A stretch of DNA of 64,000 bases from Crocinitomicaceae bacterium (GTDB lineage: Bacteria; Bacteroidota; Bacteroidia; Flavobacteriales_D; Crocinitomicaceae). The DNA lies in NCBI GenBank assembly GCA_028689775.1, contig JAQVCM010000015.1, positions 1 through 64,000 of the forward strand, in the 5' to 3' direction. Under the pieces are notes generated by a model. That model did no database searches. It had not been told where the DNA came from and saw only the letters and a list, made by a program, of their open reading frames with translations. Below, piece by piece: positions 1 to 64,000 of this stretch; within the stretch, counting starts at the first letter, position 1, and each line of letters opens with the position of its first letter. The position numbers and the translations under genes are program-made.

Positions 1-105
1 AAATGTTCATCAGCACGCTCATCAACAAGCAAGATGAAATACTGCAAAACTTGAATATTGCTTTAGCATCACTATACACCTCAAACCATCAAGAGAGTGT
101 TTAAA
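1..105 (+). CDS. C-terminal tail of an upstream gene (partial)
   Basis: Frame 1 is open from the window edge to a TAA at 103-105, giving about 34 codons that end in LYTSNHQESV. Nothing in the tail identifies a family. It overlaps the GTG start of the next gene by 9 bases, an arrangement typical of translationally coupled genes, which is the main reason to believe the frame is coding. It could also be a chance open stretch. Confidence 0.45.
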
Positions 106-1467
106 TTTATCTCCGAAACTTTAGTTAGAAATTATGAGCATCATATTGTTTCCGTTGATAGTTTTGCCGGAATCGTTGATCCTTATGGGAATACCCTGTT
201 AGATTTTAAATTTAAGCTCATTGATATACAAAATCCATGTAATTTAAATGAACAAAATTTCACTCTTGATAGTCGGACAATTGATACAACTAAAAAGAAC
301 AATGATAATTTTTATTATTTCATCACTAAGGAGGGAAAAAAAGGATATATCAATTCGAGAACATTTGAATATCCAATTCCTCCAGATGAATACGATTATA
401 TTGGAGTTTCACGATATAGTGGTTGTCAGGAGTTTATAGTACAAAGAAATGGACGATACGGTTATATTAGCAAATTTGAAGAGGTTATTCCCCTAGAGTA
501 CGATACCATTATCAAAACTTTAAACCATAATTATATTACAAAAAAACATGATCTTTACGGACTGTACAATTCAGATTTTGAAATGAAATTAGCCTCTGAG
601 TACGACACAATTATAGCAAAAGAATATGGATTCTTAGTAGAAAAAGCAAATCGATATGGTTTTTTTAATAATCGTTTCGAATTAAAGATATCAATGGACT
701 GCGATACGATTATTGAAGATAAAATGAGCTTCGGAGCGAAGAATTTTATCACAAGAAAAGAGGGATTATATGGAGTTTATAATCTATATTTTAAATTACA
801 AATACCTTTTGAATATGATACCGTCATTCGTTCTTTCGGAGAGAAATACATAGTTAAGAAAGACGGGTTATATGGCCTTTATGGAATTGATAGAACAGAT
901 CTTCATATGACTTTGCCTGTTGATTTCGATACAATTATCCAACGATTAGGTGGATATATCGTGCAAAAAAATAAATTATATGGATTTTACGACTTAGCTT
1001 TTAATTTGAAAATTCCGGTTATTTATCAGCAAATAGAAATTCCAATCTACAACCATTCTTTTTACAATTATAAATCTTACTATTTTATAAAGAAAGATTC
1101 ATTATTCGCGATATTTGATGACCAGTTTGAACAAGTTACTAAATTTAAGTATGCTGAAATTACAAAAGTACGATCATTTTTTAAGGTGAAAACTGGAGAA
1201 TATTATACAATCCTTGATTCTAATTTAAAGCCCTTGTGTAAAACTATCCTAAAAGAAGATTTTGAACCTATGCTTTCTTATTGTGGTAATTACTATCAAA
1301 AAATCACAACAATAGAAGGGAAATATGGAATATTGGGTTTAGAAAGTTTTTTCCTACAACCCGTTTATGACGAAATCCGTTTCGATGAAAGTTATAAGGA
1401 TATAATATACTTTGAAGTGCGCAAAGGGAAAAGGTGGAAAAAAATAAAGGTGAAACCTGGAGAATAA
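97..1467 (+). CDS. WG-repeat-like protein (degenerate YG repeats)
   Basis: About nine tandem units of roughly 40 residues span residues 70-440. Each carries a short beta hairpin of the type G-x-YG-x-Y/F, then a hydrophobic strand and a DTII-like end, matching the WG (beta_leucine-rich) repeat seen in many Bacteroidota proteins, with Tyr-Gly instead of Trp-Gly. No signal peptide or membrane segment is visible, so it is probably cytoplasmic. The start is GTG at 97; an in-frame TAG at 64-66 rules out a longer form and no ATG is available nearby. It overlaps the preceding frame. Family function is unknown; a role in protein binding is inference from the repeat architecture. Confidence 0.8.
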   Translation: MFKFISETLVRNYEHHIVSVDSFAGIVDPYGNTLLDFKFKLIDIQNPCNLNEQNFTLDSRTIDTTKKNNDNFYYFITKEGKKGYINSRTFEYPIPPDEYDYIGVSRYSGCQEFIVQRNGRYGYISKFEEVIPLEYDTIIKTLNHNYITKKHDLYGLYNSDFEMKLASEYDTIIAKEYGFLVEKANRYGFFNNRFELKISMDCDTIIEDKMSFGAKNFITRKEGLYGVYNLYFKLQIPFEYDTVIRSFGEKYIVKKDGLYGLYGIDRTDLHMTLPVDFDTIIQRLGGYIVQKNKLYGFYDLAFNLKIPVIYQQIEIPIYNHSFYNYKSYYFIKKDSLFAIFDDQFEQVTKFKYAEITKVRSFFKVKTGEYYTILDSNLKPLCKTILKEDFEPMLSYCGNYYQKITTIEGKYGILGLESFFLQPVYDEIRFDESYKDIIYFEVRKGKRWKKIKVKPGE

Positions 1468-1505
1468 AACCTTAAAATAAGAGTTTTCTGTTCTAAATTT
1501 ATGAA

Positions 1506-1720
1506 ATGGTAATCAAAAAAGCATTTTCACTTTTGTTTCTTCTTTCTTGAGCTTTAAAGCAAGTATTCAACTGACGCCGAAAGCGGATTTATTGCTCGGT
1601 TTAGTTCCTGATAAAGAAAGACACAAAAACACATTTCTTTCAAAGTAAGATGTTCCTTTCATGCAGTGGAAAGATCAAGCAGGCCGATACATCCATGTAA
1701 AAAGTTGTTCAAAATCATAA
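1506..1720 (+). pseudogene. decayed small secreted-protein gene
   Basis: ATG at 1506 opens a 14-codon signal-peptide-like stretch (MVIKKAFSLLFLLS) that stops at 1548. The next frame continues at once for 32 codons to a TAA at 1646 and then, in that same frame, for another 23 codons to 1720, ending GRYIHVKSCSKS. One frameshift and one internal stop would reconnect these into a secreted protein of about 70 residues. This is inference from reading frames; the family is not recognised. The rest of the 1468-1783 gap holds nothing else I can identify apart from the promoter at its end. Confidence 0.3.
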
Positions 1721-1778
1721 ATTGTTATTCATGTAGTAGCAAGCTAAGATTGTTTCAAATAATATCGTTTTAAAACAA

Positions 1779-1786
1779 TATATTTG
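1779..1786 (+). promoter_or_regulatory. Bacteroidota -7 box for the Crp/Fnr gene
   Basis: TATATTTG matches the TAnnTTTG -7 consensus of Bacteroidota sigma-A exactly and lies 21 bases before the ATG at 1808. It overlaps the TTG at 1784 that would otherwise give a longer reading frame, so that TTG is unlikely to be the start. No convincing -33 TTG at 17-23 bases was found. Confidence 0.55.
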
Positions 1787-1807
1787 ACTTTATTTATAAG
1801 TGAAAAA

Positions 1808-2344
1808 ATGAACATCATTCAAGAGTTGTATAGTCGAATCGATTCTCAAGGTTTATGGAACAATCAATTGGTTGTCAATCGAAATGATTTTCTTAAGATG
1901 AGTGGAAGTACCGACACAAACTTGTATTATATTCTTTCTGGAAGTTTGAAAATCTACATCATCCACAAGGATGAAGAGCACATTATTCGTTTTGGATATC
2001 AAGATAATTTCATTGCCGCTTTAGATAGTTTCATTACCGAAAATCCATCTGATTTCAACATTCAAGCGATTAAAAAAACCGAATTAAAAGTCATTTCGAA
2101 AGTTCGATTTTTAAATTTTATTGAACAAGATTTAGAAAATAGAATTCTCTGGGATCAAATTTTAGGGCAATTAATTGTGGATCAACTGGAACGGGAGAAA
2201 GACATTCTAATTAATTCGCCCATGAATCGCTTTCAACGAGTTTTTAAAAGAAGTCCGCGATTGTTTCAGGAAATCCCAAACAAACACATTGCATCGTATT
2301 TACGAATGACACCGGAAACACTTTCCAGATTAAAAAAGTCTTGA
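1808..2344 (+). CDS. Crp/Fnr-family transcriptional regulator
   Basis: The N-terminal part is a cyclic-nucleotide-binding-type beta roll (LYYILSGSLKIYI motif), followed by a dimerisation helix and a C-terminal winged helix ending in PETLSRLKKS. The recognition helix has the E-x-x-S-R pattern that in E. coli FNR reads TTGAT half-sites. There are no cysteines, so it cannot carry an FNR Fe-S cluster; the effector is unknown. ATG 1808 is preferred to TTG 1784, which sits inside the -7 box. It is about 178 residues, short for the family but usual for the Bacteroidota subgroup. Its stop codon lies inside an exact FNR-like box in front of the DinB-family gene, suggesting that gene is its target. Confidence 0.85.
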   Translation: MNIIQELYSRIDSQGLWNNQLVVNRNDFLKMSGSTDTNLYYILSGSLKIYIIHKDEEHIIRFGYQDNFIAALDSFITENPSDFNIQAIKKTELKVISKVRFLNFIEQDLENRILWDQILGQLIVDQLEREKDILINSPMNRFQRVFKRSPRLFQEIPNKHIASYLRMTPETLSRLKKS

Positions 2345-2354
2345 TTGTAATCAA
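2341..2354 (+). promoter_or_regulatory. FNR-type operator, exact consensus
   Basis: TTGATTGTAATCAA fits TTGAT-N4-ATCAA perfectly. Its centre (2347.5) is about 42 bases upstream of the start site expected from the -7 box at 2377-2384, the spacing of class II Crp/Fnr activation. It overlaps the stop codon of the regulator gene whose recognition helix carries E-x-x-S-R. Confidence 0.6.
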
Positions 2355-2376
2355 TTTTCTTTCAATGAAAATGATT

Positions 2377-2384
2377 TAATTTTG
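2377..2384 (+). promoter_or_regulatory. -7 box for the DinB-family gene
   Basis: TAATTTTG is an exact TAnnTTTG match, 17 bases before the ATG at 2402. No good -33 element is present, which fits a promoter that depends on the activator site at 2341-2354. Confidence 0.6.
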
Positions 2385-2401
2385 ACATCAAAATATATCG
2401 T

Positions 2402-2938
2402 ATGAAGTCTGAAGAATTATTAAACAAGTTAATTTCACTTACAGAAGAAAATCGCGAAGAAGCGAAGTCGTTCAAGAAGTTATCAACTGGTGAACTGAAT
2501 TTTAAAGAAAGTCCTGAAAGTTGGAGCATTCTCGAATGCATTGAGCATTTGGTTCGCTACGGAAATTTTTATTTGCCAGAAATTGAGATTCAGCTCAGTA
2601 AGTCAAAACATCCAAAAGACGAAATCTATAAAACTGGATTTTTTGGAAATTACTTTGCAAACTCCATGTTGCCAAAAGAAAAAGTAAATAAGATGAAGAC
2701 TTTTAAATCGATGAATCCGATTAAAAGTAAAGTTGAAGTGAAAGTTTTGGATAAATTCATTCAGCAACAAGAAACGATGCTGAAGCTTTTAAACAAAGCA
2801 AAAGAAACAGATATCAACAAAGTAAAAACAGCCATTTCAATAACTTCATTGATTCGATTGAGATTGGGAGATACGTTTAAAGTAGTGATTTTTCACAATT
2901 GGAGACATTTGATTCAAGCCAGGAAATTGGTAAAATAA
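2402..2938 (+). CDS. DinB-family (DinB_2) protein
   Basis: The 178-residue length and the pattern SWSILECIEHLVRYG near residue 50 with a C-terminal FHNWRHLIQARKL match the DinB_2 four-helix bundle, whose conserved histidines (here H in ECIEHL and in HNWRH) bind a metal. Members act as thiol-dependent transferases or hydrolases on small molecules; the substrate here cannot be told. It is a soluble cytoplasmic protein, monocistronic, and probably controlled by the neighbouring Crp/Fnr regulator through the box in its promoter. Confidence 0.8.
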   Translation: MKSEELLNKLISLTEENREEAKSFKKLSTGELNFKESPESWSILECIEHLVRYGNFYLPEIEIQLSKSKHPKDEIYKTGFFGNYFANSMLPKEKVNKMKTFKSMNPIKSKVEVKVLDKFIQQQETMLKLLNKAKETDINKVKTAISITSLIRLRLGDTFKVVIFHNWRHLIQARKLVK

Positions 2939-3035
2939 ATGGAGATCGTAGTTTTTTCTAGTTTCTGAAATTGCAATCATTTTATTTGTATATATTTAAG
3001 TCAAGTTTGAAAATTAATTGATAGCGTATTAATGC

Positions 3036-3539
3036 ATGAGAATTAATCCATTTTGTAAAACAACAGAACTAAATGAGCTAGACTTAGCTAATAATCCCGG
3101 AATTAGATTTTACTATAGTAAAGTTAAAAACTGGATATCGATTGCGATTATTACTTTGCCGCTTGGTTTTATGATTGCACTAATGTTTCTTTTAACGGAA
3201 TTCTATTTTACCATATTATTTGTAATTCTGAGTCTTATTCTTGTGTCAATCCAGATTTCTCATTTGTGTAACATCCTTCTTAAAAATCCAATTTTCATAT
3301 TAGATAACACAAAATTATATTATATTCACCACAATCAATGGTACGATTTGAATATGCATTCTTTTGAAAATGAAATTTTTAGTAAGAATAATTATTATTT
3401 AACATTTTGTGTCAGGGATGAAAATGGGAAAAAATTATTTTCTGAAAATAATTGGGTACTGAATGACGAAGATCGATTTTACAAGGCTGTTCGATATTTG
3501 AAATCAAACTATCCTTATGAAGGAAAATTAAAACAATGA
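3036..3539 (+). CDS. small two-helix membrane protein, unknown
   Basis: Two adjacent transmembrane helices lie at about residues 33-55 and 57-78, followed by a soluble C-terminal domain of about 85 residues rich in aromatic residues and predicted strands, ending KQ. The layout (helical hairpin then a small beta-rich domain) resembles bacterial PH-like membrane proteins of the STM3941 type, but I see no diagnostic motif. An ATG at 3032 is out of frame; ATG 3036 is used. The next gene starts 4 bases after the stop, so the two are probably co-transcribed. Confidence 0.65.
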   Translation: MRINPFCKTTELNELDLANNPGIRFYYSKVKNWISIAIITLPLGFMIALMFLLTEFYFTILFVILSLILVSIQISHLCNILLKNPIFILDNTKLYYIHHNQWYDLNMHSFENEIFSKNNYYLTFCVRDENGKKLFSENNWVLNDEDRFYKAVRYLKSNYPYEGKLKQ

Positions 3540-3543
3540 AATA

Positions 3544-4080
3544 ATGACATCCGAAGAAAGAAACGAGCGATTGAAGATTTTAAGAAGACAAGATGATAGA
3601 AAATCTCGACTTCCGATTTTGCTTTTATCGCTGACTAAAATGACCAATAAGTCCTTTTTGGAAAGTGATGTCCTAACCTTAGATCAAATTGATGAACACC
3701 AAAAGGCAATTAATTCATCGGATTTTAGTTTCAACTATTTAAATCAGAGCTTCCCGAAAGACCGTATTAAAGATTTGAAAATGTTGTTGTTGGCTTTGGA
3801 TAAACAGCTTTCTCAAGAAAATTATTTATCTGTAAGTAATTATTCAGACATCGCAATATTAAAAATGAATACCGATTTCGTTATCAATCATTTTGATGAA
3901 CTAATCCACCTTGATAATGATACTTTCAGAATTTACGATCGTACTTATCAAAATGGATTATGGATAGATGTTTTTCAGGAATATTGGTATTTGGACGACC
4001 AAGCACAATTTATTTGGATCTATGAACTACGAGTTTTTGGAAAAGAATGGATTAAACAGCTTGTGGAGAATATCAAATAG
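3544..4080 (+). CDS. soluble protein of unknown function, possibly YxiF-like
   Basis: 178 residues with a charged N-terminal helix (MTSEERNERLKILRRQDDRK) and a C-terminal acidic, aromatic part (QEYWYLDDQAQFIWIYELR). The N-terminal pattern is reminiscent of Bacillus YxiF, but that is recollection, not a tested match. No signal peptide or membrane helix. It follows the membrane protein by 4 bases. A small acidic soluble protein paired with a small membrane protein could be an immunity-type pair; this is speculation. Confidence 0.6.
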   Translation: MTSEERNERLKILRRQDDRKSRLPILLLSLTKMTNKSFLESDVLTLDQIDEHQKAINSSDFSFNYLNQSFPKDRIKDLKMLLLALDKQLSQENYLSVSNYSDIAILKMNTDFVINHFDELIHLDNDTFRIYDRTYQNGLWIDVFQEYWYLDDQAQFIWIYELRVFGKEWIKQLVENIK

Positions 4081-4124
4081 ATCCAAATAATTTTTATCTT
4101 TCACGAAAAAAAACAACAAACACT

Positions 4125-5183
4125 ATGAAAAAACTATTTTACTTGCTACTCTTCATATCAAGTTCTGCTTACAGTCAGGATAATACGGAATTGGCAAAAC
4201 AAAAAGTACGAGAAGCCGTTCAGTTAATGGATGCTGGGAAATACAAAGAAAGTATTGTGATTCTGGAAGATTGTATGAAATTGGATCCCGATAATTACAT
4301 GTATGCGTATGAAATCGCTTATGCGCAAGTTCTTCAAAAAGAATATGAAAAAGCGCTAAAAACATTAACGAAAGCAAAGAAATACAAAGTTTCAAGCAGT
4401 CAAGTCTACCAAATGTCGGGTAATTGCTACAGCTATATGGGTAAACCAGATAAAGCCATCAAAGAGTACGAAGAAGGAATGAAACGATTTCCAAATGCCG
4501 GTAATTTACATTTAGAAAAAGGAAATATTTATTTGCAAAAAAATGAATACAATGATGCAGTGGAAAATTACAGAAAAGGAGTAGAAGTAGACCCCATGTT
4601 TTCGTCTAATTATTTTCGCCTCGCGAAGTTGTATTTGGGTTCCAAAGATAAACTTGCGGGAATTATTTATGGAGAATTGTTTATCAATATTGAACGATCT
4701 ACCAAAAGAACTGAAGAGATGAGTGATTTATTATTTAAAGCATATCAATCTGCCATAACTCTTGGTAAAAATGAAATGAAAATTTCTTTTTGTCAAACAG
4801 TAATCGACGCGAGCACTTTAGTTGATGGTGAAAAATTTAAACTTCCGCTTTGTGCAGCTTTTGAAAAAAACTTCATCATGGCAATTCTAGGCCACCAAGA
4901 ATTTAACTTGGAATCTTTAACAAAAATGAGAACTACTTTTATTCGAAATTTTTTCCAAGAAGATTATATAATATATCCAAATGTCTTGTTTGCTTATCAG
5001 AAAGAAATGCTTGATAAAGGTTTTTTTGAAGCATACAATTACTATGTATTTCAAATAGGTGCTGAAACTGAGTTTAAAACTTGGTTTGATAGCAATCAAG
5101 ATAAATACAAAGCGTTTTTAGAATGGTATAGACCGAAGGAGAATGCCATTAAGATTACAAAATTGAATATGTATTTGAATTGA
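4125..5183 (+). CDS. secreted TPR-repeat protein
   Basis: A signal peptide (MKKLFYLLLFISSSAYSQ) is followed by at least four TPR units between residues 20 and 165, each with the usual G-x-Y...A...Y/F...P spacing (for example AGKYKESIVILEDCMKLDP). The C-terminal half, about residues 170-352, is helical and unassigned. It should be exported to the periplasm or anchored at the outer membrane by partners. TPRs mediate protein-protein contacts; the partner is not evident. It stands alone, 45 bases after the preceding gene. Confidence 0.8.
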   Translation: MKKLFYLLLFISSSAYSQDNTELAKQKVREAVQLMDAGKYKESIVILEDCMKLDPDNYMYAYEIAYAQVLQKEYEKALKTLTKAKKYKVSSSQVYQMSGNCYSYMGKPDKAIKEYEEGMKRFPNAGNLHLEKGNIYLQKNEYNDAVENYRKGVEVDPMFSSNYFRLAKLYLGSKDKLAGIIYGELFINIERSTKRTEEMSDLLFKAYQSAITLGKNEMKISFCQTVIDASTLVDGEKFKLPLCAAFEKNFIMAILGHQEFNLESLTKMRTTFIRNFFQEDYIIYPNVLFAYQKEMLDKGFFEAYNYYVFQIGAETEFKTWFDSNQDKYKAFLEWYRPKENAIKITKLNMYLN

Positions 5184-5479
5184 TTCTTAATTTCAACTAA
5201 TTGATTTTAAGTAGTTTTTTAATGGTAAATAAAATGCAAACTACTTATTGAGTGAAAATAAAAAGTTGAGGCCAACACGAGAAATCATTTTGTGGATTTC
5301 ACTAGCAGTTTCACCATTTTTATTAGTTCATCTTTAAGCTTAAAAACAATTAAAATAAAAACAAGTTGCTCTTTCAATTCCTGAAAAAATAAACAATACA
5401 TTTGAGAGCAAATCAACTGTTAGATTTCAACTAAATAGATTGAAATTCTGTTGCTTGCGGACATTTAAAAAAGTAAAAT
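5184..5479 (+). other. AT-rich intergenic stretch with a possible 29-residue membrane microprotein
   Basis: No ordinary gene is present. A frame from TTG 5248 to TAA 5337 would encode 29 residues with a basic N terminus (SENKKLRPTRE) and one hydrophobic helix (IILWISLAVSPFLLVHL). There is no clear ribosome binding site, so it may be a remnant or chance. The remaining sequence is plain AT-rich DNA. Confidence 0.25.
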
Positions 5480-6170
5480 ATGCCGTTAAGTGCCATCTCA
5501 AAACAAGAATTATCCATCGGAGAATCTATAAAAGGTCAAGATATCAGGCTAGGAGTTTATGAGTTAATAAAAACTGAGTTTCCAGATTTTTCACTAGAAA
5601 GTTTTATTTCCATGGAAGAACTAAACAGGTTTCGAAGAATCTACTTGACGCAACTCGTTGAACAAGAACGAGGAGAATTGGCAGTGATTGATTACGATGT
5701 GATGAAAGCAATTCGAGACAATTCAATTCTTTCTGAAAACTTGCAAGACAAAGAAGAAGGAGCTTTAACACTTGGACAGAAATTAGCGGATAAAATTGCA
5801 ACTTTCGGTGGAAGTTGGACTTTCATTATTTCGTTTTTCTCATTCTTGACGGTTTGAATCGTGGCGAACGTTATATTTCTTCATTCCAAAACATTTGATC
5901 CATATCCGTTTATTTTACTGAATTTGATTCTTTCTTGTCTAGCGGCCATTCAAGCGCCAATCATTATGATGAGTCAGAACAGACAAGAACAAAAAGACCG
6001 ACAACGAGCAGATCACGATTACAAAATAAACCTCAAAGCAGAACTTGAAATCAAGTTGTTAAGTGAAAAAAATGGATCATATTTTAGTTCATCAAAATAA
6101 AAAATTGCTTGAAATCCAGGAAGTTCAAATTGATTATTTGGAAGATTTGATGAAGGCGCTGAAAAAGTAA
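5480..6170 (+). pseudogene. DUF1003 membrane protein, broken by a stop and a frameshift
   Basis: The frame from ATG 5480 carries a DUF1003 protein up to LADKIATFGGSWTFIISFF, then meets TGA at 5855-5857 where the family normally has Trp. It resumes in the same frame through the second membrane helix (FILLNLILSCLAAIQAPIIM) and the basic RQEQKDRQRADHDYKINLKAE region. At the A7 run near 6065-6071 the frame slips: the family C terminus (MDHILVHQNKKLLEIQEVQ...) continues one frame over to TAA 6168-6170. Two independent lesions make a functional product unlikely. The stop looks like TGG to TGA. It converges on the similarly broken minus-strand gene, 6 bases away. Confidence 0.75.
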
Positions 6171-6176
6171 ATTTAT

Positions 6177-6725
6177 TTATTCAAATGATTGATGGAGAGA
6201 AAATTTATTCAATGCTTTCTCAACCTTTTTCACCGCGCCTGCATAAGCTTTACTTTCCATTTCAACCCGTGAATTCAAAACCAATTTCAGTTCTCAAATC
6301 AATTCGGGATACGGTTTAACCAAAGGAATCAACAAATACATGGCATACGCCTTGAGGGCAACTTTGGCTTCAGCATCTTGCAAGAAATCAAACAAGCGCT
6401 CCAACATTTCCCCAGATTTATAATCAATTTCAGGTAATTTCAACAAGGTGTTTCCCAAATTTCGTTGTGCGGAATGATCACCACATTCTAAAAATACATC
6501 GATTAAATCTTGCTGAAAGGGCAGGAGTTGCGCTCGATGATTCTCAGCAACATGCGACAACAACCAAGAACTGTATTGCGGAAAAGGATATTTAAGTGTG
6601 TAGCAAAGTGCAATTAATTCGGGTATGGTTTCCGAATTTTGAGTTGCTCGCAATGAAAACGATTTGTAATCTCGATTGTCTTTAAATTCCAGCAACAGCT
6701 GTTTGGTTTCTTCCATCAATTTCAT
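6177..6725 (-). pseudogene. helical-repeat protein with an in-frame TGA
   Basis: From ATG 6725 the frame encodes 143 residues of HEAT/ARM-like helices (for example FLQDAEAKVALKAYAMYLL) and stops at TGA 6294-6296. The same frame then stays open for another 38 codons (ELKLVLNSRVEMESKAYAGA and on) to a TAA at 6177-6179, and these look like the natural charged C-terminal helix. The stop is most simply a CGA or similar codon mutated to TGA. If the 143-residue form still folds, the gene may be active. No named family is recognised. Confidence 0.55.
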
Positions 6726-6748
6726 ACTGGCAGAAAATTAAGCAAAAA

Positions 6749-6780
6749 AAAAGTACCCGTGAAATTCTACGGATACTTTT
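6749..6780 (-). terminator. intrinsic terminator of fsa/tal
   Basis: On the minus strand a 12-bp stem (AAAAGTATCCGT with ACGGGTACTTTT, one G-U pair) and an 8-base loop are followed by a run of T residues. It lies 20 bases past the end of the aldolase gene and before the start of the helical-repeat gene. Confidence 0.8.
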
Positions 6781-6799
6781 CTTTATGAATAAAGGATAA

Positions 6800-7456
6800 T
6801 TATTTATTGCCCTTCGCATGATCGGCTAGAAATTGTTCTAAACCGGAATCCGTTAAAGGGTGATTCGCTAACGCCATGATGGATTTCAGAGATCCCGTCA
6901 TAACATCAGCGCCTATTTCAGCACAGTTGATGATGTGCATTGGGTGACGTACAGAGGCCGCAAGGATCTCTGTATCAAATAGGTAATTGTCGTAAATTTG
7001 TCTAATTTGAGCGATCAAATCTAAACCGTTTACGGAAATATCATCTAATCTACCAATGAATGGAGAAACGTAAGACGCTCCCGCTTTTGCTGCTAACAAG
7101 GCTTGTCCTGCAGAAAATATCAAGGTACAATTGGTTCTAATTTTTTTGCCTGAGAAATATTTGATTGCTTTAATTCCGTTGATGGTCATTGGAATTTTGA
7201 CAACAATGTTGGTGTGTAATTTTGCTAATTCTTCACCTTGTTGAATCATTCCTTCCAAATCGGTTGCAATGACTTCAGCACTCACGTCACCATCAACAAG
7301 GTTGCAAATGGCCAGGTAATGATCTAATATATTTTGTTCTCCGGTAATTCCTTCTTTTGCCATTAAGCTCGGATTGGTTGTAACACCGTCCAAAACGCCT
7401 AAATCGTTTGCTTCTTTGATTTCTTGTAAATTTGCTGTATCAATGAAAAACTTCAT
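6800..7456 (-). CDS. fsa: transaldolase / fructose-6-phosphate aldolase
   Basis: 218 residues, the length of the short TalB-related FSA/TalC subfamily. MKFFIDTANLQEI at the start, GVTTNPSLMAKEG near residue 25 and VVKIPMT near residue 86 with the Schiff-base lysine (about K86) are diagnostic, as are NCTLIFSAGQALLAAKAGA and VSPFIGRLDD. It either moves dihydroxyacetone units between sugar phosphates in the non-oxidative pentose phosphate pathway or cleaves fructose 6-phosphate; sequence alone does not separate the two. It lies near rpe on the same strand with the SRP RNA gene between them. Confidence 0.93.
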   Translation of the reverse strand: MKFFIDTANLQEIKEANDLGVLDGVTTNPSLMAKEGITGEQNILDHYLAICNLVDGDVSAEVIATDLEGMIQQGEELAKLHTNIVVKIPMTINGIKAIKYFSGKKIRTNCTLIFSAGQALLAAKAGASYVSPFIGRLDDISVNGLDLIAQIRQIYDNYLFDTEILAASVRHPMHIINCAEIGADVMTGSLKSIMALANHPLTDSGLEQFLADHAKGNK

Positions 7457-7591
7457 AATTTGATAAAAATAAACTTGTAAAAAAATAAAAAATGTATTCG
7501 TGTTCCTGTTCTTTTGTAAATCGGATGAAGTGTAGAACTTCGATTTACGTTTGAAACCACTTTTTTAACTAGAGAAGAAGTCAAAAAAAAA

Positions 7592-7695
7592 GTGGGGCAA
7601 GCTACTCATATCGCACCGCTCAACTTTCTACCTTTGCTGCGTTCCCGCCCTGGAGGAATTGAAAGGAGCTGGTCGTACAAGACTTACCCCGCCAC
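7592..7695 (-). ncRNA. ffs: signal recognition particle RNA, small bacterial type
   Basis: The minus strand carries the Ffh-binding core: CTCCAGGGCGGGAACGCAGC followed by AAAGGTAG, with the GGAA-type tetraloop and the asymmetric loop. The outer ends pair (GGCGGGGTAAG with CTTGCCCC). Immediately downstream are nine T residues (7583-7591 on the complementary strand), acting as the terminator. The 5' end is probably nearer 7689 because the -7 box overlaps the annotated edge. It binds Ffh to target membrane proteins to FtsY and Sec. It sits alone between fsa and rpe. Confidence 0.9.
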
Positions 7696-7729
7696 AAAAG
7701 TAGTCAATTTATTAGAATCTGCAATCAAA
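7695..7729 (-). promoter_or_regulatory. promoter of the SRP RNA gene
   Basis: On the minus strand TACTTTTG (7695-7702) is an exact -7 box and TTTG (7726-7729) is a -33 element, separated by 23 bases, the upper end of the Bacteroidota range. Confidence 0.7.
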
Positions 7730-7826
7730 AAATGAATTGTTGATGTAATTCAATCCAGTTGCGAGTTTAAAACTTTCAAAATCTGATGATTGTAAGTTGA
7801 AAAATATTTGTCCAGACGATGAATAT

Positions 7827-8477
7827 TTACAATCTCTTCATCTTCGCAATGGTTTCTGTTGGATTATCAGAACCAAAAATATAACTTCCAGCAACCAATG
7901 CATCCGCGCCAGCTTCAACCAATTGTTTCCCTGTTTCAAGATTTACGCCACCATCCACGTGAATCAATGCATGCGAACCTTTGTTGCGAATCAGATTTTT
8001 CAATTGTTCCACCCGTAAAACTGCATTTTTGATGAATTTTTGTCCACCAAATCCTGGGTTTACAGACATAATTAAAACCAAGTCTAAATCTTCAATTACT
8101 TCTTGCAAAGCGTCAATCGGTGTATGCGGATTCAAAGCAACGCCAGCTTTCATTCCTGCAGCATGAATTGCTTGAATTGTTCTGTGCAAATGTGTACAGC
8201 ATTCGTAGTGAACTGTCAATAAATCTGCACCTGATTTTTTAAATTGCTCGATGTATTGATCAGGATTTTGTATCATCAAATGCACGTCCATTGGTTTGGT
8301 TGCGTGCTTTTTGATTGCTTCCAATACTGGGAATCCAAAAGAAATGTTTGGAACAAAAACGCCGTCCATCACATCAATGTGGAACCAATCTGCTTCACTG
8401 GCATTAATCATTTCAACATCGCGTTGGATGTTGGCAAAATCACAAGATAAAACGGAAGGGGAAATTATTACAGACAT
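7827..8477 (-). CDS. rpe: ribulose-phosphate 3-epimerase
   Basis: A full-length (216-residue) TIM-barrel enzyme interconverting ribulose 5-phosphate and xylulose 5-phosphate. Visible active-site elements are SPSVLSCDF at the N terminus, HIDVMDG (His and Asp metal/acid-base ligands), DVHLM, MSVNPGFGGQ for phosphate binding and HVDGGVN with the second catalytic Asp. Start ATG 8477. This is the canonical copy; a second, CBS-fused relative lies at 34.2 kb. It is divergent from the flavoprotein gene at 8575 with about 97 bases between them. Confidence 0.96.
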   Translation of the reverse strand: MSVIISPSVLSCDFANIQRDVEMINASEADWFHIDVMDGVFVPNISFGFPVLEAIKKHATKPMDVHLMIQNPDQYIEQFKKSGADLLTVHYECCTHLHRTIQAIHAAGMKAGVALNPHTPIDALQEVIEDLDLVLIMSVNPGFGGQKFIKNAVLRVEQLKNLIRNKGSHALIHVDGGVNLETGKQLVEAGADALVAGSYIFGSDNPTETIAKMKRL

Positions 8478-8562
8478 CTTTTTTTCTTGTAAAATTACAA
8501 ACTAACTTGCAGATAGCAGGTAATAAATTTCTCAAAAAGAACGAAAATCCTACATTTCGAAT

Positions 8563-8570
8563 TAAATTTG
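8563..8570 (+). promoter_or_regulatory. -7 box abutting the flavoprotein start
   Basis: TAAATTTG is an exact TAnnTTTG match and ends only 4 bases before the ATG at 8575, so the transcript should begin at or next to the start codon (leaderless or nearly so). Confidence 0.55.
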
Positions 8571-8574
8571 TCCA

Positions 8575-9822
8575 ATGGTTAAAAATCTACGTGTTGGTAT
8601 AATTGGAGGTGGAGCAGCTGGATTTTTTAGTGCTTTGTCTGTAAAAGAACATTTTCCAAATGCGGAAGTGACCATTTATGAAAAGTCAAACAAGTTGTTG
8701 GCGAAAGTAAAAATATCTGGTGGCGGACGTTGCAATGTAACCAACGGACGATTAGACAACAAAGAATTGGTGCAAAATTATCCGCGTGGCGAAAAATTAT
8801 TGCGCAAAGGCTTTGAACAATTCAACGCTAAATCTACCTTGGATTGGTTTTCAAAAAGAGGAGTAGAGTTGGTGACTTATCCGGATAATAACTTTTGTGT
8901 TTTTCCTAAATCAAATGATTCTCAAACGATTATTGATTGCTTTTTAAGAGACGCCAAACGATTGAACATAGAGATACAAATGCAAACAACCATCAGTCAG
9001 ATAAGCAAAAAAGACGATGGTACTTTTGGGTTTTTAGCGAATAATAGACCTGTTGTTGCAGATAAAATAATCATCGCCACTGGCGGCTCACCCAAATTAG
9101 AAGGAATGGCTTGGTTACAAGAACTCGGTTGCGAAGTCGTTGAACCGCTTCCTTCCTTGTTTACGTTTAACATGCCGCAAGAATCGATACGTGAGTTTAT
9201 GGGCGTTTCTGTGGATTATGTCCATGTTCGGATTGAATCAACCAAATTGTCAGCGAAAGGCTCTTTGTTGGTTACACACTGGGGAATGAGCGGACCAGCA
9301 ATTTTGAAATTATCAGCTTGGGGTGCTCGAATCTTAGCGGATAAAAATTACGATTTCGCGATTCTTGTCAATTGGTTAGGCGAGGTGAAAGAGGAAGAAT
9401 TAAGAATTAAGTTAAGAGAAACTGCTGAACAACACGGTTCTAAATTAATGGTGAACTTAAATCCTTTTCAGTTTCCAAATCGTTTGTGGCATTTTTTCAT
9501 TGAAAAAGCAGGAATTTCGTTGCAATGCCGGTGGAAAGAATTGGGGTCAAAAACTTCCAATAAATTGATAAATCTGTTGGTAAATGATCGCTATGTTGTT
9601 TCTGGTAAAACGACTTTCAAAGAGGAATTTGTAACGACTGGCGGAATTGCCTTGAATCAAATTAATTTTCAAACGATGGAATCAAAAGCAGTTGAAGGAT
9701 TATTTTTTGCGGGTGAAGTAATGGACATCGATGGAATTACTGGTGGATTTAATTTTCAAGCTGCGTGGACAACCGCCTGGATTGCAGGAAAATCAGTTGG
9801 AATTAAAAATCGTGAAATATGA
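8575..9822 (+). CDS. NAD(P)/FAD-dependent oxidoreductase, BaiN/YhiN (HI0933) family
   Basis: 415 residues. An N-terminal Rossmann FAD site (VGIIGGGAAGFFSAL), KISGGGRCNVTN at about residues 46-57 which is the hallmark of the HI0933-like family, IIATGGSPKLEG in the middle, and the C-terminal FAD loop LFFAGEVMDIDGITGGFNFQ. Family members are flavoproteins of mostly unknown substrate; some clostridial homologues (BaiN) act in bile-acid reduction and no such role is implied here. A YchJ-like gene overlaps its stop by 4 bases (ATGA), so the two form an operon. Confidence 0.92.
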   Translation: MVKNLRVGIIGGGAAGFFSALSVKEHFPNAEVTIYEKSNKLLAKVKISGGGRCNVTNGRLDNKELVQNYPRGEKLLRKGFEQFNAKSTLDWFSKRGVELVTYPDNNFCVFPKSNDSQTIIDCFLRDAKRLNIEIQMQTTISQISKKDDGTFGFLANNRPVVADKIIIATGGSPKLEGMAWLQELGCEVVEPLPSLFTFNMPQESIREFMGVSVDYVHVRIESTKLSAKGSLLVTHWGMSGPAILKLSAWGARILADKNYDFAILVNWLGEVKEEELRIKLRETAEQHGSKLMVNLNPFQFPNRLWHFFIEKAGISLQCRWKELGSKTSNKLINLLVNDRYVVSGKTTFKEEFVTTGGIALNQINFQTMESKAVEGLFFAGEVMDIDGITGGFNFQAAWTTAWIAGKSVGIKNREI

Positions 9823-10199
9823 ATGTAATTTGCCCTTGCGGATCGAATGAATTGTACGCTGTTTGCTGTCAGCCGATTATCAAAGGAGAACGCAAAGCAC
9901 TTTCAGCATTGGAATTGATGAAATCTCGTTATTCGGCTTACGTTTATTGTGAGGTAGATTATATCATTCAGTCGACTGCAAAATCACAGCGTAAATTTTA
10001 TTCTAAAAAAGAGATTTTGAATTGGGCACAAGAAAGTACGTGGCAAAAATTAGAGATTGTACATTTTTCAAAGGATACGGTTGAATTTAAAGCGCATTAT
10101 CAGGACCAACATAAGAATCTAATTATCCACCACGAATTTTCATCGTTTATCTTAGAAAATGAAGTTTGGTATTTTCTTGAAGGTGAATCTATTGATTGA
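9819..10199 (+). CDS. YchJ/UPF0225-family protein with SEC-C metal site
   Basis: 126 residues beginning MNVICPCGSNELYAVCC, a SEC-C-type zinc-binding motif (C-P-C-G...C-C), followed by LMKSRYSAYVYCEVDYII, the YchJ signature. The remainder is the NTF2-like fold typical of the family. Function unknown. It overlaps the flavoprotein gene by 4 bases and its 3' end overlaps the convergent membrane-protein gene by 11 bases. Confidence 0.88.
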   Translation: MNVICPCGSNELYAVCCQPIIKGERKALSALELMKSRYSAYVYCEVDYIIQSTAKSQRKFYSKKEILNWAQESTWQKLEIVHFSKDTVEFKAHYQDQHKNLIIHHEFSSFILENEVWYFLEGESID

Positions 10200-10659
10200 T
10201 TTTGTTATGGGGCAACTGTTTTTGTACTTTTTCATTTTTCCAATACTGCATCAAGCTAAAAGAAATGATTGCAGCCGCTGCAGAACCTTCTAAAACGATT
10301 GCAATTACCACTTGCTGAATGGTCAAATTGTTTCCTAAGAAAAAGCCGTTACCAACTGAATTCATAAACTCATTATCTATGGCAGTTACATAAATCAGTA
10401 AACCAAGTGCACTTGCAAAAACGGCGATTAAATTGGCCAACATCAAGGAAGATAAATTCCCCAAATAACTTGATCTCTGAGAATTAGAAAAAACATTGAA
10501 TTTCGCCAAGCGATTCGAAAAATAAACTGCAATCAGGATATTCAACAAACGAAGTTCTGTGATTTTTTCTAAACCAAATAACTTCATCAGAAAAAAGAGA
10601 GCAATCATACTAAGAAACATATAGACTCCAAAACTTAAGGTTTTATTAGATGCTTTCAT
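10189..10659 (-). CDS. four-helix integral membrane protein, unknown
   Basis: From ATG 10659 the protein begins MKASNKTLSFGVYMFLS and has four hydrophobic segments (about residues 7-30, 34-50, 65-95 and 115-140) with a short basic C terminus. A longer frame reaches 10698 but lacks a better start. Size and layout resemble DUF4199-type proteins of Bacteroidota; I cannot confirm the family. It is convergent with the YchJ-like gene. Confidence 0.7.
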   Translation of the reverse strand: MKASNKTLSFGVYMFLSMIALFFLMKLFGLEKITELRLLNILIAVYFSNRLAKFNVFSNSQRSSYLGNLSSLMLANLIAVFASALGLLIYVTAIDNEFMNSVGNGFFLGNNLTIQQVVIAIVLEGSAAAAIISFSLMQYWKNEKVQKQLPHNKINQ

Positions 10660-10766
10660 GCTGTCAGATTTTAAATAATACTTAAATAGTATCAGCAAGT
10701 TATAAAGAAATCAGCTCTAAATAGAAAGGAGGCTGTTAAACTTTCTTAATCGAATTTTAGTTTGTT

Positions 10767-10792
10767 CCCCCCCGCAAGATCAAATTCTTGCG
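10767..10792 (+). other. C7 homopolymer followed by a 5'-leader hairpin
   Basis: Seven consecutive C residues (10767-10773) run into a perfect inverted repeat CGCAAGA-TCAAAT-TCTTGCG (10773-10792), 32 bases before the start of the T9SS cargo gene. A near-consensus -7 box (TTAGTTTG, 10757-10764) would place the transcript start within the C-run. Confidence 0.4.
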
Positions 10793-10824
10793 TATACCAA
10801 GATATAACCTTTAAAATATTATTT

Positions 10825-12546
10825 ATGAAAAATGTATTCTTATCGGCAGTGAGTATTTTAATAAGTCTCTCTGCTTTTTGTCAAGACATCGTTGTAGAAG
10901 TAATGAATTTTGATTCCCTCGGATGTCAAAAAATTCTGATCCTTCAAGTTATCAACAACAGTTCATCAACTGATTCTGGAACGCTATCCATCGATTGGGG
11001 AGATGGTTCTGCAATAGAACAACAGGTTTATTCGGTTACGCAAACTGGCACAAATAACTCGGTTCAATACATCAACAAAACACATTCCTATGCACTTGGT
11101 GGAAACTATACGATCGATGTACAAGCAGTGAGTAATTTTCCAAGTGTAACCATTAGTGTTCCTAATGGAAATCAAGTGATTTCGGCTTACGGTTCTAACT
11201 CGTGTGGCTACGCAAATTTTGGAGTTTTAATCAATGGTAGTAGTACTTGTTCTCCTAACATCTTTAATAATGTTCAATTAGATTTTACGGATAATGCAAA
11301 CAGTACGACAACCGTTTCTGGATTCTGGAGTACATTTAGTGGATTAAATCCCAACAATGCGCCTTATACAGTAAGTATTAATGATGCGTGGTTACTTGCA
11401 AATAATTTAACGCAAACTTCAGCTGACCTTGCAATTACAGGATTTTTACAAGATGGTCAAGCAATCACAAGTAGTCAGTTATTTACAGTTGCTTGGACTG
11501 CTGCGAATACCATTGCAGATCCATCTTTTAATTATGGTAGTGCTTGGAATTTTGTTGCGCCTTTACAAACGGGAACGCTTACCACCAGTTTCAATAATTT
11601 AACGTGTGTTCCAATGAACTCCAACTTGACGGTAACGATCACGATGCCAGCGCTTTTTATTCCGAATACGACAGGACTTCTGAATCCAACTGTATCTGGA
11701 AATGTATTAACTTTTGAAGTTCTTCCTTTTATTGGATACGACGGTGTAAGTATTCCCTTCACGTTTCCAGGCACATTAACCGCTGGAACAGGATTCTGCT
11801 TTGATGTTGAAATTGATTACACCGGAGATTTTAATATTTTAAATAATGAGGGTCAAATTTGCGGTGTCGTTCTCAACTCATACGATCCAAACATGAAGTC
11901 GGTGAATTTTGCGCAACGATTAGATCCTGATACAAAAGAGAAGTTGGTCTATAAAGTTCAATTTCAGAATGATGGAAATTATTCAGCAGTAAATGTAAAG
12001 ATTACAGATTTAATTGATGCGAATCTGAATTTGTCAACTTTACGTGTGTTGGAATCCTCACATCCACAAGCTACAAAAGTAAATACTACTTCTCGCCAAG
12101 TTGATTTCATGTTCAATAACGTGATGTTGGAATCGAGTGCTACTGATTTAGCCGGATCTCAAGGATATGTTGTTTATGAAATTGAAGAAAATACAAATCT
12201 AAGCGTTGGATCAACAATCGAAAATACGGCAAATATTTACTTCGATTTCAATCCTCCAATTACAACAAACACAACGTTGAACATCAACGAATATTTGTTG
12301 GGAATTGACGATTTAACTAAATCTACGCTTCAATTTTATCCAAATCCAGCGAAGGAAAACATTACGTTCAAAGGCGAAGTTGTCGAAGAAGTGAGCGTTT
12401 ATGATTTATCAGGTAAAATCGTTTTATCAGTTGATAATTTGGTAAACAATACGTTATCAGTTTCGAACCTAAACAATGGTTTTTACATGGTAATCGTAAA
12501 AACAATTACTGGAAATTCAACAGCTAAAATGAGTATCCAACATTAA
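10825..12546 (+). CDS. large secreted adhesin-like protein with T9SS type A sorting domain
   Basis: Signal peptide MKNVFLSAVSILISLSAFCQ, a PKD-like first region (SIDWGDGSAIEQQVYS), a Ser/Thr/Asn-rich middle, then a conserved module near residues 370-490 starting SYDPNMKSV and ending NIYFDFNPPITTNT, which recurs in Bacteroidota T9SS cargo (DUF7619-like). The last 75 residues are a type A C-terminal sorting domain: FYPNPAKENITF, VSVYDLSGKIV, LNNGFYMVIV. It should cross the outer membrane through the T9SS and be released or attached at the surface. ATG 10825 is preferred over the TTG at 10762 because it starts the signal peptide. Confidence 0.9.
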   Translation: MKNVFLSAVSILISLSAFCQDIVVEVMNFDSLGCQKILILQVINNSSSTDSGTLSIDWGDGSAIEQQVYSVTQTGTNNSVQYINKTHSYALGGNYTIDVQAVSNFPSVTISVPNGNQVISAYGSNSCGYANFGVLINGSSTCSPNIFNNVQLDFTDNANSTTTVSGFWSTFSGLNPNNAPYTVSINDAWLLANNLTQTSADLAITGFLQDGQAITSSQLFTVAWTAANTIADPSFNYGSAWNFVAPLQTGTLTTSFNNLTCVPMNSNLTVTITMPALFIPNTTGLLNPTVSGNVLTFEVLPFIGYDGVSIPFTFPGTLTAGTGFCFDVEIDYTGDFNILNNEGQICGVVLNSYDPNMKSVNFAQRLDPDTKEKLVYKVQFQNDGNYSAVNVKITDLIDANLNLSTLRVLESSHPQATKVNTTSRQVDFMFNNVMLESSATDLAGSQGYVVYEIEENTNLSVGSTIENTANIYFDFNPPITTNTTLNINEYLLGIDDLTKSTLQFYPNPAKENITFKGEVVEEVSVYDLSGKIVLSVDNLVNNTLSVSNLNNGFYMVIVKTITGNSTAKMSIQH

Positions 12547-12551
12547 AAAAT

Positions 12552-12586
12552 AAAAAGTAGCGGTGTACTGAACATCGCTACTTTTT
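12552..12586 (+). terminator. intrinsic terminator of the T9SS cargo gene
   Basis: AAAAAGTAGCGGTGT pairs with ACATCGCTACTTTTT across a 5-base loop, one G-U pair. It starts 6 bases after the TAA and the stem runs into T residues; being symmetrical it could also act in reverse. Confidence 0.85.
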
Positions 12587-12657
12587 GATTTTCAAATTTA
12601 AAAGGTTTATTTTTACGCCACCAAACAAACCTTGCACAAAGCAACTAATAGTCTACA

Positions 12658-13209
12658 TTGAAACTTACTAAAGAAATCATCAAAAAGATTAAGAAGAACG
12701 ATTACAAAACGATTACCGCTTTGTATAATGAGGCTTTTAGTGCGATGATAGCAATGGTTGTTCGGTATAAAAAAAATGAAGAAGATCAAATCACGATTAT
12801 CAATAACTCTTTTATGAAAGCGATTGAGAAAATAGAAAAATTTGATTTGAGTAAAGAATTTACACCTTGGATTTGTCAAATCACTAAAAATGAATTGATT
12901 GATTCGTATCGAAAAGAAAAAAACTACGACGTGTTTTTTGATTTTGAAGCCAAGGAAGACGGTCAAGAACTGGAAACAGAATCTCTCTACGATTTGGAAG
13001 TTGAACATGCCTATTTGAGGAACATATTACAAACATTGCCACCAGCCACCAACCTTGTTTTCAATTTATTTGCCATTGAAGGATATACATCGAAGGAAGT
13101 AGGCGAAGAATTAAACATCAGCTACGAAACTGTTAAATGGCACATTAAAGAAGCACGAAAACGCTTGAAATTAAAATTAATTGAGAATTCAACCACCTAT
13201 AAAGCGTGA
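12658..13209 (+). CDS. ECF-type RNA polymerase sigma factor
   Basis: 183 residues. Sigma2 region: EEDQITIINNSFMKAIEKI then LSKEFTPWICQITKNELIDSYRKEK (the FxxWLxxIxxNxxxDxxR pattern). Sigma4 region: LPPATNLVFNLFAIEGYTSKEVG and LNISYETVKWHIKEARKRL, a clear helix-turn-helix. The start is TTG at 12658: an in-frame TAG at 12649-12651 blocks extension and no ATG precedes the sigma2 region. It overlaps the next gene by 4 bases (GTGA), so sigma factor and its probable anti-sigma are translationally coupled. Confidence 0.9.
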   Translation: MKLTKEIIKKIKKNDYKTITALYNEAFSAMIAMVVRYKKNEEDQITIINNSFMKAIEKIEKFDLSKEFTPWICQITKNELIDSYRKEKNYDVFFDFEAKEDGQELETESLYDLEVEHAYLRNILQTLPPATNLVFNLFAIEGYTSKEVGEELNISYETVKWHIKEARKRLKLKLIENSTTYKA

Positions 13210-14780
13210 AAAAAGAAGACCAACATATCGACCATTTATTTCAAAAATTGAAAGGAGATTCTTTTGAGGTTCCTCCAGTATTCTTGGATGATTTGAAATT
13301 GCGATTGGATGCAAAGCAAGCACAACTTATTCGTCGTAAACGCTTGCTGTGGTTTATCATGTTGCTTTTAACGCTCTTGGGAATTGCCGCTATCTCTTAC
13401 ACCAATTCAAGAAAAGACAGCAATCATTCTAAAAGTGAACACATTGGTAAAAGTGCTGATTTTAAACAAAATGAATCAGAATTAGAACCTCAAAATCAAA
13501 CTGAAAATGTAGATCTTTTTTCAAAAAGTAGAAACAAAAATTCGACCGATTTAGAAAATGTAAATACGGAAATGAAACATGCTCTTTCTGAAAACTCAAA
13601 GGAGAAAAATTTAAACGTTTCTAATCAAAGAAATATAGCTTCTGTTTCTTCCCAGAAAAATGAGAGAGACTTGATTTTAGATAAAGAAACGAATTTAACA
13701 ACAACAAGAACAACAACAAATAAAAGAAGTAATTCTAAATCTCAGAAAGAATTTTCTTCAACCAATAAAGAGCACGCTCGTTTAAAATCAAAAGAGTTGA
13801 CACATGATAAAGATAAAAGTGAAACCACTTTAAAAAGCAAACAGCTTGTCTCCAAAAGGAATTCAAACAATGAAATAGGTAAAAACGCTTCTGATTTAGA
13901 AAATACAACGCAAATGAATAAATCAGAAAAATCAAATGAAACGCTGAAAGAACAAGCTGGTTTAACGAATTTAACGCTTCAAATGAAGTCGACACAAGCA
14001 CTTCCGAATCGGTATGACCGCTCACTTGCAGAGAGTAAGGAAATCGCATCGAACGAGGATGTTTCTGAAGATAAAGCGAATAAAAAACTTGATTTTGAGT
14101 TGCAAATATACAGTGGTGCTGGCTTGACTTCTTCTAAATTTGTTCCTTCAATTTCAGCGGATGAATTTCAATCTAATCCATTCATTTCTGCAAATTTTGG
14201 ATTGAAAACCAATTTACTTTGCCAAAACATCTATGGTTCTGCTGGAATTGAATTTTTTAAATCAGGTGATAAATTAAAATTTAACACCTTTGAATTTCAG
14301 CAAGTTGGTACAGATTCCTTGTTGACCAATATCATTTTTGATACGATTTGGATTGATTCCAACCAATTTGTACTGGACAGTATGTTTGTTTATGAAACTA
14401 CTCCAATTTTTGATAGCATCGCAAAAAGCAATACCAATAAAAATCAATATGCATGGATCTCAATTCCGATTTCGTTTGGATATCGTTTTCAATTCAATTC
14501 TTGGGATGTTATACCAAATGTGGGCGTCAATTTTAATTTTGGGATTGCGAAAAATTCTGGTGAATATCCGAATTCAGACAAGAAGTTTGTGAAATACGAT
14601 GCACTTAAATTCAACATGGATATCCGGGTGCAAACAGAAATAAGGAAGAATTTTGGAAATTTACACGTGTTTGTCAGTCCGTATTTTAAAAAGAATTTTA
14701 AGCCTATCATTTCAAATCCGAGCTTGCGCTTGACGCAAAAGAATTGGGGATTAAACGTGGGTGTTGGAATTAAATTTTAG
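13206..14780 (+). CDS. dual-membrane-spanning anti-sigma-like protein with C-terminal beta-barrel
   Basis: 524 residues in four parts. Residues 1-45 are a cytoplasmic segment of the size that binds ECF sigma factors; 46-64 form one inner-membrane helix (LLWFIMLLLTLLGIAAISY) after a basic RRKR; 66-293 are a low-complexity linker rich in N, S, K, E and T; 296-524 are amphipathic beta strands (ELQIYSGAGLTSSKF, ISIPISFGYRFQF, LNVGVGIKF) ending in Phe, the usual outer-membrane barrel signal. This matches the Dma anti-sigma type described in Bacteroides thetaiotaomicron, which joins both membranes. It starts GTG 13206, inside the sigma gene stop. It probably holds the sigma factor until the outer membrane is stressed; that is inference. 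Confidence 0.8.
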   Translation: MKKEDQHIDHLFQKLKGDSFEVPPVFLDDLKLRLDAKQAQLIRRKRLLWFIMLLLTLLGIAAISYTNSRKDSNHSKSEHIGKSADFKQNESELEPQNQTENVDLFSKSRNKNSTDLENVNTEMKHALSENSKEKNLNVSNQRNIASVSSQKNERDLILDKETNLTTTRTTTNKRSNSKSQKEFSSTNKEHARLKSKELTHDKDKSETTLKSKQLVSKRNSNNEIGKNASDLENTTQMNKSEKSNETLKEQAGLTNLTLQMKSTQALPNRYDRSLAESKEIASNEDVSEDKANKKLDFELQIYSGAGLTSSKFVPSISADEFQSNPFISANFGLKTNLLCQNIYGSAGIEFFKSGDKLKFNTFEFQQVGTDSLLTNIIFDTIWIDSNQFVLDSMFVYETTPIFDSIAKSNTNKNQYAWISIPISFGYRFQFNSWDVIPNVGVNFNFGIAKNSGEYPNSDKKFVKYDALKFNMDIRVQTEIRKNFGNLHVFVSPYFKKNFKPIISNPSLRLTQKNWGLNVGVGIKF

Positions 14781-14797
14781 GGTGTCAAAAATCCTTT

Positions 14798-14890
14798 AAA
14801 ACATCAATCTCACGTCATACCTGTCTTTTCGATGCTGCTTTTGCATCGATAAATCTTTGATCTTAGTTTAGAATCTTTTTATCGGACAAT
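14798..14890 (-). repeat. dispersed 93-bp repeat, copy A
   Basis: On the minus strand this matches 39483-39575 at 88 of 93 positions, from ATTGTCCGATAAAAAG to the end TGTTTT. It contains a small hairpin (CGATGC...GCATCG). It fills the gap between the barrel protein and the next gene and carries no reading frame. Confidence 0.85.
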
Positions 14891-14901
14891 AGTGGATTGA
14901 A

Positions 14902-15141
14902 TTACAAACTTATTTCATTCCATCGAACTTCATCAACCGTCAGATAAATTCCATCCATTCCGCCCAACATGTCTTGAATTCTTAGTATTTCTGGGTACTG
15001 AGAAGCTGTAAACGCTTGTCTGAAAATTTGTTTTCCAACGAAGTTAAGTTCTTCAAAATGTCGATCATCGGTGATTTTATAAAAACTCTTTCCGTTGGAA
15101 AGCATTCGATATTGAGGGAAGTCGGTAACTTTGTTATTCAT
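14902..15141 (-). CDS. conserved small protein, unknown
   Basis: 79 residues beginning MNNKVTDFPQYRMLSNGKSF, soluble, with no membrane helix or recognised motif. An exact -7 box (TAAATTTG on the minus strand) ends 4 bases before its ATG, supporting both the start and a leaderless transcript. It is divergent from the TPR gene with 17 bases between the start codons. Confidence 0.7.
   Translation of the reverse strand: MNNKVTDFPQYRMLSNGKSFYKITDDRHFEELNFVGKQIFRQAFTASQYPEILRIQDMLGGMDGIYLTVDEVRWNEISL
15126..15133 (+). promoter_or_regulatory. -7 box for the TPR-nth operon
   Basis: TAACTTTG matches TAnnTTTG exactly, 25 bases before ATG 15159. It lies inside the first codons of the divergent minus-strand gene, so the two promoters overlap head to head. 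Confidence 0.5.
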
Positions 15142-15145
15142 AAAG

Positions 15146-15153
15146 CAAATTTA
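15146..15153 (-). promoter_or_regulatory. -7 box for the small divergent gene
   Basis: On the minus strand TAAATTTG, exact consensus, lies 4 bases from the ATG at 15141. Confidence 0.55.
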
Positions 15154-15158
15154 AAGAA

Positions 15159-15755
15159 ATGTTTATCAATCACAAACATCAATTGGCAATCGAAGCATTG
15201 AAACATGCTGATTTACAGAAAGCATTGAAGTTGCTCAACGAAGCTTTACTAGAAAATCCATGTCATCCAAACATTCTTTCTGATCGAGGGTTTTTATACA
15301 TTCATTTGAAAAAGAATGACTTGGCGATGGAGGATTTTGATTTATGTGTTGATTTACAACCTGAGTACGGATACAGATATGCTTCTAGGGCGTATGCCAA
15401 AGCATATTTTGGAGCTACTCAAGAGGCAATCGATGATTATCAAAAAGCACTTGAAATCGATAAAAATGATTGGGTTTCACATCAGAATTTAGGAATTTTA
15501 TTACAAAAACAAGGTAACTTAGCAGAAGCAGAAAATTGTTTTAAAGTGGCGGATGAAATCCAAGGAAAAACGGAATTTGGCATTGTTGAGAAGTTAGGCG
15601 AAAAGCAGCAATCGATTGATCGCGAAACGATTCCGCCTTCTGATTTGATGCGAAAGCAAGAAAATACCATTTCAGAAATGAAACATCTTTTTACCAGCAA
15701 GGAAAATTTTGATGAATTCATGCATTTTTTAAAAAATGGGTTTAAAGCAATATAA
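15159..15755 (+). CDS. cytoplasmic TPR-repeat protein
   Basis: 198 residues with four consecutive TPRs from residue 4 to about 140 (for example ADLQKALKLLNEALLENPCH and GATQEAIDDYQKALEIDKND), then a charged helical tail. No signal peptide, unlike the TPR protein at 4.1 kb. It precedes nth by 12 bases and is likely co-transcribed; a shared function is not evident. Confidence 0.8.
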   Translation: MFINHKHQLAIEALKHADLQKALKLLNEALLENPCHPNILSDRGFLYIHLKKNDLAMEDFDLCVDLQPEYGYRYASRAYAKAYFGATQEAIDDYQKALEIDKNDWVSHQNLGILLQKQGNLAEAENCFKVADEIQGKTEFGIVEKLGEKQQSIDRETIPPSDLMRKQENTISEMKHLFTSKENFDEFMHFLKNGFKAI

Positions 15756-15767
15756 AGAAAACACAAA

Positions 15768-16415
15768 ATGACCAAAAAAGAAAAAGCTCAATACATCATT
15801 ACCGAATTAGAAAGATTGTATCCAGAAACGCCAGTACCATTGGATCATACCGACGCATACACCTTGCTCATTGCCGTTTTACTTTCTGCGCAATGCACCG
15901 ATGTTCGCGTGAATCAAATTACACCCAGTTTGTTCAAGCGCGCTAATAATCCATTCGACATGGTGAAGTTAACGGTGGAAGAAATTAGAGAAATCATCAA
16001 ACCTTGTGGATTATCTCCTCAAAAATCAAAAGCTATTTTTGTATTATCTCAGATGTTGATTGAGAAATACGATGGAATCGTACCAAGCGAAATGGAATTG
16101 TTGGAAGAGTTTCCAGGTGTTGGACACAAAACAGCTTCTGTCGTAGTTTCTCAAATGTTTGGTATTCCAGCTTTCCCTGTAGATACTCACATTCACAGGC
16201 TGTTAACGCGGTGGGGAATTACAAACGGGAAGAATGTTGTGCAAACAGAAAAGGATGCCAAAAGGTTATTCCCAATTCAGTACTGGAATAAATTACACCT
16301 TCAAATTATCTTTTACGGACGAGAATATTCACCTGCTAGAAGTCCAAAAATGGAGGTTGATTACATTACCAGAACCATTGGAACCAAGGCGGCTTTGGCT
16401 GAATTAAAAGAATGA
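15768..16415 (+). CDS. nth: endonuclease III, without Fe-S cluster ligands
   Basis: 215 residues of the HhH-GPD family. The helix-hairpin-helix FPGVGHKTASVV carries the catalytic lysine (K121) and FPVDTHIHR the catalytic aspartate (D139). It removes oxidised pyrimidines and nicks the abasic site. The C-terminal loop that in E. coli holds the 4Fe-4S cluster (C-x6-C-x2-C-x5-C) is here YGREYSPARSPKMEVDYITR, with no cysteine at any ligand position. Otherwise the protein is full-length. From memory, other Flavobacteriia also lack these cysteines; I could not check. Confidence 0.94.
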   Translation: MTKKEKAQYIITELERLYPETPVPLDHTDAYTLLIAVLLSAQCTDVRVNQITPSLFKRANNPFDMVKLTVEEIREIIKPCGLSPQKSKAIFVLSQMLIEKYDGIVPSEMELLEEFPGVGHKTASVVVSQMFGIPAFPVDTHIHRLLTRWGITNGKNVVQTEKDAKRLFPIQYWNKLHLQIIFYGREYSPARSPKMEVDYITRTIGTKAALAELKE

Positions 16416-16474
16416 TTTTCGATTTCAACTTGGAACTAATTTATCCTTAATTCCTCTCCATTTCAATATTTAAT

Positions 16475-16482
16475 TATCTTTG
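16475..16482 (+). promoter_or_regulatory. -7 box for the glycosyltransferase operon
   Basis: TATCTTTG, exact TAnnTTTG, about 20 bases before the TTG start at 16502. It supports the TTG start by placing the transcript start near 16489. Confidence 0.55.
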
Positions 16483-16501
16483 TTTACTAAAAAAAAATAA
16501 T

Positions 16502-17452
16502 TTGTTGTATTCTGTTCAAATATCTGTGGTAGTTCCTTTATTCAATGAAGTTGAATCACTTCCTGAATTGCATTCTTGGATTGCAAGAGTGATGAATGCC
16601 AATAACTTGAGCTATGAAATTATTTTCATCGATGATGGAAGTAAAGATGGTTCTTGGGATGTTGTAGAAGCTTTGAAAATTGAAGACCAGCAAGTTCGTG
16701 GCATTAAATTTCAACGAAATTATGGAAAATCTGCTGCACTTCAAAAAGGATTTGAAGCAGTTACAGGTCAAGTTGTGATTACGATGGATGCCGATTTACA
16801 AGATAGTCCAGATGAAATTCCAGAATTGTACAACATGATTGTCAATCAAGGTTTTGATGTGGTTTCTGGATGGAAAAAGAAACGCTACGATCCGCTATCT
16901 AAAACAATTCCAACTAAATTATACAATTGGGCAGCGCGAAAATTGACGGGTATTTACCTGCACGATTTCAATTGTGGATTGAAAGCATATAAGTACGAAG
17001 TAGTCAAAAGTATTGAGTTGTATGGAGACATGCACCGATACATTCCACCTTTGGCAAAATTTGCAGGATTCAACAAAATAGGCGAGAAGGTAGTTGAACA
17101 CAGAGCTAGAAAATTTGGAACTACTAAGTTCGGATTGAATCGCTTTTTAAACGGTCCTTTGGATTTGTTATCAGTTGTGTTTATGGGGAAATTCGGAAAA
17201 AAACCAATGCACTTCTTTGGAGCTATCGGAACTTTGATGTTTTTAATCGGATTTGGAATTACGTTCTTCTTGATTTTTCAAAAATTATTCATCGACCAAA
17301 CAGGACGATTATTAGCAAATCGAACGGAATTTTACATTGCCATTGCAGCGATGATCATGGGAACACAATTTTTCTTAGCAGGATTTATTGCAGAATTAAT
17401 TGGACGTAATTCTTCCACGCGAAATGTATATTTGATCGAAAAAGAAATTTAA
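16502..17452 (+). CDS. family 2 glycosyltransferase, DPM1/GtrB-like
   Basis: 316 residues. A GT-A domain with VVVPLFNEVESLPEL, FIDDGSKDGSW and the DXD motif in VITMDADLQDSPDEI, then two C-terminal membrane helices (FFGAIGTLMFLIGFGITFFL and the IAIAAMIMGTQFFLAGFIAE stretch). This is the layout of enzymes that load a sugar onto polyprenyl phosphate at the inner membrane. No ATG exists before the conserved N terminus; TTG 16502 or 16505 is the start. It opens a five-gene operon with a HAD phosphatase 1 base downstream. Confidence 0.9.
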   Translation: MLYSVQISVVVPLFNEVESLPELHSWIARVMNANNLSYEIIFIDDGSKDGSWDVVEALKIEDQQVRGIKFQRNYGKSAALQKGFEAVTGQVVITMDADLQDSPDEIPELYNMIVNQGFDVVSGWKKKRYDPLSKTIPTKLYNWAARKLTGIYLHDFNCGLKAYKYEVVKSIELYGDMHRYIPPLAKFAGFNKIGEKVVEHRARKFGTTKFGLNRFLNGPLDLLSVVFMGKFGKKPMHFFGAIGTLMFLIGFGITFFLIFQKLFIDQTGRLLANRTEFYIAIAAMIMGTQFFLAGFIAELIGRNSSTRNVYLIEKEI

Positions 17453-17453
17453 G

Positions 17454-17984
17454 ATGATTTTTCCAGAAGTAAATCAAGATTGGACTTTATTTTTAGACCG
17501 CGATGGCGTTATCAATGTTCGCAAAATGGGTGGTTACATCGAAAACATCGAGCAATTTGAATTTCTTCCTGAAGCAAAAGAGGCCATTGCTGCATTTTCA
17601 AAAATATTTAAATACGTTTTTGTGGTGACTAATCAACAAGGAATTTCAAAAGGAATCATGACAGAAAGTAACCTTTTTGATATTCACCGTTACATGACCA
17701 ATGAAATTGAATTGGCTGGCGGAAAAATTGATGCGTGTTATCATGCTCCAGGATTGAAAGCAACGGATGTGACGAGAAGAAAACCTTTCCCAGGAATGGC
17801 ACTTGAAGCAAAAGAAAATTTTCCAACTGTTGACTTCCGTAAATCAATCATGGTAGGTGATACAGATTCAGACATTCAGTTTGGGAAAAATTTGGGAATG
17901 AAAACGATACGGATTAAAACGCTTGAGCCAATCGGAATTGAAGCGGATGCAACGGTAAACAATTTGAAAGAAATTCTAGGATGA
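17454..17984 (+). CDS. HAD-IIIA phosphatase, GmhB-like
   Basis: 176 residues with the HAD nucleophile motif LFLDRDGVINV, motif II VVTNQQGISKG, RRKPFPGMALEA and motif IV IMVGDTDSDIQFG. These match D,D-heptose-1,7-bisphosphate 7-phosphatase/histidinol-phosphatase-type enzymes. The GmhB zinc loop is incomplete: C-Y-H-A-P-G-L-K-A-T-D-V-T keeps one Cys and the His but lacks the downstream C-x-C pair, so substrate assignment stays open. It lies between a lipid-linked GT2 and surface proteins, suggesting a role in glycan precursor supply. The next gene overlaps its stop by 4 bases. Confidence 0.85.
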   Translation: MIFPEVNQDWTLFLDRDGVINVRKMGGYIENIEQFEFLPEAKEAIAAFSKIFKYVFVVTNQQGISKGIMTESNLFDIHRYMTNEIELAGGKIDACYHAPGLKATDVTRRKPFPGMALEAKENFPTVDFRKSIMVGDTDSDIQFGKNLGMKTIRIKTLEPIGIEADATVNNLKEILG

Positions 17985-18748
17985 AGAGATTACAGAATAT
18001 AATAGTGCTTTTGCTGGTTTTAAATGGTTCGTTTAATTCCCATTCTCAAATAAATCAAATAGATGGAAAGGGAATGATGCAAGGCGTTTGGGAGAAGAAA
18101 TATCCAAATAGCAATGCGTATCAATACAAAGGTCAGTTTAAAAACAACGTACCTGTTGGAACATTCACGTATTATTATCCTTCCACCAAGGTAAAGATGG
18201 TGATCAAACACGACGAAAAAACGAAGCGTTCAGAATCGTATATCTATTATGAATCCGGAAATTTAATGTCCTTTGGGATTTACATCAATCAAAAAAAAGA
18301 CAGTGTTTGGACTAAATTTGGTCCTTCCAAAAGAATCAGTGGGCGAGAGACTTACAAAAATGATCTGTTAGAAGGAAAGTCCTACGTGTATTTTGTTCCT
18401 GATGACTTAAATGACAAATCAGTTCGCATTGCCAAAGAAAGCAACTATAAAAATGGGAAACTAGATGGACTAACGATTGAGTATTTTGATTCAGGTGTTG
18501 TTAAGTCCAAATCCAATTATTCCAACGGATTACGTCACGGACAATTCATTACCAATTATCCTGGAGGAAATCCAATGTTAGAAGAGTATTATAAATACAA
18601 TTATAAGAATGGTTATTTTAGAGCTTTTGACGAACAAGGAAAAGAAATTGGAAAGAAATATTACAAAATGAATAATATACTGGAAGGTGAAGACTTACAA
18701 AATTGGATTGACGAATGCAAAAAGACAGGTAAAAAGATAAATGGTTAA
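17981..18748 (+). CDS. secreted MORN-like (YwqK-type) repeat protein
   Basis: A signal peptide (about residues 1-24, ending NSHSQ) is followed by repeated YxxGxxxGxxxxYxxxG units: YKGQFKNNVPVGTFTYYYPS, YYESGNLMSFG, YKNGKLDGLTIEYFDSG, YSNGLRHGQFITNYPGG. These are the MORN-variant repeats annotated as the YwqK toxin-antitoxin family, common as surface or periplasmic proteins in Bacteroidota. No toxin partner is seen. It overlaps the HAD gene by 4 bases. Confidence 0.82.
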   Translation: MKRLQNIIVLLLVLNGSFNSHSQINQIDGKGMMQGVWEKKYPNSNAYQYKGQFKNNVPVGTFTYYYPSTKVKMVIKHDEKTKRSESYIYYESGNLMSFGIYINQKKDSVWTKFGPSKRISGRETYKNDLLEGKSYVYFVPDDLNDKSVRIAKESNYKNGKLDGLTIEYFDSGVVKSKSNYSNGLRHGQFITNYPGGNPMLEEYYKYNYKNGYFRAFDEQGKEIGKKYYKMNNILEGEDLQNWIDECKKTGKKING

Positions 18749-18793
18749 ATAACTCATTAAAATTTAATAATTTAGCATTCTAAAATAACTCCA

Positions 18794-19471
18794 ATGAAAA
18801 AAAATAGCTTGTTTTTCAGTCTCATTTTAATTTTAATCACCGTTTCTTGCAAGAAAACAGTAAATGAACCGATTGATTTAAAGCACGATTATTTCCCAAT
18901 GGAGTTTGGCACTTTTGTGGAATACGATGTGACCTACATTTTCCATGATGAGGCTTTGTTAAAACACGATACGATTCACTATCAAATTAAAACGCAAATT
19001 GGAGATACGGTAATCGATAATTCGGGAAGAATTACCCGTAAATACAATCGTTACATTCGAGAAACCAGTGCGGATACATGGACGATAAAAGATGTTTGGA
19101 CAGCTATTTTGGTTGACAATCGTGCCGAATTGATCGAGGAAAACCAGCGAAAAGTAAAACTGATTTTTGAACCTACTGCATTAAAAACGTGGGACATCAA
19201 TCAATTCAACATGGATGAAAAGAGGATTGCTAGTTTAGATTCCATTGATGTTGCTCGAACGTATAGCAATCTCACCTTCAGTAAAACCTTGGTGGTAAAC
19301 GAACAAATTTACAGCACCTTGATCGATCGAATTAGCAAATACGAAATATATGCCCGAGGAGTTGGAATGATTTATAAAGTTGATAAAGATTTGAAATATA
19401 ATTTCGGCGAAAGCATTCCCAACAAAGGAACGGAGTATTATTATCAAATTACAAGACACGGTATTGAATAA
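18794..19471 (+). CDS. lipoprotein of unknown function
   Basis: The N terminus MKKNSLFFSLILILITVSCK ends in a lipobox (TVSC at residues 16-19) with lysines after the Cys, so it should be lipidated and possibly sent to the outer membrane. The mature part, about 205 residues, is beta-rich without a recognised domain. It follows the MORN-like gene by 45 bases, and its stop shares one base with the start of the GT4 gene (TAATG). Confidence 0.75.
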   Translation: MKKNSLFFSLILILITVSCKKTVNEPIDLKHDYFPMEFGTFVEYDVTYIFHDEALLKHDTIHYQIKTQIGDTVIDNSGRITRKYNRYIRETSADTWTIKDVWTAILVDNRAELIEENQRKVKLIFEPTALKTWDINQFNMDEKRIASLDSIDVARTYSNLTFSKTLVVNEQIYSTLIDRISKYEIYARGVGMIYKVDKDLKYNFGESIPNKGTEYYYQITRHGIE

Positions 19472-20592
19472 TGAAGATTGCGATCTTATCTGTATTTTAT
19501 CCTTATCGAGGAGGCATAGCCCAATTTAGCGGATCTCTGTTTCGAGCTATCGAAATGAATCACGAGGTCAAAGCATACAATTTTACACTTCAATATCCAT
19601 CTTTTCTATTTCCGGGAGAAACACAATTTGTGAAACCAGAAGATCGGGCAGATGTAATTCCATCCGATAGATTGTTGAATTCTGTTCAGCCTTTTTCATA
19701 CTTGAAAACAGCAAATCGTGTCAATGATTTCAAACCTGATGTTTTCATTTCAAATTATTGGATGTCTTTTTTTGGTCCTTCCATGGGCTTTGTTGCCAAA
19801 AAAATGGTTTCAAGCGCCAAACGAATTGCCATTCTTCACAACGTAATTCCGCACGAAAAACGCTTTTACGATACGCCTTTTAACCGTTATTTTTTAAACA
19901 ATCACGACGGATTCGTTGTTTTATCTTCCGCAGTTGAAAAAGACTTGTTAAGTCTGAAACCCGATGCCCAAATCTTAAAATTAGAACATCCAATTTACAG
20001 CCATTTTGGAGATAAAATAAAACGGGAAGAAGCACAGAATCAACTCAAAATCAATCCGGAAAAAAAAACAATCTTGTTTTTTGGAATCATTCGTGATTAC
20101 AAAGGATTGGATGTTTTGCTAAGCGCTTTTGGAATGTTATCAGATGATTATCAATTGGTTATTGCAGGTGAGTGCTATGGGAGTTTTGAAGTTTATCAAA
20201 CACAAATTGAACAATTGGGAATTCAAGACCGCTGCCATGTATTCAACCGCTACATTCCCGATCACGAAGTAGCTCCTTTTTTCTCCGCTGCTGATGTATG
20301 TATTTTACCTTATAAAAGTGCAACGCAAAGCGGAATTACGGCAATAGCACATCATTTTTGCGTACCCTTAATTGCAAGCAATGTTGGAGGATTAAAAGAG
20401 ACGATTATCGATGGTGAAAATGGTACAATAGTAGCCGAATCAAAACCAGAATTGTTTGCTTCGGCGATCGAAAATTACTTTAAAAACGACCTTCAGCAGA
20501 CTTTTTCTGAAAATATTCGAATTAAAAATAAAGAAAATTCTTGGACTGTATTCGCCGATAAAGTAATCTCTTTTGCACTTGAAATCAAGTGA
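19471..20592 (+). CDS. family 4 glycosyltransferase
   Basis: 373 residues, GT-B fold. N terminus MKIAILSVFYPYRGGIAQFS is an acceptor-side glycine loop; the C-terminal half has FFGIIRDYKGLDVLLSAF and the nucleotide-sugar motif ILPYKSATQSGITAIAHHFCVPLIAS, typical of GT4 enzymes. The substrate is unknown. Last gene of the GT2-HAD-MORN-lipoprotein-GT4 operon, in which it may extend a surface glycan. Confidence 0.9.
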   Translation: MKIAILSVFYPYRGGIAQFSGSLFRAIEMNHEVKAYNFTLQYPSFLFPGETQFVKPEDRADVIPSDRLLNSVQPFSYLKTANRVNDFKPDVFISNYWMSFFGPSMGFVAKKMVSSAKRIAILHNVIPHEKRFYDTPFNRYFLNNHDGFVVLSSAVEKDLLSLKPDAQILKLEHPIYSHFGDKIKREEAQNQLKINPEKKTILFFGIIRDYKGLDVLLSAFGMLSDDYQLVIAGECYGSFEVYQTQIEQLGIQDRCHVFNRYIPDHEVAPFFSAADVCILPYKSATQSGITAIAHHFCVPLIASNVGGLKETIIDGENGTIVAESKPELFASAIENYFKNDLQQTFSENIRIKNKENSWTVFADKVISFALEIK

Positions 20593-20683
20593 GATAGCCA
20601 AAATCAAGCATCTCTCTAACACACTTCAATTCTTCAAACAGCAGCACGTTGAAAACTAATTTTAAAGCTTTTTTATGCTTTGA

Positions 20684-20714
20684 TTGACATTAACGTTGGG
20701 AAATTCTATATTTG
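20684..20714 (+). promoter_or_regulatory. secDF promoter
   Basis: TTG (20684-20686) and an exact -7 box TATATTTG (20707-20714), spaced by 20 bases, 37 bases before the secDF ATG. Confidence 0.7.
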
Positions 20715-20751
20715 CGACCTTAAATAATAGATAAACTAACTAATAAGCAAC

Positions 20752-23715
20752 ATGCGTAATAAAGGATTTTTTTGGTTTCTGACCATTTTATTGACAGTAG
20801 TTTGCGTCTACCAACTATCTTTCACATGGGTAACCAATAACGAAGAAAAGAAAGCAGACAAAGAGGCAAATTTCATGGTAGATAGCTTGATGCAAGCTGC
20901 AAAAGCCAACGGAAACATCGGAACATTGCCAAATGGTGATGAAATTGACTTCGCTTTCCCAGAATCTGCAGAACTTGCAAAAGCAGCTTTTGTTAATCAA
21001 ATCTTAAAAGAAAAAGCAAATACTTCAGTTTACCCAATATTAGGGTCTAACTTCCAAGAAGTAAAATCAAAGTCTTTGGCTTTTGGTCTTGACCTTGTAG
21101 GAGGAATGAGTGTAACCTTAGAAGTTTCTGTTCCAGAATTGATTCAAAGTTATGCTAGAAATCCAAGAGATTCTAAGTTCAAAAAACCGTATGATGCTGC
21201 ATTGAGCGAGCATTTGGCGAAAGGAGGAAACTTCATTGACATTTTTGAAAAACAATTTGCACAAGCAAATGGTTCAGATGCTTTAATTGTTAAAGAATTG
21301 AACATCGACGAAATTGATGGTTTGAGCAGAAACTCTTCCAATTCAGATGTAATTAAAATCTTTAAGGATAGAGTTGCTGGTTCAATCGATGGTGTTGAGC
21401 AAATCATGAGTAAACGTATCAATCAATTTGGTGTGGCGCAACCAAACATCCAAAAAGATGTTGCTTCCAACAGGTTGTATATTGAATTACCAGGAGTTCA
21501 AGATGAAGCTACTGTAATTTCTCGTTTGAAATCAACTGCAAACCTTCAATTTTTTGAAACGTACAACAAAGAAGAAATTCAGTCTTTCTTAAATGATGCA
21601 GATAGAATCTCTAGAACCAAAGAATTGGTTTACGACGAGAAGGATACTACGCTTGTAGAAGAAGATCTTGTAAAAGCATTTGACAAAGGATTAAATGATT
21701 ATTTAATTGCTGGTGGAAATGCGACTATTGGTTTAGCGACTGTTGAAAATAAATTGAAAGTTGACCAAATGTTAGCTCGAAATGACATTCACAGAGTTTT
21801 CCCAACGGATTTAAAATTCATGTGGTCTCCAAACGCAGAAAAGAATGGATCTAACAAAGAATTGACGTACCAATTATACGCTGTGAAAATTCCAGAAAAT
21901 GGAAAAGCGAGAGTAGGTGGTTCGCATGTTAAAAAAGCAAGTGTTGGTAGAGATCAAACTTACGGTACCATTACTGTAAATGTTGAAATGACAACGGACG
22001 GTTCTGAACGTTGGGCAGAAATGACCAATGATAACAAAGGACGTAGCGTTGCAATCTCCATGGATGATGTTGTTTATTCTGCTCCATTGGTTCGTTCTGT
22101 AATCAACGGTGGAAACACTGAAATTTCTGGTAATTTCTCAGTTGAAGAAGCTGAAAGTTTATCTGGTCTTTTAAATGGAGGTTCGCTTCCTGCACCTTGT
22201 ATCATTAAAGATCAATCGAAAGTAGGACCAACAATTGGTGCCGAGAATTCTAAAGCTGGTTTGATTTCATTCGGAATTGCTTTCTTAGCTGTTTTCTTAT
22301 ACATGTACTTCTATTACGGTAAGGCTGGTTTAATAGCAAACATTGCTCTACTTGTAAACGTTGTATTTATCTTTGGAACATTGGCTTCTTTTGGAGCGGT
22401 TTTAACTTTAGCAGGTATTGCAGGTATCGTTTTGACGATTGGTACTGCGGTCGATGCAAATATTTTGATTTTTGAACGTATTCGAGAGGAAAAGCGAAGA
22501 GGTGTGGATGATAAATCTTCTGTAAGAGAAGGTTTCAATAGAGCTTTACCAGCGATTATTGATGCCAACATGACAGGAATGTTAGTTGCTGTTATCTTGA
22601 AATCTTTCGGAACAGGTGAAATTGAATCATTTGCAACGACATTGATTATTGGTATTTTTACTTCAGTATTCTCTGCAATTGTTATCTCTAAATTGATTAT
22701 CACAACTGCGGTTGAAAAAGGAAAAACATTTGAATATTCAACAAAACTTTCAAAAGGATTGTTCCAAAACTTTAATTTTGATTGGATTGGGAAAAGAAAG
22801 TATTTCTATATCTTCTCAATTGCGATTACAATTTTAGGAATCGTTGCTTTTGCTACTCGTGGGTTAAACCCAAGTGTTGAATTTACAGGTGGTAGAACAT
22901 ACTCTGTGAAATTTGAAAAAGAAGCAAACGTTGAAACAATCAAAGCGAACTTAGCAACGGTATTTGTTGAAAACAATCAAAAAGCTTCTGTTGAAGTGAA
23001 AACAAAATCAAACAACTACAACGTTGAGATTTTAACAAACTACAAATTGAACAACGACGGTGCAGGAGCAGAAGTTGAAGCGAAATTAAAAGAAGGTTTG
23101 GACTTAGGAAAAACATCCATGGGTGAATATCAAGTACTAGAATCTAGAACAATATCCACTTCTGTTTCTCAAGAAATGATCCAATCTTCAACCATTGCAA
23201 TCGTTTTTGCAATGTTGGCTATTTTCGCATACATCTTCTTCCGTTTCGGACAATGGCAATATTCCACCGGTGCTGTTCTTGGTTTGTTACATGACGTTAT
23301 TTTTACATTATCTGTATTCTCTTTGCTTCATGGAGTTCTTCCTTTCAACATGGATGTAAACCAAGCATTTATTGCAGCTATTCTAACGGTGATAGGTTAT
23401 TCCATTAACGATACTGTAATTGTTTATGACCGTATTCGTGAGAACTTAGGCTTGAATCCAAATGAAGACCGTGGTATGGTGATTAATAAATCATTGAACA
23501 CGACTTTATCAAGAACCATCAATACATCGATGACTTTATTCGTAGTGTTATTCATCATGTTCATTTTTGGTGGACCAGCAATTAAAGGATTCTTATTCGC
23601 ATTGTTGATTGGTGTGGTTATCGGAACGTATTCTTCATTGTGTGTATCTACACCATTGGTTTACGATTTAGGTAAAAAAATCAAATCTAAAAAAGCGGAA
23701 GCTGTAAAAGCATAA
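20752..23715 (+). CDS. secDF: fused protein-export membrane protein SecDF
   Basis: 987 residues with both halves of the SecYEG accessory complex. The SecD half has an N-terminal helix (residues 5-25), DLVGGMSVTLEV, the P1 head and a membrane block with GIVLTIGTAVDANILIFERIREE. The SecF half starts near residue 680 with NFDWIGKRKYFYIFS, continues PSVEFTGGRTYSVKFE and ends with VIGYSINDTVIVYDRIREN. The proton-path aspartates (D in AVDANILIFE and NDTVIVYD) are present. It uses the proton gradient to pull exported proteins through the inner membrane. SecDF fusion is normal in this phylum. Monocistronic with its own promoter and terminator. Confidence 0.97.
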   Translation: MRNKGFFWFLTILLTVVCVYQLSFTWVTNNEEKKADKEANFMVDSLMQAAKANGNIGTLPNGDEIDFAFPESAELAKAAFVNQILKEKANTSVYPILGSNFQEVKSKSLAFGLDLVGGMSVTLEVSVPELIQSYARNPRDSKFKKPYDAALSEHLAKGGNFIDIFEKQFAQANGSDALIVKELNIDEIDGLSRNSSNSDVIKIFKDRVAGSIDGVEQIMSKRINQFGVAQPNIQKDVASNRLYIELPGVQDEATVISRLKSTANLQFFETYNKEEIQSFLNDADRISRTKELVYDEKDTTLVEEDLVKAFDKGLNDYLIAGGNATIGLATVENKLKVDQMLARNDIHRVFPTDLKFMWSPNAEKNGSNKELTYQLYAVKIPENGKARVGGSHVKKASVGRDQTYGTITVNVEMTTDGSERWAEMTNDNKGRSVAISMDDVVYSAPLVRSVINGGNTEISGNFSVEEAESLSGLLNGGSLPAPCIIKDQSKVGPTIGAENSKAGLISFGIAFLAVFLYMYFYYGKAGLIANIALLVNVVFIFGTLASFGAVLTLAGIAGIVLTIGTAVDANILIFERIREEKRRGVDDKSSVREGFNRALPAIIDANMTGMLVAVILKSFGTGEIESFATTLIIGIFTSVFSAIVISKLIITTAVEKGKTFEYSTKLSKGLFQNFNFDWIGKRKYFYIFSIAITILGIVAFATRGLNPSVEFTGGRTYSVKFEKEANVETIKANLATVFVENNQKASVEVKTKSNNYNVEILTNYKLNNDGAGAEVEAKLKEGLDLGKTSMGEYQVLESRTISTSVSQEMIQSSTIAIVFAMLAIFAYIFFRFGQWQYSTGAVLGLLHDVIFTLSVFSLLHGVLPFNMDVNQAFIAAILTVIGYSINDTVIVYDRIRENLGLNPNEDRGMVINKSLNTTLSRTINTSMTLFVVLFIMFIFGGPAIKGFLFALLIGVVIGTYSSLCVSTPLVYDLGKKIKSKKAEAVKA

Positions 23716-23733
23716 TTTTAACGATCCATATTG

Positions 23734-23766
23734 AAGAGGCTGTTTCGAAAGATTCAGCCTCTTTTT
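23734..23766 (+). terminator. intrinsic terminator of secDF
   Basis: AAGAGGCTG pairs with CAGCCTCTT across a 12-base loop and runs into TTTT, 19 bases after the secDF stop. Confidence 0.88.
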
Positions 23767-23967
23767 GTTTCAGCTATATTTGAACCTAATTCAGCATAAT
23801 TTTCTATTCCAAACTGTACAAACTTACTTTTAGCGTTTAATTAACAACTCATCTTAAACTCGCTGAGTGACTTATTGAAATCAGCATATCACTGCAGAAG
23901 ATGAGCATTTAAGCCATTAAATGGATGCTGATAAAGGACTTCATATCGATTTCTTAACTGAAATTCT

Positions 23968-23975
23968 TAACTTTG
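23968..23975 (+). promoter_or_regulatory. -7 box abutting the NlpC/P60 start
   Basis: TAACTTTG, exact consensus, ends 6 bases before ATG 23982. The TTG at 23973, which would lengthen the frame, lies inside the box and is not a credible start. Confidence 0.55.
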
Positions 23976-23981
23976 CATCGC

Positions 23982-24527
23982 ATGAGGTTAAAAAAGTGGA
24001 TTGGAATTCTTGGTTTTTGTTTTTGTACAGTTTCAGTACAAGCACAAATCGTAAACGATACTGCGAGAATTTCTGCTGACATTCCTTTGGATTCTCTGAC
24101 CAAAATAGATCCAATCCGAAATCCTGAAAAAATTGATAAAGTGATTTCCTACGCGAAGAAATTCATGGGAACACCTTATCGTTATGCCGGAATGACACCT
24201 TCTGGTTTTGACTGTTCAGGATTCATTAATTATGTAATGGGAGATTTCGGTTTTACCTTGGCTCGTACAAGTTACAACATGGCTGAATATGGAAAAACGG
24301 TTAAATTATCAGAAGTTCGAAAAGGTGATTTGATTTTCTTCAAAGGAAGTAGCTTAAAATCCACACGCATTGGTCACGTCGGTTTGATTACCGAAGTAGT
24401 CGACGGACAAATTACCTTCATTCATTCAGCCAACGGCGGAGTGCAAATTACCAAATTCAACAACAGTCGGTATTACGTTCCGCGATTTATTAAGGCGACG
24501 CGATTGGATTACGGGGATTCGAAATAA
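23982..24527 (+). CDS. secreted NlpC/P60 (C40) peptidoglycan hydrolase
   Basis: After a signal peptide (MRLKKWIGILGFCFCTVSVQAQ) the single domain spans about residues 55-175. The catalytic cysteine is in TPSGFDCSGFINYVM, the first histidine in RIGHVGLITEV and the third residue is probably H in FIHSANGGVQ, together with the RTSYNMAEYG loop. Such enzymes cut gamma-D-Glu-meso-diaminopimelate or similar bonds in stem peptides in the periplasm. The transcript appears leaderless. The 250 bases before the gene hold only its promoter. Confidence 0.93.
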   Translation: MRLKKWIGILGFCFCTVSVQAQIVNDTARISADIPLDSLTKIDPIRNPEKIDKVISYAKKFMGTPYRYAGMTPSGFDCSGFINYVMGDFGFTLARTSYNMAEYGKTVKLSEVRKGDLIFFKGSSLKSTRIGHVGLITEVVDGQITFIHSANGGVQITKFNNSRYYVPRFIKATRLDYGDSK

Positions 24528-24536
24528 GTTTTTTGA

Positions 24537-24604
24537 ACTGAAAATTTTACAGTTGGTTTACTGCGTGAAAAATTAGTTTAACTTTAACTGCAAATTTTAC
24601 TGTA
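24537..24604 (+). repeat. paired 18-bp motifs upstream of the ABC operon
   Basis: ACTGAAAATTTTACAGTT (24537-24554) and ACTGCAAATTTTACTGTA (24587-24604) agree at 15 of 18 positions and start exactly 50 bases apart, about five helical turns. They fill the gap before the ATP-binding gene and could be operator half-sites or chance. Confidence 0.35.
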
Positions 24605-24619
24605 AAAACAACTAACTGT

Positions 24620-25759
24620 ATGATTCAGTCCCGACTCAAAACTGCTACGAGTGCAATTCTACATGGAAATAACCAATTTGGTTTTCGTGCATTTGTAGAT
24701 TGTATTCTCGATACCGAAAATCCGGAGTGGTTTAAAAAATGCATCGACTTGATGAAGCAAAAAGAAGCTGGAACAATCGATGACAACCATTTCTATGAAT
24801 TGATTTTGAATTACTTATCAAAGCTTTCGGAAGATATTTCTAATTCTAGTTATAACGCTACTGTTTTATTGAATGCCAAAAATGTTTCTCGGTCCTATGG
24901 TTCTGGAAAATTTGCACTAAAAGATATTTCCTTAAAAATCAACCCGGGAGAAGTGATAGGTTTGGTAGGCGAGAATGGAAACGGTAAAACAACCTTACTT
25001 CGTATTCTTGCACAAGAATTATCATTCGATGCAGGAACGATCGAGTATGCGATAGCAGATAAAGAACGCTACGATCTGAGAACGCAACTAATATATATTC
25101 CACAGCGCACGCCAACGTGGTACGGAAGTTTATACGATAATTTAAAATTCACAGCGGCGAATTATGGTGTGAATGGTGAATTAAATCAGTTGCTGGTCGA
25201 CATGCTGATTATCCGCTTTGGATTGTGGGATTATCGAAAATTAAATTGGTCTGAACTGTCATCAGGTTACAAAATGCGTTTTGAACTTGCACGTACCTTT
25301 CTTAGAAAACCTAAAATTTTGTTGTTGGATGAGCCACTTGGGAATTTAGATGTCAAATCGCAGCAAATTATTTTAGAAGATTTAAAAGGATTAGCCCAAA
25401 GTCCAACGAATCCGATTGGTGTTGTTTTGAGCTCACAACAATTATTTGAAGTTGAAAAGGTCGCCGATAAAATTTTGTTTTTACGAAATGGAATTCCAGA
25501 ATACTATGCTGATAAATTGGATGAGAAACGAGTAACGGCTACGATTGTAGAATTGGAGACCATGGCTTCAGTAGAGGATGTAAAACGAGTTTTTTTAAAT
25601 CATTCAGCTTTCAAATTGACATTCAACGGCGGTGTTTATACGATTGAAACGGAGGAGCCAGAAGCTTTTAAAAAAATATTATCCGAATTGGCAAATTCAG
25701 ATTTGGAAATAGTTTACATCCGTGATATTTCTCATTCTACACGTCGATTTTTTATCTAA
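24620..25759 (+). CDS. ABC transporter ATP-binding protein with N-terminal extension
   Basis: 379 residues. The first 80 or so residues form an unrecognised helical region; the ATPase follows with Walker A GENGNGKTT (residues 117-125), a Q-loop in IYIPQRTP, signature ELSSGYKMR (LSSGY instead of LSGGQ, about 213-217) and Walker B ILLLDEPLGNLD. At the H-loop the sequence is LSSQQLFE, with Gln where the switch histidine is expected (about residue 273). A C-terminal 90-residue domain follows. It is 17 bases before a large membrane protein, presumably its permease. Confidence 0.88.
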   Translation: MIQSRLKTATSAILHGNNQFGFRAFVDCILDTENPEWFKKCIDLMKQKEAGTIDDNHFYELILNYLSKLSEDISNSSYNATVLLNAKNVSRSYGSGKFALKDISLKINPGEVIGLVGENGNGKTTLLRILAQELSFDAGTIEYAIADKERYDLRTQLIYIPQRTPTWYGSLYDNLKFTAANYGVNGELNQLLVDMLIIRFGLWDYRKLNWSELSSGYKMRFELARTFLRKPKILLLDEPLGNLDVKSQQIILEDLKGLAQSPTNPIGVVLSSQQLFEVEKVADKILFLRNGIPEYYADKLDEKRVTATIVELETMASVEDVKRVFLNHSAFKLTFNGGVYTIETEEPEAFKKILSELANSDLEIVYIRDISHSTRRFFI

Positions 25760-25776
25760 CATTAATCTTACATCCT

Positions 25777-27405
25777 ATGTTTAAGAGAATAAATACCTAT
25801 CTGATTGAAAATCATCCAAATGTTTGGCATCTTCGTCTACCTTTCTTGCTTTTAACAGGTTTCATCTTTCATATCTTTGCATTTTTATACGGTTACACGT
25901 ATCTCAACGAAAAGGTTTTAGCTGAGACGAGTTATTATATATTTTACTTTGAAAGTAATTTCATTTTGATTCAGATTGTCCTGATGTTGATTGTATTCTT
26001 TTTATGGGGATTGCAATTCTACAAAAATTCGGTTCTAAAAAACTATTATACTGCAGGTCGATTCTATGGTGTGAAGTTACTCTCGCTGTTGATCGTTTTA
26101 TTCTTTTGGAATACCTCCAGTTTTGTAACATTTGAATATGGAATTCAGCAGAAGAGTGATCAGTTGGCGCAGAAATACAATTTTGATGCATTGATAAAAG
26201 AAAAGAGATTCTTAAATCCTTTGTTTTTAATTTCCACTGGGAGTTATGGTTTGGGGAACAACACAGCGTTGACTGCAACAAATATTCAGCATATAGTAGC
26301 CGTTAGTGGTACTGATGAAAGCGATATTTTATTATGTACGAAAGAAAAGTATTTGAAGCAATCTAAAGATGAAAACTATTACAATGGAAATTGCCACACA
26401 AAGCTGTCAGAGATTGATCCAAGTTTTTATTCCAAAGTAAGTAATTCATTAGTAGTATTTTATAAAGAAGGAAGTCTTCAGTTGAAAAAAGGATGTGAAG
26501 TCACTGTCATCGATAAATTTTTAAAATTAGACGGTTATCATTGGAATGAATTACGGAATCATCAAGATTATTCACAGGAATTAGATCAATTGTTGAAAGA
26601 GAAAAAGTACGAGAAAATCGTTCAACGAATGGGCGCATTTAAACAGCAAATAAATGCCATTTATCCATTTACCAATTTCAATCCAGAAGTAAATTTGAAT
26701 TACATTCTCCAAAATAAAGGACGTGATTTGCAGGCGCTAATTTCTGGGTACTACGACACGTATGGCTATTCTTCCAATGATGTAGAAAAAATGGACACGA
26801 GTTTATACACCTCAAAAGAATTTATAGCATTCGCTACTGATTATTTCTACTTTCAAGAAAATAACTGGCAAACAGCTAGTTATAATTTATCGCATCCAAG
26901 AAATTATTATAGTGTGTTTATAGTTACGTTTATTTTTAGTGTCGTATTCGCTTATTTCCTCTTGCAATTTCAATTCATCAACTTTATCAATTTTTCAATC
27001 ACTGTTCCGATTGCTGGTGTGATGCTCGTTTTAGGTATTTTATTTAGCGTATTCATGCATAGAACCATGGCGGAAGAAAACAACGTCATGGTTTATCTAT
27101 TGCTGCTCTTGTTTTGCTTGAGTATTGTTTATCGATCAAAAAATAAAATGAAAGAGCGTGTAAATGAAGTTTTTATACTCCTTTTCGCTTTTTTAATTCC
27201 CATTACAGCGATGGTAACTTATGGCGTAATTGGAATGAAAATCTATACGAAAGAATATGTAAGTGACCCTTGTTTAGACTGGATGACAAAAAAACACTAT
27301 TTTGAAAGTCCACCTTTTTATGAATGGCATTTTATTATTCTAGGTTTGCTTTCTTGCTTTGGATTTTTGCTTTTAGTAAAACGCCTGAAATCTAAACCAG
27401 AATAG
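25777..27405 (+). CDS. large membrane protein, probable partner permease of the ABC ATPase
   Basis: 542 residues. Three N-terminal membrane helices (about residues 22-45, 60-80, 100-115), a periplasmic domain of about 240 residues with several cysteines, then further helices (about 375-400, 405-428, 438-450, 465-490, 518-535). The few-helix, large-loop layout resembles ABC-2-type or ABC export permeases in Bacteroidota. No sequence signature was recognised; the role rests on its position after the ATPase. A possible hydrophobic-substrate or surface-component exporter. Confidence 0.72.
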   Translation: MFKRINTYLIENHPNVWHLRLPFLLLTGFIFHIFAFLYGYTYLNEKVLAETSYYIFYFESNFILIQIVLMLIVFFLWGLQFYKNSVLKNYYTAGRFYGVKLLSLLIVLFFWNTSSFVTFEYGIQQKSDQLAQKYNFDALIKEKRFLNPLFLISTGSYGLGNNTALTATNIQHIVAVSGTDESDILLCTKEKYLKQSKDENYYNGNCHTKLSEIDPSFYSKVSNSLVVFYKEGSLQLKKGCEVTVIDKFLKLDGYHWNELRNHQDYSQELDQLLKEKKYEKIVQRMGAFKQQINAIYPFTNFNPEVNLNYILQNKGRDLQALISGYYDTYGYSSNDVEKMDTSLYTSKEFIAFATDYFYFQENNWQTASYNLSHPRNYYSVFIVTFIFSVVFAYFLLQFQFINFINFSITVPIAGVMLVLGILFSVFMHRTMAEENNVMVYLLLLLFCLSIVYRSKNKMKERVNEVFILLFAFLIPITAMVTYGVIGMKIYTKEYVSDPCLDWMTKKHYFESPPFYEWHFIILGLLSCFGFLLLVKRLKSKPE

Positions 27406-27456
27406 GAGGAATCTTCATAATCACAAGCATTTTTAGATTATTGAGTTTTAATTCAC

Positions 27457-27464
27457 TACTTTTG
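27457..27464 (+). promoter_or_regulatory. -7 box for the 85-residue gene
   Basis: TACTTTTG, exact consensus, 18 bases before ATG 27483 and followed by AAGGAA. It places the transcript start downstream of the TTG at 27441, excluding that longer start. Confidence 0.6.
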
Positions 27465-27482
27465 CAATATAAATTTAAGGAA

Positions 27483-27740
27483 ATGGCTAGTAAAAGAATT
27501 TTTAAAAGAGATTTAAATAAAATGATTTACGACATCGTAGAAGAATGCTACAGCGTTCAATTGTTCAACGAGTCTAAAACAGAAGCATCTGATAAGTTAA
27601 TTGACGAAGCAATTATTTTCAGAAATGAAATGACGGAGAAAATCAACAAAGCAAACGATAAAAAAGCGTTCGCTGAGCTTCACCAAATTGCTGAAGATGC
27701 TGCAGTAGATTTTATCCATAAAATCAACGGATTGGTATAA
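27483..27740 (+). CDS. conserved 85-residue helical protein
   Basis: MASKRIFKRDLNKMIYDIVEE and on; all-helical, highly charged, cytoplasmic, of a size and type conserved across Flavobacteriia in my recollection. Function unknown. It has its own promoter and terminator, so it is an independent small transcription unit. The start is ATG 27483 with a purine-rich AAGGAA just before it. Confidence 0.82.
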   Translation: MASKRIFKRDLNKMIYDIVEECYSVQLFNESKTEASDKLIDEAIIFRNEMTEKINKANDKKAFAELHQIAEDAAVDFIHKINGLV

Positions 27741-27766
27741 TCTCTGGTTTTAAACAGATTTTAGTG

Positions 27767-27797
27767 AAAACGGGTTGTTAATTCAATCCGTTTTTTT
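27767..27797 (+). terminator. intrinsic terminator of the 85-residue gene
   Basis: AAAACGGGTTG pairs with CAATCCGTTTT (one G-U) across TTAATT and is followed by T residues, 27 bases after the stop codon. Confidence 0.85.
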
Positions 27798-27821
27798 AGT
27801 TTTAGAGAATAATTTATATCC

Positions 27822-29225
27822 ATGCCGATCAAAAACTGGAAAACAATTGCCGTCCCTTTGGGATTCATCATCTTTGCTTTAATTATTCTTCTTACAGGAG
27901 GAAAATCGCTTATGTGGAATGCGGGAGCCTTGGGTTTTTTGATGGTTTATTTCTGGATTTTAGAAATCATTCCAATTTATGTTACAGCACTTTTCCCCCT
28001 GATTTTTGCCGTTCCTTTGGGTTTATCTGCTCCAACTGATTTGGCGACGTCTTATGGAAATTCAGTCATTTATTTGTTTCTAGGTGGATTTTTGATTGCC
28101 AATGCTTTGGAAAAATGGGACATTCACATTCAGTTTACCCGAAGGATTCTAAAGCTTTCTGGTCAATCAAAAGTGAAAATTTTACTTGGTTTTCTCTCGA
28201 GTACAGCATTTCTAAGCATGTGGATTTCCAACACGGCTACTGCGTTGATGATGTTGCCGATGGCGATTGCGGTAATTGATGCCTTGCCCGAAGAAAAAAA
28301 AGAAGGTAAATTTCCAATATTATTACTGTTATCCATTGCTTTTGCAGCAAGTATTGGCGGAATTGCAACGCTGGTTGGTTCGCCTCCAAACTTAATCATG
28401 GCTGCTATTTTGTCCAAAACTTTTAATATACAAATCGATTTCATCACGTGGTTTAAATGGGGATTCCCGTTGAGCGTCATCTTAGTTGCAGTGGTTTATT
28501 TCTTATTCTCCTTTTTATTAGGGAAAGAACGAAATGAAAAAGTAGATAGTTTTTCATTGAAACATCAAAAATGGACACCTGTTCAACTCAAAGTTTTGGC
28601 AATATTTTTCTTAACTGTTTTTCTTTGGACTTTTAAAACCGTGATTGCAAACTATACCGGTTTCAAGTACAGCGATGAAAGTGCAGTGATCTTAACAGCC
28701 TCTTTGTTATTTTTATTTCCTGGAGAAAAGAAAGATCAGAAATTATTAGAATGGAAGGATACTGAAAAATTACCGTGGGGAATTCTATTGCTTTTTGGCG
28801 GTGGTTTGGCCTTGGCAGATATTCTTTTTAGAACTGGAATTGTTGATTTGGTTTCCAATTCCTTTAATTCAATGATTGCGCTGCCGTATTTAGCCTTGAT
28901 TTTCGTAATTGTATTGATTACAACCTTCGGATCTGAATTATTATCGAACACAGCTCAAGTAACCATTATGATCCCAGTGATTGCGTTGTTTGCTGTAACC
29001 AATGATTTGCCTGTTATTCAATTGTGTTTTGCAGTAACAGTCGCTGCAAGTTGCGCATTCATGATGCCGATGGGAACTCCGCCCAATGCCATTGTATTTG
29101 CATCCGGAAAAATCAAAATGTATCAAATGGCAAAAATTGGATTTGTTTTGAATCTAATTATCGCTGTGATTGTAACAGCGTTTACATTTTTGTATGTAGA
29201 GAAAAACAGTATATTGCCTTTCTAG
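27822..29225 (+). CDS. SLC13/DASS-family sodium-coupled anion transporter
   Basis: 467 residues with about 11-12 membrane helices. Both signature Ser-Asn-Thr motifs are present: MWISNTATALMMLPM near residue 140 and LLSNTAQVTIMIPV near residue 380, each next to a helical hairpin, plus FMMPMGTPPNAIVF. Family members import di- or tricarboxylates or sulfate with sodium across the inner membrane; substrate cannot be decided from motifs. It stands alone after a terminator and is convergent with plsC. Confidence 0.92.
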   Translation: MPIKNWKTIAVPLGFIIFALIILLTGGKSLMWNAGALGFLMVYFWILEIIPIYVTALFPLIFAVPLGLSAPTDLATSYGNSVIYLFLGGFLIANALEKWDIHIQFTRRILKLSGQSKVKILLGFLSSTAFLSMWISNTATALMMLPMAIAVIDALPEEKKEGKFPILLLLSIAFAASIGGIATLVGSPPNLIMAAILSKTFNIQIDFITWFKWGFPLSVILVAVVYFLFSFLLGKERNEKVDSFSLKHQKWTPVQLKVLAIFFLTVFLWTFKTVIANYTGFKYSDESAVILTASLLFLFPGEKKDQKLLEWKDTEKLPWGILLLFGGGLALADILFRTGIVDLVSNSFNSMIALPYLALIFVIVLITTFGSELLSNTAQVTIMIPVIALFAVTNDLPVIQLCFAVTVAASCAFMMPMGTPPNAIVFASGKIKMYQMAKIGFVLNLIIAVIVTAFTFLYVEKNSILPF

Positions 29226-29256
29226 ATCCAAAGACACAATCCAAAGAAGAAATTTT

Positions 29257-30001
29257 TCAGTATTTTGATTCTACAACGTGTGCTTTAATTTCTTTCTCCA
29301 ATTCTTGAATTAAGGCTTCGACCGTTTTATCTTTTGGTTCAATCGGTTTCAAAACTTCCCACGTCATTTTTAAAAAGGTATTCAATGGAAATGAACCGTA
29401 TTTCACAACGTTGAACGATCCACTAATGGCAATCGGCACGATCAACGCATTCGGCACTTCGTTAAACAAGGTTGCCAAACCGCCAATCCCGAACGGTTTC
29501 ATTTTTCCTGTTTTGGTTCTCGTACCTTCCGGGAAAATGATGCAAGACCAATTTTTTTGATTCATATTTTGGGCTAACTTGGAGATCTCTGCCAATGCTT
29601 GTTTCGTATCTTTTCGATTAATATTTGCTGCTCCACCGTATTTTAGGTTGAAGGAAATACTCGGAATTCCTTTCGTAAGTTCGATTTTTGAGATAAACTT
29701 AGCGTGATTCTTTCTCAGGAAATAAATCAAAGGCGGAATGTCGTACATGCTTTGATGATTGGAAACAAAGATCACGGGACGATCAGTAGGAATAACATGT
29801 TGATTGATAAACCGAACTCGGTTTCCCAAAATAAGGTAACTTTTAAATAAAAACCAATTTAAAATATCCACACTTTTCTTGTGCAAGGAGTATCCACCAA
29901 TTTTAAGACAAATCCACTGAATTGGATGGAAAATCAGTAAGATAATTCCAAAAAAAAAGATAAAAAATAGGTGTTAAAATGTATCCTAGTGTTTTTCGCA
30001 T
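29257..30001 (-). CDS. plsC: 1-acyl-glycerol-3-phosphate acyltransferase (plsC), N terminus frameshifted at an A9 run
   Basis: The uninterrupted part (29257-29886) has VSNHQSMYDI (the catalytic H-x4-D) and FPEGTRTK, diagnostic of enzymes making phosphatidic acid at the inner membrane. It would have to start at TTG 29886 and would lack the N-terminal helix. Upstream, ATG 30001 encodes MRKTLGYILTPIFYLFF in another frame, and the body frame is open upstream as GIILLIFHPIQWIC. The two join if the homopolymer at 29950-29958 (nine A on the plus strand) had eight. An exact -7 box sits directly before ATG 30001. So this is a real frameshift, an assembly error, or a gene rescued by slippage on the homopolymer. 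Confidence 0.85.
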
Positions 30002-30003
30002 GG

Positions 30004-30011
30004 CAAAAGTA
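30004..30011 (-). promoter_or_regulatory. -7 box abutting the plsC start
   Basis: On the minus strand TACTTTTG, exact consensus, 2 bases before ATG 30001. It supports the upstream start in the other frame and suggests a leaderless message. Confidence 0.55.
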
Positions 30012-30088
30012 TTTATTGTTCGAAATTAGGTATTTGATGAGGACTTTAACAGAACATACATCATATTAAAAATCAAATGTGGCAATTC

Positions 30089-30703
30089 TTAATTTCCTTC
30101 AATTTTAAATGGCGTTCGATTGATGATTGATCGACCCAAGGTTAAACCGTCCGCATATTGTAATTCTGAACCCACAGAAACACCTCGAGAAAGCGTGGAA
30201 ATAATGATTCCAGATGCCTGTAATTTCTTGTATAAGAAAAAGTTAGTTGTATCGCCTTCCATGGTTGCACTCAAGGCAAAAATAACTTCTTTTACTTCTC
30301 CGTTTTGTACTTTACCAAGGAGTGATGAAATGTTTAAATCAGAAGGGCCAATGCCGTCCATCGGAGAAATGATTCCTCCCAACACGTGATAAATTCCTTG
30401 GTATGAACCAGTTTCTTCAATTGCAATCACATCGCGTACATCTTCGACCACACAAATCTCGTCGTGCTTGCGTCTGGGATTGGTACATATTTCGCAAATC
30501 ACTTCATCAGAAATGTTCCCGCAAGATTTACAATACTTGACGTGTTTTTTCATTTCTAAAAAAGCATTCGCGAAACGCTCTATTTCTTCAGGTTTGCGAT
30601 TCAAGAGATGAATGACTAAACGAAGTGCAGATCTTTTACCAACGCTCGGAAGTGTTGCCAATTGTTCAACAGCTTCCTCCATATATTTGGAAGGGATTTT
30701 CAT
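30089..30703 (-). CDS. recR: recombination protein RecR
   Basis: 204 residues. N-terminal helix-hairpin-helix LPSVGKRSALRLVIHLL, a C4 zinc finger (CKSCGNISDEVICEIC at about 57-72), a Toprim domain with ICVVEDVRDVIAIEETG and the family signature around GIGPSDL, then the C-terminal STLSRGVSVGSELQYADG. It works with RecO and RecF to load RecA on gapped DNA. Its promoter is clear; transcription runs towards plsC, which has its own. Confidence 0.96.
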   Translation of the reverse strand: MKIPSKYMEEAVEQLATLPSVGKRSALRLVIHLLNRKPEEIERFANAFLEMKKHVKYCKSCGNISDEVICEICTNPRRKHDEICVVEDVRDVIAIEETGSYQGIYHVLGGIISPMDGIGPSDLNISSLLGKVQNGEVKEVIFALSATMEGDTTNFFLYKKLQASGIIISTLSRGVSVGSELQYADGLTLGRSIINRTPFKIEGN

Positions 30704-30720
30704 ATTCTAATTTAAGGATA

Positions 30721-30748
30721 CAAAAATAAGCTTAATTTGTTGATCAAA
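30721..30748 (-). promoter_or_regulatory. recR promoter
   Basis: On the minus strand TATTTTTG (30721-30728) is an exact -7 box and TTTG (30745-30748) a -33 element, spaced by 16 bases. Confidence 0.6.
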
Positions 30749-30808
30749 CGAAGTGCATATTTGATTAATTCCGAACCAAGTCGTCAGTATTTTAGTTAAT
30801 TTTACGCC

Positions 30809-31477
30809 ATGAATCAGATGGAAATTATACACTTTTCAGCTTTTGGCTTAAATCTCCAAGAACCAATGGCACTCGTTTTCAATTGGTTGATCGCAAGTAT
30901 TTGTTTCATTGCTTATTTTTCAATCAGAAAGAGTAAATCCGAAGAAATCAGACTTTGGAGTTTGTTTTTCTTGTTTTTTGGTTTGTCCACATTTATCGGA
31001 GGATTTGGACACGTATTTTTCCAATATTTTGGCGTGTTTGGAAAGTTTCCGCATTGGATTGGTGGAATCGTTTCAGCTTACTTTGCCGGAAAAGCAATGC
31101 TTTGTCGCTTGGAAAACTTTCAACTTAAAAGAACTTTAAATCAAGTTTTGATTTTTAAAGCAATTGTTTTTTTAGGACTGGCTTTGACCTTGCAAAATTT
31201 CATATTTGTGGCCGTGGATGCTATTGTCACATACTTGTTTTATTGCGGAATTATTGGGTATAACTTGATGATGAAAGGAGTTTTCGCTATGAAATACATT
31301 GTTGCAGGAGTTTTGATTTGTATTCCAGCAGCTTTTGTTTACATTTTAAAAATAAATCCAGGCATTTGGTTTAATACAGACGATTTAAGCCACGTGTTTA
31401 TGTTGGCGTGCGTATTTCTTTTCTATCTGGGAAGTAAGAGCTTAGCAAACGAACCTGGAAAACTAAAAATAGTTTAA
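30809..31477 (+). CDS. seven-helix membrane protein (DUF6962-like)
   Basis: 222 residues with about seven membrane helices. Conserved-looking polar residues sit at membrane faces: GLSTFIGGFGHVFFQYFG near residue 65 and NTDDLSHVFMLACVF near residue 195. Paired His/Asp positions of this kind are reminiscent of the CREST superfamily of membrane hydrolases, but this is only a resemblance. Divergent from recR with 105 bases between them. Upstream is TAATTTTAC, a variant of the -7 box, close to the ATG. Confidence 0.7.
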   Translation: MNQMEIIHFSAFGLNLQEPMALVFNWLIASICFIAYFSIRKSKSEEIRLWSLFFLFFGLSTFIGGFGHVFFQYFGVFGKFPHWIGGIVSAYFAGKAMLCRLENFQLKRTLNQVLIFKAIVFLGLALTLQNFIFVAVDAIVTYLFYCGIIGYNLMMKGVFAMKYIVAGVLICIPAAFVYILKINPGIWFNTDDLSHVFMLACVFLFYLGSKSLANEPGKLKIV

Positions 31478-31523
31478 AATTGATTAAGAATACGAGCAAG
31501 TATTCGATTTAAAGAGTTTAAAA

Positions 31524-32735
31524 ATGACATACGACATTGCAATAATTGGTGGAGGAATCGTTGGTGCAGCAACTTTGTACAAATTACAAAAACGTTTCCC
31601 CGATTTGAAAATGGTATTGATCGAAAAAGAAGCACTTCTTGCTGATCACCAAACGGGACATAATTCAGGTGTAATTCACTCTGGATTGTATTATACGCCA
31701 GGTTCCTTGAAAGCTAAAAATTGTGTGGAAGGTCGTCACGAATTAGTTGCTTTTGCAAAGGAACACGGCATTGCCCATGATGTTTGCGGAAAAGTAGTCG
31801 TGGCAACCAAAGAAAGTGAATTGCCATATTTGGATAAAATTTACAACAACGGAATTGCCAACAACACCGAAGGTTTGGAGCGAATTACTGCGGAACAAAT
31901 CAAAGAACACGAACCGTTTGTAGAGGGAATTGCAGGACTTTGGGTTCCATGTACAGGAATCATCGATTTTCGTGGCGCAACCGAAAAAATGGTAGAATTG
32001 GCTTTGGCGATTCAACCGGAAAGTAAATTGATGTTGCAACACGAAGTAACGGATGTGGTGAAAGGAGATTCTGTATCGATCGTTGTAACGAACAAAGGAA
32101 ATGTAGAAGCCAAAAATCTGATTTTCTGTGCGGGCTTACAAGCAGATCGTTTGGCTAGAAAAGACGGTGTCAATTTGAAAGAAAAAGTAGTTGGCTTTAG
32201 AGGTGATTACTATGAGTTGACAGATCAAGCGAAACACAAAGTCAAAAACTTAATTTATCCAGTTCCAAATCCTGCGATGCCATTCCTAGGAGTTCATTTT
32301 ACGAGAATGACCAACGGCGATATTGAATGCGGACCAAATGCGGTATTTACCTTCAAAAGAGAAGGTTACGGTAAAACCGATTTCTCATTCAAAGATACCT
32401 ACGACGCGTTGACCTACAAAGGAACGTGGAGATTGTTCTTCGGAAATGTAAAATTCGGTATCGATGAATACAGAAGAGCGTTTTCTAAAAAGTTATTCCT
32501 AAAAACCTTACAAGGACTAATTCCATCATTGGAAATGTCTGATTTGAAACCTGGTAGAGCAGGAGTAAGAGCGCTTTTATTAGGAGAAGACGGCGACACC
32601 AAAGACGATTTCAGAATTGAGTATCACGGGAAATCAATTCACGTATTGAATGCGCCTTCACCAGCAGCAACGGCATCGTTGGCAATTGGAGGTTATATTG
32701 CGGATGAAGCAGAAAAACATTTTGGATTGAAATAG
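31524..32735 (+). CDS. lhgO: L-2-hydroxyglutarate oxidase
   Basis: 403 residues of the DAO flavoprotein family. FAD site IAIIGGGIVGAATLYKL at the N terminus, then HNSGVIHSGLYYTPGS at about residues 47-62, which is specific to LhgO/YgaF, and FLGVHFTRM plus LKPGRAGVRALLL in the C-terminal half. It oxidises L-2-hydroxyglutarate to 2-oxoglutarate, feeding electrons to quinone in E. coli, and removes a toxic by-product of malate dehydrogenase. It is followed by a repeat-rich gap. Confidence 0.95.
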   Translation: MTYDIAIIGGGIVGAATLYKLQKRFPDLKMVLIEKEALLADHQTGHNSGVIHSGLYYTPGSLKAKNCVEGRHELVAFAKEHGIAHDVCGKVVVATKESELPYLDKIYNNGIANNTEGLERITAEQIKEHEPFVEGIAGLWVPCTGIIDFRGATEKMVELALAIQPESKLMLQHEVTDVVKGDSVSIVVTNKGNVEAKNLIFCAGLQADRLARKDGVNLKEKVVGFRGDYYELTDQAKHKVKNLIYPVPNPAMPFLGVHFTRMTNGDIECGPNAVFTFKREGYGKTDFSFKDTYDALTYKGTWRLFFGNVKFGIDEYRRAFSKKLFLKTLQGLIPSLEMSDLKPGRAGVRALLLGEDGDTKDDFRIEYHGKSIHVLNAPSPAATASLAIGGYIADEAEKHFGLK

Positions 32736-32788
32736 GATTTTGATTATTTGATGGTATTTCATGCGATTGTAGATATTTGATTATATCA

Positions 32789-32820
32789 TTGTAGTGGCGC
32801 GATTAATTGCGTCTCTACAA
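32789..32820 (+). repeat. palindromic hairpin unit
   Basis: TTGTAG...CTACAA with inner GGCGC/GCGTC pairing around GATTAATT. It resembles the GTAGAGACGC-type repeat common in this phylum. Confidence 0.6.
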
Positions 32821-32925
32821 GACAAAGAAAAGCGAAAAAATATAGTCGGCGAATGATAGTTTGATAAACTCATTCACACGTAATTGAGCTGACCTTTCAG
32901 GCCGCGAAAAATACAACTATAAATC

Positions 32926-32946
32926 GCGGTGTGCGATGCACACCGC
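32926..32946 (+). repeat. perfect hairpin GCGGTGTGC-GAT-GCACACCGC
   Basis: Nine base pairs with a 3-base loop, GC-rich in an AT-rich setting, part of the repeat cluster. Confidence 0.75.
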
Positions 32947-33085
32947 TGGAATAATTTGGGCTTTCAGCCCGTTTGCTTAATGCTGAATCTCCTACGACAA
33001 ACTTTCGTGAATTTCTGGTTAATCAATTTTTTTAGACTAACTTTCCTTCAATACAAATCAACGTCAACGTCCTGAAGGGACAACT

Positions 33086-33120
33086 CATTCCAGCCTATGG
33101 CATCGCCATAGGCTGGAATG
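33086..33120 (+). repeat. perfect 16-bp hairpin with 3-base loop
   Basis: CATTCCAGCCTATGGC, loop ATC, then the exact reverse complement. It sits between inverted copies of the CTGAAAGGTC-type word. Confidence 0.85.
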
Positions 33121-33247
33121 TAAAATAAGATTAGCGGCCTGAAAGGTCAACTCAAAAATACGCGTTTAATCAAACTTATTGCATACGCAATTGAGCTGAC
33201 CTTTCAGCGGGTAAATTTAATGCTGGATTACGACTTTGTATTTTAAT

Positions 33248-34066
33248 TTATTGTCCTTTCAAAAAACCTTCAACAACCTCACAAACCTCTTTAAGCAGCA
33301 CGGGCATTTCATCTGATTTCCAAGGGTGAGAAGCTCCAAAGACGTGATCGGCTCCTGCAATTATTTTTACCTCCGATTTCGTCCATTTAGCCAAGCTTTC
33401 CGCTTCTTCGATGAAGATGGAAGTATCTGAATCTCCGTGGATAATCAACACTGGCTTTTGATTCTCTAGACAAACTTTTTCGATGTCCAAATTTTCTTTA
33501 TTGACAACAAAATCTTCGTATTGAATGATGTTGTGTGGCATTTTTTGATGCGTTCGTTGATTTTCGGTGTAGCGAACGCCGTCTTTAATCCATTCTTCCA
33601 AGACTTTTGAATCTCTGAAACGTCTTTCGATTGAACAAATTCCCGCCAAGGTAATTACGGATGAAACGCGCTTATCTGGCAAATTCAACAAAGCAATGCC
33701 ACCGCCGCGACTGTGACCAATTAAATGAATTTTTGGCATTGAATCCATCTTCGTCTCAAGCCAATTCAATATCAATTTTACATCTTCTTTTTGTTTGCTG
33801 TAGGTGTCGTTTGCAAAGGATTCTAAATCAGGAAAATCAATTCCGTTTTCGACCGTTCCACCGTTGTGGGAAAGATTGAATTTGCAGAAACCATAACCCA
33901 AGTTGAAAAAGTAAGACTCCATCAAATTCCAAGCGCCCCAATCTTTGAATCCCATGAATCCATGAATGAAAACCAATAAATTTCCATTGAAATGAGGTGG
34001 TACGGACAAATCAACCAAGCTTTCTCTATTTTGACTGCCGATATAAACGGCATTTTTTAAACTTTT
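33248..34066 (-). CDS. alpha/beta hydrolase
   Basis: 272 residues from ATG 34066 (MKSLKNAVYIGSQNRESLVD); a longer frame to 34096 is possible. Motifs: LLVFIHGFMGFKDW for the oxyanion hole, HLIGHSRGGGIALL with the nucleophile serine, VLIIHGDSDTSIFI with the acid and GADHVFG with the histidine. The layout fits S33/dienelactone-hydrolase-like peptidase or esterase enzymes acting on small esters in the cytoplasm. It is divergent from the operon starting at 34177, with 110 bases between. Confidence 0.88.
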   Translation of the reverse strand, partial: KSLKNAVYIGSQNRESLVDLSVPPHFNGNLLVFIHGFMGFKDWGAWNLMESYFFNLGYGFCKFNLSHNGGTVENGIDFPDLESFANDTYSKQKEDVKLILNWLETKMDSMPKIHLIGHSRGGGIALLNLPDKRVSSVITLAGICSIERRFRDSKVLEEWIKDGVRYTENQRTHQKMPHNIIQYEDFVVNKENLDIEKVCLENQKPVLIIHGDSDTSIFIEEAESLAKWTKSEVKIIAGADHVFGASHPWKSDEMPVLLKEVCEVVEGFLKGQ

Positions 34067-34176
34067 CATTCTAATTAATCTTATCTTTGGATTCAAATGT
34101 AAAAAACATTATTCGATTGACGATTATCCGTTATTTGATTTGTATTTTAGCATTCTCAAAAGCTTAAAAAGATTTA

Positions 34177-35181
34177 ATGAAAATATCCGCTTCCATATAC
34201 AGTGACAAAAAGCGACCGCTTCAAGAAGTTATCGAAGATTTGGTCAACCACAACGTGGATTTATTGCACGTAGATTGCAACGATGATTTGTCTGTATTTG
34301 AGGACATTCAACAAATTCGAACTTGGTGTACAATTCCAATTGATTTACACATCATTACGGAAGATCCAGCAAAATACATGGATTATTTAATCAAAAATCC
34401 GGTTGAATATGTGACCTTTCAATATGAAAACCTAAAAGAACCTTTGCTAATTCCGAAAGAAGTGACGGGAAGAAAAGGGTTGGCAATCATCACACCAACT
34501 GATATCAGTGCGTTTGATGAATATGCAGATTTTGATTTCATCTTGATCATGGCAACCATTCCCGGACAAAGCGGCGGTGTTTTTGACACGTGGAATTTTT
34601 CTAAAATTCGTTCGTTTAAAAAGAAATATCCTGCCAAATCAATCCATGTTGATGGTGGTGTCAATGCGGAAGTTTCTTTTATTCTGAGAAATTTGGGTGT
34701 CAGTAGTTCGGTTTCTGGTTCCTATTTATTCAATGCTGCGAGTGTTGGTCAAGCCTTGATGAACTTGGTGACACGCGACATTGATTCTCAATATTTAGTA
34801 CAAGATTTCATGACGCCTTTGGATGAATCACCAACGATTTATGAACAGGATTTGAATTTAGAAAATTTATTGAAAACGATAGAAGTTGGTCAATTGGGAT
34901 TTTGTTTGGTAATGGATGAAAATCAACAATTCAAAGGATTGATTTCCAATGCGGACATCCGCAGAGGATTGCTTCGAAACTTGAATAATCTAAATGAAAT
35001 TGACGTTCATTCGATGATCAACAGCAAACCGATTACGGTCTTGGAAACCAATTCAGTAAACGAAATGTTGAAAGTAATTAAAAAATGTCCGTTTTCCGTG
35101 ATGTACCTGCCAGTTCTAACGACTGCTGGAAAAACTGCTGGAATTGTGACCTTTGTGAACCTGATAAAAGGAGAAATTTAA
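34177..35181 (+). CDS. ribulose-phosphate-epimerase-like TIM barrel fused to a CBS pair
   Basis: 334 residues. Residues 1-200 are an RPE-like barrel keeping all expected catalytic positions: SASIYS, HVDCND (H31, D33), DLHII (H58), IMATIPGQSGG for the phosphate and HVDGGVN (D159). It is nonetheless distant from the canonical rpe at 7.8 kb, with altered active-site neighbours (HVDCNDD versus HIDVMDG). Residues 206-334 hold two CBS motifs (VQDFMTPLDES and VHSMINSKPITVLE), usually nucleotide-sensing. KdsD, the arabinose-5-phosphate isomerase of KDO synthesis, carries the same kind of CBS tail. It starts a five-gene operon; the aldolase gene begins 6 bases later. Confidence 0.88.
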   Translation: MKISASIYSDKKRPLQEVIEDLVNHNVDLLHVDCNDDLSVFEDIQQIRTWCTIPIDLHIITEDPAKYMDYLIKNPVEYVTFQYENLKEPLLIPKEVTGRKGLAIITPTDISAFDEYADFDFILIMATIPGQSGGVFDTWNFSKIRSFKKKYPAKSIHVDGGVNAEVSFILRNLGVSSSVSGSYLFNAASVGQALMNLVTRDIDSQYLVQDFMTPLDESPTIYEQDLNLENLLKTIEVGQLGFCLVMDENQQFKGLISNADIRRGLLRNLNNLNEIDVHSMINSKPITVLETNSVNEMLKVIKKCPFSVMYLPVLTTAGKTAGIVTFVNLIKGEI

Positions 35182-35187
35182 AAAGAT

Positions 35188-36186
35188 ATGATTTTACATT
35201 TAAAAGATACGGTGAGTCAGCAAGAAGCTGATAAACTTGCAGAAAGCATCCAAGCATTCCACGTGGTTTCTGATGGAAAATCCGTTGTCATTACGGGATC
35301 TGGAGTGAAAGAAGTTCCTGCAGAATTACACGGAAAAGTCGATGAATCTTGGGTTTTTAAAAACGACATGCAATTGGCTTCTCGTGAATACAGAAACGAA
35401 ACGCGAGAAGTGAAAATCGGAAATGTGACGATTGGTGGAAATACCAAAAACACCTTGTTAATCGGTGGACCTTGTTCTGTTGAATCCGAAGATCAAATCA
35501 GAGAATCTTCTGAATTACTGGTTGGATTGGGTTTGAGTACTTTGCGTGGCGGATGTTACAAGCCAAGAACAAGTCCTTACAGTTTTCAAGGAATGGGCTT
35601 GGAAGGTTTAAAATTACTTGCGAAAATGCGTGAGGAATTTGGATTGAACGTCATCACGGAGGTGAGAGATGCAACACATGTTCACGAAGTAATTGAGCAT
35701 TCTGATGTAATACAAATCGGTGCAAAAGCCATGTACGATCAAGGAATTTTACGTGCGTGTGCCAAAACTCAAAAACCAGTTTTAATCAAAAGAGGATTTG
35801 GAACTACCTTGCAAGAATTTGTTCAGGCAGCTGAATTTGTTCTTTCTGGCGGAAATGAAAATGTGATTTTATGTGAAAGAGGAATTCGTACGTTTGAGAC
35901 GGGAACTCGTTTTACCTTAGATCTTTGTGGAGTAGCTTGGTTGAAACATTATACCAATCTGCCAATTATCTTGGATCCAAGTCACGCAATGGGTTACGCT
36001 TATGGAATTCCAGATTTAGCGAGAGCGTGTGTAGCAATGGGAATCGACGGATTGTTGATCGAAGCGCATCGAAATCCATTGGTGGCGAAGTCAGATGCTT
36101 CTCAGCAATTGACGCATGTAGAATTCACGGAATTACTTAAAACGCTTCAGCCAGTAGCAAACAGCGTAGGTTATAAAATGGTATAA
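35188..36186 (+). CDS. DAHP-synthase-type aldolase, class I-beta, with N-terminal ferredoxin-like domain
   Basis: 332 residues. Residues 1-80 resemble the regulatory ferredoxin-like domain of the Thermotoga enzyme. The barrel keeps GPCSVES, the erythrose-4-phosphate motif GGCYKPRTSPYSFQG, KRGF and metal ligands C96, H266, E292 and D303. Several usually constant motifs are changed: IGAKAMYD instead of IGARN/T, DPSHAMG instead of DPSHSGG, EAHRNP instead of EVHPEP. The enzyme should join PEP to an aldose phosphate; the changes and the company of a KdsC-like phosphatase leave open a substrate other than erythrose 4-phosphate. The next start overlaps its stop by 1 base. Confidence 0.9.
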   Translation: MILHLKDTVSQQEADKLAESIQAFHVVSDGKSVVITGSGVKEVPAELHGKVDESWVFKNDMQLASREYRNETREVKIGNVTIGGNTKNTLLIGGPCSVESEDQIRESSELLVGLGLSTLRGGCYKPRTSPYSFQGMGLEGLKLLAKMREEFGLNVITEVRDATHVHEVIEHSDVIQIGAKAMYDQGILRACAKTQKPVLIKRGFGTTLQEFVQAAEFVLSGGNENVILCERGIRTFETGTRFTLDLCGVAWLKHYTNLPIILDPSHAMGYAYGIPDLARACVAMGIDGLLIEAHRNPLVAKSDASQQLTHVEFTELLKTLQPVANSVGYKMV

Positions 36187-36869
36187 TGATCTTTTTAGAA
36201 CAAAACATTCAAGGAGTTTGTAGAAAATTTGGAATTGATTTCCAGCTATTTTTATCAGACTTTCAAATTGATTCTGTTTTTGAATTGTCTGTTTCAGATT
36301 TAGAGGCAATTACAGAAGAGTACGAATTGGATTTACAAGCTTTACTTTTTAAACCCATGTTTCAAAACGATCATCTAGCAGAAAAATTAGCGAAAATTAA
36401 ATTGCTGATTTTAGATGTAGATGGCGTGATGACCGACGGTGGAATGTACATGACGGAAAGTGGTGATCAATTTAAAAAATTTGATACCAAAGACGGTCGT
36501 GCCATCATTGAATTGACTAAAAAAGGCGTTCAGGTTGGAATTATTTCTTCTGGTTTTAAAGATGTTGGCGTTACAGCCAGAGCAAAAATGTTAGGCATGC
36601 AAAAATGCTACATTGGATTAGAACCAAAATTAAATATCCTGACAACCTGGTGCGAAGAAATGCAAATTTCTTTGGACGAAGTAGCCATCATTGGTGACGA
36701 CATCAACGATTTAGGCGTAATCCGTAAAATTGGTTTTAGCGCTTGTCCGGCAGATGCTGTGGAAGTGGTAAAAAGAGAAGTGGATTTAATTCTTTCCAAA
36801 AAAGGTGGAAAAGGATGCATCCGAGAATTTGTAGATAATTATTTCGAAAAAGAACCACTTACCGTTTGA
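36186..36869 (+). CDS. KdsC-like HAD phosphatase with N-terminal helical extension
   Basis: 227 residues. Residues 70-220 match the KdsC/CMP-KDO-type C0 phosphatases: LLILDVDGVMTDGGMYM (nucleophile D77, D79), FDTKDGRAIIELT, VGIISSG and AIIGDDINDLGVI. The first 60 residues are additional; LSVSDLEAITEEYELDLQAL looks like the end of an XRE-type helix-turn-helix, perhaps a degenerate DNA- or protein-binding domain. KdsC removes phosphate from 3-deoxy-D-manno-octulosonate 8-phosphate; here the likely substrate is the product of the preceding aldolase. Confidence 0.88.
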   Translation: MIFLEQNIQGVCRKFGIDFQLFLSDFQIDSVFELSVSDLEAITEEYELDLQALLFKPMFQNDHLAEKLAKIKLLILDVDGVMTDGGMYMTESGDQFKKFDTKDGRAIIELTKKGVQVGIISSGFKDVGVTARAKMLGMQKCYIGLEPKLNILTTWCEEMQISLDEVAIIGDDINDLGVIRKIGFSACPADAVEVVKREVDLILSKKGGKGCIREFVDNYFEKEPLTV

Positions 36870-36890
36870 TTTCGATTACATGATAAAAAT

Positions 36891-38111
36891 ATGAAAAGTT
36901 ATAAAGTAGGAATAGCAAGAGAAGGTAAAGTTCCACCTGATTTTAGAGTTCCGTTGACACCCGAACAATGTAGTTTGGTACAAGTTAAATTTCCAAACGT
37001 GGAAATCATTGTTCAAAATAGTCCAATTCGAACGTTTTCGGATGCCGAATATGAAGCACAAGGAATCCGAGTTCAAGAGGATTTATCCGAATGCGACATC
37101 ATCATGGGGGTCAAAGAATTTATTCCAGAAACATTGATTCCCAATAAAACCTATATTTTCTTTTCTCATACCTTAAAGAAACAACCGTATAATAAAAATT
37201 TATTACGAACGGTTTTGCAGAAAAAAATCAGATTGATTGATTATGAAGTGATGAAAAATCGCATCGGCAAACGATTGATTGGTTTTGGTCGTTACGCGGG
37301 TATCGTAGGTTGTTACAACGGTTTTCGAACTTTGGGATTGAAAAGTCAAAGCTATCGCTTGTTGAAAGCTTCTGAATGTGAAAACCGAATTCAGCTGGAA
37401 GAAGAATTGAAAAATGTCAAACTTGCAAATACCTGTAAAATCGTTTTAACTGGCGGTGGTCGAGTAGGTTATGGGGCACGTGAAATCTTGGATTTATTGC
37501 CAATATTAGAAGTAACTCCAGAAGAATTTCTAACGGTGAAATTTGATCAACCAGTTTTCACTCATTTGGGATTGGAAGATTATTACGCTAGAAAAGACGG
37601 CGCAGAATTCGATAAAAGCGAGTTTTACAGCAATCCAGAGAAATTCAAATCCATTTTTGAAAAATACGCGAAAGAAGCAGATATGTTTGTCGCTGGACAT
37701 TATTGGTCCGAAAACTCACCAGTTATTTTAAGTAAAGAAGCGCTGAAAGATTCTCGTTTGATCGTATTGGCAGATATTTCTTGCGACATCGACGGTCCTT
37801 TGGCGCCAACGATTAAACCCTCAACGATTGAAAATCCAATCTATGGTTACAATCCAAAAACAGGTTTGGAAGATTCTTTCTTAACAAACGGAAACATCGC
37901 TGTCATGGCAGTTGATAATTTACCGTGTGAATTGCCAAAAGATGCATCTGAAGACTTTGGAAATGAGTTGATTCGTTCTATTTTCCCAGCATTGTTTGTA
38001 GAAGATCCAGACGACATCATCGGAAGAGCTTCTGAAACGACGTTTGAAGGCGAATTGACTGAGAAATTCGCTTATTTAAGTGATTATGTTGGTGCAGTTC
38101 CAAATAACTAA
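36891..38111 (+). CDS. AlaDH/PNT-type NAD(P)-dependent dehydrogenase, saccharopine-dehydrogenase-like
   Basis: 406 residues. N terminus VGIAREGKVPPDFRVPLTPEQ is the alanine dehydrogenase/transhydrogenase N-terminal pattern; IFFSHTLKKQ and RLIGFGRYAGIVGCYNGFR resemble the lysine-forming saccharopine dehydrogenase (LYS1) branch. A Rossmann motif VLTGGGRVGYGAREIL (about residue 185) binds the cofactor, and VLADISCDIDG near residue 300 is conserved in LYS1-like enzymes. Such enzymes reductively aminate 2-oxo acids or reverse this. A role on the 2-keto product of the operon is inference. Confidence 0.85.
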   Translation: MKSYKVGIAREGKVPPDFRVPLTPEQCSLVQVKFPNVEIIVQNSPIRTFSDAEYEAQGIRVQEDLSECDIIMGVKEFIPETLIPNKTYIFFSHTLKKQPYNKNLLRTVLQKKIRLIDYEVMKNRIGKRLIGFGRYAGIVGCYNGFRTLGLKSQSYRLLKASECENRIQLEEELKNVKLANTCKIVLTGGGRVGYGAREILDLLPILEVTPEEFLTVKFDQPVFTHLGLEDYYARKDGAEFDKSEFYSNPEKFKSIFEKYAKEADMFVAGHYWSENSPVILSKEALKDSRLIVLADISCDIDGPLAPTIKPSTIENPIYGYNPKTGLEDSFLTNGNIAVMAVDNLPCELPKDASEDFGNELIRSIFPALFVEDPDDIIGRASETTFEGELTEKFAYLSDYVGAVPNN

Positions 38112-38136
38112 TTTTCCCTACTAAAACTGAACGCGT

Positions 38137-39468
38137 GTGATTGTAAAAGGCGATAAAAAAATAATTCGAGGATGGGTTGCTTATGATTGGGCCAATTCGG
38201 TCTATAATTTGGTGATTTCATCAGCTATTTTTCCTTTGTTTTACGACGCTGTAACGCGGAAGAATTACGCTGAACAGATTGGAGTAGCGCCAGAAGATGC
38301 CAAAAACATTGAACAAGTCATGGTCAAATTCTTCGGAATTGAGCTTTCTTCATCCGTTCTCTTTTCATTCATTTTATCCGCTTCATTTTTAGTGGTTTCT
38401 GTTGCTTCTCCTTTACTTTCAGGAATAGCAGATTACACAGGAAGTAAGAAAAAATTCATGAAGTTCTTCTGTTATTTAGGAGCAATTTCGTGCATTTCGC
38501 TCTTCTGGTTCGATCCAAAACACCTCGAATGTGGAATGTTGTCCATCTTTTTTGCAAGCATCGGATTTTGGAATAGTTTGGTGTTCTACAATGCGTTCTT
38601 ACCTGAAATTGCGCATGTTCAAGACCACGACCGCATCTCTGCTCGCGGATACATGATGGGTTATTTTGGTTCCATGGTGTTGTTAATCATTTGTTTGGCG
38701 ATTATCATGACACAAGGCGCTCAATATACCAAATACAGTTTCATTCTAGTTGGTTTGTGGTGGGCAGGATTTAGTCAGATTACCTATCGCGTTTTACCAA
38801 ATAACATCCACAATAAAAAAGTTGAGAAAGGAATTTTATGGAGAGGTTTTAGGGAATTGAAAAACGTTTTTGCTGATTTTAGAAAAACCAAACGTCTGAA
38901 AAAATATTTATTGTCCTTTTTCTTTTTCAACACCGGCGTACAAACCGTGATGTTGATGGCTACCATTTTCGCTACCAAAGAAATCTCGTGGCCAGACGGT
39001 GATGGCGGAACGGGATTAATTGTAGCGATTCTCCTCATTCAAATCCTTGGAGCCGCAGGTGCATTCTTGATGTCGCGAGTCTCTGAAAAAATTGGAAATA
39101 TCAAAACCTTAACCATTTCGGTAACCATTTGGATTGGAATTTGTTTCGCTGCTTTCGTCGTAAAAACACCGATGGAATTCTACTTATTAGCATCTGCAGT
39201 CGGATTAGTTATGGGCGGTGTGCAAGCCTTGGCACGATCAACCTATTCTAAATTCCTTCCCGAAACCACAGACAATGCCAGTTATTTCTCCTTCTACGAC
39301 GCAACAGAAAAAATTGGAATTGTTCTAGGAACCTTGTTCTTCGGCTTGGCAGAAATGCTGACAGGTTCGATTCGGTATTCGGTAATCTCAGTAGCATTTT
39401 TCTTTATCATTGGCTTGGTGATGTTGTTTTTTGTTCCGAAGGAGGAAGTGGAGTTGGTGGAAAAATAG
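38137..39468 (+). CDS. MFS transporter, UMF1/Atg22-like
   Basis: 443 residues, about 12 membrane helices. The N-terminal RGWVAYDWANSVYNLVI motif and PLLSGIADYTGSKKKFM loop are hallmarks of the UMF1 family, related to yeast vacuolar Atg22 amino-acid effluxers. GTG start at 38137; no ATG is available before the first conserved motif. It is 25 bases after the dehydrogenase gene and most likely the last gene of the operon, so it may export the product. A repeat element with a large palindrome follows. Confidence 0.9.
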   Translation: MIVKGDKKIIRGWVAYDWANSVYNLVISSAIFPLFYDAVTRKNYAEQIGVAPEDAKNIEQVMVKFFGIELSSSVLFSFILSASFLVVSVASPLLSGIADYTGSKKKFMKFFCYLGAISCISLFWFDPKHLECGMLSIFFASIGFWNSLVFYNAFLPEIAHVQDHDRISARGYMMGYFGSMVLLIICLAIIMTQGAQYTKYSFILVGLWWAGFSQITYRVLPNNIHNKKVEKGILWRGFRELKNVFADFRKTKRLKKYLLSFFFFNTGVQTVMLMATIFATKEISWPDGDGGTGLIVAILLIQILGAAGAFLMSRVSEKIGNIKTLTISVTIWIGICFAAFVVKTPMEFYLLASAVGLVMGGVQALARSTYSKFLPETTDNASYFSFYDATEKIGIVLGTLFFGLAEMLTGSIRYSVISVAFFFIIGLVMLFFVPKEEVELVEK

Positions 39469-39482
39469 TATTTGGGATTAAT

Positions 39483-39774
39483 ATTGTCCGATAAAAAGAT
39501 TCAAAACTAAGATCAAAGATTTCTCGATGCAAAAGCATCATCGAAAAGACAGGTATGACGTGGGATTGGTGTTTTTTAACTTTTTGCTAGGCAATGCATT
39601 GCCTAGCAAAAAGTTAAAAAACAATTTCTTCGTCCTGAACCTGTCTTTCCGAAAAATTTCAGAAGAAATTTGAGGAATCTTTTGTTCGACAATTATAGCC
39701 CTCAAAAAAAGAATTTACTAAGATCTATTGACTATCAATGGGTTTCATTTGCGCTTTAAGTTTTTATCGGACAA
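39483..39774 (+). mobile_element. MITE-like element with 14-bp inverted ends
   Basis: TTGTCCGATAAAAA (39484-39497) and its exact reverse complement TTTTTATCGGACAA (39761-39774) bound a 291-bp stretch without coding capacity. Direct repeats ATTTGGGATTAATAT flank it at 39470-39484 and 39780-39794. Inside are the 93-bp unit (39483-39575) shared with 14798-14890, a perfect palindrome at the centre-left, and a degenerate inverted relative of the unit (about 39623-39693, CCTGTCTTTCCG...GGAATCTTTTGTTCGACAAT). The combination suggests a non-autonomous element; no transposase is present in the window. Confidence 0.7.
39571..39622 (+). repeat. perfect 52-bp palindrome
   Basis: Each 26-base arm reads from GTTTTTTAAC through TTTTTGCTAG to GCAATG and is followed directly by its exact reverse complement, with no spacer (centre GCAATG|CATTGC). 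It can extrude as a cruciform and, as RNA, could terminate transcription in both directions. Confidence 0.95.
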
Positions 39775-39870
39775 CAGTGATTTGGGATTAATATATAGAA
39801 CGAAAACGTATTCAATAAGTAGTATTTCAGAATTGCTTCCACATCCATAAGTTAATTTCAAATTATTATA

Positions 39871-39903
39871 TTGATCAAAACCTTAATATTAGCCTTAAAT
39901 TTG
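39871..39903 (+). promoter_or_regulatory. promoter of the secreted-protein gene
   Basis: TTG (39871-39873) and an exact -7 box TAAATTTG (39896-39903), spaced by 22 bases, 28 bases before ATG 39932. It excludes the TTG at 39917 as the more likely start only weakly; the signal peptide begins at the ATG. Confidence 0.6.
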
Positions 39904-39931
39904 CATACAATCAGATTTGTATAAAAGCCTT

Positions 39932-40765
39932 ATGAAAAACGTCCTCGTATTCTTTCTCTTGCTTACCCCATTCCTCATCTTCTCCCAAAATGATAACCTC
40001 ACCCAATACCAAAAAGCCGTCGATTACAACACGATCAACCAACCCGATTCTGCGTATCATCTTTTCAGAAAATTAGAAAATCACATCTTAAAATCAGATA
40101 GTTTATACCCATTTTTACTAACGAATAAAGTTCTTTCAATCATTGAATTGGAGAAAGAATCGCGATTGTCTGAAAAATTTCAGGAGTCTTTGGATTATGG
40201 TTTGGAAGCATTGAAAGCATTTCAAGAGTTGAAAGGAAGAGTGAGCGAAGAGCTAGTGAAAAAAGAATATCTGATCATTAAAAACGTAATTATTTCTTCT
40301 TTTGGTCTTGGTGATTTTGAAGGTGCGAAAGAATGGAAAGCTTTGTTGTACCATGCTCAGAAAGCAAGTCTTCTCCCAAAAACAATGGCTGCAAGTTTCA
40401 ACTTTGATTTTTTTACGGTTGATGACTTAAATGTGTACGGATATGAATGGTATGCAGAATATCCGAAAAGTCCGTATGATAAATCCAATTTTACCAAAGT
40501 GATTTATTACGTTTACGATACCAATCCAGATGGTTCGGATAAACAGCAACTTTTTAGATTAAACCTTGAAAAATTCAATGGTACAGCGCGAAACATGGAT
40601 TACGTTTTGACCAAAAAAATTGGGAGCGGACCGAATGAGACGAGCGTTACGCTTTACGCATATCCATACGTGAAGAACATTGACTATCAGAAATTACAAA
40701 ACGATGTAAGAGAAATTGCTGGTGGAAATATCAAGAATTACTTTAAAGATAATCGAAAATTATAG
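39932..40765 (+). CDS. secreted protein of unknown function
   Basis: A signal peptide (MKNVLVFFLLLTPFLIFSQ) is followed by a helical region of about 100 residues that looks TPR-like (QKAVDYNTINQPDSAYHLFR) and a C-terminal beta-rich half (VIYYVYDTNPDGSDKQQLF). No named domain. Start ATG 39932 begins the signal peptide. Exported to the periplasm or outer membrane. Confidence 0.7.
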   Translation: MKNVLVFFLLLTPFLIFSQNDNLTQYQKAVDYNTINQPDSAYHLFRKLENHILKSDSLYPFLLTNKVLSIIELEKESRLSEKFQESLDYGLEALKAFQELKGRVSEELVKKEYLIIKNVIISSFGLGDFEGAKEWKALLYHAQKASLLPKTMAASFNFDFFTVDDLNVYGYEWYAEYPKSPYDKSNFTKVIYYVYDTNPDGSDKQQLFRLNLEKFNGTARNMDYVLTKKIGSGPNETSVTLYAYPYVKNIDYQKLQNDVREIAGGNIKNYFKDNRKL

Positions 40766-40960
40766 TGATTTCGAATCCAAGGTTTGACTTCATGTTCTCC
40801 AGAAGGAATTGATTTTTCATTTTTTTGCGTCGAGAAATCTTCTAACTCCTTGTTACAAATTATTTTTATCCCACATTGGGACAAAAAAATAGTTGTTTTA
40901 ATTATTTTTTGTACATTTACTTTCCTAAGCAAAATCACTCACTCTCAATTACTTAAAAGT

Positions 40961-41596
40961 ATGGATACTTTTATTCAAATTCTAATCTACATTCACGCAA
41001 CTTTTGGAGGTATTGCTCTTTTAGCTGGTTACATTGCCTTGAGTGTCAAAAAAGGAAGGTTTTTTCACCGGAAATCAGGACTTGTTTTTTATTATTCGAT
41101 GTTGATTTCTTCTGTCACTGCAATGTTCGTCAGTGTTTTACCAGGACATCTCAGTCCATTTTTATTTGCAATAGGCATTTTTAGTCTCTATTTTGTTTTA
41201 ACTGGAAATCGCGCCTTGCGCTTCAAATACAGTAATCCTAATTTGACCGTCGATCGCTGGATTGCTAAGATCATGATTCTCACAGGGATTTTAATGATTC
41301 TGCTTCCGTTAATTGTTTCGCGAAATGTCAACGTCATTTTATTTGTTTTTGCTACGCTCGGAATTGTTTTTTCTCTTCGAGATCTAAAGTTATATAAAGA
41401 TCCAAAGCGTCTCAAATCCAAATGGTTGAAAATGCACCTTGGAAAAACAATTGGTGGTTACATTGCTGCTGCCACGGCTTTTGTCGTTGTCAACAAGCTG
41501 ATTCCAAGTTTCTACGGATGGTTTTTACCTGGAATTGCTGGTGGAATGATCATTGTATTTTGGACCAGAAAAGTGAGTAGACACAGAAGGTATTAA
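40961..41596 (+). CDS. multi-helix membrane protein (DUF2306-like layout)
   Basis: 211 residues from ATG 40961 (MDTFIQILIYIHATFGGIAL); the frame is open upstream but that part looks non-coding. Six to seven membrane helices, with HATFGGIALLAGYIAL, RFFHRKSGLVFYYSML and HLGKTIGGYIAAATAF giving three His-containing motifs at helix ends. Similar small heme-like or HupE-like membrane proteins exist in Bacteroidota; function unknown. Confidence 0.72.
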   Translation: MDTFIQILIYIHATFGGIALLAGYIALSVKKGRFFHRKSGLVFYYSMLISSVTAMFVSVLPGHLSPFLFAIGIFSLYFVLTGNRALRFKYSNPNLTVDRWIAKIMILTGILMILLPLIVSRNVNVILFVFATLGIVFSLRDLKLYKDPKRLKSKWLKMHLGKTIGGYIAAATAFVVVNKLIPSFYGWFLPGIAGGMIIVFWTRKVSRHRRY

Positions 41597-41636
41597 TAAC
41601 CGTACGATTCGAAATCACAAATAAAGAAATCCTTCT

Positions 41637-43100
41637 TTATCGTTTTTCGCGCTCATTCATTTTCTTGATATCAAAGAAAACTTTATCGATGCTCAAATAT
41701 TGTCCATTTGGTTTTGGACTCAATGCCGGAATTCCGACCAGATAACCAGCTTGATCAATCAAGACATAGAACGGATAGGAGGACGGTTTGAAGGTTTTGT
41801 ATAATTGATCGTCTGGATCCAATTCAAAAAATTCCCAAGGAATCGATTTGAAAATTTCGCGACTTTTTTTCGTCAGATTTTCATCTTTTTCATAAATAGA
41901 AATGAAATTCACTTCGCCTTTGTAACGGTCGTAAATACTTTTCATCAAATCCAATTCTTTCACAGATTCCTTGTTGCTCGCGCTGAAAAAGTGAAGATAC
42001 ACGTATTTTCCAGCATAACTGCTCAAAGTTCTTACTTTATGGTCAGAGGTAGTTAGCAAAAAATCAGGCGATTTCGCTCCTGGTACTAATTCTGTTAATC
42101 TGTAAATCAGGTTTTTAGCAATGACTTTATTTTCCGCGAACATGCTGTAAATAGAAAGACTGTCTAAGACTTTCAAGATATTCGTTTTTGGATAATCAGC
42201 TGAATAATAAACGCTTGAAAGTCCTTTAATCATCACCAATTCACGCAAACGGGCATTGCCAATCATTTTATCTCCCTTTGAAGTTTTTACAAGCGTTGGT
42301 CTTAGCGTATATTCTTTTGCCAAGGCATTGATGATCATGGTTGGACTACTTTTTAAAATCCCCAAATACACTTTGTCATTGGTTTCTTTCGATAATTTAG
42401 GAATGATGTTGGCGTAAAAACTATTGATGTAATTCATGTAAGAATCAGAAGTATAGCTTACCGGAAAATTATCAAGGTAGAAATCAAACTTCTCATATCG
42501 ATTTCTGGCTCCAGCAAACTGAATGTCATCCAAAGCGGCAATTGAAAAACGAACGTGTGTTTTTAAAAATAAACTCGTATCCTTTTCATAGTATTTTTCC
42601 GCATTCTCTTTGAATATTTCCAATTGAGACACAAATTCAGAACCATTGATTCTTTTGGAGGGAAAATAAGTTCCTAAAAAAGTATTCATCCACTTGTCAA
42701 AAGCCAAAATTTGGTAGTTGATATCCGTAGAATCTAAATTAAAAAATGCAATTTCCACTTCATTTCCCAGCGGTCGATAGGCATCGTATCGGTTGGAAGA
42801 AGGAAGGTAAATTTCATAATTTCCTTTCGGTTGAATGTATAGAAAACCCGTATTCTTATTCGATTTTACGATTACTCGCTGCGTAATTTCATTAAAAAAC
42901 TGAAAATCAAAGGTACTATCTTCCTTCACGGTTGTGGTGGCAATCAATTGTTCTCGCATGGAGAAATAATCTTCGATTTCAAATAACTCAACCGTTTGTC
43001 CCACATAATCAGGAGCAAATCCACTTATTTTCGTGGTCGCCTGCGTCATTCCTAAAACAGGAGTCAAGAACAAGACTAAAGAAAAAACAAATCTAAACAT
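41637..43100 (-). CDS. secreted thioredoxin-fold protein lacking CxxC
   Basis: 487 residues with a signal peptide (MFRFVFSLVLFLTPVLGMTQ), an N-terminal beta domain of the DUF4369 kind (QTVELFEIEDYF...), a helical middle and a C-terminal TlpA-like thioredoxin fold beginning APGAKSPDF-like (VPGAKSPDFLLTTSD, about residue 345). Where TlpA/ResA have W-C-x-x-C the sequence reads YLHFFSASNKESVKEL, with no cysteine, so it cannot be a thiol oxidoreductase. The fold may act in binding. It is 2 bases after coaD and last in the DUF3822-rsmD-coaD operon. Confidence 0.82.
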   Translation of the reverse strand: MFRFVFSLVLFLTPVLGMTQATTKISGFAPDYVGQTVELFEIEDYFSMREQLIATTTVKEDSTFDFQFFNEITQRVIVKSNKNTGFLYIQPKGNYEIYLPSSNRYDAYRPLGNEVEIAFFNLDSTDINYQILAFDKWMNTFLGTYFPSKRINGSEFVSQLEIFKENAEKYYEKDTSLFLKTHVRFSIAALDDIQFAGARNRYEKFDFYLDNFPVSYTSDSYMNYINSFYANIIPKLSKETNDKVYLGILKSSPTMIINALAKEYTLRPTLVKTSKGDKMIGNARLRELVMIKGLSSVYYSADYPKTNILKVLDSLSIYSMFAENKVIAKNLIYRLTELVPGAKSPDFLLTTSDHKVRTLSSYAGKYVYLHFFSASNKESVKELDLMKSIYDRYKGEVNFISIYEKDENLTKKSREIFKSIPWEFFELDPDDQLYKTFKPSSYPFYVLIDQAGYLVGIPALSPKPNGQYLSIDKVFFDIKKMNEREKR

Positions 43101-43102
43101 GG

Positions 43103-43564
43103 CTATGAAACGAGCATTTCAGGATTGGTTACAAATTCATGGATGTTGCCATCATTCTTTGCAATTTCACGAACAATGGTTGCGCTAATTGGCGCTACAG
43201 AAGGCTCTGTCATAAAGAAAATAGTTTCTACTCCAGAAAGTTTAAAGTTCATTTGAGCAATAGATTTCTCGTATTCAAAATCTTTGGTGTCGCGCAAACC
43301 TCTCAGAATAAAATCACAATGTGTTTCTTTGCAGTAGTCTACCGTTAATTTTTTAAACACTCGAACCGTGATTTTTGGGTTTCCTTCGTAAATTTTTTCA
43401 ATGTGCTTGATGCGTGATTCCAAGGAATAATAATAGTTTTTATTCGTGTTAAAACCAACGCCAATGATGATTTCATCAAACAAAGAAAGTGCCTTGCTGA
43501 TCACGCTTTCGTGCCCTTTGGTAAACGGATCGAATGAACCGGGAAAAAGTGCTTTTCTTTTCAT
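43103..43564 (-). CDS. coaD: phosphopantetheine adenylyltransferase
   Basis: 153 residues. ALFPGSFDPFTKGHESVI is the nucleotidyltransferase (T/H)xGH signature, DFILRGLRDTKDFEYE binds 4'-phosphopantetheine and SVAPISATIVREIA is the ISSTxVR-like motif. It makes dephospho-CoA from ATP and 4'-phosphopantetheine. It follows rsmD by 20 bases on the same strand, a pairing common in bacteria. Confidence 0.96.
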   Translation of the reverse strand: MKRKALFPGSFDPFTKGHESVISKALSLFDEIIIGVGFNTNKNYYYSLESRIKHIEKIYEGNPKITVRVFKKLTVDYCKETHCDFILRGLRDTKDFEYEKSIAQMNFKLSGVETIFFMTEPSVAPISATIVREIAKNDGNIHEFVTNPEMLVS

Positions 43565-43584
43565 CTTGAGCTTTTTAATGTAAT

Positions 43585-44142
43585 TTAATCTTCCTCCTCA
43601 TCAAATGGAATGGAGAAAAAAGCAAAATAAACGTTTCCATATTTTTTAATGAATTGGAAATGTGGGAAGGAAGATAAATCGGTCTGCTTACCATGTTCTA
43701 CAACCATTAAGCCGCCTTTTCTTAACAATTCACGTTCAAATACCGTTTGTACCAATTCTGCATGAATCGGAGAATCGTACGGTGGATCTGCGAAGATCAA
43801 GTCAAAAGTTAGGTTGGTCTTTTTAACGTATTCGCGAACATCGGCTCTAAAAACATCAATTTTATCTTCCAATTCTACTTTTTTGACCAATTCCTTGATA
43901 AATTTTACACAGTTGAAGTTTTGATCCACAGAAGTGATGTGTCCACTTTCTCGCGATGCAAATTCCAAGGTGATATTTCCCGTACCAGCACATAAATCCA
44001 GGATGTCTAAATCGATGAGTGAGAATTTGTTTTCCAACACGTTGAAAAGTCCTTCCTTGGCAAAATCGGTAGTCGGTCTGGATGGAAATCCTTTCGGTGC
44101 CGAAAATCTTCTTGATTTTAAAATTCCTCTAATTATACGCAA
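43585..44142 (-). CDS. rsmD: 16S rRNA (guanine966-N2)-methyltransferase
   Basis: 185 residues, MRIIRGILKSRRFSAPKG at the N terminus, RPTTDFAKEGLFNVL, the SAM site LDLCAGTGNITLE and the catalytic FADPPYDSP. It methylates N2 of G966 in the 30S subunit. Its start overlaps the end of the DUF3822 gene by 10 bases; the three-gene order DUF3822-rsmD-coaD is characteristic of the phylum. Confidence 0.95.
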   Translation of the reverse strand: MRIIRGILKSRRFSAPKGFPSRPTTDFAKEGLFNVLENKFSLIDLDILDLCAGTGNITLEFASRESGHITSVDQNFNCVKFIKELVKKVELEDKIDVFRADVREYVKKTNLTFDLIFADPPYDSPIHAELVQTVFERELLRKGGLMVVEHGKQTDLSSFPHFQFIKKYGNVYFAFFSIPFDEEED

Positions 44143-44897
44143 GTGTTCTGATATTTAACTGATAAATGTTTACTGTCCATTACCGTCATCTTTTTAAGAT
44201 CGGTTAATAGGTTAATTTTGGAAAGGAAGTTTTCACTGAAAGCAGGATTTATTTCTGCACTTTCATGGATAAACAATTGTCCCTCTTCACCTAAAAATTG
44301 TTTTTGTTTCAAGCTAAACGTAAGGTAGTACAACACATCTTCTTCGTTGCTATAGTCAAACTGATTGTAAAAAAGCAATTCGTTGTGCTTAACAAGAACA
44401 AGCATAAAATACTGGTCGTGCAACACCAAATGTGCTCCTAATTTGAATGTTGAATTGGAAAAAATTCCTCTTAAAAAATGAGAACCTTCGTGTTGGATGA
44501 TGATTCTCGGAAAACGAATCACGAAATATGATTTCACCCAAAGCGGAATTTCGTAGACATTGACAAGTGACAATTCAGCCAAACGGTTGTAATCGATGTC
44601 GTTCGTTATGATTTCATTGGTGAAACAAGCTTGAAAAATTTCAGTAGCTGAACTAACACCAAAAATATTCATCGGTACTAAGGTTGAAAGTTTTGAACTC
44701 CAGGCAAGTGAATAGTCATCGTATTCAGAATTGATTAAATCCTTCGATTCTAGAAACTGTTGAATTTGTTCTTTAATTTGAAATTCTTTTTTTACAAGAA
44801 ATAGAATTGAACCAAGATGTGTTATGGTTTCTTCGTTAATCAATGTTGCGGAGAACGAAGATTCAGAAAGTACAAATTCAAGATGCGTTTTGGACAT
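44133..44897 (-). CDS. DUF3822-family protein
   Basis: 254 residues, soluble. The family has an actin/hexokinase-like (ASKHA) fold of unknown function; here HLVLHDQYFMLVLVKHNELLFYNQFDYSNEEDVLYYL is the recognisable stretch in the C-terminal half (about residues 155-190). First gene of the operon with rsmD and coaD. An exact -7 box lies 26 bases upstream of the ATG. Confidence 0.85.
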   Translation of the reverse strand: MSKTHLEFVLSESSFSATLINEETITHLGSILFLVKKEFQIKEQIQQFLESKDLINSEYDDYSLAWSSKLSTLVPMNIFGVSSATEIFQACFTNEIITNDIDYNRLAELSLVNVYEIPLWVKSYFVIRFPRIIIQHEGSHFLRGIFSNSTFKLGAHLVLHDQYFMLVLVKHNELLFYNQFDYSNEEDVLYYLTFSLKQKQFLGEEGQLFIHESAEINPAFSENFLSKINLLTDLKKMTVMDSKHLSVKYQNTCV

Positions 44898-44923
44898 GTT
44901 TTGTGTTAAAGCGATGATCGTTA

Positions 44924-44931
44924 CAAAAATA
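44924..44931 (-). promoter_or_regulatory. -7 box for the DUF3822-rsmD-coaD operon
   Basis: On the minus strand TATTTTTG matches TAnnTTTG exactly, 26 bases before the ATG at 44897. Confidence 0.55.
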
Positions 44932-45318
44932 CTCTTTTTTCTTGAATTTTCAGGTGTAAGGTGCGAGACTCATCTTAAAACTATTTTGCAATAGTTTACG
45001 GTCTATATTCCATTTTAAATGGAGTTTAAACGACCATTAAACGCAAATTAATAGAACTAGATTTCATTGAAAGAAGAAATTTTAGAATTGATTAGTATTA
45101 AAATGAGAAGAAACTTTTTATAATAAACTCCTGATTTTGCGTTAAATGAAGGTTGTCGACGGTTAATAAAGCAACAATCAATTGATATTTATGTAAATTG
45201 CCTTAAAATTCTGCGGAACAACATGTTGATTTAAAAGGAATCAAATTTTTACATTTTCAACAACCGCTAAACCTCATTAATTTAAGTTACTATGTGTAAA
45301 GTGTTTAAACCTTCAATT
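44932..45318 (+). other. AT-rich gap with two small inverted repeats
   Basis: No gene is visible. AACTATT-TTGC-AATAGTT (44979-44996) and TCCATT-TTA-AATGGA (45009-45023) are perfect inverted repeats about 30 bases apart and could be operators or weak hairpins. No promoter box was found for the gene at 45319. Confidence 0.4.
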
Positions 45319-46566
45319 ATGAATAACCTGATAAAATACATTTTCTTAGCGCTTACTGTATTGGCAAATAATGATAGTTATTCTCAACAACAAATAGGTG
45401 AAAACATTGAAAAGGCAAAAAGAATGATCGATTCGCTTGAAATCAAAGATGACACCTTGAAACAGGACTCTTTTATTTATGGAGGAGAAGAAGTGTCCTA
45501 TACTAAAGATTGGGACAGAATTGGGGTTGTATTTGAATCAAACAATCTTGATTACTCCATTTTTACGTCGAATTACAAGCTTACAAAAGTTGGTCAATCC
45601 GAATATGTCACCGTTTTTCGCATGACTGAGCGCTTATCTTTAGAAAATAGGAGAAAAATAATGGAGTCAATTAAGACTGAAAAGGGAGTTAAAGTGATCG
45701 GCGACATACTGATCACTAAAAGTCCAGCACCTTCTGATAATTCAGTTGCGAATATAGTACCACCTTTAATTACAGACCAAATAATGGTACGTTGGAAGAG
45801 AGCAATAACAGATTCAGAGAAAATAAAGAAATTTATAGACGAAGAAGGATTAGCGGAAATCAGTCAACAAACGTCACTGAATGTAACAATTTTAAAAGTT
45901 CAGAATCCTTTCAATTATCGGGTTATGGAAGTTTGTAATAAATTGATGAAATCGGGATTGGTTACCTTCGCCGAACCCGATTTATATTTTGAAGTGATCA
46001 AAGGACCAACCTATAATTCACATTTTAAAACAGCAACTTTGGATTATTTCACAAGAGGAAATCAAAAAATTGCATTTCAAAAAAAGACAAATTTTATGGG
46101 AGTCGTTTTTAAAAATGAAATGTCAAAAGCGCGTGTTCAAAAACTCATAGATGATTGGGACATAACTGTTGATGCAGTATATATGAATGGCCTATTTTTC
46201 GTGTTAACATTTCCAATTAACCTAAGTTCAGAGAGCGTCAAAACAATTCGTGAAAGTATCATCCTCTTTGAAGAAGTTGAGCTAGTAGGCGATATTCTGA
46301 TACAGACAGAGAATAACCTTATCTTGGCTACTCAGGATCTGATCATAAAGTGGAAACCTGAAACCAGTGAAACTGTTAAACAGACCTTTATTAAGCAATA
46401 TGGCTTGACAGAAGTAAGAAAGATACCTTATATTGCTGGCGGTTTTCAATATAGAATAGAACCTGATGTTGCGTATGCTTCAACGGATATCTGCTTAAAA
46501 TTTTTAGACGCTGATATTGTAGTATTTGCAGAACCTGTTATTATTTCCACTAGTGAAGATGATTGA
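45319..46566 (+). CDS. secreted protein of two duplicated subtilase-prodomain-like modules, no protease
   Basis: 415 residues after choosing ATG 45319, which begins the signal peptide MNNLIKYIFLALTVLANN. The mature protein is an internal duplication. Each half has an A unit (IGVVFESNN... ending VIGDILITKS; GVVFKNEM... ending LVGDILIQTE) and a B unit resembling the fervidolysin-like N-terminal prodomain of S8 proteases (DQIMVRWKR...LVTFAEPDLYFE; QDLIIKWKP...IVVFAEPVIIST). No Asp-His-Ser catalytic domain follows. Free-standing prodomains can inhibit or assist folding of subtilases; a T9SS subtilase lies 3.3 kb downstream with a different propeptide. Function is inference. Confidence 0.78.
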   Translation: MNNLIKYIFLALTVLANNDSYSQQQIGENIEKAKRMIDSLEIKDDTLKQDSFIYGGEEVSYTKDWDRIGVVFESNNLDYSIFTSNYKLTKVGQSEYVTVFRMTERLSLENRRKIMESIKTEKGVKVIGDILITKSPAPSDNSVANIVPPLITDQIMVRWKRAITDSEKIKKFIDEEGLAEISQQTSLNVTILKVQNPFNYRVMEVCNKLMKSGLVTFAEPDLYFEVIKGPTYNSHFKTATLDYFTRGNQKIAFQKKTNFMGVVFKNEMSKARVQKLIDDWDITVDAVYMNGLFFVLTFPINLSSESVKTIRESIILFEEVELVGDILIQTENNLILATQDLIIKWKPETSETVKQTFIKQYGLTEVRKIPYIAGGFQYRIEPDVAYASTDICLKFLDADIVVFAEPVIISTSEDD

Positions 46567-46838
46567 CACGGCTCAATAGAAGGAGAAAACACTAAAAAAA
46601 GCAGCTTTATGATGACACTTAAACATGTTTTGAATATTGAAGTTTTTGATGATAATAAGCAATCAAAAGACGCGTAAGTTATTGTCCGATTAAAGTGGAA
46701 AGTATTAAGTTACGGCATCTCACAAGGGATATGCCACACAGAAGCGGATTATCGTAAACGAACAATTTAGATTGGACTTACCTCGCATTAGCGCTTGACT
46801 AAAATTATGTTATATGAAACCCTTTTTGAATCAAAACT
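46567..46838 (+). other. intergenic stretch, possible repeat remnant
   Basis: No supported gene. A 22-codon frame (MMTLKHVLNIEVFDDNKQSK and two more) at about 46608-46676 is too short to defend. TTGTCCGATTAAAG (about 46682-46695) matches 11 of 14 positions of the inverted end of the MITE-like element at 39.5 kb and may be a remnant end. Confidence 0.3.
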
Positions 46839-48680
46839 ATGAAAGACAAACTAAAATACCTCTTTTTACTGCTTGCGATAATCGTAATTAATCACAGCTA
46901 TTCGCAACCTGGCTGGCAAGATATTACCGAACGTTATTTCTACAACATTACAGATGAAAAAGGGAAGGAAATTTCCTTTAAGAAAGACAAAAACTATCGT
47001 ATTATGATTGACGATGTGTTGTATAAATCGCCAAACATTCCGCAACACAAGCTGAAAATCGCTAGTGACAATTTTAAAAACAACAACAAAGGATTTGAAA
47101 CCCAGATTCGCATCAATGATTTCTCTCTTGTTGTTTTTCAACAGGAACGTCACAAGTATGGAAAGGATTTAGAAATCAAAATCATTCATAAAAAAGATAC
47201 GCTATTCATTTCTCAAGTTTCTGGTATTGGAAGTGGAGAAATGAGAAGGGTAGAAGTAAATGGAGTTTATGAAGAACAAAAAGTACCTGCTGATTTCATT
47301 TTACAATTCATTCCCGGACATTATTTTTTTCCGTCTTGGACTAAAGCAATCTTAGATAATATTCCCGAAACGAGCGGAAATGTTAAAATAGTAAATGTTC
47401 AGCAACGAAATTTTATTGTATCAGAAACTCCAAATCCTAGTATTTTTCAAAGAATGGAGAAATATAGAACGGATCGATTTAATGCGGAAGTGGTTGAAAA
47501 TTTTAAGAAAGGTTATTTTTCACTTGAACAAGAAACCGAGCCAACACAAATTGAAAACGAAGGTCTCCCCGTATTATACCCGACTTTTAAAGAATTGATG
47601 CGTCCTGCTCTAAACGATAATGAACATGCAGGATTGATTGAGTATTATTACGAATCATCAGACTATAAAGGTACTGTCACTAGATTTGCTTCAATCAATG
47701 CGGAAGAAAATAGCATCAAGTTATGTTCTCCAACGAAAGAGACACCGTATTTTTCTACTTTTAAAATATACAACGACGTATTCAATAAAATACTCTACAA
47801 CCGTTCTATCATCAGAGATACCACGTGTCACGAATCGCAGTTGCAAAGAGCGGTAGATTGTCGTTTTGTTGAGAGGTTTTATCGTTCATCGGATGGCGGT
47901 AAAATATGGAAAGAAGACACAATAATGACCCAGCTTTTTGATAAGTATTCGATTAAAACATTTGAGTTTTTAGACGCAGAATACGCACTGGCATACAAAA
48001 GAGACTATGTGTCACACAGAATTACGCAGGGAGTTTATTACCTGCTTAAAAATCTGCAGATTGTCGATTCTTTAAAATCTCCTGAAGGAATGAGTTTCAG
48101 TGACAATTATAGCCAATACAGAAATGTGTTAAAAAGAGATGTGGTATTTCTCGGTCATTGGTATGAAAATCCAAATGATCATTACTCGGATTATTTTCAG
48201 CCTTATTTATCAAAAACTGAAAATCAATGGAAGTTCAACATTGTAAAGCTGCAAAGAGATAAAAACGGATCTGTAATTTTTAGACCACAGAGTCGTTTGG
48301 ATTCGATTAAAGAATACCAAAATTTTACGTTGGTCAACAAAAATAAGCTTATATTTAAAAACGGAGCAGGAACATTGACCTTGAAAGAAAATGTAGTAGA
48401 TGATCTTTTAAATTTTGGTGGATATCACATTTTAGAAAACGGAAATCAGATTTATTTAATCAACCACCATGGACATACTTATTTTTCTCACAACGGAGGG
48501 CTTTCCTGGCTGCTATATCCGCTCCCATTAAAAGCAGAAAGTAATAGTTATGATGATCTTCGTAGTTTCCGCTTTTTAAAAATTAATGAACAAGGAACAA
48601 TTACATATTTGAATAACGGTTGGGAAGAAGGAAAAGGCCGCGTAATGCAGAAGATGTTTCATCAATTTATTATTGAGTAA
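46839..48680 (+). CDS. secreted protein with Asp-box (BNR) repeats
   Basis: 613 residues with signal peptide MKDKLKYLFLLLAIIVINHS ending YSQ. Two Asp-boxes, S-S-D-G-G-K-I-W and S-H-N-G-G-L-S-W, in the second half indicate a beta-propeller of the sialidase/photosynthesis-stability-factor type, though catalytic sialidase residues are not evident. The N-terminal third is unassigned. Its signal peptide resembles those of the genes at 45.3 and 48.7 kb. The next gene is 15 bases downstream. Confidence 0.72.
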   Translation: MKDKLKYLFLLLAIIVINHSYSQPGWQDITERYFYNITDEKGKEISFKKDKNYRIMIDDVLYKSPNIPQHKLKIASDNFKNNNKGFETQIRINDFSLVVFQQERHKYGKDLEIKIIHKKDTLFISQVSGIGSGEMRRVEVNGVYEEQKVPADFILQFIPGHYFFPSWTKAILDNIPETSGNVKIVNVQQRNFIVSETPNPSIFQRMEKYRTDRFNAEVVENFKKGYFSLEQETEPTQIENEGLPVLYPTFKELMRPALNDNEHAGLIEYYYESSDYKGTVTRFASINAEENSIKLCSPTKETPYFSTFKIYNDVFNKILYNRSIIRDTTCHESQLQRAVDCRFVERFYRSSDGGKIWKEDTIMTQLFDKYSIKTFEFLDAEYALAYKRDYVSHRITQGVYYLLKNLQIVDSLKSPEGMSFSDNYSQYRNVLKRDVVFLGHWYENPNDHYSDYFQPYLSKTENQWKFNIVKLQRDKNGSVIFRPQSRLDSIKEYQNFTLVNKNKLIFKNGAGTLTLKENVVDDLLNFGGYHILENGNQIYLINHHGHTYFSHNGGLSWLLYPLPLKAESNSYDDLRSFRFLKINEQGTITYLNNGWEEGKGRVMQKMFHQFIIE

Positions 48681-48695
48681 ATTTAATTTCACCCT

Positions 48696-49556
48696 ATGAA
48701 AAACAGATTAAAATACCTTTTTATAACGGCTCTCTTATTGGGAAGTAGTCGTTCGCTTGCCCAAATTCCATCTGTAAAACCCGTGAAAAAAAAGTTCTTC
48801 CTTCAGGACACGCTTAGTTTCGTTTTCGATGGAATAATACGCAACAATGGAGGCGATCGATGGAAACCACAGTGGGGAGTATTACGGCGTTCAACCAATG
48901 GTTGGGATACACTCATCAATGTACAACACCTAAAAATGATGGCGCGAACTTTCCCATACAGTACATTTCAGAACTACAAACGTGATTTTATTGTTATTGG
49001 TCCGCCTATACTTTGGAAAGGCGAACAGTTATATCCCAAAGAATCTCTTTTTAATCAGGATGGAAAATACATTCTTACTGTTTTGAGTGGAGATGGGAAA
49101 GAGATTATTTATTCCGAACCGTTTTCTATTTCTACAAAAACGATTCGGAATTCTCAATTGGCAGAAGAGTTACGATTGAGTCCCGACACGGTAACGATTG
49201 AAAATAATCAACTGTTTTTGAAAAATATTTTTGTTTGGAGAGATATGATGCCTATCGTAACCACGGAATCAAGTGGATTAATTGCTAAAGGTCAAATAAT
49301 TACAAGCAAAAAAAAAATGCTAAATGGAATCACATTAAAGAAGCAATATGTTGTAAAAGAGGACCAAATATGGATGATTAATTATGACGAAAATGAAATA
49401 TTCAAACCAATGCATAAAAATTACATAGAAGCTACCGTAAGAAGCGGTCCTTTATGGGAAACCGATATATTAGTTGATGTTATTTGGGAGTTTGAATTTC
49501 GTGGAGAAACATACAGAGTAATTGCAAAATCAGTATCAATTGCAGGAGTAGACTGA
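48696..49556 (+). CDS. secreted protein of unknown function
   Basis: 286 residues, signal peptide MKNRLKYLFITALLLGSSRS with cleavage near LAQ. The mature part has a beta-sandwich-like pattern (DTLSFVFDGIIRNNGG, QDGKYILTVLSGDGKEIIYSEPF) and a C-terminal domain without a known name. It is probably co-transcribed with the Asp-box protein 15 bases upstream. Confidence 0.7.
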   Translation: MKNRLKYLFITALLLGSSRSLAQIPSVKPVKKKFFLQDTLSFVFDGIIRNNGGDRWKPQWGVLRRSTNGWDTLINVQHLKMMARTFPYSTFQNYKRDFIVIGPPILWKGEQLYPKESLFNQDGKYILTVLSGDGKEIIYSEPFSISTKTIRNSQLAEELRLSPDTVTIENNQLFLKNIFVWRDMMPIVTTESSGLIAKGQIITSKKKMLNGITLKKQYVVKEDQIWMINYDENEIFKPMHKNYIEATVRSGPLWETDILVDVIWEFEFRGETYRVIAKSVSIAGVD

Positions 49557-49900
49557 TGATAAATCGAACAAAAAAAACATCAAAAGTGCTTTTTAAGTTA
49601 CAATAACAACTAAATTATAATGTTTATTCTATCTTAGAAACTTTCAAGTTTTGGGAGTAGATTTGACTGAAATAAGAAAGTTTAGAATTAATAATAAGCA
49701 AAAATGAGAGAAAAATATTTAAACTTAAAATGAGTGAAATAGTATAAAAGAACTCAATTAATAAAATCAAAATCACAAAATAAAATTTCAGTATATTTGT
49801 ATCAAAATGCAGCGATTGTAAATTGATTTAAATGCCTAAATTGAATTGCAAAATCGCTTATTTAACTACTGTATTCTTGAAATAAACTAATACCAACTCC
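49557..49900 (+). other. AT-rich gap, nothing identified
   Basis: 344 bases of very AT-rich sequence (many AAAAT and TAAAA words) with no frame, hairpin terminator or exact TAnnTTTG box close to the next ATG. Confidence 0.5.
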
Positions 49901-52435
49901 ATGATTAAATTTCTAATGTTTTCATTCCTAATCTGTTCTCAACTGATTGTGGCGCAAACTTCTAATTTTCGATTTAAGAAATTACTAGAAACGGATCCAA
50001 CGACTCCCATTTCTTTCGCTATTAAAAACGAAGGAGCGAAGACACTTGAATATTTAAGGGATCATCAAATCAATCCGAAATTCATTACGAAAAATTGGGT
50101 TTACGTAACTGTTTCACCTCAAAAGATCGCAAATGATCAGGAAAAAGGTTCGATCAGTCAATTCCATTTTGAATTTGCGCCACCAAGTATTTTAAACGAT
50201 GCAGATACGGCTCGATTTGTTCATCACGTGAACGAAGTGCATGCAGGATTTGGAAATTTGCCGCAGGCTTATACTGGGAGAAATGTTGTGATGGGCTATG
50301 TTGATCAAGGATTGGATTGGAATCATCCTGATTTTAGAGATGCAAATAACGTCTCAAGAGTAATCAGATATTGGGATCATACGGCAAATTCAAATGCTTC
50401 TTCTCCAGCTCCTTATGGCTACGGTCAAATTTGTGATTCAATTACAATTGCCAGTGGAACATGTCCCTATTCTGAATCCACAACGGGTCACGGAACAACT
50501 GTTACGGGTGCAGGTTCTGGAAATGGTCGAGCAAATGGACTTCAAAAAGGCATGGCACCAGATTCTAAAATTATCGTAGTAGAAACCAATTTCAATTTGC
50601 CAAATTGGACATTGACCGTGGCAGATGCATGCGATTATATTTTTAAAACAGCAGATTCACTTGGACTTCCTGCGGTTGTCAATTTAAGTGTAGGAAGTTA
50701 TTATGGTTCACATGATGGCAAGGATGCAGCATCTGAAATGATGGAAGCATTGATAGCAGAAAAAGGAGGAAGAATTATTGTTGGAGCAGCAGGAAATGGA
50801 GGAAATCAAGGTAAATATCATTTACACGGAACTGCAACTACTGACACTTCATTTGTTTGGTTTAAGAACAATCCAAACAATCAAATAGCTCCAAATTCAA
50901 TTTATTTTGATTTATGGGCGGATTCAGTTGCTTTTAAAGATGTTCTATTTGGCTTTGGTGCTGATAAACCAGGTCCAAATTATAAATTTAGAGGATATTC
51001 AAACTTTCATCCCGGTTCGGTTACAGCGGTTCAACCACTTCGCGACACGATTTACAGTCCATTAGGAAACCGTTTGGCGGTTGTAGAAGTGTACACAGAA
51101 ATGATCAATTCCACTTTTCACATGGAAGCTTTGATCACGCGCTTGGATTCAAGTAATTATTTGTTTCGATTTGCCACAACTGGTTCAGGAGAATATGATC
51201 TTTGGAGTGGTTCGTGGGCTCAGTTGAATGACATGGTCACCAACATTCCTTCGCCAATTGATTATCCGGCAATCTTGAATTACCAACTGCCAGATAGTTT
51301 GCAAACCATTGTTTCTTCTTGGAATTGCTCTGATAAAATCATTTCAGTAGGAAACCTAAGAAATAGAAAAACACATACCAATAAAAATGGTGCTCCTTAT
51401 GTAACGACGGAAACTTCTCCGGTAGGCAAATTGAGCTCCAATTCTAGTAAAGGTCCATCGAGATTAGGAGTTGTAAAACCAGATATTTCTGCATCTGGAG
51501 ATGTGATGCTTGCCGCGGCACCGCTTCCTTTGTTGAATAATCCAGCTAACAATGGTTCGATTGATATCGATGGATTACACGCTCGAAATGGCGGAACTTC
51601 AATGGCATCACCAATTGTAGCTGGAATTGCAGCTTTGTATTTAGAGAAATGCAACACTTCGACTGCCGCTGATTTCAAAAGAGATTTAATAAACAATGCC
51701 TTTTCAGATTCTTTTACCGGAACGGTTCCAAATTATGGTTACGGTTACGGAAAAGTGAATGCATATAAAACGTTGGTTTATGCAGCAGAATTAATTCACG
51801 ATTCGGTTTATTGCGGAGTTGCAACGCCAATTACAGCGTTTGCAGGAACAACCATGGATTCCGTTTTATGGTCGACTGGTTTCTCTGGAAATCCAATTTT
51901 GGTGAATCAAGAAGGAACCTATACAGCCAACATTTATTATAATGGAAATTGTGAAGCCATCGCGATAGCAACACTAACAGTTGGAACGTATCCAGCAGTT
52001 CCAACAACCACTATTTCTGGAAATACCTTGACAGCATCAACTTGTAATAACTATCAGTGGTATAAAAATGGAATCTTGATGCCGGGCGAAACAAATCAGA
52101 CTTTAACCATTACATCAGGAGGAGATTACACCGTAGGTACCAGCAACGCTTCTGGTTGTACTTCTTATTCATTGCCGATCAATTCAACCTTGAGTGTGAA
52201 GGAAATTACTAAGAACGAAGTTCAGGCTTTCCCTAATCCGACGAAAAACATCATCAATTTGAAAGGTATTTTAGAAAACGATGAACTTTCTTTGTGTGAT
52301 GCTTTGGGCAAACGTATTCAGATTAAGTATCTATCTAGTAGTGTTCTAGACTTATCAGGAGTTCAGAAAGGAGTTTATTTTTTAACAGTAAATCGCAAAT
52401 CAGAAATTTTTTATCTGAAATTAATTCGAAATTGA
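49901..52435 (+). CDS. S8 subtilisin-like protease with T9SS type A sorting domain
   Basis: 844 residues. Signal peptide MIKFLMFSFLICSQLIVAQ, a propeptide of about 85 residues, then a catalytic domain with all required residues: Asp in GYVDQGLDWNHPDF, His in TTGHGTTVTGAGSG, oxyanion Asn in VGAAGNGGNQG and Ser in NGGTSMASPIVAG. A large insert separates His/Asn from Ser. Two Ig-like segments follow and the C terminus is a type A sorting domain (AFPNPTKNIINL, GVYFLTVNR). It is expected to be exported by Sec and then the T9SS to act at or outside the cell surface. Confidence 0.95.
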   Translation: MIKFLMFSFLICSQLIVAQTSNFRFKKLLETDPTTPISFAIKNEGAKTLEYLRDHQINPKFITKNWVYVTVSPQKIANDQEKGSISQFHFEFAPPSILNDADTARFVHHVNEVHAGFGNLPQAYTGRNVVMGYVDQGLDWNHPDFRDANNVSRVIRYWDHTANSNASSPAPYGYGQICDSITIASGTCPYSESTTGHGTTVTGAGSGNGRANGLQKGMAPDSKIIVVETNFNLPNWTLTVADACDYIFKTADSLGLPAVVNLSVGSYYGSHDGKDAASEMMEALIAEKGGRIIVGAAGNGGNQGKYHLHGTATTDTSFVWFKNNPNNQIAPNSIYFDLWADSVAFKDVLFGFGADKPGPNYKFRGYSNFHPGSVTAVQPLRDTIYSPLGNRLAVVEVYTEMINSTFHMEALITRLDSSNYLFRFATTGSGEYDLWSGSWAQLNDMVTNIPSPIDYPAILNYQLPDSLQTIVSSWNCSDKIISVGNLRNRKTHTNKNGAPYVTTETSPVGKLSSNSSKGPSRLGVVKPDISASGDVMLAAAPLPLLNNPANNGSIDIDGLHARNGGTSMASPIVAGIAALYLEKCNTSTAADFKRDLINNAFSDSFTGTVPNYGYGYGKVNAYKTLVYAAELIHDSVYCGVATPITAFAGTTMDSVLWSTGFSGNPILVNQEGTYTANIYYNGNCEAIAIATLTVGTYPAVPTTTISGNTLTASTCNNYQWYKNGILMPGETNQTLTITSGGDYTVGTSNASGCTSYSLPINSTLSVKEITKNEVQAFPNPTKNIINLKGILENDELSLCDALGKRIQIKYLSSSVLDLSGVQKGVYFLTVNRKSEIFYLKLIRN

Positions 52436-52465
52436 TTGTTTTCACCTAATAACTTCTTATTTTTG
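52436..52465 (+). promoter_or_regulatory. promoter of the DUF5606 gene
   Basis: TTG (52436-52438) and an exact -7 box TATTTTTG (52458-52465) spaced by 19 bases, 20 bases before the ATG. Confidence 0.7.
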
Positions 52466-52485
52466 ACATAAATATTTTATAAAGC

Positions 52486-53076
52486 ATGAATTTATCAGGG
52501 ATAATTGCAATTTCAGGTCGCGCTGGCCTTTACAAAGTGATCGCACAAGGAAAAAATAATTTAATTGTGGAATCATTGGATGACAGAAAACGTTTTCCAG
52601 CATACGCTTCAGATCGTATTTCAGCCTTGGAAGACATCAGTATTTATACATACGATGAAGATGTAGCTTTAAAGGAAATAATGGATTCGATCTACAAGAA
52701 AGAAAATGCTGGTGAAGCAATTTCTCACAAAGCGGATCAAAAATCATTAGAGAGTTATCTGTTGGAGATTTTACCAAAATACGACAAAGAGCGTGTGTAT
52801 ATTTCTGATATCAAAAAAATATTCCAATGGTACAACATCCTTCACAAAGCAGGAGAGTTGAAAATGGAAGAAACGAAAGAAGTAGCAGAAATTTCAACAG
52901 AAGAAACTGACGCAACCGAAACAGAAACAAAGAAAGAAACTGCTAAAAAGCCTGCTGCTAAAAAAGCTCCAGCGAAGAAAGTAACGGACAAGCAAGCTGC
53001 TCCAAAAGTTACTGCTAAATCTACTGGAAATAAAAAAGTTGCAACTCCTAAATCAGGAACAAGCAGAGGAAAATAA
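52486..53076 (+). CDS. DUF5606-family protein with lysine/alanine-rich tail
   Basis: 196 residues. Residues 1-125 are the DUF5606 domain (MNLSGIIAISGRAGLYKVI, VESLDDRKRFPAYASDRISA, YISDIKKIFQWYNILHKAG), conserved in Bacteroidota. Residues 130-196 are a low-complexity tail, first acidic (ETDATETETKKE) then rich in KPAAKKAPAKK-type words, like histone H1 or HU-type extensions that bind DNA or RNA. The mixture suggests a nucleic-acid-linked role but none is known. Own promoter and terminator. Confidence 0.9.
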   Translation: MNLSGIIAISGRAGLYKVIAQGKNNLIVESLDDRKRFPAYASDRISALEDISIYTYDEDVALKEIMDSIYKKENAGEAISHKADQKSLESYLLEILPKYDKERVYISDIKKIFQWYNILHKAGELKMEETKEVAEISTEETDATETETKKETAKKPAAKKAPAKKVTDKQAAPKVTAKSTGNKKVATPKSGTSRGK

Positions 53077-53096
53077 TTTTTTTTACTAAATAAAAG

Positions 53097-53146
53097 AGCG
53101 AGTGCTGCTGATTGAGATAAACTCGATTGATGGTACTCGCTTTTTG
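53097..53146 (+). terminator. terminator of the DUF5606 gene
   Basis: AGCGAGT pairs with ACTCGCT across a 31-base loop that itself can fold (GAGATAAACTC), followed by TTTTT. Confidence 0.65.
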
Positions 53147-53277
53147 ATTATACACCATTCGGATTATGAAATAAGCCATAACAATAGTTTGACACACCTG
53201 CGAAGCAAGCAACGCAGTTAAATGAAAATGACTATAAATGGCGATACCATATGATTTTAAAAAACAATTATAGACAT

Positions 53278-55002
53278 ATGAAAATTAATGCACCAAAACG
53301 AACATTCATCGCAGCAGATTTAAACTTGCAAACGTGGGAAGATATTCAATCCTATTTCATTGACTTGAGAGATCGCAAAATTTCTTCACAAGCGGAATTT
53401 GAGAAATGGTTGCAAGATCGAAGTGAGCTGGATGCTGTATTAGAAGAAAATGCAGCGTGGCGATACATTAAAATGACCATCGATACCCGCATTCCAGAAT
53501 TGACGGAAGCCTATACGTATTTCGTTACAGAGATTCAACCAAAATTAGCACCTTTTGAGGACTTGTTGAATCGCAAAATGATGGAATCTGAATACATTTC
53601 AAATCTTTCAGAATCAAAAGAATACAGCTTGTTATTTAAACGAGTTCAGCAGGATTTAGATTTGTTTCAAGAAAAGAACATTGCTTTGGACGCAGAGATT
53701 AGCGAACAGTCGCAGGAGTTTGGCGCTATTTCTGCCGCTCAGATGATTGAAATCGATGGCGAGAAAATGACGATGCAGAAAGCTTCTGTTCTGTTGAAAA
53801 ACCAAGATGAAGCAATTCGTAAACAAGCATTTGAACTGATGGGCGAACGCAGGTTGCAAGATGCTGAAAAATTGGATGATTTATTTACAGCCTTGATTAC
53901 GAAAAGACATCAATTGGCTGTCAATGCAGGATTTGATAATTACAGAGATTACAAATTAAAGTCTTTGGGAAGATTTGATTATACGAAAGAAGACTGTTTT
54001 GATTTTCACGATTCCATTCAGAAACACATTGTTCCTTTGGTGAAGAAAATTCAACAGAAACAAGCTGATTTATTAGGTGTAGAAAAAATTAAACCGTGGA
54101 ATTTAGAGGTTGATCCACTCGGAAAAGCTGCTTTGAAACCGTTTGAAAATGGCGAAGAGTTGCTCAATGGAACCATCAACATGTTTGATAAAATTGATAC
54201 CTATTTCGGAGATTGTATTCGCACAATGAACGAAATGGGACACTTGGATTTGGAATCGAAATTGGGAAAATCTCCTGGAGGTTACAATTATCCGTTGTAT
54301 GAAATTGGTGTTCCGTTTATCTTCATGAATGCCGTTGGAACGTTGAGAGATTTGGTGACGATGGTGCATGAAGGCGGTCACGCAATTCATTCGTTTTTAT
54401 CAAGAGATCTGAAATTGACTGGCTTTAAAAATTTACCTTCAGAAGTTGCTGAACTGGCTTCGATGTCGATGGAATTATTGAGCATGGAACAGTGGGACGA
54501 ATTTTTTCCGAATCAAGAAGAACTGAAAAGAGCCAAAATTGAACAGTTGGAAACCATTTTAAAAATTCTTCCATGGATTGCAACGATTGATAAATTCCAA
54601 CATTGGATTTATGAAAATCCAACACACGCTGTGGACGAACGCCAGCAAAAATGGGAGGAAATCACTTCAGATTATGGAACTGGTTTGGTAGATTGGAATG
54701 GCTATGAGCAATATAAGGTTCGTGCGTGGCAAAGACAATTGCATTTGTATGAAGTGCCTTTTTACTACATCGAGTACGGAATTGCGCAACTTGGAGCTTT
54801 GGCAATTTGGAAAAATAGCAAAACCAATCACCAAGAAGCAATTGAAGGATATAAAAATGCGTTGACTTTGGGTTATACGCGTGCAATTCCTGAGATTTAT
54901 GAAACTGCAGGAATCAAATTTGATTTTTCAGATTCGTACTTAAAAGAAATTGCAACATTTGTGGAGGCAGAATTAGAGAAGGTAGAGCAAGGAAAAGTTT
55001 AA
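53278..55002 (+). CDS. pepF: M3-family oligoendopeptidase F
   Basis: 574 residues from ATG 53278 (MKINAPKRTFIAADLNL); an alternative start 27 bases upstream is less likely. The zinc site HEGGHAIHSFL (HExxH) is at about residue 375, with the downstream Glu ligand in LPSEVAELASMSMELL. LEENAAWRYIKMTIDT near residue 55 is typical of the short M3B type. It degrades peptides in the cytoplasm. Monocistronic. Confidence 0.93.
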   Translation: MKINAPKRTFIAADLNLQTWEDIQSYFIDLRDRKISSQAEFEKWLQDRSELDAVLEENAAWRYIKMTIDTRIPELTEAYTYFVTEIQPKLAPFEDLLNRKMMESEYISNLSESKEYSLLFKRVQQDLDLFQEKNIALDAEISEQSQEFGAISAAQMIEIDGEKMTMQKASVLLKNQDEAIRKQAFELMGERRLQDAEKLDDLFTALITKRHQLAVNAGFDNYRDYKLKSLGRFDYTKEDCFDFHDSIQKHIVPLVKKIQQKQADLLGVEKIKPWNLEVDPLGKAALKPFENGEELLNGTINMFDKIDTYFGDCIRTMNEMGHLDLESKLGKSPGGYNYPLYEIGVPFIFMNAVGTLRDLVTMVHEGGHAIHSFLSRDLKLTGFKNLPSEVAELASMSMELLSMEQWDEFFPNQEELKRAKIEQLETILKILPWIATIDKFQHWIYENPTHAVDERQQKWEEITSDYGTGLVDWNGYEQYKVRAWQRQLHLYEVPFYYIEYGIAQLGALAIWKNSKTNHQEAIEGYKNALTLGYTRAIPEIYETAGIKFDFSDSYLKEIATFVEAELEKVEQGKV

Positions 55003-55073
55003 AATTAAGTTAGTTTATGAGGTTCTCATCAGCTGCTCTTGATTTGGTCAAAAAATAAAGTTAATTTTACAAC

Positions 55074-55526
55074 ATGTCAGAAAAACAAGTTAACATTCGC
55101 AATAAGAAAGCACGTTTTGAATATCATTTAATGGATGTTTATGTGGCTGGTATGCAGTTAACTGGAACGGAAATTAAAAGTATTCGTAAAAGTAAAGCTT
55201 CGATCATGGAGTCTTATTGCGTTTACGATCGAAATGAAGTTTGGATTCGAAACATGCACATCACGGAATACGACAACGCTTCTTTTTACAATCACCGACC
55301 GAGAACAGATCGAAAATTATTGCTGAATAAGAAAGAAATCAAAGAAATCGCAAAATTCTTATCTGTGAAAGGAAATACCTTGATTCCACTTAAATTGTTT
55401 ATCTCTGAAAAAGGATGGGCAAAATTGGAAATCGCGACAGCAGTAGGAAAGAAATTACACGACAAACGGCACGATATGAAAGAAAAAGACGACAAACGTG
55501 AAATGGATCGTGCGCTGAAAAAATAA
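55074..55526 (+). CDS. smpB: SsrA-binding protein
   Basis: 150 residues: VNIRNKKARFEYHLMD, GMQLTGTEIKSIRKSKASI and the C-terminal basic tail GKKLHDKRHDMKEKDDKREM are diagnostic. SmpB escorts tmRNA to stalled ribosomes; its tail takes the place of mRNA. TAATTTTAC, a relative of the -7 box, lies just before the ATG. Confidence 0.97.
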   Translation: MSEKQVNIRNKKARFEYHLMDVYVAGMQLTGTEIKSIRKSKASIMESYCVYDRNEVWIRNMHITEYDNASFYNHRPRTDRKLLLNKKEIKEIAKFLSVKGNTLIPLKLFISEKGWAKLEIATAVGKKLHDKRHDMKEKDDKREMDRALKK

Positions 55527-55597
55527 GAATTTAAAAGTTTTGTATTTAATTTAAGTTTCTGATCTTAAAATCATTAACCTCTTGTTTTTTTTGGAAA

Positions 55598-56479
55598 TTA
55601 GATAAATCCAAGTGTCAGCAGATGCAACCAGCGATATTGACTCAAAACAATGTAAACAGCAAAAGCGGTAAAGAAATATTGGCTAAAATAATACGACATG
55701 TAAAACGTGCTAGATCGTTTTTTATACCGATACGTCAATCCTGGAATGAGTAACACGATGGATAAAAAAGGAAAGAGGTTTACTACTGAAAAATCGACAG
55801 GATATACAGTAGTTTCATAATATTCGTGTTTCACTTCAATTGGATTGTGGAATATAAATGAACGTTTTACCTTCACGAGTGGCCAAGCTCTCAACTCTTC
55901 CGACATGTGGAAATCAGCCAAATACATGAGAAGATTTTTATCGGTACCAACCTCTCGAATGTTGCTGTATGTTATGCCATTATACAGCTTAGTAGAGGCA
56001 AATTCAATGATGTGATTTTCTTCGCGTGTCGGTAAAATCGTATCAACGATAAGCACCATTCCGACAATGAAAGAGATACTAGAAGAAATTTTGAAAATCT
56101 TCCAACGCATTCCACTGGTGAATCTTTGAAAAGATTGTTCAGCAGCGATTTTTTTATTTCGCATGTACTGTTGATACCTTTCTCGACCCTGTCGATAGCG
56201 CTCATCTCGCTGTTCTGCAGCACTTTTTGTACTTGTTTGAGCGTACGAACTACCACTCGAACTTCTTTCTCTGATGTTTTGAGTTGGTCTGGCAGCGCTA
56301 TCATCCATTAAGATTTGATACGCTTCCGTTAAATCTAAAAATAATTGATTCGCTTTTGGATCTGGGTTTTTATCAGGATGAAACTTCATCGCCAATTTAC
56401 GATACTGCCGCTTTACTTCCAATTTGGTAGCTGTTTCCGTTAAACCAAAAACCTCATAATATCTTGCTTTCCAACTCAA
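55598..56479 (-). CDS. membrane-anchored J-domain protein
   Basis: 293 residues. Residues 5-65 form a J-domain (YYEVFGLTETATKLEVKRQY, FHPDKNPDP with the HPD triplet), then a Ser/Gln-rich linker, an Arg-rich helix and three membrane helices (about 130-150, 230-250, 262-285). It should recruit DnaK to the inner membrane. The start is TTG 56479, directly after the stop of the menE-like gene, consistent with translational coupling. Confidence 0.87.
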   Translation of the reverse strand: MSWKARYYEVFGLTETATKLEVKRQYRKLAMKFHPDKNPDPKANQLFLDLTEAYQILMDDSAARPTQNIRERSSSGSSYAQTSTKSAAEQRDERYRQGRERYQQYMRNKKIAAEQSFQRFTSGMRWKIFKISSSISFIVGMVLIVDTILPTREENHIIEFASTKLYNGITYSNIREVGTDKNLLMYLADFHMSEELRAWPLVKVKRSFIFHNPIEVKHEYYETTVYPVDFSVVNLFPFLSIVLLIPGLTYRYKKRSSTFYMSYYFSQYFFTAFAVYIVLSQYRWLHLLTLGFI

Positions 56480-57487
56480 TTAGATTTTGTTTTTTAAAGT
56501 TTCAATGCGATTTACTTTTCCACTATTTGTTTCTGAAAAGCTTTTTACCCAATAGATTTCTTTAGGTGTTTCATACAGCGTAACTTGACTTTTAATTTCT
56601 TCCAGAAGTGTGCTGCTATCTTCTTTTTCTGATTCGATCAAAATGATAATTCTCTCTCCAAGTACTTCGTCTTTTTCTCCGGCAATGAAAAAGCGATTTT
56701 CAATCAAATGACTAATTTTACGTTCAATTAACTCAGGATGAAACTTAAATCCACCACTATTAATCGCAAAATCTGTTCTACCTAACCAATGAAAATGCTT
56801 GTGGTCTATTAATTCAATTTGGTCATTGGTTTCCAAGATATTTATACCTAAAAGAGGAGCGTGGATGATCAAATTCCCTTGATCGGATTGTGAAAAAGTA
56901 ATTTGTTCCAATCCTTCAAATGCTTGCCTTTTTTCGCTTCCCATTTTTCGAATGGCGATGTGCGACATGGTTTCTGTCATACCAAAACTTTCAAAAAATT
57001 GGCAGCTGAATTTTGTGGTTTGACGTTCTAAATCAGCAGAAACTGGAGCGCCACCTACTAGTAAACGTCGAACTAAATTTATTTTCTCTGGATTTTCATT
57101 GATGACGGTTAATAATTGCATTGGAACCATGGAAATAAAGGCAATCGGAAAATCGATTTCTTTTAAGGGATTTCGTTGCGGATCGATGACGATTAATTCC
57201 ATTTGGTGTAAAATCGCTCTTATAATCAACATCTTACCACCAATTGTAGCGGGAGATAAAGCCAAAACAATCTTTTCAAAAGGTTGAAAATTAAAATATT
57301 TACCCGACATTAAGGCAGAATTTCTCATTTTAGATTTATCCAACGAAATCGTTTTTGGGTCACCAGTAGAACCTGAAGTTTTTGATTCCATCGTGAGTGA
57401 ATCAGACTTCCATTCTTGAATAAAACGATCTATTTCGGAAATTAATGAAGAATCTTTGGTTAAATATTTGATTTTAAATGAACTCAA
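56480..57487 (-). CDS. menE: AMP-binding enzyme, o-succinylbenzoate-CoA ligase-like
   Basis: 335 residues, short for the adenylate-forming family but usual for Bacteroidota MenE. P-loop TSGSTGDPKTISL near residue 38, FESFGMTETMSHIA at the A5 region, and LGRTDFAINSGGFKFHPELIE at A8 with the hinge. The C-terminal lysine is in SGKVNR. It activates o-succinylbenzoate in menaquinone synthesis. No ATG precedes the P-loop, so TTG 57487 is taken as the start. Shares an operon with the J-protein. Confidence 0.87.
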   Translation of the reverse strand: MSSFKIKYLTKDSSLISEIDRFIQEWKSDSLTMESKTSGSTGDPKTISLDKSKMRNSALMSGKYFNFQPFEKIVLALSPATIGGKMLIIRAILHQMELIVIDPQRNPLKEIDFPIAFISMVPMQLLTVINENPEKINLVRRLLVGGAPVSADLERQTTKFSCQFFESFGMTETMSHIAIRKMGSEKRQAFEGLEQITFSQSDQGNLIIHAPLLGINILETNDQIELIDHKHFHWLGRTDFAINSGGFKFHPELIERKISHLIENRFFIAGEKDEVLGERIIILIESEKEDSSTLLEEIKSQVTLYETPKEIYWVKSFSETNSGKVNRIETLKNKI

Positions 57488-57630
57488 TTTTTATGGTATG
57501 ATTGTTGAATGTTTAAAATTACAAAAAAATACAATTTTAAGACAGAATATTTTATTTTGTTGAAAATGTACGATTTTAATGTCTAGCTTTATTTGCTAGA
57601 AAATGATCATTGAATAATAATAGATAAGAT

Positions 57631-58071
57631 ATGAAAAAAGTAATTGCATTGTTTGTTTTAGTAGGTTTTGCTTCTTCCTCATTTATCGCTACGGAGCCTT
57701 CTAATTTAATACAAACAGATTCAGTGGATGAGATTATTTTTTCGCAAATGACCTTTGAACAGGCATTGAAAGAAGCGAAAAAAACAGGAAAATTGATTTT
57801 TCTAGATGCGTATACAGATTGGTGCGGACCTTGTAAAAAGATGAGTGCACATACGTTTACAGATCCAGCAGTTGCTAAATTGTTCAATTCGAAGTTCATT
57901 AATTTGAAAATTGAAATGGAGAAAAATCCAGATGGACCAGAGATTGCGCGTAAATATGCCATTCGTGCATATCCATCTTTGTTGTTTTTGGATGGAAATG
58001 GAAAAGTAATTAAATATGTAGTTGGTTATCAGAATCCTGATCAATTAATTGCTGTCGGAAAATCTTTGTAA
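57631..58071 (+). CDS. secreted thioredoxin-family protein
   Basis: 146 residues: signal peptide of about 20 residues (MKKVIALFVLVGFASSSFIA), then a thioredoxin fold with AYTDWCGPCKKMSAHTF, an intact CGPC active site, and the cis-proline region AIRAYPSLLFLDGNG. Acts in the periplasm as a thiol-disulfide reductase or chaperone. Own transcription unit with a strong hairpin downstream; divergent from the menE operon. Confidence 0.92.
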   Translation: MKKVIALFVLVGFASSSFIATEPSNLIQTDSVDEIIFSQMTFEQALKEAKKTGKLIFLDAYTDWCGPCKKMSAHTFTDPAVAKLFNSKFINLKIEMEKNPDGPEIARKYAIRAYPSLLFLDGNGKVIKYVVGYQNPDQLIAVGKSL

Positions 58072-58076
58072 TTCCT

Positions 58077-58110
58077 TTGCATACTAAAAAAGTCATTTTT
58101 TAGTATGCAA
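58077..58110 (+). terminator. 15-bp hairpin after the thioredoxin gene
   Basis: TTGCATACTAAAAAA pairs perfectly with TTTTTTAGTATGCAA across GTCA, 5 bases after the stop codon. The T-run after it is short, so it may work as a bidirectional terminator or RNA-stabilising hairpin. Confidence 0.8.
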
Positions 58111-58144
58111 TTGTTTTGTTATTTTTACAACAAAACTATTTATT

Positions 58145-58990
58145 TTGGTTAATAAAAAGCACATTCAACACGGTGAATTTAGTCTTTCATATACTTCTTT
58201 TGGAGAAGGTGAAAAAGTTGTTTTGTGCTTACACGGCCACGGTAAAAGTGCCGAAGACTTTCTTTTCCTAGAAGGAAGTGATGTTCGTGTAGTTTCTGTT
58301 AACTTATTCTTCCATGATAAATCCGTTTTTCCAGAAGATCGCATAGAACAGAATCCGGTAGAATGGAATGAAATTCAAGGTGTTTTTGAAAAACTTTTTG
58401 AAGCGGAAAAAATGTCTTCTTACCACATTTTAGCATTCAGTCAGGGCGGAAGATTTGCATTTTTACTCTTAGAACACACACCAAAACGGATTGAAACTTT
58501 TACCTTGTTAGCACCAGATGGACTTAACAATCAGAGTTTTTACAATTGGTCATCGCGACAAAAGTATTTCAGAAAATTGACAACTACATTTGGTAAACAC
58601 CCTGAAAAACTTCAGAAAACTGCCAAAGTGTTAACGCAAATGAAGATGATGCGTCCGAAAGTAAGAGATTTAGTTTATCACTTTACAGCTGAAAAAGAAT
58701 CTTTACACCGTGCTTTTTCTTCTTGGATGGCATTTAGAAAATTAAAGCCAAATCCAATCAAAATAGGAGAGAGCGTCCGCGAAAATCACGTGTCGATTAC
58801 GCTAATAATGGGGAAGTACGATCAAGTTATTCGCACCAAACAAGCCAAAATCTTCTTCAAAAACGCTGGACTTCCTGAAAACATCATTGAAATCGAAAAT
58901 GGTCACGACTTCTTCAAAGCAGGAGCTGTAGAGAAGTTTATCAAGTTTTTACCGTTTTTGTCTGATGCTGATAAAACTGATTCAGAGTAA
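58145..58990 (+). CDS. alpha/beta hydrolase
   Basis: 281 residues starting TTG 58145 (no ATG before the core). VVLCLHGHGKSAED for the oxyanion loop, LAFSQGGRFAFLL with the nucleophile serine, IMGKYDQVIRTKQA with the acid and IENGHDFFKAG with the histidine complete a typical triad. Substrate unknown; cytoplasmic. It stands alone between the thioredoxin and the E1 dehydrogenase genes. Confidence 0.85.
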   Translation: MVNKKHIQHGEFSLSYTSFGEGEKVVLCLHGHGKSAEDFLFLEGSDVRVVSVNLFFHDKSVFPEDRIEQNPVEWNEIQGVFEKLFEAEKMSSYHILAFSQGGRFAFLLLEHTPKRIETFTLLAPDGLNNQSFYNWSSRQKYFRKLTTTFGKHPEKLQKTAKVLTQMKMMRPKVRDLVYHFTAEKESLHRAFSSWMAFRKLKPNPIKIGESVRENHVSITLIMGKYDQVIRTKQAKIFFKNAGLPENIIEIENGHDFFKAGAVEKFIKFLPFLSDADKTDSE

Positions 58991-59174
58991 TTATTCGAGC
59001 ATACATCGTATTCACTGGTTTAAATAAAATACAATCCTATTTTTATTCACGTTAAGATTGTTATTTATTGTTTTTTTTGAGGAGCGTTTTAGCTTCACAT
59101 CCGTTGCTTTTCGGTACTTTATAAGCAGTACATAATTTTGTTTCCCAGATGCACCTAAAATCATCCCAAATCAC

Positions 59175-59182
59175 TATATTTG
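59175..59182 (+). promoter_or_regulatory. -7 box for the E1 dehydrogenase gene
   Basis: TATATTTG, exact consensus, 20 bases before ATG 59203. The 212-base gap before the gene contains nothing else recognisable. Confidence 0.6.
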
Positions 59183-59202
59183 CAGTTCATTATTTTTAAG
59201 CT

Positions 59203-61647
59203 ATGGCAAAAGAATCGACCAAAAAAGAGGTAAATACATTAGATTTTGAAACTTTCAAAAATGAAGTAATTGAAGATTATAAATTGGCTTGTCTTTCTCG
59301 CGAAGCATCTTTGATGGGACGTCGTGAAGTATTGTCAGGAAAGGCAAAGTTTGGTATTTTTGGCGACGGAAAAGAATTGGCGCAAATTGCTTTATCGAAG
59401 CAATTTCAAGATGGAGATTTCCGTTCAGGTTATTATAGAGATCAGACTTTGATGATGGCCATCGGTCAATTGACAATTCAGGAATATTTCGCTGGATTGT
59501 ACGGTCATACGGATGTCGAATTAGAACCACAATCAGCAGGTCGTCAAATGGGTGGACACTTTTCTACGCGAAATATTGATGCTGCAGGAAACTGGAAAGA
59601 CCTAATGAAACAAAAAAATAGCTCAGCTGATATTTCACCAACCGCAGGTCAAATGCCTCGTTTATTGGGATTAGCGCAAGCTTCTAAAGTATACAGAAAT
59701 CACCCAACATTAAAAGATAACGAAGCTTTTCAAAAATTCACCAACGGTGGAAATGAAGTTGCTTTCGGTACAATTGGAGATGCAAGTACTTCTGAAGGTC
59801 CATTTTGGGAAACCATCAATGCGGCTGGAGTTTTACAAGTTCCAATGGTGATGTCTGTTTGGGATGATGGTTATGGAATTTCTGTTTCAAGAGATAAACA
59901 AACTACAAAAGGAAGTATTTCTGAGGCTTTGGCTGGAATGCAACGCACAGAAGATAAGGCAGGTTACGAAATTTTCACAACAAAAGGTTGGGATTATGCG
60001 CACTTGGTCGAAACATACGAAAAAGCAGTGAAAATTGCGCGTGAACAACACGTTCCGGTTTTGGTACACGTTCAGGAAGTGAATCAGCCACAAGGTCACT
60101 CGACTTCTGGTTCTCACGAGCGTTACAAGTCTGAAGAAAGATTACGTTGGGAAACAGAGTTTGACTGTCTTGCAAAATTCAAAGAGTGGATTTTAAGCTT
60201 TGAAGTTCAAGGAACTAAAATTGCTTCTGCGGAAGAATTAGAAGTTTTGGAAAAAGAAGCGAAAGAAAAAGTTCGTGATTCTAAAAATAAAGCGTGGGCA
60301 GATTTAGTTGGAAGCATCAAAGGTGATTTGAACGAAGCGATTTCAGTTTTAGAAACAGTTGCAAAAGAATCAAGTCAAGCAGAATTTGTTCAAGGGCAAA
60401 TCGACGGATTGAAAAAAGCGATGGATCCAAACCGCAAAGAGGTGATGGGCGTTGCTCGTAAAGTTTTACACGCAATCAACAAAGAAACTATTTCTTCCAA
60501 AGCTACTTTAGCTTCTTGGATTACAGGAAAAATAGCTGAAAATAGCGATCGATATAGTTCGCACTTATATTCTCAATCTTCTTTGAACTCAATTCAAATC
60601 AGCGGAGTTGCCCCACAGTATTCTAGCGAATCGAAAATGGAAGACGGTCGTTTGATTTTGAGAGAGAATTTCAGAAAGATTTTTGAAAAATATCCTGAGA
60701 CACTGATCTTCGGAGAAGATGCTGGAAAAATTGGTGGTGTTAATCAAAGTTTAGAAGGGTTGCAAGAAGAATTTGGTGAATTGCGCGTTGCGGATACTGG
60801 AATTCGTGAATGCACAATTATCGGTCAAGGAATTGGAATGGCGATGCGTGGTTTAAGACCAATCGCTGAAATTCAATATTTGGATTACCTTTTATATGCG
60901 ATTCAAATTTTATCTGATGATTTGGCAACACTACAATACAGAACAAAAGGCGGTCAAAAAGCGCCATTAATTGTAAGTACACGTGGACACCGTTTGGAAG
61001 GAATTTGGCACAGTGGAAGTCCAATGGGAATGATCGTAAATTCACTTCGTGGAATGCACGTGTGTGTTCCGAGAAACATGACAAAAGCTGCAGGTTTTTA
61101 TAACACGCTTTTAGAAGGTGATGAACCAGCGGTAGTTATCGAACCGTTGAACGGATACCGAGTGAAAGAAAAAATGCCAGATAACATTGGTGAATTTAAA
61201 ACGCCGTTGGGAATTCCTGAAATCGTTCAAGAAGGAACAGATTTGACGTTGGTTTCTTACGGTTCCACTTTCAATTTATGCGAGCAAGCTTGTACGTTGT
61301 TGAAAGAAAACGGAATATCAGTTGAGCTCATTGATGCACAAACATTGATTCCATTTGACGTGAACCACATGATTGGAAAATCATTGAACAAAACAAATCG
61401 TTTATTGGTTGTTGACGAAGACGTAAGTTCTGGTGCAACCGCGTATATTTTGGATAAAGTTTTAGTTGGACAAAAAGGATTCTTCAATTTAGATTCAGCT
61501 CCTGAAACTTTGAGTGCAAAAGATCACAGACCTCCGTACGGAACAGATGGCGATTATTTCAGCAAACCAAGTGTAGATGATATTTACGAAAAAGTATATC
61601 AAATTATGAACGAAGTGGATCCTGCAAAATATCCGTCTTTGTATTAA
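59203..61647 (+). CDS. fused alpha/beta E1 subunit of a 2-oxoacid dehydrogenase (branched-chain type)
   Basis: 814 residues. The alpha half (1-400) has GYYRDQTLMMAIG, a thiamine pyrophosphate motif starting GDASTSEGPFWETIN, and DDGYGISV. A charged linker of about 70 residues follows. The beta half (about 480-814) has IFGEDAGKIGGVNQ, DTGIRECTIIGQGIGMAMRG and LLVVDEDVSSGATA. It decarboxylates a 2-oxo acid, most likely from branched-chain amino acids, and passes the acyl group to E2. The fused form is normal in Bacteroidota. E2 and E3 are not in the window. Followed by a strong terminator. Confidence 0.94.
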   Translation: MAKESTKKEVNTLDFETFKNEVIEDYKLACLSREASLMGRREVLSGKAKFGIFGDGKELAQIALSKQFQDGDFRSGYYRDQTLMMAIGQLTIQEYFAGLYGHTDVELEPQSAGRQMGGHFSTRNIDAAGNWKDLMKQKNSSADISPTAGQMPRLLGLAQASKVYRNHPTLKDNEAFQKFTNGGNEVAFGTIGDASTSEGPFWETINAAGVLQVPMVMSVWDDGYGISVSRDKQTTKGSISEALAGMQRTEDKAGYEIFTTKGWDYAHLVETYEKAVKIAREQHVPVLVHVQEVNQPQGHSTSGSHERYKSEERLRWETEFDCLAKFKEWILSFEVQGTKIASAEELEVLEKEAKEKVRDSKNKAWADLVGSIKGDLNEAISVLETVAKESSQAEFVQGQIDGLKKAMDPNRKEVMGVARKVLHAINKETISSKATLASWITGKIAENSDRYSSHLYSQSSLNSIQISGVAPQYSSESKMEDGRLILRENFRKIFEKYPETLIFGEDAGKIGGVNQSLEGLQEEFGELRVADTGIRECTIIGQGIGMAMRGLRPIAEIQYLDYLLYAIQILSDDLATLQYRTKGGQKAPLIVSTRGHRLEGIWHSGSPMGMIVNSLRGMHVCVPRNMTKAAGFYNTLLEGDEPAVVIEPLNGYRVKEKMPDNIGEFKTPLGIPEIVQEGTDLTLVSYGSTFNLCEQACTLLKENGISVELIDAQTLIPFDVNHMIGKSLNKTNRLLVVDEDVSSGATAYILDKVLVGQKGFFNLDSAPETLSAKDHRPPYGTDGDYFSKPSVDDIYEKVYQIMNEVDPAKYPSLY

Positions 61648-61667
61648 GAAATAATTTTCAATAACTG

Positions 61668-61701
61668 AAAAGCGTGAATTAAGTAGTTCACGCTTTTTTT
61701 T
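61668..61701 (+). terminator. intrinsic terminator of the E1 gene
   Basis: AAAGCGTGAA pairs with TTCACGCTTT across TTAAGTAG and is followed by a long T-run. Confidence 0.9.
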
Positions 61702-62065
61702 GTCTTAAAATTTTCAAAAAAAGAAGTCCCTGAGAATCGGCTAGAATTTTTTACTTTGGAATTCGTACAGAATAATCGATTTAAAAGAAACCCAAAAAAG
61801 GGTAGGATGGAACTAAAATTAATATAATTCTCCGTGATTATTCACATCTCAACTTTGCGTTCTCAAACTCAAAACACCTTCGCGCGCTCTGCAAAATTTT
61901 TAGTGCGCATTTGCTGTGAAAAAATATAACTCTCAATTTCCTCTTTTTTCTCAGTGATTAAATTTTCACCAGCGCTCCAAAAAAAATATTTGTAAAGAAT
62001 TGTAACCAAATAATCCATCTCGCCGTATTAATACCCTAAAGATTGATAATTAAATTACAAGTGTG
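61702..62065 (+). other. intergenic stretch without a gene
   Basis: No supported frame or hairpin. The end (about 62040-62065) must hold the promoter of the small gene that follows, but no exact TAnnTTTG box was found there. Confidence 0.5.
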
Positions 62066-62242
62066 ATGATAAATAATGCAGTAAGTTTAGCGCAATATAA
62101 ATTAAAACTTCATTTTGACAAAGGACAGGAAAGTGAGTTAAGCATCGTGGAAGTTGCCAAATTAATGGACATTATACATTTTGGGCCAGTAGAAGTAGAG
62201 CCTAAAAATGAACCAATCTTCTTTCAGTTCTCCATCAATTGA
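62066..62242 (+). CDS. 58-residue small protein, unknown
   Basis: ATG 62066 to TGA 62240-62242 encodes MINNAVSLAQYKLKLHFDKG and on, ending FQFSIN: a soluble, mixed-charge small protein. Support for a real gene: a sensible amino-acid composition, a terminator hairpin 22 bases downstream, and position just upstream of an XRE regulator whose promoter region shares a repeated operator-like motif. No homologue is recognised. GTG 62061 is out of frame. Confidence 0.6.
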   Translation: MINNAVSLAQYKLKLHFDKGQESELSIVEVAKLMDIIHFGPVEVEPKNEPIFFQFSIN

Positions 62243-62254
62243 TACCATAAGATA

Positions 62255-62268
62255 TACTTTTGTAAAGT
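62255..62268 (+). promoter_or_regulatory. operator-like motif, copy 1
   Basis: TACTTTTGTAAAGT contains the inverted repeat ACTTT-TGT-AAAGT and an exact -7 box. The identical 14-mer recurs at 62331-62344. Confidence 0.5.
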
Positions 62269-62293
62269 CATTTCACTTGAAATGATTTTTTTT
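62264..62293 (+). terminator. terminator of the 58-residue gene
   Basis: TCATTTC-ACTT-GAAATGA (62268-62285, extendable by A-T pairs) followed by eight T residues. Confidence 0.75.
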
Positions 62294-62330
62294 GTTTACA
62301 TTTGTCTTGAGGTAACTGCTTGAATTTAGT

Positions 62331-62344
62331 TACTTTTGTAAAGT
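62331..62344 (+). promoter_or_regulatory. XRE gene promoter with operator-like motif, copy 2
   Basis: TACTTTTGTAAAGT again: its first eight bases are the -7 box, with TTG at 62307-62309 as -33 element 21 bases upstream. The inverted repeat ACTTT-TGT-AAAGT covers the expected transcript start, well placed for repression. Confidence 0.6.
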
Positions 62345-62346
62345 AA

Positions 62347-62763
62347 ATGTATAAAAACAATTCACAAATGGATATCTCAAATTGCATCCAAGAACTTATT
62401 CGCAAAAATCAATTGAACGCAGCTAAATTTGCAGATCGCATTGGTGTGCAAAGATCCAATTTAAGTCACGTGTTGACAGGACGCAACAAGCCCGGTTTAG
62501 ATTTTATTGAGAAAGTATTACGTGAGTTCCCTGATATCGACGCAAACTGGCTAATATCAGGTAATAAACAAAGTAGGATGGAACTCAATCCATCTGTTAC
62601 AAATGAGAATTTGTCAGAAAAACCAAAGGAGACGGGTGTTGTTTCAGATAAAAGAGAAGATCAGCCGAAAAACAGAATGATTCATTTTGATAAGGCAACT
62701 GCGAAAGTAGATAAAATCATTGTGTTTTACAGCGACAATAGCTTTGAAGAATTTAAAAAATAG
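62347..62763 (+). CDS. XRE-family helix-turn-helix regulator
   Basis: 138 residues. The Cro/C1-type domain is at about residues 8-65: LIRKNQLNAAKFADRIGVQRSNLSHVLTG-like order with NKPGLDFIEKVLREFPDIDANWLISG. The remainder is a charged flexible tail ending DKIIVFYSDNSFEEFKK, a C-terminal motif seen in other Bacteroidota XRE proteins. Starts ATG 62347 just after the -7 box; ATG 62368 is an alternative. It probably binds the two ACTTT-TGT-AAAGT sites and represses itself. Confidence 0.85.
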   Translation: MYKNNSQMDISNCIQELIRKNQLNAAKFADRIGVQRSNLSHVLTGRNKPGLDFIEKVLREFPDIDANWLISGNKQSRMELNPSVTNENLSEKPKETGVVSDKREDQPKNRMIHFDKATAKVDKIIVFYSDNSFEEFKK

Positions 62764-62819
62764 AAAGGATTAATCAATTGTTTACCATTAACTAAAGATA
62801 AGTTGCTTAAATCAACAGA

Positions 62820-63995
62820 TTAGGATATTACTCCAGATCCAACTAATTCCTCTTCAAAGTACCACGCTGCAAATTGTCCAGGAGTAATACCTCTTTGAAG
62901 TGTATCAAATAAAATATACATTCCTTCTTCCTTGCGAATCAAAATCCCATCTTGTAATTTTTGACGGTAACGTATGCGAATATCAAATCTTTTTGATTCT
63001 CCAACTTTCAAATCAAAAGCAGGATTAACGGAGTGAATCTCTTCTTTATCAATGAATAATGCCCATTTATTTAAAGCCAAATGATTGTCGTCTTGACCAG
63101 AGAAAACCAAGTTGTTTTCCGTATCGATTTGAATTACGAATGACGGCAACGGCCTACCACCAATCTGCAAACCTTTTCTTTGTCCAATGGTGTAATAATG
63201 AGCGCCTTGATGCTCTGCAACTACGATTCCTTGCTCTTTGGTGAAATGAAATGGTTTTGAAAGTGCTACAACGTTTTCTTCATTTACAGCCAATTGATGA
63301 TAAGCTACAATACTTGCTTCGTTATTTGGAATTTCAATTACATCGCCTTTCTTCGGTTTTAATTGTTGTTGCAAAAAGATCGGAAGACTGATTTTACCTA
63401 CAAAACAAAGTCCTTGCGAGTCTTTCTTATCAGCAGTCACCAAGCCCATTTCCTTTGCGATTGCACGAACTTCTGACTTTTGCAATTCACCAATTGGGAA
63501 TAATGATTTGGAAAGTTGTTCTTGACTCAATTGACACAAAAAGTAAGATTGATCTTTTCCTTGATCCTTTCCAGCGAGAAGTCCAAAGGAACCTTCACCA
63601 TGCGTCGCTTTACGACAGTAATGTCCAGTTGCGACATAATCTGCACCAAGTTCTTCTGCGGCCTTTAAAAAGACATCAAATTTGATCTCACGATTGCAAA
63701 GCACATCCGGATTTGGCGTTCTGCCTTGCTGGTATTCGCTAAACATGTAATCTACGATTCGTTCTTTGTATTCCTTGCTCAAATCAATGACTTGAAAAGG
63801 AATTCCCAATTGATTTGCAATCAAAAGTGCATCGTTGGAATCATCAATCCACGGACAATCATCTGATATAGTAACAGATTCATCATGCCAATTGCGCATA
63901 AACATACCAATCACTTCATAACCCTCTTGTTGAAGAAGGTAAGCTGCTACACTTGAATCCACACCACCTGATAATCCTACAACTACTCGTTTCAT
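62820..63995 (-). CDS. mnmA: tRNA-specific 2-thiouridylase MnmA
   Basis: 391 residues, complete: the ATG is at 63995, 5 bases from the window end. PP-loop [18 protein letters not shown] for [15 protein letters not shown] with the first catalytic cysteine, ATGHYCR, and SQGLCFVGK with the second catalytic cysteine, followed by the C-terminal beta domain ([14 protein letters not shown]). It thiolates U34 of tRNAs for Lys, Glu and Gln. Its promoter is outside the window. Confidence 0.97.
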
Positions 63996-64000
63996 GGTGC

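Follow-up and report, generated by a model that had tools for sequence, protein, structure and literature searches.

An ECF sigma factor gene overlapped by a Dma-type anti-sigma factor gene in Crocinitomicaceae, and relatives carrying secretion-sorting domains

A pair of overlapping genes was characterized in 64,000 nucleotides from a Crocinitomicaceae bacterium (contig JAQVCM010000015.1, positions 1 to 64,000, hereafter the window). The pair very likely consists of an ECF sigma factor and its cognate Dma-type anti-sigma factor, a single chain spanning both membranes through which a change at the outer membrane would free the sigma factor. The gene pair, the architecture of the anti-sigma protein, the fold of its C-terminal domain, its homology to Dma proteins and the inheritance of both genes together were obtained by computation. 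The design is already known from Bacteroides, and the pair adds a well-supported instance from a different branch of the phylum. Related anti-sigma factors ending in a T9SS sorting domain, found in the same genome, in nearly all of the family and in several other families, are more surprising and represent the stronger lead.

Results

The sigma factor gene (12658..13209, + strand) starts with TTG and encodes a Das-like protein of 183 aa, in which sigma70 region 2 and region 4 both scored above the Pfam cut-off. Its length and its TTG start are backed by alignment, 19 relatives starting at the same position. The anti-sigma gene (13206..14780, + strand; 524 aa) starts with GTG. The GTGA overlap given in the preliminary description was confirmed in the sequence: both ORFs are present and share four nucleotides (13206..13209, + strand), which hold the GTG start of the anti-sigma gene and the TGA stop of the sigma gene.

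According to Pfam, the pair is flanked by genes for a T9SS cargo protein and a TPR protein. The upstream gene (window 10762-12546) encodes a type-A T9SS cargo protein that contains a DUF7619 domain and is followed by a terminator-like hairpin (12551..12587, + strand), in which 16 pairs precede a U-run. Folding of 12540-12605 gave -21.1 kcal/mol (z -6.5), which was equalled in none of 200 shuffles. Since this strong hairpin separates the pair from the upstream gene, the pair is probably a transcription unit of its own. The sigma-70 and terminator scans gave results no better than those on shuffles. Regions upstream of the sigma genes were compared using a simple dyad search, which returned no convincing common promoter motif, the top word pair coming largely from one clade with similar upstream sequence. 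Self-regulation of the sigma factor is thus without sequence support here.

Residues 1-46 of the anti-sigma protein (13206..13343, + strand) form a cytoplasmic segment, presumed to be the sigma-binding domain. It contains the block IDxLFxxxLxxRSFDxPxxFLxDLxxRLD, the best conserved part outside the barrel among aligned relatives. An inner-membrane helix follows at residues 47-65 (13344..13400, + strand), with a Kyte-Doolittle value of 2.33 as a single peak (next best window 0.98). A hydrophobic helix is found at the same place in relatives, and the AlphaFold2 whole-chain model has a helix at residues 24-70. The N terminus was assigned to the cytoplasm because RRKR precedes the helix. Residues 66-295 (13401..14090, + strand) constitute a disordered tether of 230 residues, 79% of them polar or charged, with pLDDT <50 over residues 64-292. 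Among aligned relatives the sequence of the tether is not conserved, in contrast to the N-terminal block, the helix and the barrel. Its calculated reach is ~83 nm at 0.36 nm per residue, far above the width of the periplasm. The earlier proposal of a short cytoplasmic segment, one inner-membrane helix and a disordered linker of about 230 residues, long enough to cross the periplasm, was therefore borne out.

The length of the linker had also been put forward as a special feature, which did not hold: compared with the family, 230 residues are ordinary. Tethers measured 108-260 residues (median 202) in the Crocinitomicaceae set and 146-307 residues (median 198) in the wider set. The window tether does exceed those of the Bacteroides proteins measured (108-168 residues in the Bacteroides-type set, 108-134 in Dma2-like loci). 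These natural variants, from ~108 to 307 residues, can be used to ask whether length matters.

Alternatively, the chain could be cleaved in the periplasm on maturation, leaving no link at rest and making the barrel a co-produced outer-membrane protein. In some Flavobacteriia, a short anti-sigma gene with this type of N terminus is followed by a second gene, for an outer-membrane-like protein, so that the barrel and the anti-sigma part can exist apart. However, the fused form has been retained in most relatives across a large divergence, and tethers are never shorter than ~108 residues, as spanning would need. Cleavage is accordingly considered unlikely, and a continuous chain is the preferred reading.

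Residues 296-524 (14091..14777, + strand) were modelled as an eight-stranded outer-membrane barrel, the last residue of which is Phe. Eight long strands, the first starting at residue 295, were obtained in two AlphaFold2 models, of the domain alone and of the whole chain. Mean pLDDT was 76 for the domain alone; the alignments were shallow (8 and 7 sequences), and the barrel model rests on eight. Hydrophobic/polar alternation of the strands scored 38.2 versus 22.8 (sd 3.2) after shuffling, a value that none of 5000 shuffles reached. The preliminary description of a barrel ending in Phe is upheld by the eight-strand model, the fold matches given below and the terminal residue. The one PDB sequence match to the profile was weak, covered TM and linker positions 49-116 and was discarded as a chance match.

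A soluble periplasmic ligand-binding beta structure at this position would make the protein a conventional anti-sigma factor, crossing one membrane and carrying its sensor in the periplasm. The Pfam barrel match of the domain does fall below the cut-off, and soluble barrels are among the PDB fold matches, at Z 10-11 (VIA-align). They nevertheless rank below small membrane barrels (OprF, NspA, OmpA, OmpW, PagL and one designed barrel), whose Z values of 16-18 are the highest obtained. The alternation of the strands, the terminal Phe with its conserved terminal strand and the homology to the barrel of Dma1/Dma2-type proteins likewise speak against a soluble domain. Structure prediction thus returned a membrane barrel for the C-terminal region, and the soluble reading is judged improbable.

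In barrels of this type, an even number of strands leaves both ends on the periplasmic side. With eight strands, both ends of the predicted barrel would therefore be periplasmic, and the tether must enter there. The strand limits define a long hairpin between strands 3 and 4 (residues 367-401; 14304..14408, + strand) as a candidate sensing part. It is expected from the model to face the cell surface; model confidence is low in this hairpin. None of the eight closest relatives deviates at Asp370 or Asp384, within the hairpin, or at Asp403, where strand 4 begins.

Relatives of the 524-aa protein were found in 43 of 200 Crocinitomicaceae genomes, many of them full length, with named loci in Fluviicola, Brumimicrobium, Taishania and other Crocinitomicaceae; Dma-type loci also occur elsewhere across the class. 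A scan using the window protein as single sequence yielded no related loci, and no phage relative was found. In every readable relative locus the sigma gene precedes the anti-sigma gene, abutting or overlapping it. Sigma genes and genes for outer-membrane proteins are both common in Bacteroidota, which could bring an ECF sigma gene into overlap with an unrelated membrane protein gene by chance; this was rejected as extremely improbable on the conservation of the pair, the tight arrangement recurring in relatives across families and the window-type sigma profile scoring Dma-linked sigma factors at 99-282 bits versus 75 or less for other ECF factors.

The sigma factor tree and the barrel tree have most clades in common. 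One locus (L050:8121-10243) is discordant between the two trees, its sigma factor belonging to one subtype and its barrel to another, which suggests occasional exchange of barrel domains. The orthologue of the window protein is absent from four genomes of the same genus, all of which hold other Dma types. In three other genera the pair has TPR and nth genes nearby, which favours vertical descent with loss; loss in the sister genomes is more likely than a recent gain, and horizontal gain was disfavoured as the reason for the absence on the basis of these neighbours.

Several further arrangements were observed. A lipoprotein-like gene recurs beside sigma/Dma pairs, the window pair being without one: a large gene of this kind lies upstream of the sigma gene in six Crocinitomicaceae loci (L034, L035, L037, L038, L042 and L047), elsewhere in the class a small one lies after recA (L094, L097, L104, L107 and L111), and NigD lies beside the pair in Bacteroides-type genomes (L149, L150 and L152). 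Short forms of ~240-265 aa (L072, L073, L078, L085, L086, L087 and L089) consist of the N-terminal block, TM helix and linker, without the C-terminal domain. In most cases the next gene encodes a distinct exported protein of outer-membrane-like type, and the two genes together are a possible split version of Dma. In Fluviicola sp. MAG Ast373_bin2, a 248-aa ORF (L043/L060:5274-6020) fuses sigma residues 1-121 in frame to the barrel end. Lying near a contig end, it is probably a deletion or an assembly error, although a genuine sigma fusion is known in Dma3 of Bacteroides. A Fluviicola-like Dma locus (L059) was found in record CP034120.1, which is titled Glaciecola amylolytica THG-3.7, a gammaproteobacterium, and had been placed in the Crocinitomicaceae genome set; the organism name on this record looks wrong.

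The published definition of a Dma protein comprises an anti-sigma domain at the N terminus, a TM helix, a disordered tether and a barrel at the C terminus, with an ECF21 sigma gene next to its own gene (PMC13088901). The window pair shows N-terminal homology, a single TM helix, a long disordered tether, a barrel and an adjacent ECF sigma gene. A profile built from relatives of the window protein was searched against 60 genomes of one Bacteroides-type genus, chosen via a 16S primer site that we take to be specific to Bacteroides and its kin. Matches were obtained in 57 of the 60, often to both parts of one ORF, the N terminus (positions 1-138 or more) and the barrel. Of the loci fetched, five contain, in order, a nadC-like gene, the sigma gene, the anti-sigma gene, a lipoprotein gene, a hypothetical gene and an NMO-like gene; in L144, the one annotated with Pfam, DUF4943 was assigned to the lipoprotein and NMO to the final gene. 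This gene order is the same as that published for dma2, BT_1559 to BT_1555 (PMC13088901). Other matched loci adjoin a NigD gene, as is the case for dma1, to which nigD1 has been tied (PMC13088901).

Barrel profiles of the window family and of the Bacteroides-type proteins aligned at 98.2% and 99.6% probability. Das-type factors scored 99-112 bits with the window-type sigma profile, and by profile score the window sigma factor appears to group with them, apart from the other ECF factors of its genome. On the profile matches, the dma2-type gene order and NigD neighbours, and the barrel alignment, assignment of the window protein to the Dma family is supported. The Dma-type identity proposed earlier agrees with this homology to Dma1/Dma2-type proteins, with the full architecture, with the barrel fold and with the conserved linkage to a sigma gene.

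The window-type sigma profile retrieved five members from the genome at E 5e-40 or better (the next at 3e-20), all of which precede an anti-sigma gene of related plan. Two of the five pairs end in a barrel and one in a PorE/OmpA-like propeller; of the other two, one clearly carries a T9SS type-B sorting domain and the other matches it weakly. The barrel-ended proteins are that of the window and that at G000:C7:140621, whose barrel was assigned from a profile match over the full length, together with a Pfam match that falls short of the cut-off. The clear sorting domain (CHU_C) stands at the end of a 292-aa paralogue (L134:1900-2775, - strand; G000:C34:57399-58274) and scored above the Pfam and below the NCBIfam cut-off. 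The weak CHU_C match is in a 369-aa paralogue adjoining its sigma gene (L133:2398-3504; G000:C7:85400), of which a counterpart exists in a genus-mate (L141). The fifth protein, of 632 aa (L136:2107-4002; G000:C2:30106), has a related N terminus and, in its C-terminal part, PD40 propeller repeats; it is similar to PorE and to CHU_0125-type OmpA (peptidoglycan-linked) proteins, with scores far short of the cut-offs.

Of 200 family genomes, 197 matched the 292-aa type, more than a hundred of them over the greater part of its length. The remaining matches span the sorting domain only; five such ORFs were read out and share the plan. CHU_C was recognized in all 19 aligned members of the 292-aa group. 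A sigma gene lies directly upstream in 29 of 30 fetched T9SS-tailed loci (all where it was visible) and likewise in another twelve loci, of which six belong to other families of the class. The T9SS-tailed loci (L134, L157-L186, L187-L192 and L197-L202) combine an N-terminal block, a TM helix, a disordered linker and CHU_C. Their N-terminal blocks align with those of the window group in register but weakly (hhalign 44%, E 2e-4).

Discussion

The working model for the window pair is as follows. At rest, the N-terminal 46 residues would retain the sigma factor at the inner membrane, with one helix passing through that membrane, ~230 disordered residues crossing the periplasm and the barrel inserted in the outer membrane. 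The trigger at the outer membrane might be a ligand bound by the surface loops, a barrel that fails to assemble, or stress on this membrane. The signal would be relayed along the tether, probably by regulated proteolysis, releasing the sigma factor. The freed sigma factor could then transcribe its own operon and envelope genes, by analogy with Das1 and Das2 and what these do to vesicle formation. In B. thetaiotaomicron, the genetics of Dma1/Das1 and Dma2/Das2 support the view that the sigma factor is inhibited by Dma and that Das2 induces its own operon; loss of dma2 induces das2 and that operon, with hypervesiculation requiring das2 (PMC13088901). For the window pair, we infer that the sigma factor is bound and that the barrel is inserted in vivo; the release step, the regulon, the signal and an effect on vesicles belong to the same inference. 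The preliminary description held that the protein physically links the sigma factor and the outer membrane; the architecture it invoked stands, and from that architecture we infer the link itself.

Among the papers found, none dealt with Dma outside Bacteroides. The present analysis places the Dma design in Crocinitomicaceae and in other groups of the class, with tethers up to ~2x the Bacteroides length. A link from cytoplasm to outer membrane in one chain would then be a common route for surface sensing in Bacteroidota.

The T9SS-tailed anti-sigma factors are hypothesized, from their architecture, to be sensors of T9SS activity. In Flavobacterium psychrophilum, an ECF/anti-sigma pair has a promoter motif in common with porU and gldN (PMC9723704), and in Porphyromonas the cargo-domain protein PorA feeds SigP signalling (PMC7712824). 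The literature search found no paper describing an anti-sigma factor with a sorting domain. More speculatively, the cassette of N-terminal block, TM helix and linker shared by the five pairs of this genome could be a general leash whose far end is swapped for each machine, the T9SS tail reporting secretion load or block as mock cargo; this is offered as a tentative idea that may well prove wrong. If they work as the architecture suggests, these proteins would help explain how genes of the secretion machine are matched to load.

Comparison with known systems

The window pair is like FecI/FecR in that an ECF sigma factor would be controlled from the outer membrane via an inner-membrane anti-sigma protein. 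The Fec system relies on a TonB-dependent receptor as a protein of its own and on a FecR domain; for the latter, searches at E up to 1 gave no match in the window protein with either Pfam or NCBIfam. The Dma2/Das2 pair of B. thetaiotaomicron (BT_1558/BT_1559) has the same N-terminal anti-sigma part, TM helix, tether, barrel and adjoining ECF sigma gene. It differs in its shorter tether (108-134 residues compared with 230) and in its downstream DUF4943/DUF4858/NMO operon, which the window pair lacks. Similarly, the NigD1-linked Dma1/Das1 pair of the same species has the architecture of the window protein; the window pair is without a NigD-like lipoprotein neighbour and is flanked by T9SS cargo and TPR genes. 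Dma3 of B. thetaiotaomicron is a barrel-bearing anti-sigma protein of the same family with a sigma domain fused at its N terminus (PMC13088901), whereas in the window the sigma factor is encoded by a separate gene.
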